A stretch of 64,000 nucleotides of DNA, taken from the NCBI GenBank assembly GCA_963678705.1, contig OY783215.1:14489740-14553739 (forward strand). Direction: 5' to 3'. The notes under the pieces were generated by a model. It did no database searches. It saw only the letters and a list, made by a program, of their open reading frames with translations, and was not told where the DNA came from. The stretch comes from Panorpa germanica. Its lineage: Eukaryota > Arthropoda > Insecta > Mecoptera > Panorpidae. Position numbers and translations under genes: made by a program. Shown piece after piece: positions 1 to 64,000 of this stretch (the first letter of the stretch is position 1; every line of letters begins with the position of its first letter).

Positions 1-2661
1 TTCATTGCACTTTTAATTTAAAGATCTATTTCCATATATAAATACGAATCAAAGTGGTTCTAAATCAGTGAGACAGAAAATACAAAGAACTCATACTTCT
101 AAATTATACTACATCTCTTAACTAATAAGTTTTATCATTTTGCGAGCATAAAATCAGAACCAACCCTAACATATTTATCGGTGGTTTGGGGATCATAAAT
201 ACCTGGGCCATTCCGCCATTGAAACATTTTGTTAACAAATGTATAAAGTGTACAAGGAGTATGTGCAATATACATAAAAATAAATATTAGTGGTAATTTT
301 AAACTGATTAAAGTCCAAAAAACAAAATTAAATTTCATAGAAATGTAATTTGCATACATTATTAAAATGCAGCGGATGTGTTACCAGGATTCCAACCAGG
401 GCTGCCCAGAGAAACGACTGCGCTGGTGCTTTTAATTCATTTTGCCTCCCAGTGGAGTAAAGGGTCCACAGCAGCTGTATTTTACTGTGATAATAGATGC
501 TGGAATATTCAACGACTTGGATATAAATGATTATGATTTTAATTTTAAAAATTAAATTAATTCTACAATGTTTGAATGAAGAAATTACGATTTAATAATA
601 AAACATTTTATAATTGAATAGAATAATTTAAATATAGGAAAATTTGTATTGGGTTTTCCTTTTCTCAAACTATTTTATTATAGATTGAGCACATTTCTTT
701 TCTGTTACTCCATCCTGACTAACAAGCCCATTTTGATCAAAGATAATAACAGATATATTTTATAGAATTTTGTTCGTTATATTGTATTTGCATTCAACTA
801 ATGACTGTACCTACATTACAGTAGGGAAATAGATAAGTACATAGATATGATATAAACTAGAAATAAAATAAAATTTCTCGTTGAAAAGATTTCATATTTC
901 CATGACGACGCAGCGCTATGAAGTAGACCAGACCACAGAGTAGACAGACCGAGCAAGTACAATAAACAGAACATGACGTTGTAGATGGGGTTAGTTGTAT
1001 TTGTATGATGCTATTGTAATGATGCAACAAAGCATGGTAATTTAATTAAGAGCATTCTACTAACTAGATTTAGATTAACTTCCTGGTTGTGCAGATGTAT
1101 CACACAACAGGGGCGTCCGCGGGAAATTTGACACGAGAAGACAACATTTTAACTACTTTCGTTCCAGTATAAATTTATCGTATTTTCTATTGAGTTAGTT
1201 ATGTTATTGCTAGTTTATTATAACAATAATAAACAACATTTAAAATATAATGTACTTTATTTAACAATAAATGCACTTTTAATACAATGATATACTTATA
1301 CTACTAAGATTACCTCCTCGATGGAGACTAACTAATATACTACTAGGTTACCTCCTCAATTGAGAGTAACTATTCTACTACTTAATATTACAAAATGTTT
1401 CCTTATTTATACTAGTTTATTTATCTATATTTTTGGTACGGCATCCTGCTGTTGTTTACGACTTACATTTGGTGTGCCTGGATAATAAGATAAATATGTG
1501 TTAAAATGTATTTTATTATGCCATTGGTTTTTCCATTTGGTTTATTGCTATGTTAGGATTGTCTGCGCCGTGAAAGAGCTGCTCCTCTTAAATTTGTGGG
1601 CTTAAATAATTATGCCATTGGATTTCGCAAATTTAGTTATTGTTATATTAGGGTCGCTTGTGACCGTGAGAGAACTGTGTCGTCAGATAACTAGTTCAAG
1701 TAACTTTAATATGAAGAAAAGCACCCCACTTACCGACGCTAATGTCTAGCTACCTTCTATACTACTGTACACTGCATATTATCCTGATATTAACAAATAT
1801 TGATTGTGTTTTAAGATATATTATGCATTGCGAACATCTAACTCGGTTCATTAAATTTTCAGCCGCAAAATCAATACTATGAACCTAGTAGTTAAATTGT
1901 CTATATTTGTCCAATGTGCCTCCAAAAATCAAATGTTGCTGCCCCGATTTCAACCATATTCTAATCCAGCTCTGCATATAACTTCAACCTACCATGAAAA
2001 ATAAGTTATAAAATTAAAACTATATTTCATAACTTTTATGAAAACTTAACTTATACAAAGTAAAGTTTACATAAATATTTATTATAGAATTAACAACCTG
2101 CAACTTAACCATGTTTAAATATAAAGAACAAACCTGAGAACACAAAAAACAAACGTTACAACATAAAAGTAAACTTTCAAAGATTTAACTTTGTTAGTAG
2201 AAGTCAACTTTGATAGAAATCTGATGGATTGCTTAAAGAAATAACTCACCTTGCAGATGTATGGTAGATGTAGCAGCCTGGAAACTGGAATTGATGATTT
2301 AAATCCGAACACAAATATGACGCACTCATTTCTGGAATAATAATTTATAACTCTCGCTTCGTCATCTCAGTTCCGGTTCCTGTGACATTCACAGCTCTGT
2401 TCATTCCATATTGTGAAACTCAGCAGGCAACAGTTTGCTCGTTTCAAGTTCTTCTCGGTTTATTGATTTTTAAGTCTTTACTATTTCCCATTTATAAAAC
2501 ATCGGAAATATTAAACCATCGAGCGTGAAGCTTCTTTATGTTTTCACTTGTTGCTTACGTATAAATAATGTTACTACTACTGTTAGTTTTTATAATGTAA
2601 CCTCATGTATTATTTAACGTAATATTTCTTTAAGTTAAATGTAATTAAGTTGACAAGGTCG
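1..2661. other. Non-coding stretch, no gene recognised
   Basis: AT-rich sequence with no exon I can support. The few open frames are short and show no family motif. A pair of similar 30-bp stretches around 1305-1345 and 1345-1385 (both with 'TTACCTCCTC') is a degenerate two-copy direct repeat. A 'CAGGGGCG' hAT-type end sits at 1108 without an identifiable partner. The stretch may be upstream intergenic DNA or a 5' intron of the active-zone gene that begins at 11190. Confidence 0.4.
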
Positions 2662-2958
2662 ATTTATTATATTAATTGTGTGCCTTTCGGCTTTACAATC
2701 TACATTATTATATTTCTTAATGCATTTCATATAAATTCAAAGTTAAAACTAAACTTAAACTATTCTAGACTATTACTACTTCGAATAGTACTTTAGGTTT
2801 CTTCTTTTCTTGATCCTCTCTCTTCATGTCCCCTACTCCTCCTTTATTCACACCGTTTCCTGTTTCTCCTTCCTTATTGCCTGTATCTTCATCTATCACC
2901 TCTTGCCTTCCTTGTCTCCTCTCGACAAACCCTCTATTATCTTTTCACTATCCTTCCT
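2662..2958 (-). mobile_element. 5'-truncated LINE 3' end, minus orientation
   Basis: About 297 bp that is the reverse complement of 4118-4414. Shared landmarks are the end 'ATTTATTATATTAATTGTG', the stretch 'CGGCTTTACAATCTACATT', and the polypyrimidine run up to 'CACTATCCTTCCT'. Because the partner copy lies directly behind a LINE ORF2 C-terminus on the plus strand, this one is read as the 3' UTR of the same LINE family inserted in the opposite orientation and truncated at its 5' side (2958). It has no coding capacity. Confidence 0.75.
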
Positions 2959-3610
2959 TTATTATATATCTACATGCAGTACGAACTACATGTTATATCT
3001 CTCCTACACCCTGGTGTCATAAAATTATTTAGTACAACGAGACGGGAAGTGAATAAACCTCTAAATGACGTCCAACAAGACACATTGACGTTCTGACTAT
3101 AAAATTAACTGTATTAGAGCCAGCAATTTGGAGCAGGTTCTTGAATGAATACATCATTAGGCGTCCTGTGTGTGTCCATCTATATCCAGCCAATAACGCA
3201 ACGTTGGACATCATTTTATATTTTGTTTGCTGTTGAAACATAACACGAATGCTGTCCAAACATATTTCGACCCTATTATTATAACACCTTGAACAAATAA
3301 TTACATAAAACGAGGGTAAACAAAATATCACTTATCTAATAAAGTGTTCAAAGGCACTCCCCCATTTGTACTAGGTTCTAGATGTAGTACTTTGTAGATT
3401 GACACATCTATCTATCTACGTCAACTTGAGTAATAAGAACCAATAGTTTTTCTATTTAAATTTATTCTACCTTATTTAGAAAGCTCTACAGATAAAATAC
3501 TTCACTTTTTTTATTATCTGTATTTTATAAAAGTTATGGAATCAAAATGACGTCCACAACGTTTTTTATTAGGCAAATTGTTTTTCAAATATATAAATAA
3601 CTTAATATGA

Positions 3611-4414
3611 AACAGATACTGGGAAAGTAGTGAGAAAAGAAAGTGTAGAGTGTGCGAAACGGAGAACGAAACACTGGAGCACATTAAGTTTGAGTGTAAG
3701 GAAAAAGTAATGAGCGAAATGAATATTGGCCAGCTATTAAAGGGAGGCAGTGAAGGAAAAAGGTGGATGGCGGAAATAGAAAAAAGGAAAGAAAAAACAG
3801 GACAATAAATAAGCTCGTAGCTGGGTTGCATAAGGAACATGAAGAGAGAGGAAGTACTAAAAGAGGCAGTGAAGGGAAGCAGGAGAAAGAAAGAAGTAGC
3901 GAGGAAACAGTTAAACTTCAGTCCAGAAAAATAGAGGATTTGCGGAAAGGAGATAAGGACAAGAGGTGGATGATGGAGATAGAGACAATAATAAAATAGT
4001 AAAGGAAGATAGTCAAGAAGAAATAGTAAAGTAAGAGAGTCAAGAGGAAATAGTAAAGATAGAGCGTTTATGTCTGTAATAGACATAAGTGGAGAAGTGA
4101 AAACGAAGAGAGAAGGCAGGAAGGATAGTGAAAAGATAATAGAGGGTTTGTCGAGAGGAGACTAGGAAGGCAAGAGGTGATAGATGAAGATATAGGCAAT
4201 AAGGAAGTAGAAGCAGGAAACGGTGTAAATAAAGGATGAGTAGGGGACAGGAAGAGACAGGATCAAGAAAAAAAGAAACAGAAAGTACTGTTAGAAGTAG
4301 TAATAGTCTAGAATAGTTTAAGTTTAGTTTTAACTTTGAATTTATATGAAATGCATTAAGAAATATAATAATGTAGATTGTAAAGCCGAAACGCACACAA
4401 TTAATATAATAAAT
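3611..4414 (+). mobile_element. LINE remnant: ORF2 C-terminus with zinc knuckle plus 3' UTR
   Basis: An open frame from 3611 to the stop at 3806-3808 reads N-R-Y-W-E-S, then a C-x2-C-x8-H-x4-C motif starting at 3644 (C-R-V-C ... L-E-H-I-K-F-E-C), then a Lys/Glu-rich tail. This layout is typical of the C-terminus of ORF2 in insect jockey/I-group LINEs. A purine-rich 3' UTR follows. It ends near 4414 in 'AATTAATATAATAAATT' and matches 2662-2958 in inverted orientation. The copy is 5'-truncated: no reverse transcriptase motif is visible upstream, and an in-frame stop lies at 3608. The open frame on the opposite strand here is a shadow of the purine-rich UTR. Confidence 0.75.
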
Positions 4415-6959
4415 TAAAAAAATATAAATAACTTAATACACATGCCGAATTACTTTAACACCCTGTGCTTATGTAGGATACTGTAAATAACCTATGTCCT
4501 ATATCTAGTGGATGCCAATTTGATTATTATATAACGAGGTGACGAGCAATAGATTGCCATCAACGGGTCACCAGGGTTGCCGCTATGTCACTAGTGTTGC
4601 CAACGTTATTACTTAATTATTTGCTCGTGTATTATACATACGAGTATATAATTATGTACACATCATTATATTTGTGGATTTAATACGGAAACGATAACAA
4701 GTCAATATTTAAGCTCTCATGTTTGTTTTATGACCGAAATATTAACTCAAAGTTAGTTTCGTATCCCAATATTCATAAGAAGACTATTGTAAGAAAGATT
4801 TGTAACCTGCAATAAGCTTCTAGTTGTCGTTGTATAGTTTTCGATCAAAATAAATCTTTCTCCAAATGTTGACGTTTTATTATATCTAAGGTAAATTAAG
4901 TACCTAGCTCACTATGTCCTGCGTCCGCCCCTGCCTTTTTTGCGACATTTACTTCAAAAGTAAGACTCAATAACAAATGGTATATCAATAGTTAGTAGGT
5001 GTAAGCCAGAATTAATGGAAAGCCATTTTATATCCTCCAAAATGTTCAAAGTAAACCAAAAAACAAGACGTCCTCACATTTCAAGAAAAAGAATGTGTTT
5101 TGATAAGAATCAGTAAATCTCTCAAGTCCAGATATAAAACCCCATCTAAGTTCTTAAGATCAGATAAAACCAGAATTAAGTTGACTTTGTTCGAATAGAT
5201 GTCGTCTTACGAGAAGAAACACTCATGGATTTCCGGCTGTTGGCTTCATTTATTCGACCCTTACTCTTCCTCTCACTTCCCTTCCACTCCTCTGATCCAC
5301 ACTTTGTCATTCTCTTACTCATAATATAAAAACACATAACATGTGAAGTATAAACTAGGCTAAGACCATCTTAGATTGAATCTTCCGCGTGGGCGTTGGA
5401 TATCTGAATTTAATTGGATTTTAGAATTACAAAATTGTGTTGCTTTTAAAATGAAATTGTATTCAGGGTTGCCACCTTTCATAGTTTTTTAGTTAGAGAA
5501 TTGCTGTGTAAAAATTGAACAACTTCATTCCAATTCCATTCAAAATTCGGCAAGTTTACTTGCAATTTAATTTTGCTTTGGTGCGTTTATGGGTTATCTA
5601 TTATTGAATTAGATGGAGAGTACACATTTACAAATAACTACATATTCACTAGAAATCGATATATATACTTTTTTACGACACCCTGTAAGTAGAACCCCAC
5701 CCAAATATGTTAATGAATCGGTCAGGTTGTTGAATAAGTCAACAGATGGATTTATGATCTTTAACAGTTAAACATTTTAATTGCTAGAAATCACGCAGGG
5801 TTTTAATATTGTTGACAGAGAAAAATGTTCACGTCATGTAATATACGCACTTTTTTTTTAATATTTAACGTTATAATTTAATTCGAATATGCCACGTTTA
5901 TCAAATTTATTTATTTAGTACCACTACATACAGAAAAACTAAGAAATCTAATGCGTACATGCGTTGCTCTTACGTTTACCTTTTTATATATAAGTACACA
6001 TCTATTTCCATTTTTCATAGTTTTAGTCATGATTTTACTTAAGCCCTTAATTTATATTGGGGTACTATAAGCCCCACATAGACCTGAATATATCTAAACA
6101 TCTCATCCTACATAATATATATATATTTACGGCGATATATCCGAGCCACTAGGGGCGAGTGGAGTTGACAAGGGGGATGTTGAACTGGCACATTGTTAGG
6201 GGGTTGTTTAGGAGAGGAAGGAATAACAGGATGGGTGGAATATTATGAAATGATACTGCATTCCATGGTTTCGCGGTAGTTTAAACCCTGGAGAGTCTAC
6301 TGATATTAGAGAGGGGTGGTAGAGATTCAAATATAAAAGAAGTATTCATCTGGAGAGGGAAAAGGATATAAGAAGGAGATGGAGAAGAGGTTTAAGACAA
6401 CGCTTGGAATTTTCATTCGAGCATATCTGAAGTTCTTCTCCGGCAGAATGTCAGATTTTTTTATGTCCACCAATATTCCACTTGCGTCGTCAGTAGGTTA
6501 GAATCCTAGACCATCATCACATTATACGTAGTGAAGGCAGTATTATCATATTTCTGAAATTATCACGTACTTAATCATGTTTTAATGAAAAATAATTTAG
6601 AACACTTGTTGATTACATAATGGATGACTAGTTTGTCTAATTTATAGAATTGTGTATGAAATATTCAGCAAAATGTACAGTCTCGGGGATGATTTCCGTT
6701 TCGATTATTATCTACAAAATAACATGACCAATTTTCTTTTTTAGTTATTCTTATTTGACTTTCAGAGATTATTATAATGTGTCCTGTTTAGAGGACATTC
6801 AGTGATAAATATGTAAATTGTAAGTGTCCATCGAATCCATCCTCAATTTCAAAAGATCCTAGAATCTGATTAGGTTGTTAATAGGTCCTCAGGTCATTTC
6901 TTTTTTAGTCTGTATACTGCCGGTTTATTGGACATGAGACAGCTGGCCAAATTGTTTGG
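4415..6959. other. Non-coding stretch, no gene recognised
   Basis: AT-rich DNA without a supported exon. The part from about 4500 to 4930 contains 'GAGTATATAATT' and later an 'AATAAA' in an arrangement that could be an old solo LTR, but no defined ends or target duplication are visible. A pyrimidine-rich run at 5255-5325 resembles the reverse strand of the LINE 3' UTRs elsewhere in the window. Confidence 0.35.
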
Positions 6960-7440
6960 ATCTTTTCCTGTAGGTTTTATTTTTAGGTGGGTAATATAAT
7001 ATTATAATATAGTATAATATTATTAGGTAAAAACCAAGATATATTCATGACAATCTTTAGTATTTTACACTGTAATATTTGGATTATTTTAATATTAGAG
7101 GTAGATGCAGTACCCCATAACTGGATATCATATGACCATACCGGTTTAAGTATGGATTTGTAAAGCAGGAGTTTGTTTTCAATGCTCAGTTGTGAATTAC
7201 GTCCTATCAGCCAGTACATCTTCCGCAGTTATAGGCTTAGCTGCTTTCTATTTGTAGATATATGCTTTTTTAAAGTAAGCTGTCTAAGTGTATTCCCAGG
7301 TACCTCACATGATCAGCCTGTGGGGTGTTGACATTGTTTAGCTAACATTTGGGCAGTTATTTGCTAAGCTGGCTATAGTTTGGCCAGGTTTTTCTGTAGT
7401 ATATTAGCAGAATCAGTATGCGAAGATAAGATTGCCGTAC
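6960..7440 (-). mobile_element. Degenerate jockey-type LINE fragment (reverse transcriptase C-terminal region)
   Basis: On the minus strand the part around 7300 reads V-R-Y-L-G-I-H-L-D-S. A 78-residue open frame at 6983-7219 then contains M-Y-W-L-I-G-R-N-S-Q-L-S and L-L-L-Y-K-S-I-L-K-P-V-W. The order YLGIHLD ... QLS.ENK.LLYKS.LKP.W.YG.QLWG.A is the conserved region just downstream of the reverse transcriptase fingers/palm in jockey-clade LINEs. Stops and frame changes between 7220 and 7330 break the frame, and neither catalytic motif nor ends are visible. This is a dead fragment. Confidence 0.85.
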
Positions 7441-9239
7441 CCATACTTCAAATTTCAAAATGGTTCAATGGTAAAATGATTCAGTTTCGTTAAACTTTGT
7501 AAATGTTCATGTACTCCATGTTCAGTTGGTTTAAATTCTGTATATAAAATATTTACATAAGTTTATTATTCCATGTTATTACAAACCCATTGTTAAGTGT
7601 TCAAGATGATAAATACCGGCGTTTTACGACGTCCCATGTATCCATTCCACCGTAATAATATTATGACGAGATATAAATACATAGTGTTTGTATATTATAA
7701 CAATATTCTGCTACATATTTTCTTTGTATAATTTATGAGATAATACATGCCTTGCTATGTTTAGCTAGGAGGGAAATCCCATTTTCGTAATTACCGTAAG
7801 TAAAAATGTTACATGGAAAGTTTAGGAGATATTTAATGAACATTTTATTAATAATAAATCTAAATAGAGGCATCCCTATGGTTAAGTATCATTCTCACTC
7901 ACTATTTTAACTTTGTTTTTAATTTTGTATTTAATTTAGTGTTTATAGAGAGGCTCCTCTACTAGACAGTGGTTTTAGAATGTATCGTATTCAAATATAA
8001 ATAAACAAAAGTAAATAAATTAAGTACCTATAAACAGCATGCTCACATTGTGTGCATAACAACCACATAGTTCACTGTTATCACACAAATGTGTGGAACA
8101 ATAAAATTTCATTTTATTTGGCTATTAAATTTGAGTAAAAATAAATCGCTATATGAATGGTGCAATCCAGGGGAAATAAGCAGCAGTTTGTATTCCATAA
8201 AGCTCTAAAAGAAAATCCTTAGCAAAAGCTTTTTTTATAAGTTAGAAATATTATTTTTCAAAATTATTTACATAATGTCAACACGAAGGGGATGTCAACA
8301 GTATCTTGAAAAAAAGTTAAATTTTGAATGTAAATTTTGAACGTGTAAGGATTAGAACTTCAGAAATATCAAATTTCTTTCAGTTTATTAAATTTCGTAT
8401 TTCTCGTTCACAGCGTCGGGTTTCTCGTTGTTCTCAAATAAAACAATATTGTTGGGAAACACAAATAAATAACTATTACAGTATTCTTTTGTATAATAAA
8501 AAAATTACTGGAGTAGAAAACAGCGAACGGAGATGACATAAAAAAGAAAGCAGCAAGAAAGCCATAGAAAGAAATAAACAAGCTGTTATTCTCTCAACAT
8601 CGTCTCATAGTTAGAGGCAAGATGATGACGGGGTGGTTGTAGGGGACGAGAAGGGGTTTAACTAAGTGCGTGGGTTGATACTGCTTTTTGTTGGTAATTT
8701 AATTGCAACAACGTAAACAGAATTTATAACAGTAGTGGAGCAGGTCCTTGGAAACGAGGTGGGGATTTTCAGGACTTAGAAATGATTCCAAGGAAAATCC
8801 TTCTGCAACAAGTGGGGAAATAAAAGCATTTTTAAATTGAATGTGAAAATAATTATTTCATTAATTGCACGTTGAAATAGAACATATTATAAATTGTAAT
8901 GAATTGCTGGAGGAGCATCATCACTGGATCAAGATTAATAGAAATTTCAAGTAAAAAGTTATAAGATTATACCCTTTAGACAGATCAAAGTAACAGGTGT
9001 AGAATCTTAGACGAAGATTCTCACAGAAATAAAACACGATAAGTATTTTAAAATAAGAAAAAGAAAGCAGCGTGAAAAAATTAGTATTTAAAAAAAAATT
9101 AAGGGTTAACTTTAGATATTCACAGTAAATTCAGTATATATATTGCATAAACATTATAGTACATACTATGTACATGCAGTAATATTTAAATATGCACATA
9201 TCTTTGCATTTGTACATACAAAAGAATAAAAACAAATAC
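7441..9239. other. Non-coding stretch, no gene recognised
   Basis: AT-rich sequence with no supported exon, RNA gene or element. The 70-residue open frame at 8324-8536 has no recognisable motif. Confidence 0.4.
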
Positions 9240-9428
9240 TTTTGTCAAAAAAATTAAAAAAAAATTTTGGGGTGGACCACCCTTAACATTTAGGGGTATG
9301 AAAAATAGATGTTGGCCGATTCTCAGACCTACCCGATAAGCACACAAAATTTTATCAAAATTGGTTCAGCCGTTTCGGAGGAGTTTGGGAACAAACACCG
9401 CGACACGAGAATTTTATATATATTAGAT
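9240..9428 (+). mobile_element. RTE/SINE-type 3' tail fragment
   Basis: The stretch contains 'GGGGTGGACCACCC', 'GGTTCAGCCGTTTCGGAGGA' and 'GACACGAGAATTTTATATAT', and ends near 'TATTAGATTG'. This succession is a widespread insect repeat tail found at the 3' ends of RTE-like LINEs and the SINEs that share their tails. It is about 190 bp, with no open frame. It is assigned from memory of the repeat family, so the exact family name is left open. Confidence 0.7.
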
Positions 9429-11189
9429 TGAGATAGTTGATGGATGGTCCCTTATCCAAAAACTACGCCTCACAATTTTCATGGTTTCAACATATCCAAC
9501 AGTGTGGACATTCCTTTATCGTTCTTTAAATTTCTTTCGTAGTTTCTATATAATAGTTTTTTTATTTTATAACAACAGTTTCTCAAAATAGATAAAAAAT
9601 ATGTTATACATATTATGATAGAAAATAAGTAGAGTATTAAGAATCCATTGAGAAGAAAGGTTGCAAGTTAAGCTTTCTAGAAAGTCTGAGAACAATGGCA
9701 GTTCAGTAGTTGTGGAGCAAGTACAGCTTAGGGACGTAGGTAACTCCCTGAATACATCTTCGAAGAATGAATTGAAGCGACATTTTATATTTATCATTGT
9801 GTTTAAACATGATATTCAGTTTTACCTATAGCACTGTTTTCTGAATTTCCTATAACAAACACTTTTTTTACGATTATTTATAATTTATAATTACAAATAG
9901 CAAGTTAAAATATTATATATTTTTTTCATAAAAGAAACTAATTTCTAGTGCCAACTGCGGCTGATAAATGTGTCTACTCCTACTGACGTAACCCCTAATT
10001 CTTTTTCACACATAAGCTGTGTAAAAATAAAAAAATGAGCCATGAAAAATATAAAAAGACACCCCAAATGGTCAAATACATGTCAAGTATAAGATAGAAA
10101 GAGACAGGAGATATAAGATACGAAAAGCTTCCCTAAAATAGAAGCTTTAAGTGACCTGTTGCTGTGTTATAATGCACTACGACCTCCAGCTTTCAACCTA
10201 CGAACCCTAAAGCCCGGGGATTCGGTCTTATTACACCCTCTTACCTCTCTCTCCCGCTCTATACATATATATAACCTTCATCTCGATGAAGAAGAGAAAG
10301 TGTGGAAGATTTATAATCTGAAAATATCTTATGAACCGTGTAATTGAGAAAATTCATCATTATTAAAAAAAGTTAAGTCCTATAAATATTTTACTTTAAG
10401 TTTAATACTCCTACAAATTTTATGAGTAAATGTTTTTGGGGTGTAAAGGTGATAGGAAGGGGGCATGATCAAAGGAGATAGAAGGAGTTTGTGTAACATT
10501 ATTAAAAGTTTTTATGACATATTTATTTCCCCAAATCGTAAATTATTAATTGCATGAACTTGTAAATGCTGTGCTTAATTGCGTTATTAGGCAATAGTGT
10601 CTTTGTGTTTTGAAAAATTTAATATTTTAAAAACAAAAAATCTTACATATAAATGAATAAATTAGTAAATTATTTTCAATGTATTTTACATCTATTTAAT
10701 AGCAAAATTATATTAAATTTTCGTCAATATATATGTCACATAAACAAATAATACGTCATAGCGTTTTTGCCCCTCATGTGGACGCCTCTGGTTGTAATAC
10801 TCGAAGAGTTTGATATTGATCGTATCAATATTTAATATCTTCTGTATATATCCCTGTTTATATCATACATTGAAAGCTGTTACCTTGCCAATAACGATAT
10901 TGAAGGTAAATTTTATGTAGTTTTATTACCAACGAAGGTCGTAAACTGTTCACTTCGATGTAGATAATTAACTGCATCGACAGGTTTCCCAGGTCCCAAT
11001 TTCTCCAACATCATCCATTTACAAACCCATTTACAGCTTCATTTAACATTCATAATCCTCTAAACCATATTTTGTCCATATTTTTGTTCTGCATCCCATT
11101 TGTTTGTTTGTTTGTTTTTTATACTTTTAATTTTTCCATTCATGTCAGCAAGTTCAGACAAGTTGATGAATACTCGGCTTTTGTTTCAG
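9429..11189. other. Non-coding stretch before the first visible PDZ exon
   Basis: No exon supported. The sequence just upstream of 11190 is an ordinary intron end, 'TTGTTTCAG'. The open frame running through this junction (from 11072) has coding character only after the acceptor. The exon that precedes 11190 in the transcript must end in phase 1, because the PDZ exon starts by completing a codon; I did not find it in the window. Confidence 0.4.
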
Positions 11190-11314
11190 CTCGAGGATTT
11201 GGAATGCGCGTCGTCGGGGGGAAGACGGGGGCGGACGGACGTCTCTTTGCTTACATCGTGTGGACTGTGCCCGGAGGACCCGCTGAAAAGGGTGGCCTGC
11301 AACAGGGCGATAAG
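11190..11314 (+). CDS. Fife: Exon: first half of the PDZ domain
   Basis: The acceptor is TTTCAG at 11184-11189 and the donor AAG|GTACAC. The exon starts with two bases that complete a codon and ends in phase 0. It encodes R-G-F-G-M-R-V-V-G-G (the carboxylate-binding loop with GFG and the following strand), then A-Y-I-V and G-G-L-Q-Q-G-D-K. It is strikingly G/C-rich compared with flanking intron. Earlier exons are not seen. Confidence 0.88.
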
Positions 11315-14300
11315 GTACACTGCTTTCTGCTTTCTGGTTTCTGCTTTGAATAGCAAACAGTTACATATAATCCCACACACGACTTCTACGAGTGGGAGGA
11401 GTGGGGGCGTGGGTTTATCATACCATATCCAACAACTAGTTGATTTCACAAAGCGACGTAATTCTCTGACATTTACTTAAGACGAAAATACCGTTCTTTC
11501 TGCATATAAGTTTTTTTTGTAATGTGTTTCTATCTTTTTGCTTTCGTTTATGGATATCAGAGGCGGCTTTTGGAGGTGGCTAGCAGGACAACCGGTCGGG
11601 GCCTCGCATTCTCGCGCACCAACCCAAGTACAAACATTCATTACTATATATGTATTTGAATCTCGCGCCTCGCTTTATAGAAATCCCACTAGAATCACTG
11701 CGTATATCCTTTAAGGCATTCATGTGCCTTAGTTTATCGTCATTAATATTTGTCATCTAAAATTTTATATCTCGTCAATTATCATCAAAAATACTTACTT
11801 AAAATTTAGATAAATTATGCAAAGAACTCGCAATGGCTAAGGCCGCCCCTGATGTATCTATGTCTTGAATGGAAAATAAGCCTAGGTTCACACGGCATTA
11901 TACTGCACGTTTTTTTATAGTATTCGACTTTAAACGTATAATCAGCGGGTATGTCCACACGGTAATTTTTTATTTAACAAACAACGTTCAGCCAACAAGT
12001 ACACGTAACGCGTTATGACACGAGTTAGCCACATTCTCATTATTGATTAACGAATAAATTATTCAACTGATTACTTACAATATAAATGCAAAATACAATT
12101 TATGTGTATGTACAATGAACATGATATTAACCCCCTCCTGCGTCTCCGTTCACACCCCTATCACCGCCCGAGTGCTTTACAAGTCGTAATGGCCCATAAT
12201 GCTGGCAGAACTCATAAAGGTTATAGGTATAAAATCTATAGGTTTTATTTTTATTTAGAGTTGACTTACACGTAACTTGACCCCAGGTTGCAGTGTATTC
12301 CGCTTGTATTCAAAATAATCTACTGCTAACTTTTAACAATACTATTAACAATTTCTTTAAATATAATCATCGACTTATTTTGAACTAAATGAGTACATAA
12401 ACGACCTATAATTACGAACGGTGGCGCAATAATGAGCTTTCTACATCATGCAACCATTTCACTTCAGTTCTATGGAGCTTTGTGTCATGCGGTGGAATTC
12501 TCTTTGTAAATTCATAAAAGCGTTGTACAGAATGAAATATCAAATATTAAAACTAGTTATAAAAGATGAATTAAAGTACATTCAACATAAAAAAAAAACA
12601 TTAAAACTGTTTTTAATATAGAATGATGTATTTTTATTTCACAAACTTTAAAATACGACATCAGCGCGCAATGTACGGTGGTCGTATTTTGAAACTTCGA
12701 AACAAAAGTTTCTTTTGATGTTCTCATAGAGTCTAACATGAAGAAATTGAAGTAAGGAGTAAAGTTCTACCTCTCTTTCTCTCTTACACACACTTTTTAT
12801 GAGTAGTAAGCACAAATCTCGCTGTTAGATGTTTCAATTTTTCAATTTGGTAGAAATAAATGAATTTACTTTATATATTCTTTTTTAGATCTTTGCTAGA
12901 AAATAAATCTTTAGTTAAAATATCTTTTGTAAAAGAAACTGCAATTTGTTGACCATGTTATATTCGCAATACAATGTGCTAGTAACTACGTTTTAAAATG
13001 ACTAATTAAAAAAGGAAATTACATAATTTATTTCGTTAAGAAATTCGTTTTATTAAAGGGAAGTAAGATGACACAATGAGCGAGAGCATTGAAGCGGTTC
13101 GATATTTTCCGATTCATAAAATCGCAGAGGCTCTAATCAGGCGTTCCTGCAGTATGAGGAAAGTCCGCCTCTGCATATACATTTCAATTAATAGAGTTAT
13201 ATAATTTACAATAATTAATTCCCTTCTGATATCTCCAGCGGTTCTGCCAGCGAGCTATAAAAGTGCACTCTCCCTAATTTGATTTTCCATTCGCTAACAA
13301 AGAACAGAATTTTCCAAGTAGTTCTATTTCTGTAGAAATGGACTTATTCTATTGTTGAATTTCCTTTTATACCTCGTGAACATGTTTCTACGTAATAAAA
13401 GTTTGCTTCGAATAACAAAAATCCTTCGAGTTCATATTTTACTTTCGTTGAAGTTTTATTCAGAAATCGCCTATAAATAGCTGTTAGCGAATTTACAGAT
13501 TAATCGTACATCGACTTTGAAGGTTGTGAAAAACAAGATGAGATTATTAGCGGAGGGATACATTATTATCAGTCATAATAATTCTATAGGAAAGTATATA
13601 TTACAATCTCATGAAATAAGTCACGCTTTAATAATCTGCTTGCAGGCAATTTTTCTACAAACCCCAGGAGGCCATTCATCTTTAAACATGCGAACATCCC
13701 CCATCTACTGCACACACGGATAATTCGTCCTTTTAAATAATATAAATCCCCATGTGACGTAAAACATTTTGTGTTTGTTTAGGTACTGGAGTGGGGAGGT
13801 GTACCCCTCACAGACCGCAGTTTCGAGGAGGTTTGCGCCGTCATGGATCGCACAGGAGAAGTTGCTGAACTCCTGGTTGAACATGCCACTGATTTCCGGA
13901 TGTGTGACCTTCTGGAGGATCCTCCGGGTCCAAGAAAGCCTCAGGAGGCTCTGTTGGGACTCACGCTTGGTATGTTGCATTATTTTGTTTTGGTTCATTG
14001 TGTTTTAGGGGTTGCTCTGAAGGGGTACTACGTGGTTTATATTTTAAATGTTCACTGCTTAATATTTTACCCTTTTGGTTATGCGTAATAATATATTTAT
14101 CTGGTTTTTATTCTTTTATACTGTTGCGAAATCATTCCAGTTGTTGTACAATTGTTATGAATCCATAGAGATTTTCTGGAATGGAATTACGTATTTTATA
14201 GCAGGGACTTGCTGTAACAATTGTTTTACAGTAATGCTTGGAAAATAACATATTCACTATATTGATGGAAGGGATGATTACACACTTTTTCTCTTGTGAT

Positions 14301-17300
14301 AGCAACTTAGGAACACAATCGCAACTCCTTTACTCTCTTCCTCCACGTTTCTTACACTTTCCATTTTCACAAAACACCTACTCATAATATTTTCCAGGCT
14401 TTCCTTCCCTTTCCTGCTTCCTCTGCATACTCTCTTCTCTTTCTCTTCCCAATAATTGCTTCTCCTTTCTTCATTCCTCAGCTAGAACATAGCGATTATT
14501 CTGCCTATTAGCGATTATCCCTATTTCCCTGTTTGTGTAGATACTCCGGTATCCTTATCGTCCAAAATCGTTTATTCCTGTTAATAAGGGTTAGATCTCA
14601 CTACAGAATAATTCCTCGCGTTCTTAACTCCATATAATACTGGAGGTTTTATCTTCATATGATTCCATGTGTTACAGAATTCGGAATTATTCCTCAGTGG
14701 AATCAAGGCCTTAATCTTGCTTCCATTCATCATTCCCTGAACCTCTCGTTGCTCCACAGTATCCTCTTCTTCAACTCTCCCATCTCGTGCTACCCTTCTT
14801 CTACTCTCCGCCTTTCCAACCCTTATGACTAGTAAATTATATTTAAAATGTCTTTGTTAAAAAGTTGATCAGTAATATTGTGCGCTAGTTTAATCTGTAA
14901 TAATTTTATAAACTTTTAATTAATATAAGTGCATCTAGGGAATAATGAGTCCAGCACTAGACTGCTATTACTACGTATTACTACTTGTAGAATTAATAAA
15001 GCTATTTCACTCATATATTACTTTGTAAACAAAACTAGTTACGAACTTAACAAAACTAACTTATAATTAACTCATCCTCCAGTAATTTCTGGTTTGATAA
15101 GTGCCCACCATCTGCTCACACTGCTCACACTGCTTACCTCTCACAGAACGTGAGTAAATACTTATCACAACGTTAGACGACTTCAATCATTCAAATTAAT
15201 TGCATTCTCAAGATCAATTTATTCATTTCAATTAAATTTCATTGTCACAGGACTTTGAGAACTTTGAGAGCATTCCTACTTTAAACTAATCCTTTTTTAT
15301 ATTAAGTTATTGAATTTTATGATAGGTTCATATTTCAACTTATATTCAATATCTTTAACACATCTCTATCTAAAACACTGTGGTATATATACTACTAGTA
15401 GGGATAGGTTTAGAGTTGTAGCATGTATACGCTTGATTAAAATCGCTGAAAATCGGTTCCAAGGTGAGAGGAACGTAACTCCCGTATTCAGACGGCTTTG
15501 TCGCTTGCAGTGTGCGGAGGGTTCGGATAGGTACCGAATCTGTGCACGTCACGTAGCATTGGAATTTTCTATAACGCTGGATTACTGGTAATTATAGAGA
15601 CAAAATGCCTATTTTAATTGTTGTAACATTTGAGGTTCCGGTAGCCATCTTCATCAATATATAGTTCCGTTTTATTCACCGTCACAAGCCCATTGTCTTA
15701 TAATATTTATGCTTATACAAATTGGTTACTTGATTAATTATACTAAATGTACAAGTATTTATAAATAATTGATGACTTATATATTACAAGTTACACATTT
15801 TATTTTTGTGAGTAATTCGTGCAAGTCTCATCAAAAAGACAACTATCATTAATTTTATTTTTGACAACTTAATAAAGCGTCCGCACTGGCAAAAACAAAC
15901 AAAAATTAACGAATGAAAAAACAACAGTGTAAAAGAATTAATTACATATTTCTCATCAAAATTATCAGTTAATTAATTTGCTTTACATTTCTCACAACAC
16001 TATTTTCAACAATATACAAAATGTTAGAAAATACGAAGTTGATATTCCTCCTTAGGTATCAACATGCACGGATATATTATAATTAAGATTTTAGTTAATT
16101 AGTATTTAACATCTTACATATTAATTTTTCATACATTATAGTTTCATAGTTGCATATCGCTTTTAATTAGATTGATTTTATAATTAAGTTCCATTTACAA
16201 TTAATATTTTATAAGGTTACATGGAATATATGGCTCTTATACATATTACGTCATAATTATGACGTAGTTTAGATATTGATGAATTACCGCTTGACCTAAT
16301 TTTGCATGTATTAACGTTAAATGGTACTAAGTTAATACATCGAGTAATTAATTCGCAGATAAAACTGTAATACGCCTGAAGATTTTTGAAGACTTTATCA
16401 ATGAAACTAATTAAATCTCTACATTTTAAATACCCATGCTATAAATTATAAATTATGTATTACAAATGTTGATAAATATATATATTGTTTTGAGTGCTAA
16501 TAACTAAAAAATATATTAAACATGTGTTGCGAAAAGGGTCTATGAATAAAAATCACAAATAACTAATAACACATATAGGGCTGATTAATAACAGTACATG
16601 GTTAATCCAATTCTACAAAGACGACAGATCGTTTTTAAAACTGCTGATGTTAACTATACAAACATCAAACAAACAAACGCTGGTAGTAATGCATAAAGCC
16701 ATGTCTTTTGTAACCTTACTTCTATTCGTGTATTTTTGTTTCTTTAAGTGTAACAAATTCTTAAAAATCTCACACAATCCAATATTACAATGTCTTCTGA
16801 AATTCACTTTATTTTTCATTTTTATTTATTTTTTACTTAGCAATTTATATTTCGCTATAACATGTTATTAATTTTATTCAAGTATTATCTGCAATGCATG
16901 TAGTAACCTAGATAACCTATGACCTAGGTATGACCTCATAATGGTAAAGAGGTGTATCTGTTATTTCAGACAATGAAGCCGACAAGACTCCAACCTCCCC
17001 TACACGCCGGAAACTGCCTAAAACTCCGGTATAAATATAATACATCTCGTAATGATCGTAACCCTAGCCCCATTATTATTAATTATTACTAAAATCAAGA
17101 AATTGAAGATTCTTCTCTATTCTAATTTAAAAACATAATTGAACAAACTCCTTTATTAAATAAGTTCTAGTTTAAAACATGTAATGCTATTCTGTAATAT
17201 GAATAGTCACAGAAATATTAACACAAGAATTTCTAACACACATTATACTCTCCATAAATTTACGCGATTGCAAAAGTATTTAATACAACGAAAGGATTAA

Positions 17301-20300
17301 AAAATAATCCTCATTTTTTATATAGGTTTTTACTATTATCACTATCGCAATCGTAATCGCCTCATTATCATTGCACTGTATGCTATTTTAAGTTTCGACA
17401 ATCTAATGAAGAGTTGCGGTCCGGAACCATCCTTGTTACTCTACTGATAGTGTTTTTAACGTAACATTGTTTTAAATTTACTTTATTTAACGTCGGTCTA
17501 TTTCCTATACTAAATAATATCACCTACTTCCTTCTACTATGTTGTCCGTTTTTAATGACACCGCTGCCTAATAAGTGTGTGAGTATGTATTGTATACACA
17601 TAAACAACCAAACCCAGATAATATGATCCGGCTATCAAACTCTAAGACATAGTAGTCAAACTTTCATGTTCTCGAGTAGTAAAACTATTCGGGTTCTGGC
17701 GTGACATGACAGAGTAACGATGATGTCACTAACAGTAAGCCTGAACCCGTATAGCTTTACTACTCTCTTGCCCACTGTGCCGATTTATGATTATGATATG
17801 GGTGATTTGTTCAATTAGAAATACTTTTTGTAGGAATCCAGTACCATGCATCTAAAACATAAAAAATATTACATTATGTAAATTATTAATGTAAAATTTT
17901 GTTAAATCACTGACATAATTTCTCTGATTCTTCAATTTCTTGATTTTCAAATAAGTGTTCTCTATTTTCTTAAGTGTGCTTGAACGAATGTTTTTTCCTA
18001 AAACCATCTATTTCAATGTATTAGTGTAAAATATAAAGATGTGTTCTCTTTCTTAAATAAACACAAGAAAAAAACAAATTATTTTTAAAATATTTAAAAT
18101 ACACCAAAAAATACAACACAAATATTAATTCTTACTAATATGCCGGATTTCTAGTCGTCGCTAGAGATAGCCAATTAAACCCGATAACCGATAACCGATA
18201 GCCTATAGGTTTTATTACTGGAGACGTTCGAAACGTGACCCCGTTTGCCCTGTGATATATTACTTATTAATATTAAATTCGTACGATTACTGCGAAGTGA
18301 ATAGGAACTCTGGTACTCTAATGTGAAAGTACTCGTATCTATATATCTACTTGTTGTATGTTATTGAACATCTAATCTAATCTAATCTAATTCATATATA
18401 AACATTGTATATAACTAAATCAAATTTGGGATTATTTGAGTTTGATCAACCCGCCGCTGATATATATACGAATTTTGACTAAAAATGCACAAATTTTAAA
18501 TCAGAGGCAGATCATGCGATGGAGAAGAGAGGTCTCACAGCTAAGAAATATTCCGAACTTGTAACAGAATATAATTGAATTTTAAGGGGCCCTTTTCATA
18601 TTTAGCTATTGCCCCAGGCAGTTTAATCAACATTGATATTTTTTTATTAGGCTTTGGCTTACTGAACCCTCTAGCTCTACTATTACAGTTGCATGTTTGC
18701 CCTATGCGGAGCTTCGGTATATCTGACAAGTATATCCGCTCAGATAAACCTGTCAGGTAAACCGGCTTAGCTGCTTAGACGAACAAAGCAGAAAATCTTG
18801 TAAAAAAGTATTACACAGTTATTTATTAAGACCCACTGCTTAGAAGATTGCAGGACAATATTGGTGTTCAATAAAATGTTCACCTTTAATTGTTGATCAT
18901 GCGTATTGTTTGCGCTCATAAATTTGTATATATAAGTTTGCTATAGCATAAATTTATTCATAAAATCAAGTTTGAACTAAACGATCTCAAGCACGCGATA
19001 AATACAAACAATGGATATCATTAAAGCGTCGCTGAGAGCAAAATAAGATGATATCAAAATCAGATAATCCCAAAACCGTCTCCCATTAAAGCATAAGTCT
19101 TTCTCGAGCACAAGAAAAACATAGTATATATTAAAAATAGATAAGAAGTTACATAGTAAAATTAAATTATAAAATATTAACATTAAGCTAAGATAATTAA
19201 ATCTATATCAAAGTAAAGAAACATTTCATATTCTCTACTATAAGTTTTAGCTGGTAATAATTACTATACTCTACATATATTATACATATACATACATACA
19301 TACATATATAATAATATTAAAATGGAGTGACATATCTAATTAAATTGTAACGACAAATCATTATTATGTATACATATACATGTGTTATTTGCATTTTTGA
19401 AAAATATATATAAATGTTGACTTTCTATTTTCTTCTATAAAGTAGATTATTTGTAATAAAATGTTTGAAAGATAAAATATATAAGAAATTTGTAGAGAAA
19501 ATTTGTAATGATAAATAAATATAATCTTGTTCGTAAACGTATATCGGAAAATGTAAAATTGGATTATTCGAAGTCCGATGTGGTCACACGTAGTTTTTGT
19601 ATTTGCTTTTCAACGGGCAATATGTAAATAATAATTGTGATTTCATTATTTAAATATGGATTGATTTCGCGCCAAATGGAACAAGAAATTTAGTACCCTC
19701 GCTTTGGACATATACCAGTACCAGTAAATCGGGTTAAATCTTAATTGAGATATACTTTACATATCTATACTGTAAAAAGAATTGATCGAAAAGAGATAGT
19801 CTTTCTTAGACTAAAGCTATACTGCAAAAATAAAATAGCGCGAAGTATAAATCCGTAATCCTGTAATACATTGAATCATATAAATGTACACGCATTTCTG
19901 TCTAAAGCATTTCTGCAACCAATTTTTTTACAGTTTCAAATTGTCGTTTCGTTAAAAAGGCATTCCAGAGTAAAACACTGTTATGACTAATTAAAAATTT
20001 ACAAAACGAATCAGAAAAAATTAAAACTGATTGTAATTATAGATCGTGTTGAAATAATTGCAGGCCTATAGTTAGAATTAAAGAAAATCAGCCTAAAATA
20101 CCTTTTGGGATAATGCCAATAATTATGGTGATCTATTTTTCAGCTAGTTTTAACGATGGAGTCGTTTTTTTTTGTTTGGAAACGTTTTCTCATGATCTGG
20201 TTGTATAGAAGAACTAATTTATTTATTTCTTAAAAAAAAATTCAGTGTAATAAATAGATACATTAAATGATCAATAATATAAACTTATATTTGAGCGGTG

Positions 20301-23300
20301 TGCTTCAATTACATAACATATTTCAAGAAGTAATCATCCAATCAAATTCAAATTTTTAAAGATAATTTAAAGCACATTTGCGCCGCACGTTTGTGTACCC
20401 GGCTAAAGTCATGGAAAAACAATTATTGAGGTTTGAAGGTGACACAATATTTTAATTACATTTTACATACAATTTTCTTGAAAAAGAAATTTCACAAATA
20501 TTAGTATAACGTTTCGAATATCTAATTCCCCTCCCTGTATTGCAATAATTATATTGTAACCACAAACAACACACGTACAACCCCGATATAATGCGAGTAT
20601 AAGCCAGATCGTCTGAATAACGTTTCACGTGTAATTAAAATTTGTACAAACCACATCGAGCCTCGATCTCCAAATCAAATTAGACTGCTACCGTAGATTA
20701 ATTAGCCACCGACCAAGTATAACATAATACGTATAACAGTATATTAGGTGACGATGGTTGAATGAATCTATTATAATGAGATTTCTACTCTATCTTCTGT
20801 TTCAATGTATATTAAATCTTCCATCTCTTTCTATATAGAAAAGTAATGCTATATCTATCTCTTTTACTCCTTAGTATAAATGTGACATGACATTAAAAAT
20901 TTTAATGAAATATTTAAAAATAAATATATATTAAAATGTATATCTATATATACATATATATATGTTAGATGTTTAAGTTTTAAAATGTCTCGCTGTGTTT
21001 AGTCGTACAGTTCGTTACATTACACTGTATACAAATTGTTGTATTTAATTTTTTGATATTCACTAAACATTATTTTTGTGATTAAAAATATTTTTTTCAA
21101 AACATAACTGGTGCCAGGTGGGACTGACCTTAGGGGGGATCTAGGCAGTCCTCAGGGCAGCACTAGAACAGAAATTGGTGGATAGAATTTATCTAGATAG
21201 TTTTAGGATATATTTATAATAATTTTTATTTATAAGAAATATTTATTTATTATTAATTTTGTGCCATTAGGATCCGATGTATTTTGTGATAATAAAATTA
21301 ATAATTTACGCAGTTCTTATAAAATAAACGTTCAAGAACGGTCAATTCGTCAGTTTTATTTTAATATTATTTCATTTGATTCGTTAACTTTATTTTTCAA
21401 TTAAACATAGTGTCACATTTATTTTCTACTTCGTTACTTTTTAAGTCTATTTTAGAAAACTTATTCGGAATGGAACACAAATTAAATTAAAACACAAATT
21501 TATGTTTATTAAACACGTTCTCTTTGTTACGAATTAGTAAGAATTTTCAATTCTACTTTTTACTTTATTTTGTTCACCTAATTTTTATTTAATGTTTTTA
21601 ATTGCATTATAAACCATATAGGTTTATTTTTTGCTCATAATTAATTTCTTTTTCTCCAGCTTGTCATAAAATCTAAAGTATTCGAGAATTGGTCAGTAAA
21701 ATCCGTCATCGAACTATACATTTGGGTAGTTAGCATTTTGAAACCTAAATTTTCATTTCAAGTTTCGGGAAAGAAGGAATATTCGGCTATTAGTTTCAAA
21801 ATAAGACTGTCATCAGTTTCTTTTGTTTAGTTTGTTCCTATTTTTTTTGTATGACAATATTATCTACTAATTTTATCAATAACTTGTTCTTACAACTTTT
21901 ACAAGAAAAGAAACAAACAAAAAAAAAACAGAAAACTTTGAAAAATTAAAATGATCCTTTCACACGATAATACAATAAAATTTCTGCTTAACCCAAATGC
22001 ACAGTGGATCTATTTTCAACGAAGAATTTCACTGGTCAATTTGTATTTAAAAATAGTAATTCTTAAAAAATAAACTAGATTATTTCTTCATTTTCCTATC
22101 ATACACAAATATAAATGAAAATTTGCAGAAAATTGTAATTTTCATTTATTTTCTGGTTTCATATTTACAAAATATGAATTGAATTTGAGTATGATTTATC
22201 CCTAAAGATTCGCATCATCTTTTACAATATTATTTATTTCTAATTTCTAATTTAATTTCATTATCCTTTTTGTTAATCTTATAAACAACATATTACATAC
22301 AAATACGAATTGTTAGATTGTAGCATTTGCATATAAATATATATATACACCTATACAACATGCATATTACTATTAGATAGCTAGCAGAACCTAATTATGT
22401 TTCCAAGAATTAAAAACTTTGAAGGTCATTTTGCGATTTGCGTATCAAGAACAATAAAAGTGTTGACAAATATTGCTAGAGATCTACTCCACGAAGGACG
22501 TCGTCACCTTACGCTTACGGTATTGTACGTAAATGCATTTCAAACATTTTTTAATCTAAAACTTTAATTAACATTAAACAATACCTGCCCGAATAATTAA
22601 TGAATGCATCGTCCCAGCTGGCACGAGTTATGCTAATTTTTTTTTTTTAATTTTTTAATTTTTTTCTTTATTATTATTATTATTTTGTTTGCTAGTCTGT
22701 ATATAGAGCTTTTAGAATGACCCTGTTTTATTAAAGCAGGTATATAAATTATATAATTAGTTTTCTACGTTTAATTGCATTTTGCTTGAAAGAAATATAT
22801 TATACCTCTATTTAAATTAAGTCATGTTCGATAATAATTATGAAAAATATTTTTATTATGAAAATGTCATGTTATGCCTTAAATAATAATTGTAGATTAT
22901 TTATAATAATTTATTGTTAGTATCCTGGTCTTGTACTAGTTTTGTAGCAAATACTGTCTATTTCATTTAATTACATTTTACTAGACATTAAAAAATACAA
23001 ACAAATTGATAATAAGTCAATTAAATATAACTTAACACAAAATTAAATTTATGGAAAGTCACTCATATTAAAACTAAAAACAGTGAGTTTAAATTTAACA
23101 TCTGATACTGTTGTCTGTTGAAAGAACCTATATTCTATCAGTGAACTAAGCAGCATAAGGTCTCTCGTAGTGGTGAACCTTCGAAAACTAAATACCACAA
23201 GTATTTTGCACTGATTATGTATTTTAAACATAATGGTCAGTTTCCAGACCCCTAGCGTACACATAACTTGTTTAAAATTTCAACTGGTCCAGTTTGGAAT

Positions 23301-26300
23301 GTGTTGCTCACCATTATACAACAGTTCAAAGTTTGGGCGTCGTCTAAATTAACACATTTATGCATGGTGTGGTTATTCTACACTAATTTACGGCGTCTCG
23401 GCGCTACAATCAGACTATAAACACCTTACTAAATAACATTATATTTAAAAATACTCGGGTAATTCAAATTATATTAAAATTAATAACACTTTCTTTTGGA
23501 GCGTCTTTCTGTTCCATGTAAAATCTATATATGCCATGATAAAGTCGACGGAGCAAGTAGCCTGTTCCACTATTCTAGTATGAGACAAATTTTCGATGTA
23601 TCGTACTGATAACGAACGCGAATGATGTTATAAGATTTGTACAAATTTCTCTATTACTTTTCTAAAATTTTACAGAAAAAATTGTAACAATGATGTACGA
23701 ATGATGATGAATAATCATTTACATTTTGCTATGTAAAATATAAGTGTAACATAAATGTAAAAATATGTAAAATAACATTAACTATTTTACAGCTTATAAA
23801 TAAACTAAAAAAATCTGTTAATTTTATTAAAGTAATTTGGTATAAATAATATTACAAAATGATATATTCCTAATTATTGTCGAAACATGTCTTTAATATT
23901 CCATTTAATCACGAGAATTGAAAACTTCTTATAACTTAAGAAATTATTAAAAAATCACATAAACAAATGTTTGAGCATAAATAAACAACAAAAAAAATTA
24001 ATTACAACTGAAATTGTATGCATTTAAATTGGATTGAGTCTAATGGTCCCATTACCAAAGTAAAAGTGTTATGTGTACATATGGATTTAATTACATGTAA
24101 TTATTGTAATAACAACAACAAGATGGTGCTCTTATATAAACACAAAACGCGGTACCACCTACCAAAATATTGTGTAATGCGTCGTCCACATCAGTGCCAC
24201 ATCATTTACATTCCATTTATTGGAAAAGGTTGTACAACACGTCCAAATCGAAGTACCATATCATCAAGACAGTTTTATATATTTATAAAAAAGGTAATAG
24301 ATTAAATAATAAAACTCTGATAAATTATTTAAGTACTTTACTTGCTTAACTTTTATTTGAAAGTTTGGGATGAAATCTTTCTTGTCTTAAGTCTCAAGTT
24401 CATAGACCACGCCAGGCTCTTTCTAGTCTACAAAGAGTTGTAGTACACTCATGTCTAATTCCAGTAAACATTTTAGAATAACTTTGCCATCATATTGAAG
24501 ATGCGTATGATTGTCATGAAAGAGTTCATTTACAGATTAGTTTCTCACAGTCGTTCATATGAAATGTCTATAGGTGAAACGCCTCTCCCTGCCAGAATAC
24601 AAATGAAGATAAAGTTTATGCGAACTATAATTGAAATGCAATGGTGATAGAAACGTCACAAAACAGGACGTTTCACCACGTTTACTGGGTTATGAATGTA
24701 GGATGTCGCATGTTGGTGTCGCACTGGTGAGGACGACGCCTAACAGATTACTAAATAATATATTATATGAACCAAAAATAAGCGACGAAAATTATGACGG
24801 ATATAAACGTAAAATAAATAGTAAAATTCGGTGTTAAAACACATAATAAAAGTCATATTTCACATTTATGTGACCAAATAAAAGTACTGTTATGAATTTA
24901 CATATGAATTCGGTATTTTTAAATAAACTGGGTAACATGTATTCTCAAACGAACCATTTATGTATCAAAGACTACTAGTTTGGACCAGATTGCCAAGTAA
25001 ATGTTACATAACCTCAATCCAATTTAAATAAAACTTGTAATATTACAATCAGGTTTAACTGTACACAAAATGTTCGCATGATTTGATGATTGGTGCATGA
25101 TAATAATAACGGTGAAGCGTCTACCCATAATGCACGTTGGGCATGCAGCAGGACATGCGTTTCCTTGGTTGTTCATGGCCTTGGCATGATTAATGGCGTG
25201 ATCATGTGATAACCGTCTGTGACATGACAACACGGCACGTTGCAGGAGCAACTGGCTCGAGAGAAACAAGTGTCGGGCCGGGCACAGCTGCAAGTCTGGT
25301 ACCACGGTGAACGTCGTGAGCTTGTTGTGTCTCTAATGGCCGCTGATGATCTTGCGCCAAGAGATGACACCCTGGGTTACGGATCTCTTCCGGAGGCGTA
25401 CGCCAAACTGCGGATCATTCCTGCCACGTGAGTTTGAGCTACTTGATATTCATCTTTTTTTATTTCAAATTATTTGCAGGTTACATTGCTCAGGCAGACT
25501 CTCATGAGAGTAGTAAAAAGCACTTTATTTCTCAATGAAAGATATTTTTCTCGCCAAAAAAACCTTCAAAATAATGGATTTTCTCAAGACTCTCAAAATA
25601 GGTGTTTATTTCACTCCTCTTTGAGATGATCTCTTCGTTAGACCCAAATCTCTTACCGCCCAGCCATTTCTTCAGGTTTGGAAACAGGATGTAGTCACAG
25701 GGGTCTAAATAAGGAGAATATGCTATATGGGGTACTAGTTCGTAGCTCAATTTATAGATTTTGACCATGATGATCACACACTCAATAAAAATCGCGATAT
25801 CAAATTATGTAGAAGCTAGATGGTTTTACTAGTGAACTTACCTTAAAAATAACTAATTATTAATTAAAATCAATTGAATTATTCATTGCCAGTAGTTCAG
25901 TGACACAAAATTTATTTAATATCATTACTTTGATGCGTCATACTTAATTAAAAAGAAAAGAAATTATTTATTAAATTTATTTTATTTACTTCTATTTTTC
26001 AATTCATTTTTATATACTTTAATAATGATTAAAGTAATTTAGCGTATACTTAATCCATTTATTGTTATTTACCAGCGGTCGTTAAGTCTTTTAAAGGCAA
26101 TTTATTAGTTTTGCTAGTCTTTCATTTTGCTGGTTTGCATTTGCAACATACTACTGTTTACTAAGGGTTGATATTTCCGGTATCCATGTTGTACAAACAA
26201 AGACAGTAATTACCATCCATAGGGATAATTATCCTGGCATTTGTTTGGATTAGTTATCGCATTTGCAAGTGCAGTAAATATGCAAATTGCGTTTTATCTG

Positions 26301-29300
26301 CAGTGAACTCAGTAACAAATAAAGGGGTACCAGAGGAGACCATCACTTAGTGTAAAATCTTTCGACACTGAAAAAACCGCTTTTTTACTGGTGAACAACC
26401 CTGTACTAGGGGAATCTACTCTAGTGAACATTGCGCTGCATGCAAAACTATAGTTATTTGCTTTTTTGAGTATCATTTGCAGTTAACGGCGCTAACAGTG
26501 CGAATCACATTCAACAGCTCCACCTCTCTTTCACACACGCCTTTCCAACCCCACACCACTCGACATTATCCATCGTTAAGAAATATTTAATTAATTTAAT
26601 TATACATTTCGTTAAGCAATTATAAAAACAGTCATTAATTTAACATTTCACTGCATTTTAAATTGTGCATTGTTCAAGCTCCAGTCAAATTTGCGCTTCC
26701 CGGATATACATTTTTCATAATAATATAAAAAGAATTCTTTGTTTTATTAAAACAGCGACACGAAAATTGTAAAGCTATTGAAAAATATTGTGAAAGAGTG
26801 TACATCCGGTTTTGAAAGGATGTCACAAAGCTTTTTGTTTTCCCCTTGATTTTTTCTTGGAAAAGAAAAACCCTGCGTTGTTAAATAGATCGCGTTTATG
26901 TGAAAATATTTTATTTGAATATGTGACCTACATGTTTTATGTTTTATATGAAGAATTATAACAACCAATAGTATGTTTTAAAATAAAATTATCAAATAAA
27001 GTGTTAATTATGTAAACATCCCAGGCTTAATAAAAGTTTACAGAAAGCTTCGAGCTTTTGTATGAGCTTTTTCTGTATGAATTTCGATTTACGACTAAAA
27101 TTACCCTAACCTAAATATTTCTTTACGCCAATCCTTTAGACACAGTCATATTAATAAAATAATTCAACAGCTATAAAAATACAAAGGTTCTGGTAATAAA
27201 TCCGAAGTTATTTTAAAATGCATAAAACAACGAAAGGCAATAAAAAGTGAATAAAACAATATTAAAAACCATTACTTGATAGGGGGGATGGGCACATCGC
27301 CCAAACGGAGGTCGCTCCCGCCAGCCAGAACCCCATCTGGAACGCCACGCTAAGTTTCTCCGGCGTACCGGGCGAAGATCTAATGGACCGCAGCATCGAA
27401 GTTGTTCTTTACGACCTTTGTCCACAAACCGAGCCCGTGTTTCTTGGGGAGTGCACGGTAAGTTCCTGAGAATACACCACACAGTATAGTAACTCCATCT
27501 GTTGGCACTGATAGTAATAGCGCATCCGGTTTAGAAGTTGTTGCTAAACTTCAGCTATTAAAGTCATAGCATTTGTTAGAATTACCGTTCTGAAATTTTG
27601 ATTTAAAACATAATTTGTGAATGAAGCTGATATGATGATACACCTGCTATCTCTGTTGTAAGGAAAAATTGTATTAGGGAAACAGCAGCTTAAACAGACA
27701 GTTTTAAAAAGCTGTTATAAATTTTTCAAAGTTATGTTATTCTTACGTCTTTAACCAATGCGTTAAGTGGTTTAAACTGTAGATGAAGATCCAAATTTAT
27801 TTGTATGATTTGAAAAAACATGTCTACATACAATTACATTACAGGTTGATCTCCAAAAAGCATTTCTCGATGACAGAGCAGTGTGGTATCGTTTGGAGGA
27901 CCCCCGATCACTGCGGGGTGCCATCGGAAAGACCCCCAACGCTTCTCCAAGAGGTTCCATCGGCGGCGATGTCTCCCGTCTAATTCGTCGAGGAGATTTC
28001 GGGGCACAGCGTTCAGTATCAGATGACGTAGACAGCATTGGTGATGGTACTTCATTACTTCATCCAGATCACGCTTGGGTGGCTGGATCGAGGAGAGGTT
28101 CATCACAATCGGAGACACTTGAAGTTGAAGTTTATCAATTAAATAAAGATTTCTCCAGATCATTACCAGGATCTAGAAGATCATCATTTCAATCACAACA
28201 AGAGAAGGAAGCTGCTGAAAAGGAAGCGGAACCTCCACCCCCTCCTGCTGCGTATATGCGTGACAGACGTCGATCATCTTGTACAAGAGTGTTGAGAGAT
28301 CCGGATGAGATTCTGAGATCGTTGAAAGCTGTGAAGGGGGAACTGGGGAGGACCATGAGCTTAACAGGTGCTGCAGAAAAACGCGCCTCTCGCAGTAAGT
28401 ATATCACAGCATTTGTAAAACCGCGATTGTAAATAACTGCACATATTTTATCTTCTTCTTCTTCTTCTTCTTCTATAATTTTATTTTCTTTCGTGATTTA
28501 TTTTGAAATAAATGTTCTGAAACCTTCAACGAACATTTCAACAACAGAGTTTCTTAAAGTTCTTCGAGATTTTGAAATAAGTGCAACAAATGCTTCCTAA
28601 GTCATCAAGGAAATCCAGATCAAAAATTTAATCTTTAATCTTGCAGCTTAGTTTGCGTTTAAAATTATTTTTATTTTTCTTAACAGAAGCACGTAAGCTC
28701 AGTAAAGCGGATTAAAATCTAAAGCTTTTGTGCTACTTAGAGCTTTAAGCTTATATCACACTAGCATTACTGTTCAATTTCTTAAATTTATTTAACCAAA
28801 ATTTAATGTTAATTTTTTTGTTAATAATTTTTCACACTGCTAAGTTTAACATTAGATGGTCGATCATTTTAACCAAAGTTTACGTAACTTATTGAACGTT
28901 TCAAAACATTACCATAACTTTCTGCACTTTACCAAATTTTTCTTACTTTCTTAAATTTTCTTCTTATTCTTCTTCTTCTTCTTATGATGTTCTGCACCTT
29001 GCTCTATAGACTCTTCACTAATGCCGTTCAACAATCTTTACTCTTTTTACACCCGCAGCTGCGGATCTCTAGCCTCCACCCATTTGCGGTAAGATTATCC
29101 TAGCGACTCTATTCGTTTTACCGCATCAAATTTAAAATTAAAAATGGCTGCTCTCTGCAAGATTCAATATGTTAGCAATTGTTTGCAATATGTTTGCACT
29201 ACAATTAGACAGTCTTGAAGTTTCAACAGATATTTCGATGTTTTTCTGCATCGTGACTCTACAGACAATCCATATAATGTATTTTATGAAAATTAAAATA

Positions 29301-31774
29301 GTTACACAACTGATTTCTCAAAATTTGGGAAATTACAGCAGTCGTGTACTCAGTTTCTTTTTTGAGTAAATAACTTAATATATCAAAAATTAATATTTAC
29401 AATAAATTAGGTTAAAAGAAATATTATAAAATTGTCAGAGACATCTGTTAACAAATGTGCAAACTAACGTAGATATGGACTGTCACAAACATGCTTGAAA
29501 ATATACTTGTACTTGTTTTTCAATCATCTACTCGTATATATCAACATTTTCCATTATTTATATATATTTTTATAATAGAGATCAGTCATAAACATAAAAT
29601 GTCCATTTCATACTGGTAACAACTCCTTCCCTGCACTGGCACGCTTTAAAGCTTTCATAAAATATACATCTATTCATTTCATTTACATTTATTTTTATTT
29701 GTTTCCCTCTGGCATTACATTACATCTGCATCATATTTTTCTTTCAAGAAATGGAATATATTGAAAATAAAAATATCTCACCATATTATATGATTACATT
29801 TCTTTTATCAAATTGCATTTTATTTATTTTACAATATCTGTGGGATTTAAGTTTTCATAATATGTGAGATATTTTTTTGATATTTTCTAGACTTATTAAT
29901 GGTAAGTTTACAAATCTTGAAATACTAGACTAAGTAGTTTTAATTACATTAAGAATTATTCATTAACTCAGCTACAAAAAGCTGCGAAAATTAATTATTA
30001 TTAATTATTTATGTTGCAAGGCATAACTTTATTTATGTTACCAGGCATAAAAATAGGTGAATCCACCTCTTCAAATTTCCTCGTTGGAATGAAATTTATA
30101 AATTTAAAAGAAAAAATGAAATTCATAAGAAAAACTTATCAGTATGGATTAACCTTGCAACATGAAAGATAAAGTCAAAATGGATAACTCATCATTTATC
30201 ATTGTGAACCGTCTGCAATCAGCTGAATATTCTGCTTAATTAATTCACACGAAGACAAATAAAGACTAGATTATTAGATATTAGTTCTAGTTCTGTAAAT
30301 GTTTGTTCTAATTGACCTGCATCGCCCTGTTGCAGCAAGAGGAGGGCCAATTTTTGAAAGAACTCGCATGACACATTTTGAAAGACAATGTTACACGAAC
30401 ATACATATGTTTTTACTGTTTGAACTGTTTTTAAGAAGCTATCCGATCAGAGATCTGAGAGATTTACGAATTTGTGAACCTCAAAAAGTCGTGAAATCTC
30501 CAGATCTCCAAATATGTCATAAACATATTGTCATTTTGATTTTAAATAGGAAATAGCCGCGCCAGGAAGGAGAGTGTTATGGAAGTACCGGAAATAACAA
30601 CAGGAGCTGTAACGCATGCCAGTCCTCCTAGTGACGAGGAAGAGAGATGGGAACCGGGACAGGAAGTGGTGCTAGGACCTGGACAAGTGCAACCTCGAGG
30701 ATATCGGCTAACTACGGGACGCTACGGCGAGTTGAAACTTGGTCTTGTCATGACGAAAGGACAACTGGAAGTTGAGGCATGTTAATAATTTAGAATAACA
30801 CTAGAATTTCCCATGGATCTATATTGCATGTATCTAGATTTCAAATAGCAAAGTGACAACTGCGTAAAATGGCGGCAAATTTAAAACAGTCAGTTCTTAT
30901 TGATACACTCTTTAAATGAAATAGTTTTACAACTTGAATAAAATTTTATATGTAGTTCTAAAATTGCTATATATCAGCTTATTAAATATACACTTTTTTC
31001 CTGTTGTGGTCTTGTTTCTTGCTACATACAACAAAAAGGGCTTACAACCGTTAGAAATGACCACAACCAATGTAGACTACTTATGACATAATCTGCAATA
31101 ATCCGTTTTACAACAACCCTTAAAGGGTTTATTTACTAGGTAATTAAAAAAGTGACCGTTTGTTATATGTACTTGTCCCATATAAAATAAATCATGAAAC
31201 GACGTAATACTCAAGTGTTAGGGTCGTAAGGTTTTAACCCTGATATGTATTATTATTTTGTATATAATAGGTTATATGTGCTCGAAACATCGCTCCTGTG
31301 GACTGCGAAACACCCCCTGATACTTATGTGAAGTGCTACTTAAGGGATGGAGAACGTTGGCTGCAAAAACGAAAAACCAGAGTCGCCAGACACAGCGCTG
31401 AACCTCAGTACAAACAGACGCTGCGATACCAGGTAAGGCTGGGTTCACACTGAGTATACATTTTATACGCCATAGATCCATTCACATGATTGATTGTCTT
31501 GTAGTTTTAATGCTACGTTAGATTGTGGAGATTTTTCCACTTAAGCAACGTTAACAAATAATGAAGTATCTCAAATGTTTTCCAGGCTTGTGACGTTCTG
31601 GGAAGATCTCTGGTGGTGATGGTTTGGCAACGTTCCAGCGGGTTCGAGCACAACCAAGGTCTAGGTGGCGCTGAATTATGTCTGGACACATTAACACTAA
31701 CACAACTCTCTGGGGGATGGTATCCGTTATTCCCGATGCATTCGTTAGGCTCGGATTCAAACGACTCTCCTTGA
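11190..31774 (+). CDS. Fife: Active-zone scaffold of the RIM/Piccolo group, best fit Fife; 3' part, nine exons
   Basis: Exons: 11190-11314, 13783-13969, 16970-17028, 25246-25427, 27283-27457, 27845-28394, 30550-30776, 31271-31432 and 31586-31774 (stop TGA 31772-31774). All reading phases agree across junctions, giving 617 whole codons; the N-terminus (normally a zinc finger) lies off the window or in unrecognised exons. Domain order is PDZ (exons 1-2; R-G-F-G-M-R-V-V-G-G, V-L-E-W, F-E-E-V), a short linker with P-T-R-R-K-L-P-K-T-P, C2A (exons 4-6, ending in W-Y-R-L-E-D), a long Ser/Arg-rich linker with P-P-P-P-P, and C2B (exons 7-9; K-G-Q-L-E-V-E ... W-Y-P-L-F-P). PDZ-C2A-C2B is diagnostic for the RIM/Piccolo/Fife group, which organises vesicle docking and Ca2+ channels at presynaptic active zones. 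C2B departs strongly from classical Rim, which is why Fife is preferred; Rim itself is the alternative. Confidence 0.85.
11558..11851. mobile_element. hAT-like MITE in the first visible intron
   Basis: This 294-bp segment starts CAGAGGCGGCTTTT and ends AAGGCCGCCCCTG, so the ends are imperfect inverted repeats of the CAGRGGCGG type common in hAT elements. The 8-bp flanks, ATGGATAT on the left and ATGTATCT on the right, agree at 6 of 8 positions, as expected for an old 8-bp target duplication. No coding capacity. Confidence 0.55.
13783..13969 (+). CDS. Fife: Exon: second half of the PDZ domain
   Basis: The acceptor is TTGTTTAG and the donor CTTG|GTATGT; the exon starts in phase 0 and ends in phase 1. 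It opens with V-L-E-W-G-G-V-P-L, the strand following the PDZ alpha-A helix, continues S-F-E-E-V-C-A-V-M-D-R (alpha-B helix) and ends the domain at A-E-L-L-V-E-H. A linker L-L-E-D-P-P-G-P-R-K-P follows. The V-L-E-W junction after G-D-K is at the position shared by RIM and Fife PDZ domains. Confidence 0.88.
14300..14850 (-). mobile_element. Degenerate LINE ORF2 C-terminus, minus strand, in a Fife intron
   Basis: Two collinear pieces on the minus strand are visible. The upstream one (about 14690-14840) is open and ends in S-K-I-K-A-L-I-P-L-R-N. The downstream one (14374-14427) reads C-R-G-S-R-K-G-K-E-S-L-E-N-I-M-S-R-C, a decayed version of the C-R-V-C ... L-E-H-I ... C zinc knuckle at 3644, and is followed by the same purine-rich composition. 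The second Cys is Ser and the His is Asn, so the motif is inactive. Confidence 0.6.
15595..15694 (+). mobile_element. 3' fragment of the AATGGGCTTGTGTCCT-ended element
   Basis: About 100 bp similar to the right end of the full copies at 33449-34088 and 61046-61681. It shares 'ACATTTGAGGTTC', 'ATCAATATATAG' and the terminal 'ACAAGCCCATT'. Internal deletions and substitutions make it clearly older than the two full copies. The left end is missing. Confidence 0.7.
16970..17028 (+). CDS. Fife: Microexon-like linker exon between PDZ and C2A
   Basis: A 59-bp exon with acceptor TTATTTCAG and donor CCG|GTATAA, phase 1 in and phase 0 out, which fits its neighbours exactly. It encodes D-N-E-A-D-K-T-P-T-S-P-T-R-R-K-L-P-K-T-P. 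The R-x-L-P-x-T-P core resembles a class I SH3 ligand, so binding by an SH3 protein such as RIM-binding protein is possible but inferred only. Confidence 0.82.
17029..25245 (+). other. 8.2-kb intron, AT-rich
   Basis: This is the longest intron of the gene. It holds a short TCTAA pentamer run (18371-18392), a CATA/TA run (about 19280-19310) and an ATT run (22668-22684). Short open frames (for example at 18541-18760, 24018-24305 and 24631-24837) have no recognisable motif and no convincing splice sites in phase with the flanking exons, which are both phase 0 here. Skipped alternative exons cannot be excluded. Confidence 0.5.
25246..25427 (+). CDS. Fife: Exon: start of the C2A domain
   Basis: The acceptor is CGTTGCAG and the donor CCAC|GTGAGT; phase 0 in, phase 2 out. 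It encodes E-Q-L-A-R-E-K-Q, then the first C2 strands G-R-A-Q-L-Q-V-W-Y and E-L-V-V-S-L-M-A-A-D-D-L, and A-Y-A-K-L-R-I-I-P. This is the type of C2 start seen in RIM and Fife C2A, with a degenerate Ca2+ loop 1. Confidence 0.88.
25532..25777 (-). pseudogene. Mariner-family transposase C-terminal fragment
   Basis: The minus-strand open frame reads Y-E-L-V-P-H-I-A-Y-S-P-Y-L-D-P-C-D-Y-I-L-F-P-N, followed by L-K-K-W-L-G-G-K-R-F. This is the HPPYSPDLAPCDYxLFP block of mariner transposases, with the third catalytic Asp (in P-C-D-Y) retained but several consensus positions lost. The first two Asp residues, the DNA-binding part and terminal inverted repeats are not visible. It sits in the Fife intron between the two C2A exons, antisense to the gene, and is a dead fragment. 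Confidence 0.85.
27283..27457 (+). CDS. Fife: Exon: central C2A strands
   Basis: The donor is ACG|GTAAGT. The acceptor ACTTGATAG has a poor pyrimidine tract, but the phase (2 in, 0 out) is exact and the protein runs on: T-G-D-G-H-I-A-Q-T-E-V, N-P-I-W-N-A-T-L-S-F, R-S-I-E-V-V-L-Y-D and F-L-G-E-C-T. N-P-x-W-N-x-x-x-x-F and V-x-V-x-D...F-L-G-E are the central C2 signature. Confidence 0.88.
27845..28394 (+). CDS. Fife: Large exon: end of C2A and the C2A-C2B linker
   Basis: The acceptor is TTACATTACAG and the donor CGCA|GTAAGT; phase 0 in, phase 1 out, 183 codons. It begins V-D-L-Q-K-A-F-L-D-D and W-Y-R-L-E-D, which close C2A. A low-complexity linker follows with S-R-R-G-S, R-R-S-S and P-P-P-P-P. 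R-R-x-S and R-x-x-S sites recur (possible kinase targets, inferred). Codon choice is G/C-ending in about the first 170 bases and AT-ending afterwards. Confidence 0.88.
28448..28474. repeat. CTT microsatellite
   Basis: An uninterrupted run of TTC/CTT trinucleotides just after the donor of the large linker exon. A second, interrupted run lies at 28956-28984 in the same intron. Confidence 0.85.
30550..30776 (+). CDS. Fife: Exon: distal linker and start of C2B
   Basis: The acceptor TTTTAAATAG is pyrimidine-poor. Phase 1 in is satisfied by the bases 'GA', giving R-N-S-R-A-R-K-E-S across and after the junction. The exon continues S-D-E-E-E-R-W-E-P-G and G-E-L-K-L-G-L-V-M-T-K-G-Q-L-E-V-E. It ends in phase 0 at GAG|GCATGT: the donor is GC, not GT. 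The next exon continues C2B without gap or insertion. Confidence 0.82.
30777..31270 (+). other. GC-AG intron within C2B
   Basis: The intron starts GCATGT after exon-end GAG and ends ATAATAG. Using the nearest GT (30781) would add 'GCAT' and break the phase with the next exon, whereas the GC donor joins K-G-Q-L-E-V-E to V-I-C-A-R exactly where RIM-type C2 domains continue (strand beta-2). GC-AG introns are a known minor class handled by the major spliceosome. Confidence 0.75.
31271..31432 (+). CDS. Fife: Exon: central C2B
   Basis: 54 codons, phase 0 at both ends, donor CAG|GTAAGG. It encodes V-I-C-A-R-N-I-A-P, D-T-Y-V-K-C-Y-L-R-D, K-R-K-T-R-V-A-R and E-P-Q-Y-K-Q-T-L. The Y-V-K-x-Y-L, K-x-K-T-x-x and P-x-Y-x-Q-x-L positions are those of RIM-group C2B domains; the Asp residues for Ca2+ binding are incomplete, as usual in this group. 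Confidence 0.88.
31586..31774 (+). CDS. Fife: Terminal coding exon: end of C2B and C-terminus
   Basis: The acceptor is TGTTTTCCAG. It encodes L-V-V-M-V-W-Q-R, the last C2 strands, and G-G-W-Y-P-L-F-P, then a short tail L-G-S-D-S-N-D-S-P before TGA. W-Y-x-L-F-P is the end signature of RIM-group C2B. The long minus-strand open frames over this exon are shadows. Confidence 0.88.
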   Translation, partial: ACDVLGRSLVVMVWQRSSGFEHNQGLGGAELCLDTLTLTQLSGGWYPLFPMHSLGSDSNDSP

Positions 31775-31968
31775 CGCGACTTCCTGCATCCTGGACACAT
31801 CATTAAACAGTTTCTGACCGAGTATCTCAGAAGAAACCAATCCAAATCAGTTCATCATTTGATGTGATGTTAACTTGATGTAATACGGTACAATTGTCGG
31901 GTTATTTATCTGGTGGAATATATTTATTCGTCGTTAGAATATATACGATTATCATTTTTGTCTCATTA

Positions 31969-31974
31969 AATAAA
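31969..31974 (+). terminator. Poly(A) signal of the Fife-like gene
   Basis: AATAAA about 195 bases after the stop codon, in AT-rich 3' UTR. It is the first canonical hexamer downstream of the stop. Confidence 0.6.
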
Positions 31975-33448
31975 AACTTAAATTAAATATCAGAACAGTG
32001 ACTGGGAATGAGACTTAAACGATTTTATTTTTACTTGCATATTTCCCAAAAATAATTGCGTATTTAATGTATTTTATTGCATATAAATGATCTCATATTT
32101 TGATAAGTATTTTGCAATCTGTAAGGTATAAAATGTCTGCCAATCCAGTATTTCAGTATCAACTAAAACAAATAGGATAAGTATCACTCCAAATGCCGGA
32201 AAATTAGGTTTCGTTTTTCAGATATTACAAACACATTTACAATTTAAAAAAAAATCAACATTTACTCAATTTTATGTGACTGAAATATGTGAAATTTTCA
32301 ATTCAAATAAAATGTATAATGACCAAAATGTTGAGACCAATGATTGAATTATTTGAAATACATAGTTTTTAAATTGGTGTCAATAAAATAATTCTAAATA
32401 AATTAAAAACAAAACCAAGTATTTTAGGATAACATGCTTCTATTTTCTACTTCTATAAACTTTTTCTATTTCCTGTTATTTAACTTCAAAGAGAAATATA
32501 AAAGTTTTAATATCATCTTAACAACTAACTTTTAACTGATTTGGATAACTTTCTTCTTTGATATGAAGATAATCGCATAAGAGAATAAAAGAACGAAACA
32601 AGGTTACCAACGAAATAAAAACGAAAATTGGTATTAAAATATTTCTTTGTATTTTTATTGGGTATTGAAAAGACTCTTAAAATTATTATATGTGAAGATC
32701 TGGTAACTGGGCTGGTACTTCTAATTCTTGGATATGTTTTAAAGTTAGGGTTGTCACAATCATTTCTGTATTACTATGGATGTGAATTGTGTATGTACAA
32801 ATACGTATTGACGCTATTTGGTTGTGTGTGAGAGTAGTGAAGCTGTATTATATTCGTAGTGCACTGAATCACTCACTGTCAGTGAGCATGTACCTTAAGA
32901 TTTTGAAAATCTACGTTATTGATATTTAAAATATATAAAATTAAGAATCTTTTCAATACACAAAAAATATCAGAAAGTCAACGTCTACTTTTATTTTTTA
33001 ACAAACGATATTTACAATAAAACGAAATGTTGCAATTATAAATTGTTTAACATTAAAATATTCAATTAATTTATTGATTTTATTGCTGGTATTTTTTCAA
33101 CTAGATTCTTATTGTATTTAGTTCCAACACCGAATAACAAAAGTCGTGCCAAATTACTTGTTGCTTCAACTAAGTTTGTGAATCAACAAGTTGTCTGTAA
33201 TTCAAGAACGCGAACAATTTTCTCGTTCTTTTTGTTCAGTAAACATACAGATGTGTAGTAAAAGTTTATGTGACAGGTTTTTTCAAGTTATATGTATATT
33301 TTTTAAATTTTACCCGGTTATCAAAGCTGTGTATATTTAATGTATTCGATAGAAATAACTTTATATAAAATTTATATTATAGTTCAGTTTTATTAAAAGT
33401 TATTATTAAAGGTATTAAATCATTTCATACAATGGTATTGTAAATAGT
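31975..33448. other. Intergenic, AT-rich
   Basis: No exon or recognisable element between the poly(A) signal and the full inverted-repeat element at 33449. Additional AATAAA hexamers occur (for example near 32385), so longer 3' UTRs are possible. Confidence 0.4.
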
Positions 33449-34088
33449 AATGGGCTTGTGTCCTCATTTTTTAGTGGTCGATTTTTCAATTGTTGATTGA
33501 AATTGATGTTAATAAATGTGTATTGGCGTGTCTATTTTATTAAATATCTAAATATTGATGGAGATATAGCAATTAAAAGTTTGAATTGTAGTTTTAGCGC
33601 TAGAAATGGTCGGCCATATTTGTATGACGTGAAATGCATTTTAACGTCAGATATTTGTTGAGTAGATCAGTGCTGTGGTAATGTTTTGTAGCTGTTGGTA
33701 GTCGAAATAATCAAGTCAAATCAAAGAATAATAAGTTTTTATTTTATTTAACCCTACTAAGGCAGACATAATATTGGAATTTGATTGTTCCTTGAAATAG
33801 CTGTAAATAATATTTGATATTTTGATATATAAATACATATAGCAGAGATTTATGAGCTGTAAGGTTTGTAACCTCACACAAGGATTGTGATGTCACATGC
33901 ACTTGGAATGTGTACAACGTTGAATCCCTTTAATAATTAAAGAGACAAAATGACTTTTTTAATTGTTAATATCTCTTAACATATAAGGAGTTATTAAAAA
34001 ATAATTGAACATTTGAGGTTCTAGTAACTCACTTTATCAATATATAGTACAGTTTTATAGAAATTAAGACATAGGACACAAGCCCATT
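33449..34088 (+). mobile_element. Non-autonomous element with 16-bp TIRs, full copy 1
   Basis: 640 bp bounded by AATGGGCTTGTGTCCT and its exact reverse complement. The interior is AT-rich, without an open frame of note, and contains 'TGATGTCACATGCACTTGGA' and 'GGCCATATTTGTATGACG'. A second copy at 61046-61681 is nearly identical end to end, which fixes the boundaries. No matching target-site duplication is seen around either copy, so the superfamily stays open. Confidence 0.85.
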
Positions 34089-34750
34089 CAATAACAATTG
34101 TCAACAATATCAAGAATATTTATATTTTATACTCTTTAGTTGGTATCAATTGCGCACATCATGCAATAGCACAACTTTTTAAAGTGTCCAACTGTGCGAG
34201 GCGCAGTTGTAGTTGGAACATTCAATGATGCGTTTGTAGCTTACTATAATAATGCACTTTCATATATAACTCGAAAAAACCTGTCATAAGAGTGGATCAA
34301 TTACTCAGATAAATACGCACTTATGTTGATATAAAAGTTAAGCAATAATAGGAAGAAAACAGAGAGATTTAAACATTATAATTAAGCCCGTACTTGGAAA
34401 GACTAATCCATGAGCTGCGTTCCATTAATTATTTTAGCCAATCATAAATACTAGTTTCACTAAAGCCATGTCTCGTTTAAGACTCGCTTAAATCTTTTTT
34501 TAAACTTTGAGCTCAATTTGCAAAACATTAATTGTTACTTTAATTATCTCTACCAGCCAGATAAGAGGAGTAATATATTTGATTTATCTATAAAGCAAGA
34601 TATATATGTTGGTTTGTATATTGCTTCGTTTAAAATTGATTATATGCCAAATATAATCATTCATTTATTAGGCAACAGTGAATTACCCATACATAAAACT
34701 TCAACACCAGAAAAACTACAAATATTTGCAGGATTTCGTAGGTGCTAGAA

Positions 34751-35000
34751 CTAATATCTTACATATGCGGACGTTAAATAAATACTTTTACAGAAATACG
34801 TACACTGTGAGAAAACACTAAGTTTTTGTCCTTCTTTTCTCTTATCTTTCTCCTTACTTCTACCATCCACCTTCTTCTCTCCCTCTTTCCTTGCAATATC
34901 TCCTCCAGCCATAATCCACCTTCTCCCGATACCTACTCCTAATGTGCTCCAATTACTCTTCTTCCTTTCCACACATCCTGCAGCTTTATCTTAACTTTCT
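34751..35000 (-). mobile_element. LINE C-terminal/3' UTR remnant, minus strand
   Basis: On the minus strand near 34980 the sequence reads C-R-M-C-G-K-E-E-E-stop-L-E-H-I, the same zinc knuckle as at 3644 with one in-frame stop. A purine-rich 3' tract runs down to about 34830. The copy is inactive and truncated. Confidence 0.65.
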
Positions 35001-38000
35001 TTTCATTCCCTGTTTGCAAACCTCATGTTCCTCAAGTTCATCTTTTATGTTTAATTAATAGATAATACATTAATAAAAATTAGAAATTATATTTTGTATT
35101 ATTGTAATAAGGAACTGGTAAATATTTTTAAAATATATTAACTATAAACTTTATCAAATTATAGGTGTTAACATTATATTATAAAATTACTAGGTGTCAT
35201 ACTAAAATTTTGTATCTGTGTTATTTGTACGTGTCGTTCGTAGGGCTATTAATTAGTGTGTGGTCAAAGCATCCGGTCACTCACGATTGTTCCAAATGCA
35301 TGGGCGGAGCTTCACTTCATTCCCAAACGTTTGGAGTGACGTCGTTAGTTTGGCAGGATGTAACGATTGAGAGTGGCTGGCTCGTATTCGTATTAAACAT
35401 ATTCGTATTCAACTTGTACTCAATCTTTAATGTTGTATTCAATTTAAATTTCTCGTATATTGATATTAATATAAAATAACATATAATCTCTTAGATATAA
35501 ATGTTTAAATAATCATGCATAAATAATTAAAATAAATTTCCAGGATTAAACTGGAGGGTAAATATAAAGCCAGTTCCTTTTTTAAGTAGAGTTTTATTTT
35601 TAAAAACCGATTTTGGAAATATTTGACAATATTAAGTCTCATGAGCCCTTGATTGATATTCAAAATTTTTCCAAAATTAGTTGACGAATATTTTAATTAA
35701 TAGTGTTTTTAAAATAATTCAGTTTTATGTAATCGTATATTTATTGTTTAATTTCTTCCTTTTTGTAATAAAACAAATTCAGATAAATGCATAACAATTG
35801 AGCTCAGTTAATGTTCTTAAAAGATAAGAAAGCATTAGATCCAAATACTCCACAGTTAGAAATATGTATATTATATTCTTGACATAATCCAGATAGAAAA
35901 TGAATCGTGGAATTAGCTTGTAGTAAGCTAGAAAGTGCGAAACTCGCATTCCAAGACAATTTTCTACATAGGATTAATTTACGAAAAGTAGAAATGTCGA
36001 ATTGTGTTCATCCTTAGCAAGTTGAATCACGTTTTAATGTGAGAGGTGTAGTTATAGTAAATGCATTCTTTCAAGCTTTCATTCTCTTCCACGTTTCATA
36101 CGATAAATCCAATGCGTTTTGTGCGAGCTTTACGAACTTATAGACACTTACCTAATAACTATATTACTATATGTGGCTTATAATCAATTAAACGAAGCAA
36201 GAACCAAACCCCTAATCTAAAACGTAATGGTCGAGTATAATCTTTTATTATTTGAACTTGTTCGGATTATCAAACACATTAGTTATCTAGTTTGGATTAT
36301 CAAACACATTAGTTAATTTAGCTTGATATTGTTGCTTGACTATTATAGAAGTGGACGTTAAGAAATCTTTAACGTAAACATAATATTTATGTAGCAGATT
36401 CGTGTATACGTAAATCTTACATAACTATGTTTAGTGGGTATATGTACATAACCTAGAAATTACGTAAACTAAAATTGTCTCATTAAAACATTAAACCTCA
36501 AGAGTCAGGGCGCCGTAATGAATAAAACTAGGTCTAATGTAAAAAAATGTATTAATTATAAGGAACATATATCACAAAAGAGAAAAATATAAAAGGAAAG
36601 AATTATATAATTTCTATTTGATTCTATCTCAAAGAAAACTGATATAAATATTTTTATAAATCTTTACTTGTATCAATAGTTTAAACTTATTAAATCTATA
36701 ACTAAATAATTTGTAAATATGATTTTTGTAACTATTATATATAGTTTAAAAAGTGTATTTCATTGTATATAATTTGCATAGTCTAAATTTCCAAAAAAAA
36801 CTAAAACAAAAGTGAAAATATATTGCAATTGGCAACCCTGACTGTTAACAACATATATTGATGTATAATAGATTGCTGTATCCTATTTATATGTCTGTCA
36901 TATTATCTAAACTGGGTATTTCTATTTCTCTCATACTACTTCTATCTCTTTCTCGTTTTATTGGTTCCAATATCTAAGATAGTAGAACAAAGTCTATGAT
37001 AAAAAGTTAGGTTAGATTTGAGTGGAAATAGTCAGCAGTATTTATTAATAAAAAATTTAAATTTTCATAGTTAAAACATATAATGAATATCTCGAAAATT
37101 TATTCTTCCAATTTAACTTTAATAGATTGAAATTAATTAGTCCAAAAACTTCTCGATCTTTATATTCCTAAGCTACTAAGTGATTCTTAGACAAAAATAA
37201 AGAAACCAATCTAACTATTGAAACAAAGAAATCAATTTTAAAAATGAGTACATCATTTATAATAAAACACAAAATAGTTTTCTTGCACCTAAATTCCATA
37301 AAATTAATAAAACTAAGTATATTTCACATAAAAATTATAATTTTTAGATATTTTATTGTTATTATTGCCTTACTTGAAATGAAGTAATTATAGATGCATA
37401 TCTTTTAGGCGCACAAACAAGAAGAACCTAATATTCGTTTGTAACAATATTTGTTCAAATTGTAAAGAGCCGACGAAGACAGATGATGCCCCCTTTTCAT
37501 CCCAGAACCTTAATTATGACTAGATACAATTAAACGTTTACTGGATGTACTTATTTGACAATTAAAAATGATTTCTTTGTTCTATTTCTATCTAAACTAA
37601 ACTATCTAGATTTAAGCTGACTAACTGTACGGAATGAAATATTTATAATATACTCATCATATATTAAAAATGAAGTAAAACAAATATTTAAAAAAAATTC
37701 TTGATGTAAATAAAACAACAATTATATCAAATTACTTTTAAAAAATGTAGAGTATAGTATTGTATGTTAATCAGTATTTTGGAAAGAAAATGTTTACTGT
37801 GTTCGATATAATGTTAGTTAAGGATATAATTAAATAAATATATATTTAAGAAGAGATTGATATATAAATTTATATGAGATGGAGAATAAAATTACGACAA
37901 TCTACACAGATAAAATGAAAAACCAAAGTTATTTTAAAACATATGGTTTATCATTAGTAGATATCGTTGAGAAGATAATATATAAAATGTATATGATGTG

Positions 38001-39233
38001 CTAATATAAGATAAATTATATTATTAATATGTGATAAAATATAAAAAAAACATACATACTTTCCAATCCTTTAATATATAAATATACTTGAGTGAAAAAA
38101 TAGAATCCGAATTTAAAATTTCAGCTGAGATTCAAACCGTTTATTTAAGCTGACTGCGAATAGATGGCGCTTATTTGTGTAATTGATTCTTGAAAGCTGT
38201 TTCTAATTATATAAATAAAAGAGAAATACATTTTTTGCATTTATAATTGAAGTTTGGCAATATGTGGTTCAAATTTTAAGGCGAATCTCAATTAAACTAG
38301 CGAACCTATATGTTTTTCTCAAAACCAAAAAGAATTCATTTTTTTATACAGAAAAATAAATTGATGGAGGAACCATAAAACCAACTCCTTATTGTTACTC
38401 CCAATAATTGAAACGTTATTTATTTGTTTTAAATCGATTTCAATTTTTTCAATCACTGTATGAATGAATATATGTATAAACTTCTAATGCTAAAGCTAAA
38501 GTAACTGACAGAAAATGTAGCTACTCTAGTTTATGCAACATGTTTACTCCATTGAAAGATCTCCAACCCCCTTAAAATATCATCATTCTTCAAAAGGCCT
38601 AATTGACATGAAAACACGACAATCCTTACATCTATAATATACATATAATATATAATTATATAAGTAATAAAAATAAAAGATATATATATGTAATATGATA
38701 TGTATGGAAAAATCTAAACTTTTGTAATATATGTATGTATTTCAAATGTATAGGTTTAGACAATCCCTAAATTATATTTATTGTTACCCAGTGATTATGA
38801 ATGATCTGAATAAAATTAAATGTTTTGAATTCGGACATCATAAATGCAATTGTGTTTTTTTAATAGTTCCTTTATCCTTTTCCAAAAAATCTGTATTGTG
38901 GTTCAAAAACACTACAGCGGAAATATTCAAGACTCAGTTCTTTCTTAGGTGAATGGTACCATCTACATTTCAAATCAGATTCCATACCTGGTTAGCATAT
39001 ATTTGATCCAGATGCTAATAATATTTTGAAACATATTTCAAATTACGATAGGTAATTAAATATATTTAACAAATAAATTTTATTTTTAGTATCAAGAAAA
39101 TATATAGTATTTAAATTAAAAATAAATGATTTTTTTAACCAAACTGTATGCATCCAAATATATTTAGTGTGTTTTAGTGTCTTTAAGTTGGTACTGGTCG
39201 GTGGTTGCATTAGCTGTAATTCTGATTTATAAA
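35001..39233. other. Intergenic stretch upstream of the RBM45-like gene
   Basis: AT-rich, with no supported exon. A more balanced patch at 35255-35395 (open frame 35165-35479, no recognised motif) stands out slightly. A duplicated 'GATTATCAAACACATTAGTTA' motif lies at 36266-36315. Transcription of the downstream gene probably starts shortly before 39234; no convincing core promoter was identified. Confidence 0.4.
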
Positions 39234-41491
39234 ATGTCAGACTATAGAAAATCAAGCGGTTCTTCTGATCATACTTTACCTCGATCAGATGATCCTCCAT
39301 ACTCAAGGTTATTTATTGTTTGTAGTAAAGACTTAGTTGAAGATGATTTTCGTTCAGCTTTCGAGAAATTTGGAACAATCGAAGAAATTCGAGTTGTACA
39401 AGACAGACACACCGGAGATAGTAAAGGTGCGCCATTTTAATTTATTTCTTTTTATTTTTGACATTTCTGAATAATGTTTGTTTACTTATCACCTTTTATT
39501 TTATATTTAAGGAGTTGTTTACATCAAATTCTCAAAAACATCGGAGGCAGCGAAAGCACTCGAAGAAATGAATGGATTCACTCTTGGAAATTCTTCACAG
39601 AGAGCTATAAAAGTAATAGTAGCTGCAAGGTATATAACTCATTGAGTAATATTTGTATCAGTACGGGTTAATAGTAGTGAAAGTGTTAACATTTATAGTG
39701 TTAAAAGTGCAAATATTTTATTGTAGCCGTGATCAAGGAAGTACAAAACGAGATGGTAACGAAGCTGAAAAATATACACGTCTTTTTGTTATTATTCCAA
39801 AATCAATGAGTGAATCGGACTTAACAGAAGAGTTTCGAAAGTTTGGTAGTATTGACTATGTCACAATTATCAAAGACAAAACAACACGGGAATCTAAAGG
39901 ATTTGCTTATATTAAATTCTTCAGTTTTTACCACGCAGCGTTAGCTTTTGAAAAATGCGAAAGACGATACAGAGCAGTTTTTGCAGAACCAAAACCTGTG
40001 AAATATGATCACAATAAAGCTTTATATGACTTTGACAGATACAAGTATGTATACATTTAGTACAACTCTTCACACAAGTATATGAATAGTTTATTTAATA
40101 TCGCTTTTATCAGTCCCAGTTCTTCGTCCAGTTATGCAGCATACGATAGTCTGCCTTTAGCAGTTCGTGACATTGTGTCTACTGGAGACAGTTTTAATGG
40201 AAACGCAAAATTAATTGTAACAGCCAGTCTTCACACCAACCAAGATCAAATGTGGAAACTTTTCGATATTATCCCAGGTTAGAATGTTTTAAATTACTTT
40301 TTATAAATTCTGAAATATTGTTATATAAATGGTTACAATTGTAGGGTTGGATTACTGTCACTTAAGTGGCAACCGGGGTAGTGTTACAAATCAATTTACG
40401 GTGGCTTATTCATCTCAGAAATCTGCAAATTATGCCAAAGAAAAATTACATGGTTTTGAATATCCCCCAGGTTATAGACTAATAGTAAAGTCAGATCCTG
40501 AAAGGTGAATATTATTGTTTTTTTATTATTTTGTTGTATAATGTTGGAAATGAGTATCATGTAGAAACTATATTCTTTTTTTTTATTTAAGTGTAACATA
40601 CTTTAGGCAAAATTTTTATAAACCAAATACTCATCATTTTCGATCCAATTTGAAACAGATATGTGCAACATAATATCAAAGTTTTAAAATATATTAACTA
40701 TAAAAAGTAATAATATAAAATTCTTTTATAAAGTTTTACATCAAATAATGATACAATTTCCCGAGGACTTCAGTCAGCAACAAGTATTCTTTCAAATCCA
40801 TCCGGAATTAATGACATAGCACAACTAGCTGAAACAATAGCGCAGGCTACAAGTTTAATACAAGCAGCTGGGCTGCAAGGTATGTTGAGATTCTCTAAAA
40901 CAAAAATACTGAGCTATGTTTGCTTAAGACTACCAAGCGAAGAATGATGATTTAATTATCTAATTTTCTTGCAGTACCTCCCGTTAATCCAGCAGATAAA
41001 TTAAAACTACCACCCCCACAACCGCTGGTTCATCTTGACTCCGCTGTTGCGTTACGGTATATTGTTTTCTTTCTTTTGTTAAATCTATCTGATGCGCAGT
41101 ACTTGAATATCCACAATTTATTTCCGTTTTCTTAATGTTACAGATTATTTGTTGTTTGTGTTCCCACGCCTCCACCCATACAAACATTAAGGGATGTTTT
41201 CTGTCGATTCGGAAACTTGATTGATGTCTATATGATATTTAATAAAAATTGTGGCTTTGCAAAATATTCCAGCAGAGAGAGTGCCTTAACAGCTATGGAG
41301 GTTTATATTTAACTACAGAAATAATTTAGTATAAATTTTATTGCTTTCATTTATTAATGTATATTTTATGAAAGGTATTGCATGGAGCTTATGTAAGTGG
41401 AGTGAGATTGAAGGTGCTAGAAGCTGATGAACCACGAGCACATTCAGAGGATGACAGACGTAAGAGAGTAAAGCGGGATGATGTGGACTAA
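39234..41491 (+). CDS. RBM45: RNA-binding protein 45 homologue, complete, nine exons
   Basis: Exons: 39234-39426, 39512-39629, 39727-40044, 40114-40277, 40345-40504, 40734-40879, 40975-41056, 41144-41300 and 41375-41491 (TAA). All junctions are GT/AG and phase-consistent; the product is 484 aa, close to vertebrate RBM45. RRM1 has RNP2 L-F-I-V-C-S (residues 26-31) and RNP1 K-G-V-V-Y-I-K-F. RRM2 has L-F-V-I-I-P (about 123) and K-G-F-A-Y-I-K-F. RRM3 is in exons 4-5, with L-H-G-F-E-Y-P-P-G at its end. RRM4 is in exons 8-9, with L-F-V-V-C-V and V-F-C-R-F-G-N-L-I. The C-terminus R-R-K-R-V-K-R is a likely nuclear localisation signal. The order of four RRMs, the P-P-Y-S-R-L-F start of RRM1 and the K-S-x-x-E-x-D-L start of RRM2 identify RBM45, a neural nuclear RNA-binding protein in vertebrates. 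The start is the first in-frame ATG; a GTG 57 bases upstream is not needed. Confidence 0.93.
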
Positions 41492-42242
41492 ACCCAGGTA
41501 AGTTACTTTACTTATGTTTTGTATTTGCTAAATTCATGGATTTCTTATTTGTAAATAAATGGTTATTGTTCATATTTGCACAGAATAATTTTTCGATTGA
41601 AATAGCGTTTTCTAATTGTGTGATCTTTCGTTGTTTTTCGTGGATTTTTTTTTTAACTGCAGCAAGAGGGTGTATATACTCGTAATAGTAGTTTAAGCTA
41701 CAGCCAGCGTAACAACATTGACTGTCATCATTTGATCTTCTGTTTAATTTGAAAACTAAACGTAAAGTGAATTTTTTTTTAAATAAAACTTATGATAAAT
41801 TTCATTGTTATAATTATTGTTCACAGACTTATTCACTAACGAAGACAAAATGGGACAGGACTTGGAATTTATTACAAATATTAATGCCCTTACATCCAAC
41901 AACTGAACTGCAACTGAACTTTTAACTTCAATTTAATACTGGATAAGAGACGTACAATTTGACCTACTTTTTTTGAAAAGTAACTCAACATTAACATGCT
42001 ATGTACAATTTAGACTTTAATGTATATAAAATGTATTTTTCGACATTTTTATTGGCTGACTTTATTTTAACGACATTAAATAATTTTAAATATTTTTTTG
42101 ACAAAACCACAAATGAAGGGACTATGCTTTATATTTATGCAGCTCTAACGTTTTTGATTTGTAGGTGATAACACGAAGCTTATTTGTCGTTAAAAGCTTT
42201 TTTTTCTGTAATGATTTTATGTATGCTAAATACTTCAATAAA
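41492..42242 (+). other. RBM45 3' UTR with an intron, and poly(A) signal
   Basis: The stop is followed six bases later by CCCAG|GTAAGT (exon end 41497), so the last coding exon appears to splice to a UTR exon. A good acceptor, TTGTTCACAG, ends at 41826. The UTR exon would run to the AATAAA at 42237-42242. The junction is too close to the stop to trigger exon-junction-dependent decay. Another possible UTR acceptor (TTATTTTACAG near 43114), followed by an AATAAA near 43164, suggests an alternative last exon. Confidence 0.6.
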
Positions 42243-44033
42243 GTAGGAAAAGTATTGTTATTTTTTTATGTTTATCTAACGAAAAAAAAAGTATAGAAAA
42301 TTAACAATACTGAAAATGCAACTTTTATTTGTCTATTTAATGATATTGTAATTGCTTCAACGTAGCAAATATCTTGGACGATGTAATGGAATTAACTAAT
42401 TGGGGCTATGACTAGACTAAAATTGATTCATAGATTATGAATGGGTTTAGGGATCAGCTGCACAGTAATGGTTGTGCTAACTTAGGTCATAGTAATATGT
42501 GTCATTCCCTTAACCGAGCTCGCTAAGAAATTAAACAAGTTGTTTAGTATCGTCATTTAAATAAAATTGATATAAAATTTAATGTAGTTCTATATTCGAT
42601 AAATATTTGTCATTTAATATAAACTAAATTTGATTTTTATCTGTGATTTGTTTTTATCTTGTATGTTTCCATTTTCATATATTAAATTTGTAAATGTCCT
42701 ATGCTTACGTTATTATTATATTCAATTATAATTGACAATATGCATTTATGATAATTTTTGTATATAATGAACATTAATATTCTTGGTTAATTGGCAATTA
42801 CGTTGACTTTTAAAGAAGAGAATGCTTTGTAATATTGAACTGTATTTTCGGGGTGTACAAACCTTTTATGCTGTGTGTATTTTCTTCCTTTTTGTAATTT
42901 TTTGGGACATAGTTCATTTCATTAGAATTTTAAGGAGCTTGATTTCATATTCATCTAGGAATCATTAAAATTTAGAATATAAATCATTATTTCATAATTG
43001 TCTCGAATTTATCACCACAATTTATTTGTAAATAAATATTACATGAATAATAAATATCAATATGACTGACGACTTGTTTTTTTTTCTGCTTAATTGTTGT
43101 ATTTATTTTACAGAATAACTTCAAGGAGAGCTATCTGTGATAAATATTCTAAGTACAAATGTTAAATAAAACACTGATTGACTAAATGATTTGGTGTTAA
43201 TTAACAGCAAGATAAATTTTATAACGACTGGTATAAATAATGTAATCTTTCAGATTGTTTTATTTTACTATCCTGTGATATTAATTATATTTCTTAAGTA
43301 TTCAGTAATATATTTGTTCGAGTATTGTCTTTTTAATACAAATAATAATAAATCAATTAAATAATCTTTGTTTCTAAATTTCTTTAATCCTGTTCCACTC
43401 ATTCCATTTTCTGTTTCTTTTTTCATATCAATTAAAGAAGCATCTAGGCATTTATTATATATTACTAATTAATTACTCTAATAATTTTGCTGAATAATAA
43501 CATTTATGCATAAGATGATATTTTATCATCGCTAAAATTAACATACAGAATAAGACTTTAAAATAGACCTATTATATTTAAAAATGAAATCAGGTATTTA
43601 ATAATTAAGGAAACTGCTATTGATAACTAAAACATAAGTCAAAAAATAAGACACTAAGAGCGGTACTAGTTTAGTGCATGAAGAAATTCAATAAAAAGAT
43701 TGATTTTTAATTGTTGTAACAATAGAAGTTTGTATTTTGCTTCAACTCATTAAGAACAATAAAATCTATATTCATTAGTATTTACATACATAATTATTTT
43801 AAAATAAAACCAAAAATACGCCATCTATTTAATAGTAGATAATACGCCATCTATTTAATGGTAGATAGAACACATATAGTTAAAGATTAGTCTTGCAGAT
43901 GGCACCAGTTGTTTATAAATTGTGACGCCTGATGCGCTTACTACTATATTAACGCACAGTATATTATAACGTATTGTAATGTAGTTTTTCATACTGATTG
44001 AACAATTAAAACCGAATAACTTGACTTTTAGAA
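42243..44033. other. Intergenic, AT-rich, with a short tandem duplication
   Basis: No exon supported. 'ATACGCCATCTATTTAAT' followed by a GTAGATA motif occurs twice in tandem (43816-43866). The stretch 43893-43955 is similar to 52898-52965 inside the right palindrome arm (shared 'ACGCCTGAT.CGCTT.CTACTATAT'), so a diverged copy of part of that region lies just outside the repeat complex. Confidence 0.45.
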
Positions 44034-44776
44034 AGAAAGACCATGGATTTTGAAAGGATTGCAAGAGCAAGATTCCAAAGTAATACAGTTTACACTGTGG
44101 TGTAAGGTTTTATATCAAATAATACGAATGTCAAAGATATAAGATATATAAAATAATTTTAAATATATAATTTTTTCTATATCTAAGAATTTAAAAAAGT
44201 TTTAAAAGATTTCACGTTTTAAAGCGCCTGATCCTTGTGCTAATACTATAACGCTTTTTAACGTTTCTCTGGCTTACGACTTTATGGACATTTTTTCTAA
44301 AAAAAAAATTACATTTCTTAGATATTTTTTGATGCAGTTATGTTCGTTATGCTATAAAATAAAGAACTGCGTCATTACATTTTAAATATCAACGATTATC
44401 TGGAATTTATGCAACTTTTTGTAAATTCATGGATCTTTTTTTCTAAAAAAAAATTTACATTTCTTAGATATTTTTTGATGCAGTTATTTTCGTTATGCCT
44501 TATTAAAAAGAACTGCGTCATTATATTTTAAATATCTACGATTTTGTGGCATGTATGCGACCTTTTATAAATTCATAGACCTTTTTCTTAGAAAATTTAT
44601 ATTGTTATATTTTTTAAAAATGAGTAATATTTTCTAACTTAGATTTTTCTGCTGATTTCATAAATAATATTAATTTTTTTAAATCTATTACATTTCGAGT
44701 TTTATGTGCCGATATCTCGTAAACCAAAACACTTACCTAAAAATGAATTGCAGATTTAGAATCAGCATTCAAAATC

Positions 44777-45005
44777 ATGTTAAAAACCGTTTAAAAATTA
44801 CCATTTTATTTTTTTCAATTTTTATGAAAAGTAAGAAAAGTATAGTCTTCTTACTTTTTCAAAAAAAACTTTTTTTTATTTTGACATATGATATATGTTT
44901 TCTAGCGTAGTTTTTTATGCTCTTACCATTTTATGCTCTTACTCTTCTTACTTTTCATAAAAATTGAAAAAAATAAAATGGTAATTTTTAACCGGTTTTG
45001 ATGCA
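44777..45005. repeat. Foldback inside the diverged copy
   Basis: The stretch 44777-44840 ('AAACCGTTTAAAAATTACC' to 'ATGAAAAGTAAGAA') is reverse-complemented at 44946-45002 ('TTCTTACTTTTCATAAAAA' to 'GGTAATTTTTAACCGG'). This forms arms of about 55-60 bp around a loop of about 100 bp. Confidence 0.75.
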
Positions 45006-45650
45006 GTTATGTTCGTTAGGCTTTAAAATAAAGAACTGCTTCATTACATTTTAAAAAACTAAGCGTGTCTGGATTTTATGCGACCTTTTTTAAATTCATG
45101 GACTTTTTTTTCTAATTTTTTTTTCTGGATTTATTGAAATGTTTTGATGCAGTTATGTTCGTTAGGCTTTAAAATAAAGAACTGCTTCATTACATTTTAA
45201 AAAACTAGGCATGTCTGGCTTTTGTGCGACCTTTTTAAAATTCATGGACTTTTTTTTCTAATTTTTTTTTATGGAATTATTGAAATGTTTTGATGCAGTT
45301 ATGTTCGTTAGGCTTTAAAATAAAGAACTGCTTCATTACATTTTAAAGAACTAAGCGTGTCTCACTTTTGTGCGACCTTTTTAAAATTCATGGACTTTTT
45401 TTTCTAATTTTTTTTTTCTGGATTTGTTGAAATGTTTTGATGCAGTTATGTTCGTTAGGTTTTAAAATAAAGAACTGCTTCATTACATTTTAAAAAACTA
45501 GGCGTGTCTGGCTTTTGTGCGACCTTTTTAAAATTCATGGACTTTTTTCTAATTTTTTCTTATGGAATTATTGAAATGTTTTGATGCAGTTATGTTCGTT
45601 AGGCTTTAAAATAAAGAACTGCTTCATTACATTTTAAATATTTACGATTT
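45000..45650 (+). repeat. 146-bp tandem repeat, five units
   Basis: Units start at GATGCAGTTATGTTCGTTAG at 45000, 45146, 45292, 45439 and 45583, a spacing of 144-147 bp. Each unit contains GATGCAGTT followed about 30 bases later by AACTGCTTC, a short inverted repeat able to form a hairpin. The end is T-rich with 'TTCATGGACTTTTTT'. Two more diverged units (GATGCAGTTAT near 44331 and 44481) precede the array. Confidence 0.9.
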
Positions 45651-46480
45651 TCTGGCTTTTGAGTAAACATTAATAAAGTCAAAAATCAAATTTTAAAACG
45701 GCGATTATTCGAAAACTGTAAGAGATAATTGAAAATTTATTTTAATTTTGAAATCAGCATTAAAAACTACGTTCGAAAATATATATCATATGCCAAATTG
45801 AAAAAAATGTTTTTTTGAAAAAGTAAGAAGAGTAAATAAAATTGAAAATTTATTTTAATTTTGAAATCAGCATTAAAAACTACGTTCGAAAATATATATC
45901 ATATGCCAAATTGAAAAAAATGTTTTTTTGAAAAAGTAAGAAGACTATAATAGTCTTCTGCATTTACTTCACTTTTAAATTAATATCTGTCTGCAGCAAT
46001 CTTAGATAAAGCAAAATGTATTTCTATAAATAATTATAAACAATAATAAAGTTAAAAATAGATTCACGAACAAAAGAAAACAATTATAATAAAAGAAATA
46101 TTGAAAAAATGTATTGCGAATTCTTGATGGCAGGGTGTTTAGTCCTCAAAAACAAAGACTAGTTATAAATCCACTTGTTATACCGGCATTTTCGAATATC
46201 TATAGTTATTTGAAAGATAACAGATTAGATAACGAAATAAACTTGACTTACATTCAAAAATGTTTAAAATAAATAGTATATTATGTTTAAATATTGTCGA
46301 TTTCATGTTATATGTTCAGTAATACAAATTGCTCGTAAAATATGTAAAGGTAGAAGCAAAAACAAACAAAACCACGCTGGATGCGTATTAACAACACGCC
46401 AGATATACAGCGCATGTGCTTACAGCGATAATCCATCGTAAAACAGTAAATACAATTAGAAAAATATAAAATAAACTCAC

Positions 46481-46594
46481 CATGCCTGTTTTTCTTTCTA
46501 ATTTTCCTGGAGATAAATCTTCAGTTGAAAAATAAAGTTCCCTGGAAGATGTTCGATGTCTCGAAGTTACTGCCGACCTAATCACAGCTCCCAT
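46481..46594 (-). pseudogene. Mirror copy of a candidate first coding exon
   Basis: Exact reverse-complement copy of 53727-53840, including the start codon, the 38 codons and the GTGAGT donor. Transcribed leftward it would run into the repeat block and towards the 3' side of the RBM45 gene, where I see no continuing exon. It is therefore called an orphan duplicate; if the left arm is an assembly artefact it does not exist. Confidence 0.5.
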
Positions 46595-48671
46595 GTGACA
46601 CACTGCACTACGGCTAAAATGATACTAGCTAAAAAACACCGAACGTGTATTCGGGTGGAACAGAACTGAACCTAGAACGAAGAACGAAGTCGAGTAATCG
46701 AGTAATCGCCGCGACGCGACGGCAAAATAATACAGACGCAGTGAGTCACTGAGTCACCACCGCACGGTGAATGCCTGCCTCAGCCTGCCTGCAAATGTAG
46801 CGAAACGACGGCACACAGAGTGAAAGAATCAGATAATTCAATTAGTAACATGCTAAAAAGAGATGCAGCACTGTGTCATCGATCGATTTGTATTTGTTTT
46901 GCAATATACTGTACAACTTACAACACGTTTAACAATGTAATCTTTTCTTATTGCTTTTAAAAAAATTCAACTGATAAGTTATGTACCATCTATAGTTATT
47001 CACAGTTGGAAAGTATATCGCGTTTATATACATTATACAAATCTGGGGAATTTGGAGGCTTTAAGATATTTTAAATTGTTTGAATTTAGTACATTATAGA
47101 GAGTCTTACAAGAAAACTTAAGTGATTTTCTTGTTCATCTTATGGCTCCTATTCCGACTTACATTTAATAACGTCTGTTATTTGTAAACGACAGATGCCC
47201 ATGCATTTATTGTTACAGAATGTATAAAATACCTGTTCTATTATTGGTAAAGAGTTAAAGTAGTTCCCATGTTTATAGTTGAATAAGTAAGGTTTCATAT
47301 AAACAATCAAGAAATTGAAAATTCATACTACTGATAAATAGAATTTTGCGCATAAGTTTAAGTCTGTATATATAGTAGCAAGCGAATCAGGCGTAGTAAT
47401 TTTTAAACTACTAGTGTCATCTGTTAAACAATTTTTACTGTGTTTGTCTTCTCTACTGTTTAATAGATATCTATATTATTGGGTTAAGTATTTGCTAAAT
47501 AATTAATTTTACAAAACTAATAAGCGGAATAAATAATTACTAATGTATATTTTATTGTTGTTTAGTGCGTTGAGCAGAAGGAATAAGCTATGACTAATGA
47601 ATAGTTTACTTAATAACTGATTTAAATAAATTTATTTTTTCATAAGCAGTGCTGGATTAGCCGTATAGCAGAAGAAGCAAATGATACGGGTGCCAGCTTC
47701 TAAAATTTTAGTTTAAATATTTTTACATACAGCTACTATTTCATTAAACAATTCATAAATTATTGCATTATTACTGCTTAATAGCCGGCGCATTCGGTTT
47801 AAATAAATATAAATTAAGCCTGAACAGCAGGCAACCTAAATTACGTTATTTAAAATAAAGTTGCAGTTTAAGCAAGATATAGATATTTTTTACATTTTTT
47901 AATGTGGTTATATCCGCTATACGTTTAATTGACCAACTGTTTAATTAAAATTAAAATATTTACACATTTCCAGCTTTTATGGAACTTTTTAATAATTCAT
48001 TCAAAGACCATGAATTTTAAAAGGATTGCAAGAGCAAGATTCCAAAATAATACAGTTTACACTGTGGTGTAAGGTTTTATTTCAAATAATACGAATGTCA
48101 AAGATATAAGATACATAAAATAATTTTAAATATATAATTTTTTCTATATCTAAGAATTTAAAAAAGTTTTAAAAGATTTCACGTTTTAAAGCGCCTGATC
48201 CTTATACTAATACTATAACGCTTTTTAACGTTTCTCTGGCTTACGACTTTATGGACATTTTTTCTAAAAAAAAATTACATTTCTTTGATATTTTTTGATG
48301 CAGTTATGTTTGTTATGCTATAAAATAAAGAACTGCGTCATTACATTTTAAATATCTACGATTTTCTGGAATTTATGCAACTTTTTATAAATTCATGGAC
48401 CTTTTTCTTAGAAAATTTATATTGTTATATTTTTTAAAAATGAGTAATATTTTCTAACTTAGATTTTTCTGCTGATTTCATAAATAATATTAATTTTTTT
48501 AAATCTATTACATTTCGAGTTTTATGTGCCGATATCTCGTAAACCAAAACACTTACCTAAAAATGAATTGCAGATTTAGAATCAGCATTCAAAATCATGT
48601 TAAAAACCGTTTAAAAATTACCATTTTATTTTTTTTTAATTTTTATGAAAAGTAAGAAGAGTATAATAGTC

Positions 48672-48968
48672 TTCTTACTTTTTCAAAAAAAACTTTTTTT
48701 TATTTTGACATATGATATATGTTTTCTAGCGTAGTTTTTTATGCTGATTTCATTTTTGCAGTTAATTTTAAGATAGGTATTTTGGTTAACGATATATGAG
48801 CATATTAAAGTCAACGCAAAATAATACTTTAAATGCTGATTTATTCGAAAACTGTAAGAGATATTTAAAAATGGGTTTTAATTTTGAAGGCAGCATGAAA
48901 AACTACGCTAGAAAACATATATCATATGTCAAAATAAAAAAAAGTTTTTTTTGGAAAAGTAAGAAGAC
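48672..48968. repeat. Nested hairpin in the left arm
   Basis: Arms of about 70 bp: 48672-48745 (from 'CTTCTTACTTTTTC' through 'TTTTGACATATGATATATG' to 'TTTATGCTG') is reverse-complemented at 48892-48968. An outer pair (48600-48660 and 48972-49033) extends the foldback. The 68-residue open frame at 48796-49002 is contained in this repeat and is not considered a gene. Confidence 0.8.
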
Positions 48969-49034
48969 TATATATACTCTTCTTACTTTTCATAAAAATT
49001 GAAAAAAATAAAATGGTAATTTTTAAACGGTTTT

Positions 49035-49960
49035 GATGCAGTTATGTTCGTTAGGCTTTAAAATAAAGAACTGCTTCATTACATTTTAAAAAACTAAGCG
49101 TGTCTGGATTTTATGCGACCTTTTTTAAATTCATGGACTTTTTTTTCTAATTTTTTTTTCTGGATTTATTGAAATGTTTTGATGCAGTTATGTTCGTTAG
49201 GCTTTAAAATAAAGAACTGCTTCATTACATTTTAAAAAACTAGGCGTGTCTGGCTTTTATGCGACCTTTTTAAAATTCATGGACTTTTTTTTCTAATTTT
49301 TTTTTATGGAATTATTGAAATGTTTTGATGCAGTTATGTTCGTTAGGCTTTAAAATAAAGAACTGCTTCATTACATTTTAAAAAACTAGGCGTGTCTGGC
49401 TTTTGTGCGACCTTTTTAAAATTCATGGACTTTTTTTTCTAATTTTTTTTTATGGAATTATTGAAATGTTTTGATGCAGTTATGTTCGTTAGGCTTTAAA
49501 ATAAAGAACTGCTTCATTACATTTTAAAAAACTAGGCATGTCTGGCTTTTGTGCGACCTTTTTAAAATTCATGGACTTTTTTTTCTAATTTTTTTTTATG
49601 GAATTATTGAAATGTTTTGATGCAGTTATGTTCGTTAGGCTTTAAAATAAAGAACTGCTTCATTACATTTTAAAGAACTAAGCGTGTCTCACTTTTGTGC
49701 GACCTTTTTAAAATTCATGGACTTTTTTTTCTAATTTTTTTTTCTGGATTTGTTGAAATGTTTTGATGCAGTTATGTTCGTTAGGTTTTAAAATAAAGAA
49801 CTGCTTCATTACATTTTAAAAAACTAGGCGTGTCTGGCTTTTGTGCGACCTTTTTAAAATTCATGGACTTTTTTCTAATTTTTTCTTATGGAATTATTGA
49901 AATGTTTTGATGCAGTTATGTTCGTTAGGCTTTAAAATAAAGAACTGCTTCATTACATTT
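49035..49960 (+). repeat. 146-bp tandem repeat, seven units, left arm
   Basis: Units start at 49035, 49181, 49327, 49473, 49619, 49765 and 49909, spacing 146 bp except the last (144). The sequence is the same as the array at 45000; the last three units correspond to the last three units there. Confidence 0.92.
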
Positions 49961-50360
49961 TAAATATTTACGATTTTCTGGCTTTTGAGTAAACATTAAT
50001 AAAGTCAAAAATCAAATTTTAAAACGGCGATTATTCGAAAACTGTAAGAGATAATTGAAAATTTATTTTAATTTTGAAATCAGCATTAAAAACTACGTTC
50101 GAAAATATATATCATATGCCAAATTGAAAAAAATGTTTTTTTGAAAAAGTAAGAAGACTATAGTCTTCTTACTTTTTCAAAAAAACATTTTTTTCAATTT
50201 GGCATATGATATATATTTTCGAACGTAGTTTTTAATGCTGATTTCAAAATTAAAATAAATTTTCAATTATCTCTTACAGTTTTCGAATAATCGCCGTTTT
50301 AAAATTTGATTTTTGACTTTATTAATGTTTACTCAAAAGCCAGAAAATCGTAAATATTTA

Positions 50361-51286
50361 AAATGTAATGAAGCAGTTCTTTATTTTAAAGCCTAACGAA
50401 CATAACTGCATCAAAACATTTCAATAATTCCATAAGAAAAAATTAGAAAAAAGTCCATGAATTTTAAAAAGGTCGCACAAAAGCCAGACACGCCTAGTTT
50501 TTTAAAATGTAATGAAGCAGTTCTTTATTTTAAAACCTAACGAACATAACTGCATCAAAACATTTCAACAAATCCAGAAAAAAAAATTAGAAAAAAAAGT
50601 CCATGAATTTTAAAAAGGTCGCACAAAAGTGAGACACGCTTAGTTCTTTAAAATGTAATGAAGCAGTTCTTTATTTTAAAGCCTAACGAACATAACTGCA
50701 TCAAAACATTTCAATAATTCCATAAAAAAAAATTAGAAAAAAAAGTCCATGAATTTTAAAAAGGTCGCACAAAAGCCAGACATGCCTAGTTTTTTAAAAT
50801 GTAATGAAGCAGTTCTTTATTTTAAAGCCTAACGAACATAACTGCATCAAAACATTTCAATAATTCCATAAAAAAAAATTAGAAAAAAAAGTCCATGAAT
50901 TTTAAAAAGGTCGCACAAAAGCCAGACACGCCTAGTTTTTTAAAATGTAATGAAGCAGTTCTTTATTTTAAAGCCTAACGAACATAACTGCATCAAAACA
51001 TTTCAATAATTCCATAAAAAAAAATTAGAAAAAAAAGTCCATGAATTTTAAAAAGGTCGCATAAAAGCCAGACACGCCTAGTTTTTTAAAATGTAATGAA
51101 GCAGTTCTTTATTTTAAAGCCTAACGAACATAACTGCATCAAAACATTTCAATAAATCCAGAAAAAAAAATTAGAAAAAAAAGTCCATGAATTTAAAAAA
51201 GGTCGCATAAAATCCAGACACGCTTAGTTTTTTAAAATGTAATGAAGCAGTTCTTTATTTTAAAGCCTAACGAACATAACTGCATC
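50361..51286 (-). repeat. 146-bp tandem repeat, seven units, right arm
   Basis: Mirror of 49035-49960, reading in reverse ('CTAACGAACATAACTGCATC' at each unit). Same unit order and variants. Confidence 0.92.
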
Positions 51287-51352
51287 AAAACCGTTTAAAA
51301 ATTACCATTTTATTTTTTTCAATTTTTATGAAAAGTAAGAAGAGTATATATA

Positions 51353-51649
51353 GTCTTCTTACTTTTCCAAAAAAAACTTTTTTTTATTTTGACATATGAT
51401 ATATGTTTTCTAGCGTAGTTTTTCATGCTGCCTTCAAAATTAAAACCCATTTTTAAATATCTCTTACAGTTTTCGAATAAATCAGCATTTAAAGTATTAT
51501 TTTGCGTTGACTTTAATATGCTCATATATCGTTAACCAAAATACCTATCTTAAAATTAACTGCAAAAATGAAATCAGCATAAAAAACTACGCTAGAAAAC
51601 ATATATCATATGTCAAAATAAAAAAAAGTTTTTTTTGAAAAAGTAAGAA
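51353..51649. repeat. Nested hairpin in the right arm
   Basis: Mirror of 48672-48968. The open frame at 51319-51525 is the same repeat-derived frame as in the left arm. Confidence 0.8.
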
Positions 51650-53519
51650 GACTATTATACTCTTCTTACTTTTCATAAAAATTAAAAAAAAATAAAATGG
51701 TAATTTTTAAACGGTTTTTAACATGATTTTGAATGCTGATTCTAAATCTGCAATTCATTTTTAGGTAAGTGTTTTGGTTTACGAGATATCGGCACATAAA
51801 ACTCGAAATGTAATAGATTTAAAAAAATTAATATTATTTATGAAATCAGCAGAAAAATCTAAGTTAGAAAATATTACTCATTTTTAAAAAATATAACAAT
51901 ATAAATTTTCTAAGAAAAAGGTCCATGAATTTATAAAAAGTTGCATAAATTCCAGAAAATCGTAGATATTTAAAATGTAATGACGCAGTTCTTTATTTTA
52001 TAGCATAACAAACATAACTGCATCAAAAAATATCAAAGAAATGTAATTTTTTTTTAGAAAAAATGTCCATAAAGTCGTAAGCCAGAGAAACGTTAAAAAG
52101 CGTTATAGTATTAGTATAAGGATCAGGCGCTTTAAAACGTGAAATCTTTTAAAACTTTTTTAAATTCTTAGATATAGAAAAAATTATATATTTAAAATTA
52201 TTTTATGTATCTTATATCTTTGACATTCGTATTATTTGAAATAAAACCTTACACCACAGTGTAAACTGTATTATTTTGGAATCTTGCTCTTGCAATCCTT
52301 TTAAAATTCATGGTCTTTGAATGAATTATTAAAAAGTTCCATAAAAGCTGGAAATGTGTAAATATTTTAATTTTAATTAAACAGTTGGTCAATTAAACGT
52401 ATAGCGGATATAACCACATTAAAAAATGTAAAAAATATCTATATCTTGCTTAAACTGCAACTTTATTTTAAATAACGTAATTTAGGTTGCCTGCTGTTCA
52501 GGCTTAATTTATATTTATTTAAACCGAATGCGCCGGCTATTAAGCAGTAATAATGCAATAATTTATGAATTGTTTAATGAAATAGTAGCTGTATGTAAAA
52601 ATATTTAAACTAAAATTTTAGAAGCTGGCACCCGTATCATTTGCTTCTTCTGCTATACGGCTAATCCAGCACTGCTTATGAAAAAATAAATTTATTTAAA
52701 TCAGTTATTAAGTAAACTATTCATTAGTCATAGCTTATTCCTTCTGCTCAACGCACTAAACAACAATAAAATATACATTAGTAATTATTTATTCCGCTTA
52801 TTAGTTTTGTAAAATTAATTATTTAGCAAATACTTAACCCAATAATATAGATATCTATTAAACAGTAGAGAAGACAAACACAGTAAAAATTGTTTAACAG
52901 ATGACACTAGTAGTTTAAAAATTACTACGCCTGATTCGCTTGCTACTATATATACAGACTTAAACTTATGCGCAAAATTCTATTTATCAGTAGTATGAAT
53001 TTTCAATTTCTTGATTGTTTATATGAAACCTTACTTATTCAACTATAAACATGGGAACTACTTTAACTCTTTACCAATAATAGAACAGGTATTTTATACA
53101 TTCTGTAACAATAAATGCATGGGCATCTGTCGTTTACAAATAACAGACGTTATTAAATGTAAGTCGGAATAGGAGCCATAAGATGAACAAGAAAATCACT
53201 TAAGTTTTCTTGTAAGACTCTCTATAATGTACTAAATTCAAACAATTTAAAATATCTTAAAGCCTCCAAATTCCCCAGATTTGTATAATGTATATAAACG
53301 CGATATACTTTCCAACTGTGAATAACTATAGATGGTACATAACTTATCAGTTGAATTTTTTTAAAAGCAATAAGAAAAGATTACATTGTTAAACGTGTTG
53401 TAAGTTGTACAGTATATTGCAAAACAAATACAAATCGATCGATGACACAGTGCTGCATCTCTTTTTAGCATGTTACTAATTGAATTATCTGATTCTTTCA
53501 CTCTGTGTGCCGTCGTTTC

Positions 53520-53726
53520 GCTACATTTGCAGGCAGGCTGAGGCAGGCATTCACCGTGCGGTGGTGACTCAGTGACTCACTGCGTCTGTATTATTTTGCC
53601 GTCGCGTCGCGGCGATTACTCGATTACTCGACTTCGTTCTTCGTTCTAGGTTCAGTTCTGTTCCACCCGAATACACGTTCGGTGTTTTTTAGCTAGTATC
53701 ATTTTAGCCGTAGTGCAGTGTGTCAC
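53520..53726 (+). promoter_or_regulatory. GC-rich promoter-like segment and 5' UTR
   Basis: A patch with CpG-containing strings (GCCGTCGCGTCGCGGCG) in otherwise AT-rich DNA. It is followed by TCAGTT at 53652-53657, which matches the insect initiator, 70 bases ahead of the start codon at 53727. No TATA box is seen at -30. The same segment exists in mirror form at 46595-46801. The promoter call is inferred from composition and position only. Confidence 0.4.
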
Positions 53727-53840
53727 ATGGGAGCTGTGATTAGGTCGGCAGTAACTTCGAGACATCGAACATCTTCCAGGGAACTTTATTTTTCAACTGA
53801 AGATTTATCTCCAGGAAAATTAGAAAGAAAAACAGGCATG
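53727..53840 (+). CDS. Candidate first coding exon, unknown protein
   Basis: 38 codons from ATG, with M-G-A-V-I-R-S-A-V and S-T-E-D-L-S-P-G-K-L-E-R, ending in phase 0 at ATG|GTGAGT. Coding-like composition, a good donor and the GC-rich upstream patch support an exon. The protein is not recognised and no signal peptide is apparent. The rest of the gene would lie to the right, probably beyond the window. The second candidate first exon at 58984 ends in the same phase. Confidence 0.5.
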
Positions 53841-54364
53841 GTGAGTTTATTTTATATTTTTCTAATTGTATTTACTGTTTTACGATGGATTATCGCTGTA
53901 AGCACATGCGCTGTATATCTGGCGTGTTGTTAATACGCATCCAGCGTGGTTTTGTTTGTTTTTGCTTCTACCTTTACATATTTTACGAGCAATTTGTATT
54001 ACTGAACATATAACATGAAATCGACAATATTTAAACATAATATACTATTTATTTTAAACATTTTTGAATGTAAGTCAAGTTTATTTCGTTATCTAATCTG
54101 TTATCTTTCAAATAACTATAGATATTCGAAAATGCCGGTATAACAAGTGGATTTATAACTAGTCTTTGTTTTTGAGGACTAAACACCCTGCCATCAAGAA
54201 TTCGCAATACATTTTTTCAATATTTCTTTTATTATAATTGTTTTCTTTTGTTCGTGAATCTATTTTTAACTTTATTATTGTTTATAATTATTTATAGAAA
54301 TACATTTTGCTTTATCTAAGATTGCTGCAGACAGATATTAATTTAAAAGTGAAGTAAATGCAGA

Positions 54365-57300
54365 TTGGCAATTTCGTTTCTTTTTGTATTGATAAAAATA
54401 AATGATTTCGAGAATATACTAAAAACAATTGATGTTTTTTTATCACTTATTTTAGTCACTAATTAATTTTTTATGACATCAGACCAACTATGATAGCAAC
54501 TGACTTTATTTGAAAGTTAAGTAGATGAATCAACTCCACTCTGACCCCGTGCTCCAAGGGTACATCTTCTGCAAACACAAATAGTATACACATTTATCTT
54601 CGTTCCTTTAGATTGTGATGTTGACATTGTCTGAGTTCGACTTATCAGTTCCACTGCCCCACTCTCCTATTATCTAAAATACATAAAGATTGAAATTTCG
54701 AATTTCTAGATTTCTTATATTCCACTTCCGTGTCTTTGAGTGAGTTGGGTGGATATTCTAGGCAAATATTGATTGATCTAGTACGACTAGCAATATGCAA
54801 ATCCAATCACTTCGAAGTGATAATGTGTTCTATCTTGTCAGCAAGTGAACGAAATTTGAATTTCATTTAAAGTTAAACTGCGCTTAACAGGGTTCTGTGC
54901 ATTTAAGGTTTATCTAACATAACAAAAGCTATGCGTCACCTGATTATATTGTAACTTTAACAATAAACCTAATCCAATTACCTGGATATTTAGATTAAAA
55001 TCGTTTATTAGTACGTGCTACGATAGCCACGTTTATCAGATAATGAATTGTTTGTGACATTGACACAAAATGAAATCAAGCCATAATCATTGCAGTGCTT
55101 TAAAATGAGTCAAGTGGTTAAACATTAGTTGTCTAGTTTTGTTTAATATATATAACATTATTAAATCTCGCAAAATATATATGAGGGTGTGTTTCTTAGA
55201 TAATTAATATAGGGTTTAATTCATAGATGTCATTGAGCTATTTGTTAGTTTCTGATTACTAAATGACAAATATAAAATATTACTGTTTCATTTAAAATCC
55301 AAATATCATTAAACTAAACTTTCCGTTGAACTTATACGCAGGTTATTAGGTACGTGTAGTAATCATTAGCGGACGCGGTTTTATGTTATTTTGCGTTATT
55401 AATAACTTATTTAGTTACTTTACTTATAACCATAAACTGGTCTTCTTATTGAAAGTTGAACAAATGTCATTACATTTACTGCAGCTGTGTTTTTCAAACA
55501 TAACTATTTTATGATTTTAAAACAAACAAAAAATCATTTACATAAATTATCCGACGGGTATTTTATTTGTGTTCATATCGGCGTCTGGTTTATTTTCAAT
55601 TTAATGTAATTTATTCTAATGATGCAAGTACACAGTGTCGCACTTAGGATCTGTAAACCGAGTGCGAGTGCCCTATCAGGAGAATGTTGAGAGGGGATAA
55701 TGATACACAGATGTAATATGCAGTTTTAGAAGAGTTGCTTTATCAAAAAATATTCTAAAAATGTCGGGTTTGCAAGTAATCAGCTCCAGTGTGAAAAAAA
55801 CTCTAACTTGTTCCTAATATTTCTAATATTTATTTAATATAATGCAGTCCTTAAGAAAGAACATAACCTAGAAAAGTTTTCAGGACAGAGTTCTATGATG
55901 TAAATATGGTTATGTAGATTCAAGACAGCTTTTAAATGTATAAAACAACATCACGTATTTTATTAGAATTATATTTTCTATATATTACTATTCCATTTAA
56001 GTTTTGTTGCATTTTAGTTATTGTGAAATTATTTAGAATGTTGTAAGTTCAGCTATCTCTGTCTATCGTAGCATCCGTTATCTGTTCATCAGTTGACGGG
56101 TCTTAGTGTCAATCTGTCAGTCTTATTGAGATATTCTCGCGCTGTGCGCTTGGATTTTTGGATTACGCGATTTGTTTGCTTTCGTTTGAGTGGATTTCGT
56201 ATTAGATGGTTCGTATATCCTTTAGTTTTTTAATCATTATTCGTTTTTTATGCTAATCATCAAAAGAATAAATATACTCTCATTTCTAAGTTGTTCTTGT
56301 GATAACTAAATATCCACTGAATACATTTATGTAGTTTTTAAGTATACGTATGTAGTTAAGAGGCTGTTATTTTGGAATCGCCTTATATTATTTGTATTGT
56401 ACTGTTTTTATTATTTAATTTACATTCTTCCAACATTCATTCATCTAATTATATCTCTTTATCAAATTAAACTTGAAACTAATCTCAATCTAATTATTAT
56501 ACATATTTAACCTAAAGACAGCTCTTAATTCTTTTCATCGTGTCATCTCTTTCTGTCCTCTACTTCTTCGTTTCTCTCTGCTTCTCCTTTCTTACTCCTT
56601 AATTCTTCTTTGTAATTATGACATCCACCCCTTCCTCTTTTGCCTCCGCTCAACAATTCCGCTATCTCCTTTTCACTCTTCATACGTTCCAACCTTCTCT
56701 CCTCTTTTCCCTTATCACACTCTGCACACTGTTCTCTCTTTCTCCTTATTGCCCATTACGAATTTCGTATTCTTGTTGTGTCTATATCATCCCCTTAAAA
56801 GAATTATAAACGTTCATCGTCTCTTGATAGAACATCATTTAATCAATAGCCGCAATGATTTTAGGAAAGCTTTTAATTAATCTTTGAATACTAATATTAT
56901 TTTTTATTTAAATACTTCACAGTACAATTTTGTTTTAACTAGCTTGCTACAAGATCATTTCAAGGATTTAGATTATATATTATACAGAAAATACTCAGTA
57001 GCGTGTTATCCTAACAGGAGAATCACGTAGAGGTCCTAACTAATCTTTTATAATCTCATTACTGTAGCGAAAATATCGATTTTGAAAATGAAACATTATC
57101 TAAAGTATTTTTGTTTGAATACATATTGAAATTTAACCTAAAATTATGAAAAAGAATATTGTGGAGATTGAATGAACAACATAATTTAAAAATAGGGATT
57201 TTGTGAAAAAAGGGCAAAGTTATAATAAACATAATAACTTATATTATGCTACTGTCAAAGCAAAGTCAGGTAAATTGATTGCGGGTTTAAAAAAACATAG

Positions 57301-58420
57301 AATTGCGACTTAATGCACAATAATATAACGCAATAACTCTCATAATTTCATAATGTATTTACACTTACATTTAAAAACATTACCCTGTAAACATAAAAAC
57401 AACATTTGCATAAAATGTATTAGTTACTAATTAAATGCGTCCGTTCACTGTCCGTTTATTTCCTTCCGCGTCGTTACAATCAAAACAGAATGATAATTGC
57501 TTTCTTAATTAAAAAGTTTTCTTGTTGAAAACACTAATTTATATATTAAGTTTTCACAATTTCCTTCAATTATTTTAATTAAATAACATAAAGCTGTTAG
57601 TAGATTACTAAAATATATTTGAAATTAATTAAAAATTATTCCCAATTATAAAGTTTTGTTAAAGCGGATGTACTTGAATTTATTTTTCTATACTTGTTCG
57701 TTTGTGATACTCTTAAACATATAAATAGCTGTTTAGATACTATTAGCTGAACTTTGACTGATAACAGTACACAAAGGTCAATCTGAGTTGAAGTGTTGTT
57801 ACAAATAAGACAACTTTTAAATATTTTAAACTGTGTCGGATGTAAATGTTTGTAGTTAACCTCAATAAGATTACGTAAACATTTGTTTCAATCTATTTTG
57901 ATAAGAAATACAACTTTCTTAACGGGGCGAAGCAATACATAACCCAACTATGTTATATTTTAAGGTTATGTATAATGAAATTCACTTGGAAGTTTTTTTT
58001 TATGTTTCACATACTGCGTTGTAACACTAACACCTTAATGTGTTCGTTATCTTAACAATCCTTATAAATACAACCTGAGTATTGGTTATATTAAGTTCAT
58101 TGCCACTAAATTGTTGATAACAATCCGTTCACGGGAACGAATCTTTCTATATTCTTTCGATTTCTGTTCCTGCAATGTATTTGTTGGTAGTATAGGTTAG
58201 GAGTCAGTACTTTTCCGGGAAGAAAGTATTCCCGCTAAGCACACCTATATGTATTTATGGTTTATTTAACACATAAAGTTACCTTATATGTAATAAATAT
58301 TACCTAATATATAACGTTTTGTGAATCCAACACTTTTGTGCATTATAACTTCTCCTAGAACTTTTTAACAAAACATTTAATTATTAATTCGGTTCAATTC
58401 CTATGTGCTTTTATTCTGCA
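54365..58420 (+). other. Probable intron, no exon seen
   Basis: AT-rich DNA following the candidate donor at 53841. Apart from a LINE-like pyrimidine-rich block (56540-56790) and short simple runs, nothing is recognised. Confidence 0.4.
56540..56790 (-). mobile_element. LINE C-terminal/3' UTR remnant, minus strand (degenerate)
   Basis: The minus strand has the string TGTGCAGAGTGTGA (C-R-V-stop in the zinc-knuckle position). In broken frames, purine-rich sequence resembling E-I-A-E-L-L-S-G-G and K-R-G-R-G follows, comparable to I-G-Q-L-L-K-G-G and G-K-R-W after the knuckle at 3644. The similarity is weak but the composition and order agree. The plus-strand 63-residue open frame here is its shadow. 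Confidence 0.45.
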
Positions 58421-58580
58421 AATGGGCTTATGATTTTTTAATTGTTGATTGAAATAGATTTTAATAAATATCTAAATGTTGACGGAGATATAGCAATTAA
58501 AAATTTGAATTGTAGTTTTACCGCTACAGATGTCGGCCATATTTATGACGTAACATGTCGCTCTATTAAGAGATAGGTCA
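58421..58580 (+). mobile_element. 5' fragment of the AATGGGCTTGTGTCCT-ended element
   Basis: Begins AATGGGCTTATGATTTTTTA, then follows the interior of the full copies ('GGAGATATAGCAATTAAAA', 'TCGGCCATATTTATGACGT') with a deletion after the first bases. The right half is absent. Older than the full copies. It lies about 400 bp upstream of the exon at 58984. Confidence 0.75.
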
Positions 58581-58983
58581 GTTATTTGTTATATGTATAA
58601 GAGTTCTGTGTTAAGTTATATAAAAGAGATGTCAACTGTTTCTCTATTCATCACTGTAGTTGTTCTGGTTTCTTAGTAATCAGGATAAATTTAATTTAGG
58701 TTCAAAAATGACTATCAACTATCAATCCAAGTAAACAAACATGGCGCCGTTGCACCAGTGTAAGTTATTTATAATATAGCTAAAGCATCACAGTCAGTTG
58801 TCATTTACGGTTTGTGTAGTACAAATGTGGTGATCCTAGTTCTCTAGTTACGTTACGGTCCAGTGTCAATGAGAATCTGTTCTGGGTTACGCTCGTATCA
58901 TATCATTCACTGATAACAGATAAATCTTGTTATTACATCACCGAAAAACTGATAAGAAAGTTGAAAGTGTATTTACTACTACG

Positions 58984-59175
58984 ATGTCTCGATCGGAAAC
59001 GATGTTGATCATGGGTCCCAATCCGAAGTCAAGGAAGGGACGCACGGAGAGAAGAAATCGGGTGATGGAGGAGGCCAAGTTTAGGATTTCCCCGGATTTG
59101 ACTAGGATTAGACATCTGTTTCAGGTTGTTGAAGCGCCACCTATGTTTGGGAAGGAATGTGATTGTACTTCAAAG
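58984..59175 (+). CDS. Candidate first coding exon, unknown protein (second one)
   Basis: 64 codons from ATG at 58984 to the donor AAG|GTATGA, ending in phase 0. It contains M-L-I-M-G-P-N-P-K-S-R-K-G-R, a basic stretch T-E-R-R-N-R-V-M-E-E-A-K-F-R, and V-V-E-A-P-P-M-F-G-K-E-C-D-C. Composition is clearly coding-like against its surroundings. An upstream in-frame start (58927) is possible, but the stretch before 58984 has intron/UTR composition. I do not recognise the family. Because it shares phase 0 with the exon at 53727-53840, the two could be alternative first exons of one gene, or this one could be a second exon. Confidence 0.55.
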
Positions 59176-61045
59176 GTATGATACTTTGTGTTGCTTTGTT
59201 GTGCTGTTATCTCTCCATGGTTCTTTGTCCTGTAGGAAAAATACAATTGCAGTGCAAAATGTCAACTTGTCCATAACATGATAAAGGAATTGCTTCATTT
59301 TGTTTAAATTAATAATGATTACAAGTTATTTATTTTTTATTCAACGAGAGTGACGTTGCTACGCCAGCGACCGACAGCTGTTTATCGTGAAGCCTTCTCT
59401 TTCGAATGCAGTGCCTCTCGCTTCTGAAAACAAAAATTGGACGAAAACATTGAACAATCATCTTATCTTAAATTCTCAAGACTAAATAGAACTTGTCTGT
59501 TTCAAATGTGTGACATCACAACAAGGAATTGGGAATCTACGATGTATGACAAGACGTAACAATGATGACGGGGTTGGAAGGGTGTTAACAAATCTTTCTC
59601 TCGGTGTCTCTCACTGGAACCGACTACTACAAGACAGTCACAAGTGTTAGTTATTTGATCCCACGCCCTACATTTTGGTTACATTTTTATCCATCAATTT
59701 TTTGTTAATATTTCGGTAAAATATTTCTAAGTATCTATTACCACAGCTCTGATACAATTTCTTTAATTATATTTACATTCCGCTTGCAGACAAATTTTTA
59801 TATAGAAAGATGATATTTGATATCATCATTGTAGCCACAAGAGAACTAGCATATGTGAGAAATATTCTAGTAAATATAAAACTGAAAAAACAAAGAACTT
59901 TGAGATAGATTTGGCTCTGTAGCCCACGCGATCTAGATTTGTCTTCACTGCAGCACTGACTGTAGCTTCCAATGATGTTGAATTTGTGTGCAAACTTACT
60001 ACAAAAACCATCAGATAGTGAATAATGTGAGGGAACTCCTACGACTTATAACCTCGATCGATGTAAATTGATATTGTGTACAGTCAGTTTAATGTATTTT
60101 TACAACATGCTACTTGTATTGCATAAATTCCAGGGGCTAAATGTAGTTTGTTAAGATTTACTGCGGACTACTTGAGATAACTGATACTGTGAAAGCCTGT
60201 TTTATGGTATTTAATTTTATAAAAATATGAATGAACTCCTGTGGAGATATTCCATGTAGATATACAAATACACGAGGTTTGCCTTCGCTCGATGTGAAGG
60301 AAAGGTGTTTTGTTTATTTGGGTTATCAGCTTATCGCGTACCTGATGCAAGTGCAGAACTGGTTTTCAATGATTTATTTTTTCTTGTTGTGGTTTACTCA
60401 TCTTCGTTGCACCGAGTGGACTTTAATGATTTCGTAGTAAGCTTTTAATTGACGCAAAGATATTTTTATGATTTATAATCTTTGACAGGTGTAAATTAAG
60501 ACATAGAAATATTTATGAACGATTTGTTAAGAAGATTATTGTTATTATAAGTTGAAATTGTTATTAGTGATTAATCAAAGTAGTCATTTCTAAAAATATA
60601 TCTCTCTCTTTCTCTCCTGGTACGGTAATTGTTTCTGTCGCTCCAATCTGCATCATCTAGAAATATGATCCGATGTTAAATATAATTCAGAATAAGCCCG
60701 TCTTGTGAATCGGGTTGAGAACTCATTTTTTAGGGGTGATGAAACTTATGACACGTATGCGTAAGGTTTATTTTATAAAAACACAATTACAAAAGTAAAT
60801 GTAATCAACCTTTTGCATGCAAAATACTTCATGCAAATTTTTCTTATGACCTTTTCTATCGCGATAATTTTTACTTAATCGTGAAGACATTGCAAGGCCG
60901 ACGTCATTATAATTGCTATAAAATATTGCAACAATTTGTATCTGTTATGCAACTGTTTTGCTTGTGCATGACTCATATGTTGCAGTGCATACAAGGACAG
61001 AGGAGATTCATCGGTAGATAGCAATACTCCTTTCCCTGCGTCCCT
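59176..61045 (+). other. Probable intron, no exon seen
   Basis: Follows the donor at 59176. Open frames at 59826-60011 and 60231-60437 have no motif or fitting splice sites. A TC-rich run lies at 60601-60620. Confidence 0.4.
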
Positions 61046-61681
61046 AATGGGCTTGTGTCCTCATTTTTTAGTGGTCGATTTTTCAATTGTTGATTGAAAT
61101 TGATGTTAATAAATGTGTATTGGCGTGTCTATTTTATTAAATATCTAAATGTTGACGGAGATATAGCAATTAAAAGTTTGAATTGTAGTTTTAGCGCTAG
61201 AGATGGTCGACCATATTTGTATGACGTGAAATGCATTTTAACGAGTTTGTGTTGAGTATGTCAGTGCTGTGGTATTGTTCTGTAGCTGTTGGTAGTCAAA
61301 TAATTAAGTAAAATCAAAGAATAATAAGTTTTTATTTTATTTAACCCTGCTAAGGCAGACATAATATTGAAATTTTATTGTTCCTTGAAATAGCTGTAAA
61401 TAATATTTGATATTTTGATATATAAATACATATAGCAGAGATTTATGAGCTGTAAGGTTGGTAACCTTACACAAGGATTGTGATGTCACATGCACTTGGA
61501 ATGTGTACAACGTTGAATCCCTTTAATAATTAAAGAGACAAAATGACTTTTTTAATTGTTAATATCTCTTAACATATAAGGAGTTATTAAAAAATAATTG
61601 AACATTTGAGGTTCTAGTATTCAACTTTATCAATATATAGTACACTTTTATAGAAATTAAGACATAGGACACAAGCCCATT
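61046..61681 (+). mobile_element. Non-autonomous element with 16-bp TIRs, full copy 2
   Basis: 636 bp, same ends AATGGGCTTGTGTCCT / AGGACACAAGCCCATT and same interior as 33449-34088, with only scattered substitutions and small indels. Flanks (CCCT on the left, CTCG on the right) show no target duplication. The high similarity of the two copies suggests recent activity. Confidence 0.85.
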
Positions 61682-62099
61682 CTCGAAACATCACATTTTC
61701 AAAAACACCTAAAATACAAGCAAAATACTACGTGAAAATGGAACTCATAAATTCTTAAACTTACGTAGGTTTTATCTCTTGGTTCTTCCAGTCAGTCTGC
61801 ATAAATTTCGTGATCAAATCAGTGACAGTCAGTATTTAACACAGAGCGCCGCGCTGTGTTAACTACTGGAAACGTCCAACTGATTACGTTATCAACCTAA
61901 CTAACTTTAAACATTCATTAAGCGAACAAAACTAATTACGAAGTTTAAAGTTAATAGCTTGGCATGACTCCTAGTTTCATCTAGAAGTTTCACTTGTGAA
62001 TGGTGGAGCCACTGTCGTTGCTATAGCTGTAAATCAGTCGTCCGCAGGTATGTGGTAGATAGTTTAATGTCTAAATGATAATTATTCGTGGACTATAGG

Positions 62100-62170
62100 C
62101 TTAGAATATTCCTCAGCGGGATCTAAGCCTTACTCTTGCTCTCTCATAACTATGTCTGTCCTTTACTGAT
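62100..62170 (-). mobile_element. Short LINE ORF2 fragment
   Basis: The minus strand reads S-K-S-K-A-stop-I-P-L-R-N, matching S-K-I-K-A-L-I-P-L-R-N at the start of the LINE remnant in 14300-14850. The DNA strings 'ATTCCTCAG.GG' and 'CTTGCT' are shared in order. A small dead fragment. Confidence 0.5.
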
Positions 62171-64000
62171 CTTTGTTAATGCAAAATGAATCGACATAGG
62201 CTCGTCACAACTTACCGAGTGTTCCCGCCAGGGTGATCTGTTTTATATTATAGTGTAATGTTGCTATAAGATAATTCAAGCGCTAAATTTCTAACTGAGT
62301 TCATTTATATTAATATTCAAGTTACGCCTTAGGTATTTTAACGGCTTATAATTATTACATGTTTTTTTATTAATAGATTACTAATATTTTCCCCTATTTC
62401 CAAACGCAAATCCCTTCAGGGCTTCAATGCGAACCAGCTCTAAGCCTAACCAAGAAGATGCCTTATAAATAATGAAGTCAATGAGCTGAATAACAAAAGT
62501 CCTATTCAAGACGAATATCCAAAACCCTAAGGACCTATGGCTCTAATCCACGTGTAACTCCCAAAGCGTTTTAGCGTTACTTGGTTCGTTCTGTCAAATT
62601 AACCGGATGTGCTATTAAATAGAAGGGTTGTATTTATATATACCGGACGCACCTAAATCCTATTTGTATGGTTTCTTTATCACTGTCGTTCACATTTTTT
62701 GACGTGAATTTGATTTTAAATTCAGTGTTGTATAATAAGTTCAAAATTGACACCGATATGCGACACGTCCAAACCGAAGTAACATGTAATCTATTGACAT
62801 CCTCTGTCGGTGCTATGTATTCACTATCTGGCAGTTTTATATGTTTATCAAAAAAAGTATTAAATTAAAAAAGTCATATGAATTATTTAACATTTGTGTC
62901 TAGTCCACAATCTCTAATACAATAATGCAAACGCAAATAATGTATTCCTTCTAATCTACAAAGGATTTTGCGTTGACCGACAGGTAGACGGTCAGGCAGA
63001 ATATAATAAATATATTCTAATGCATTGTAGTGTTATCTTTATGAATGTCGCATTGGTTTGGACCATTACAGTTCAACAAATTTAATACACTGAAAATCAT
63101 CAGCTTATGAATGTTGGATGTCGCACTGGTATGGCCGGCACTTAAGTTTGATCTCTTCTATTGGTTTTACTATTAAACTAAAATACTGTTTAAATATTTA
63201 TGTATTTAAAATAACAGTTTACTTATTTAATTATCATTAAATAATACGAGTTATCTTAATATTCAAAGTTAAAATTGTAAATTTATATAGGTAATTACTT
63301 GTGTCAATTTTAATAGCCTTAATGATTCCAATCATTATACTTTAAAGTGATAAATACTGGTTTATCAAATTTCATTATTAGTTAGTGGGAATTATCAAAA
63401 ACACAGCAGGTCTAACTAGCTTGTTGTAAGTTTATTCGAAGGCGGATGTTACACCTGACATCAATGTTGTAAAAAGAGGTCGGATTGTCGTTCTAGAAGG
63501 AGATTACTCAGCTTGCTAATACATCACGCAGTGTTGCTAGTTACTGGAAGTAGATTCTTCAGTTTGACGATCATCCACCTTCTTGAATTACTCACGTTGA
63601 TAAGAATTAAGTCTTTTAAGATGATTAATAGGATTATTGTTAAGACGGTGTATTGTTGCAATTAGAGAATACTTGAGCGGTCTAAAGTAACCTCGTTGCG
63701 ACATACGACGGTTGAACAATTAGTATCTTTCTATTACTATTAATACAAACACTTTTATTAAAATATATCATTTATTCGTTGTAATATTATATCTACGTAC
63801 TTAATTACAATAGTATTTTATTGGATTAATAAAGATGCCAGATATAAAACAAAATGTAATTCTAGTGTTATAATTTGATTAATAGTTAAAATGTGCTCAC
63901 TATTGAATACTTAGATGTTACAATTGGAGTATTGTACGAACGAAGTACAATTAGTAAACACTTGGTTGAGACTCAGGAGAAGACTGACTTTCTGACTAGC
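62171..64000. other. Non-coding end of the window
   Basis: AT-rich, no supported exon. Two similar short stretches near 63045-63060 and 63108-63140 ('GAATGT.G.ATGTCGCA.TGGT') also resemble 24690-24730, pointing to an unnamed dispersed repeat. The 66-residue open frame at 62668-62868 has no recognised motif. Confidence 0.4.

Follow-up and report, generated by a model that had tools for sequence, protein, structure and literature searches.

At 45957-54364 of the window lies a perfect palindrome of 8408 bp, with no spacer between its arms, which probably reflects a genuine rearrangement of very recent date. The window is the whole 64,000-bp stretch of DNA that was analysed (C12:14489740-14553739); the contig, C12, is 16.6 Mb long and belongs to an assembly of 464 Mb in 249 contigs. 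The palindrome is centred on the core of a foldback-type repeat family that is dispersed in the genome and has inverted arms made of 146-bp tandem units. Each palindrome arm is heterogeneous. It begins with flanking DNA, here called B, and continues as a repeat-element arm, here called half2, up to position 50160. Mirror copies are marked with a prime.

45957-50160, + strand: left palindrome arm (B and half2), from the outward pairing walk
50161-54364, − strand: right palindrome arm (half2' and B'), the reverse complement of the left one without a mismatch

We walked outward from 50160|50161 and found no mismatches in 4204 pairs. The first unpaired position is 45956/54365, and further mismatches follow immediately beyond it, i.e., the palindrome ends abruptly. 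Since the arms are identical, all of the homopolymer runs of at least seven A or T (21 per arm) are mirrored. An earlier note on this DNA had described a perfect 8.4-kb palindrome at 45957..54364 with homopolymer-rich sequence identical between the arms, and had placed the centre at 50160/50161 without a spacer. Its coordinates are right, there is no unpaired base at the centre, and the search for mismatches over the full arm-to-arm comparison, which it had named as a check, came back empty. The longest other perfect spacerless palindromes in the window measure 20 bp (left of the 8408-bp palindrome) and 16 bp (right of it), and the longest anywhere in 20 related loci that were fetched for comparison is at most 54 bp. 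Thus, a chance origin of the 8408-bp palindrome is excluded.

The repeat family at the centre

A genome search with a 261-bp query from the centre gave 398 matches, and those listed represent at least 39 loci, the window among them (counted by eye). Our sample for the family comparison was 20 fetched loci of the 38 listed besides the window. In these 20, the 146-bp units are in + orientation to the left of the centre and in − orientation to the right; exceptions are isolated partial units in the reverse orientation in L022, L023, and L025. The longest inverted self-match of each fetched locus is 86-96% identical (n = 20), and the outer modules differ from locus to locus within the family. No obvious target-site duplication was seen by eye at the presumed ends of L026, the one locus inspected for it.

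50153-50168, no strand: 16-bp palindromic core GAAGACTATAGTCTTC, with its dyad at 50160|50161

Thirteen of the 20 related loci carry an exact copy of the 28-bp stretch around this core. The perfect spacerless palindrome at the family dyad is 42-54 bp long in 14 loci and 2-6 bp long in the remaining six. The short pairing in those six is due to cores that are slightly asymmetric, and their longest palindrome lies away from the centre. The earlier note had regarded a spacerless centre as unusual. This does not hold for the family, in which the same dyad is perfect and spacerless in those 14 loci. A spacerless core is the usual state of these elements, and the missing spacer of the window palindrome was probably inherited from the element, because most of the relatives already carry a spacerless perfect core. 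The unusual feature of the locus is the growth of that core to 8408 bp.

The two sides of the dyad are of different types in most relatives. The innermost 100 bp are L-type on one side (96.9-99.0% identical to the query) and R-type on the partner side (84-90%) in 19 of the 20 fetched loci. The window palindrome has identical L-type sequence on the two sides of its dyad; half2 and half1, the element arm to the left of the palindrome, both have an L-type centre. When the 60-bp L|L' centre was searched for genome-wide with up to three mismatches, the only matches were the window (0 mismatches) and C8:20218741 (3 mismatches, all on one side). In L014 (4640-5275), L-type arms flank a middle segment of about 305 bp that is bounded by two cores.

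Element arms, flanking DNA and junctions

The remaining structure of the locus consists of three element arms with their arrays, the flanking DNA, and the left junction:

44039-45952, + strand: half1, presumed native left arm of the same element as half2', in direct orientation to half2 and outside the palindrome on its left
48006-50160, + strand: half2, foldback-element arm (outer limit approximate)
50161-52315, − strand: half2', mirror copy of half2, presumed native right arm of the original element
45957-47356 (end approximate), + strand: B, flanking DNA delimited by genome search, presumed derived inverted copy
52965-54364, − strand: B', mirror of B, presumed native copy, continuous with flank C
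44995-45638, + strand: 146-bp tandem array of half1, 4.4 copies
49030-49964, + strand: 146-bp tandem array of the left palindrome arm, 6.4 copies
50357-51291, − strand: 146-bp tandem array of the right palindrome arm, 6.4 copies
45727-45952, + strand: inner end of half1, duplicated in tandem (113 bp; 4 differences from one copy to the other)
45957-45959, no strand: microhomology of 3 bp (TCT) where the half1 core meets B
53727-53840, + strand: putative first coding exon of 38 aa, with an in-frame stop upstream and a GTGAGT donor, reading towards C
46481-46594, − strand: mirror image of this putative exon, directed towards half1

Half2 is made up of outer modules, an internal imperfect palindrome, the 146-bp array, and a central domain. 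Pieces that resemble dispersed repeats extend outward from it to about 47357. The internal imperfect palindrome (48603-49034, mirror 51287-51718; 83%) resembles the central domain of the element, and for this reason the half2 arm may itself be the product of an earlier nesting or foldback.

Half1 and half2 differ by 21 substitutions in 1627 compared bases (1.29%), plus unit-number and other indels; the comparison used four aligned segments that were picked to leave out large indels. By segment, the differences are 11/377 (outer), 3/358 (middle), 7/469 (array), and 0/423 (innermost), and the element arms look partly homogenised, judging by the innermost segment against the outer one. Of the 99 candidates for a match to the outer arm (44036-44290), 40 were scored, and those of at least 97% over the full length are confined to half1 and both half2 copies. 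The next in length has 79% identity over 176 bp, and a few short pieces are more similar (90% over 59 bp, 94% over 36 bp). Private substitutions that are absent from the arms of 12 other aligned loci are also common to half1 and half2. Because the outer arm sequence is locus-specific and the private substitutions are common to both, the best reading of half1 and half2 is as the two arms, left and right, of a single original element (half1|half2'), which would have been followed by B' and then C. We also considered a tandem duplication as the origin of half1 and half2 with their different flanks, and rejected it on the grounds that half1 ends at its core and that the outer arm is locus-specific.

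The palindrome takes in about 1.4 kb of flanking DNA that is single-copy where tested and that includes the putative first exon. The full-length matches of a query from this region (46200-47850) are its two mirror copies only (40 of 192 candidates scored). The remaining 40 of the 42 listed matches are short pieces of at most 85% identity, none of them left of about 47357. Flank C (54365-55900) has one full match in the genome, itself, and short pieces elsewhere. The putative exon sits in a GC-richer patch of B (0.446 vs. 0.277 for the arm), and its 38 aa have no Pfam or PDB match. If it is a true first exon, the event would have duplicated a promoter, with the copy pointing the other way. A conserved palindromic gene pair was rejected as an account of the arms, in which this exon is the only coding candidate seen. 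In flank A, to the left of half1, there is a 26-bp tandem duplication (43815-43867) near sequence that by eye resembles the right outer flank of L021.

Half1 stops at its core, where the other arm would be expected, and is joined to B via TCT. The core at this junction reads GAAGACTATAATAGTCTTC, which differs from the core of the palindrome. On the far side, the boundary between B' and C falls at the same position of B as the half1/B junction, and TCT is common to both. A 3-bp overlap can, by itself, be due to chance. The second copy of the 113-bp duplication, which adjoins this junction, is identical to half2 over its first 107 bp, and the duplication may be a product of the same event as the palindrome.

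Origin of the palindrome

With moderate confidence, we attribute the palindrome to a real rearrangement, a foldback at the palindromic core of a native foldback-type element. The ancestral order would have been half1|half2', with B' beyond the right arm and then C. Synthesis of a strand from the C side would have run through B' and half2' to the core, reversed there via a hairpin or by a switch to the other strand, and continued back over half2' and B' for 4204 bp; the end would then have re-joined the half1 side of the core through the 3 bp TCT. The net product would be an inverted copy, B-half2, inserted between half1 and half2', and it would be present in the animal as well as in the assembly. 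Template switching during replication and a hairpin-capped break with rejoining would give the same product and are not told apart from each other here. In yeast deficient in Sae2 or Mre11, a break near natural inverted repeats is reported to lead to inverted duplications (PMC10622511), and divergent inverted repeats are described as folding back in single-stranded DNA (PMC10164571).

The earlier note had set a recent inverted duplication or foldback amplification against an artefact. This was the right pair of alternatives, and we favour the first; the position of the centre in a dispersed element and the microhomology junction at the left end had gone unreported. The absence of differences between the palindrome arms (0/4204) sets a 95% upper bound of 0.07% on their divergence, as compared with the 21/1627 of half1 and half2. 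From this comparison the event would be far younger than the element arms, unless conversion has erased differences. The L-type centre of half2 is a counterpoint to a simple foldback model, given the one L and one R arm of nearly all relatives. An ordinary element would have supplied one R arm, so the L|L' centre needs an extra step, either arm-to-arm conversion, as suggested by the identical innermost segments of half1 and half2, or an ancestor like L014.

A library or assembly artefact of some kind, haplotype mis-join included, has a serious claim, although one that falls short of even. Its likelier form would be a chimeric molecule (e.g., from whole-genome amplification) or a wrong path in the assembly graph, with only half1|half2'-B'-C in the genome; we hold this to be unlikely but far from negligible. 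It would fit arms that are 100% identical down to their homopolymer runs, and palindromic chimeras are reported to be abundant in amplified libraries, at 40-50% of reads in Arabidopsis samples (PMC6218980). Foldbacks are given as about 0.55-0.6% of ONT genomic reads in a source that finds them virtually absent from its PacBio HiFi sample, although the platform here may differ (PMC12870357). The L|L' centre, found nowhere else in the genome at fewer than three mismatches, fits an artefact and is equally expected of a new event. The left junction is harder to accommodate. It is non-homologous, and a symmetric foldback read would not contain the joint between half1 and B, nor would homology-driven misassembly be expected to join sequences at 3 bp. 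None of the 20 fetched loci (of the 38 listed besides the window) has a perfect palindrome longer than 54 bp, which argues that repeats of this family are not generally misassembled in this way.

A mis-join of two haplotypes, one of standard order and one in which half2'-B' is inverted (A-half1-B-half2-C), would account for the half1-B junction, and for the perfect identity as well if the haplotypes are nearly identical. However, it requires a polymorphic inversion with one end precisely at the core, together with a false joining of the haplotypes at the dyad. The window shows no half2-C junction, and the matches listed for the tested parts of B and C include no further copy in the assembly. 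We consider it highly improbable. The palindrome could also be old and functionally maintained, its identity kept by gene conversion between the arms. The arms of primate sex-chromosome palindromes are kept identical in this manner, and the partly homogenised look of the element arms would agree with such a process. However, the identity is total over 4204 bp and stops sharply at 45956/54365, while half1 and half2 differ by 1.29%, and great age is in our view the least probable of these explanations.

Related systems and implications

The event proposed here, foldback at the element core, is of a known kind, and the locus is a clean and apparently very recent example of it. Inverted copying that starts from a short inverted repeat, with the second junction at a repeat or microhomology, is a feature of MMBIR/FoSTeS. 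In the window the inverted copy would likewise have been seeded at a short inverted repeat, the core before the event being deduced from the family. The foldback inverted duplications of yeast mre11/sae2 mutants also start at a pre-existing short inverted repeat (PMC10622511), and in these events as in ODIRA the second junction is described at a repeat or microhomology (PMC10622511, PMC4689423). Unlike the yeast events, the one here is at a natural locus, spans 4.2 kb, and lacks a spacer, since its seed is a spacerless core. The secondary translocation breakpoints reported for yeast sae2 clones are at PAU genes or delta elements (PMC10622511), unlike the 3 bp of our junction. Small inverted triplications (SITs) are similar in their replication-linked inverted copying and short junctions; they average 148/160/148 bp with a 30-bp spacer, whereas each arm of the present palindrome has 4204 bp, the spacer is absent, and one copy is added (PMC13334657). 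Large palindromes can be unstable, as in yeast inverted dimeric plasmids that rearranged over about 100 generations, and the same source reports most chromosomal palindromic junctions in yeast as stable (PMC4689423).

In its architecture, the family resembles foldback (FB-type) elements, Galileo (PMC4168063), and Tm1 (PMC3169594). Like FB-type elements and Galileo (Drosophila, P superfamily), it has dispersed copies, long inverted arms of direct tandem units (the 146-bp units of the 20 fetched loci), variable arm length, and imperfect arm identity. One Galileo copy of D. willistoni is reported with TIRs of 4246 and 4680 bp that contain tandem repeats of about 140 bp, and some Galileo copies have recruited non-TIR segments into their TIRs (PMC4168063). 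Unlike in those elements, the arms of the present family meet at a loopless core in the 14 relatives with long dyad pairing.

More speculatively, and we regard this as rather doubtful, the family core may be a recurrent seed for palindrome growth, with foldback carrying host DNA from next to the element into its arms, in this case perhaps a promoter with a first exon. If so, the locus would be an early, still perfect stage, and would give a direct view of how the arms of foldback elements lengthen and recruit host sequence; it would also mean that an animal genome can harbour an 8-kb palindrome without a spacer. If the rearrangement itself is real, it offers a fresh natural case of foldback starting from an inverted-repeat core without a spacer, in which both junctions can be read, and connects the mechanism known from yeast work with the way in which transposon arms grow. 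If it is an artefact, it marks spacerless foldback cores as a class of repeat prone to false inverted duplication by libraries or assemblers, and the false duplication here includes a duplicated putative first exon.

ARAGORN found no tRNA genes in the window. There are nine ORFs of at least 100 aa, one with a Pfam match above the cut-off and one other with a sub-threshold match. The former lies outside the palindrome, and its match is to RRM_1, in 39653-40060 (Pfam E-value 5.8e-12).
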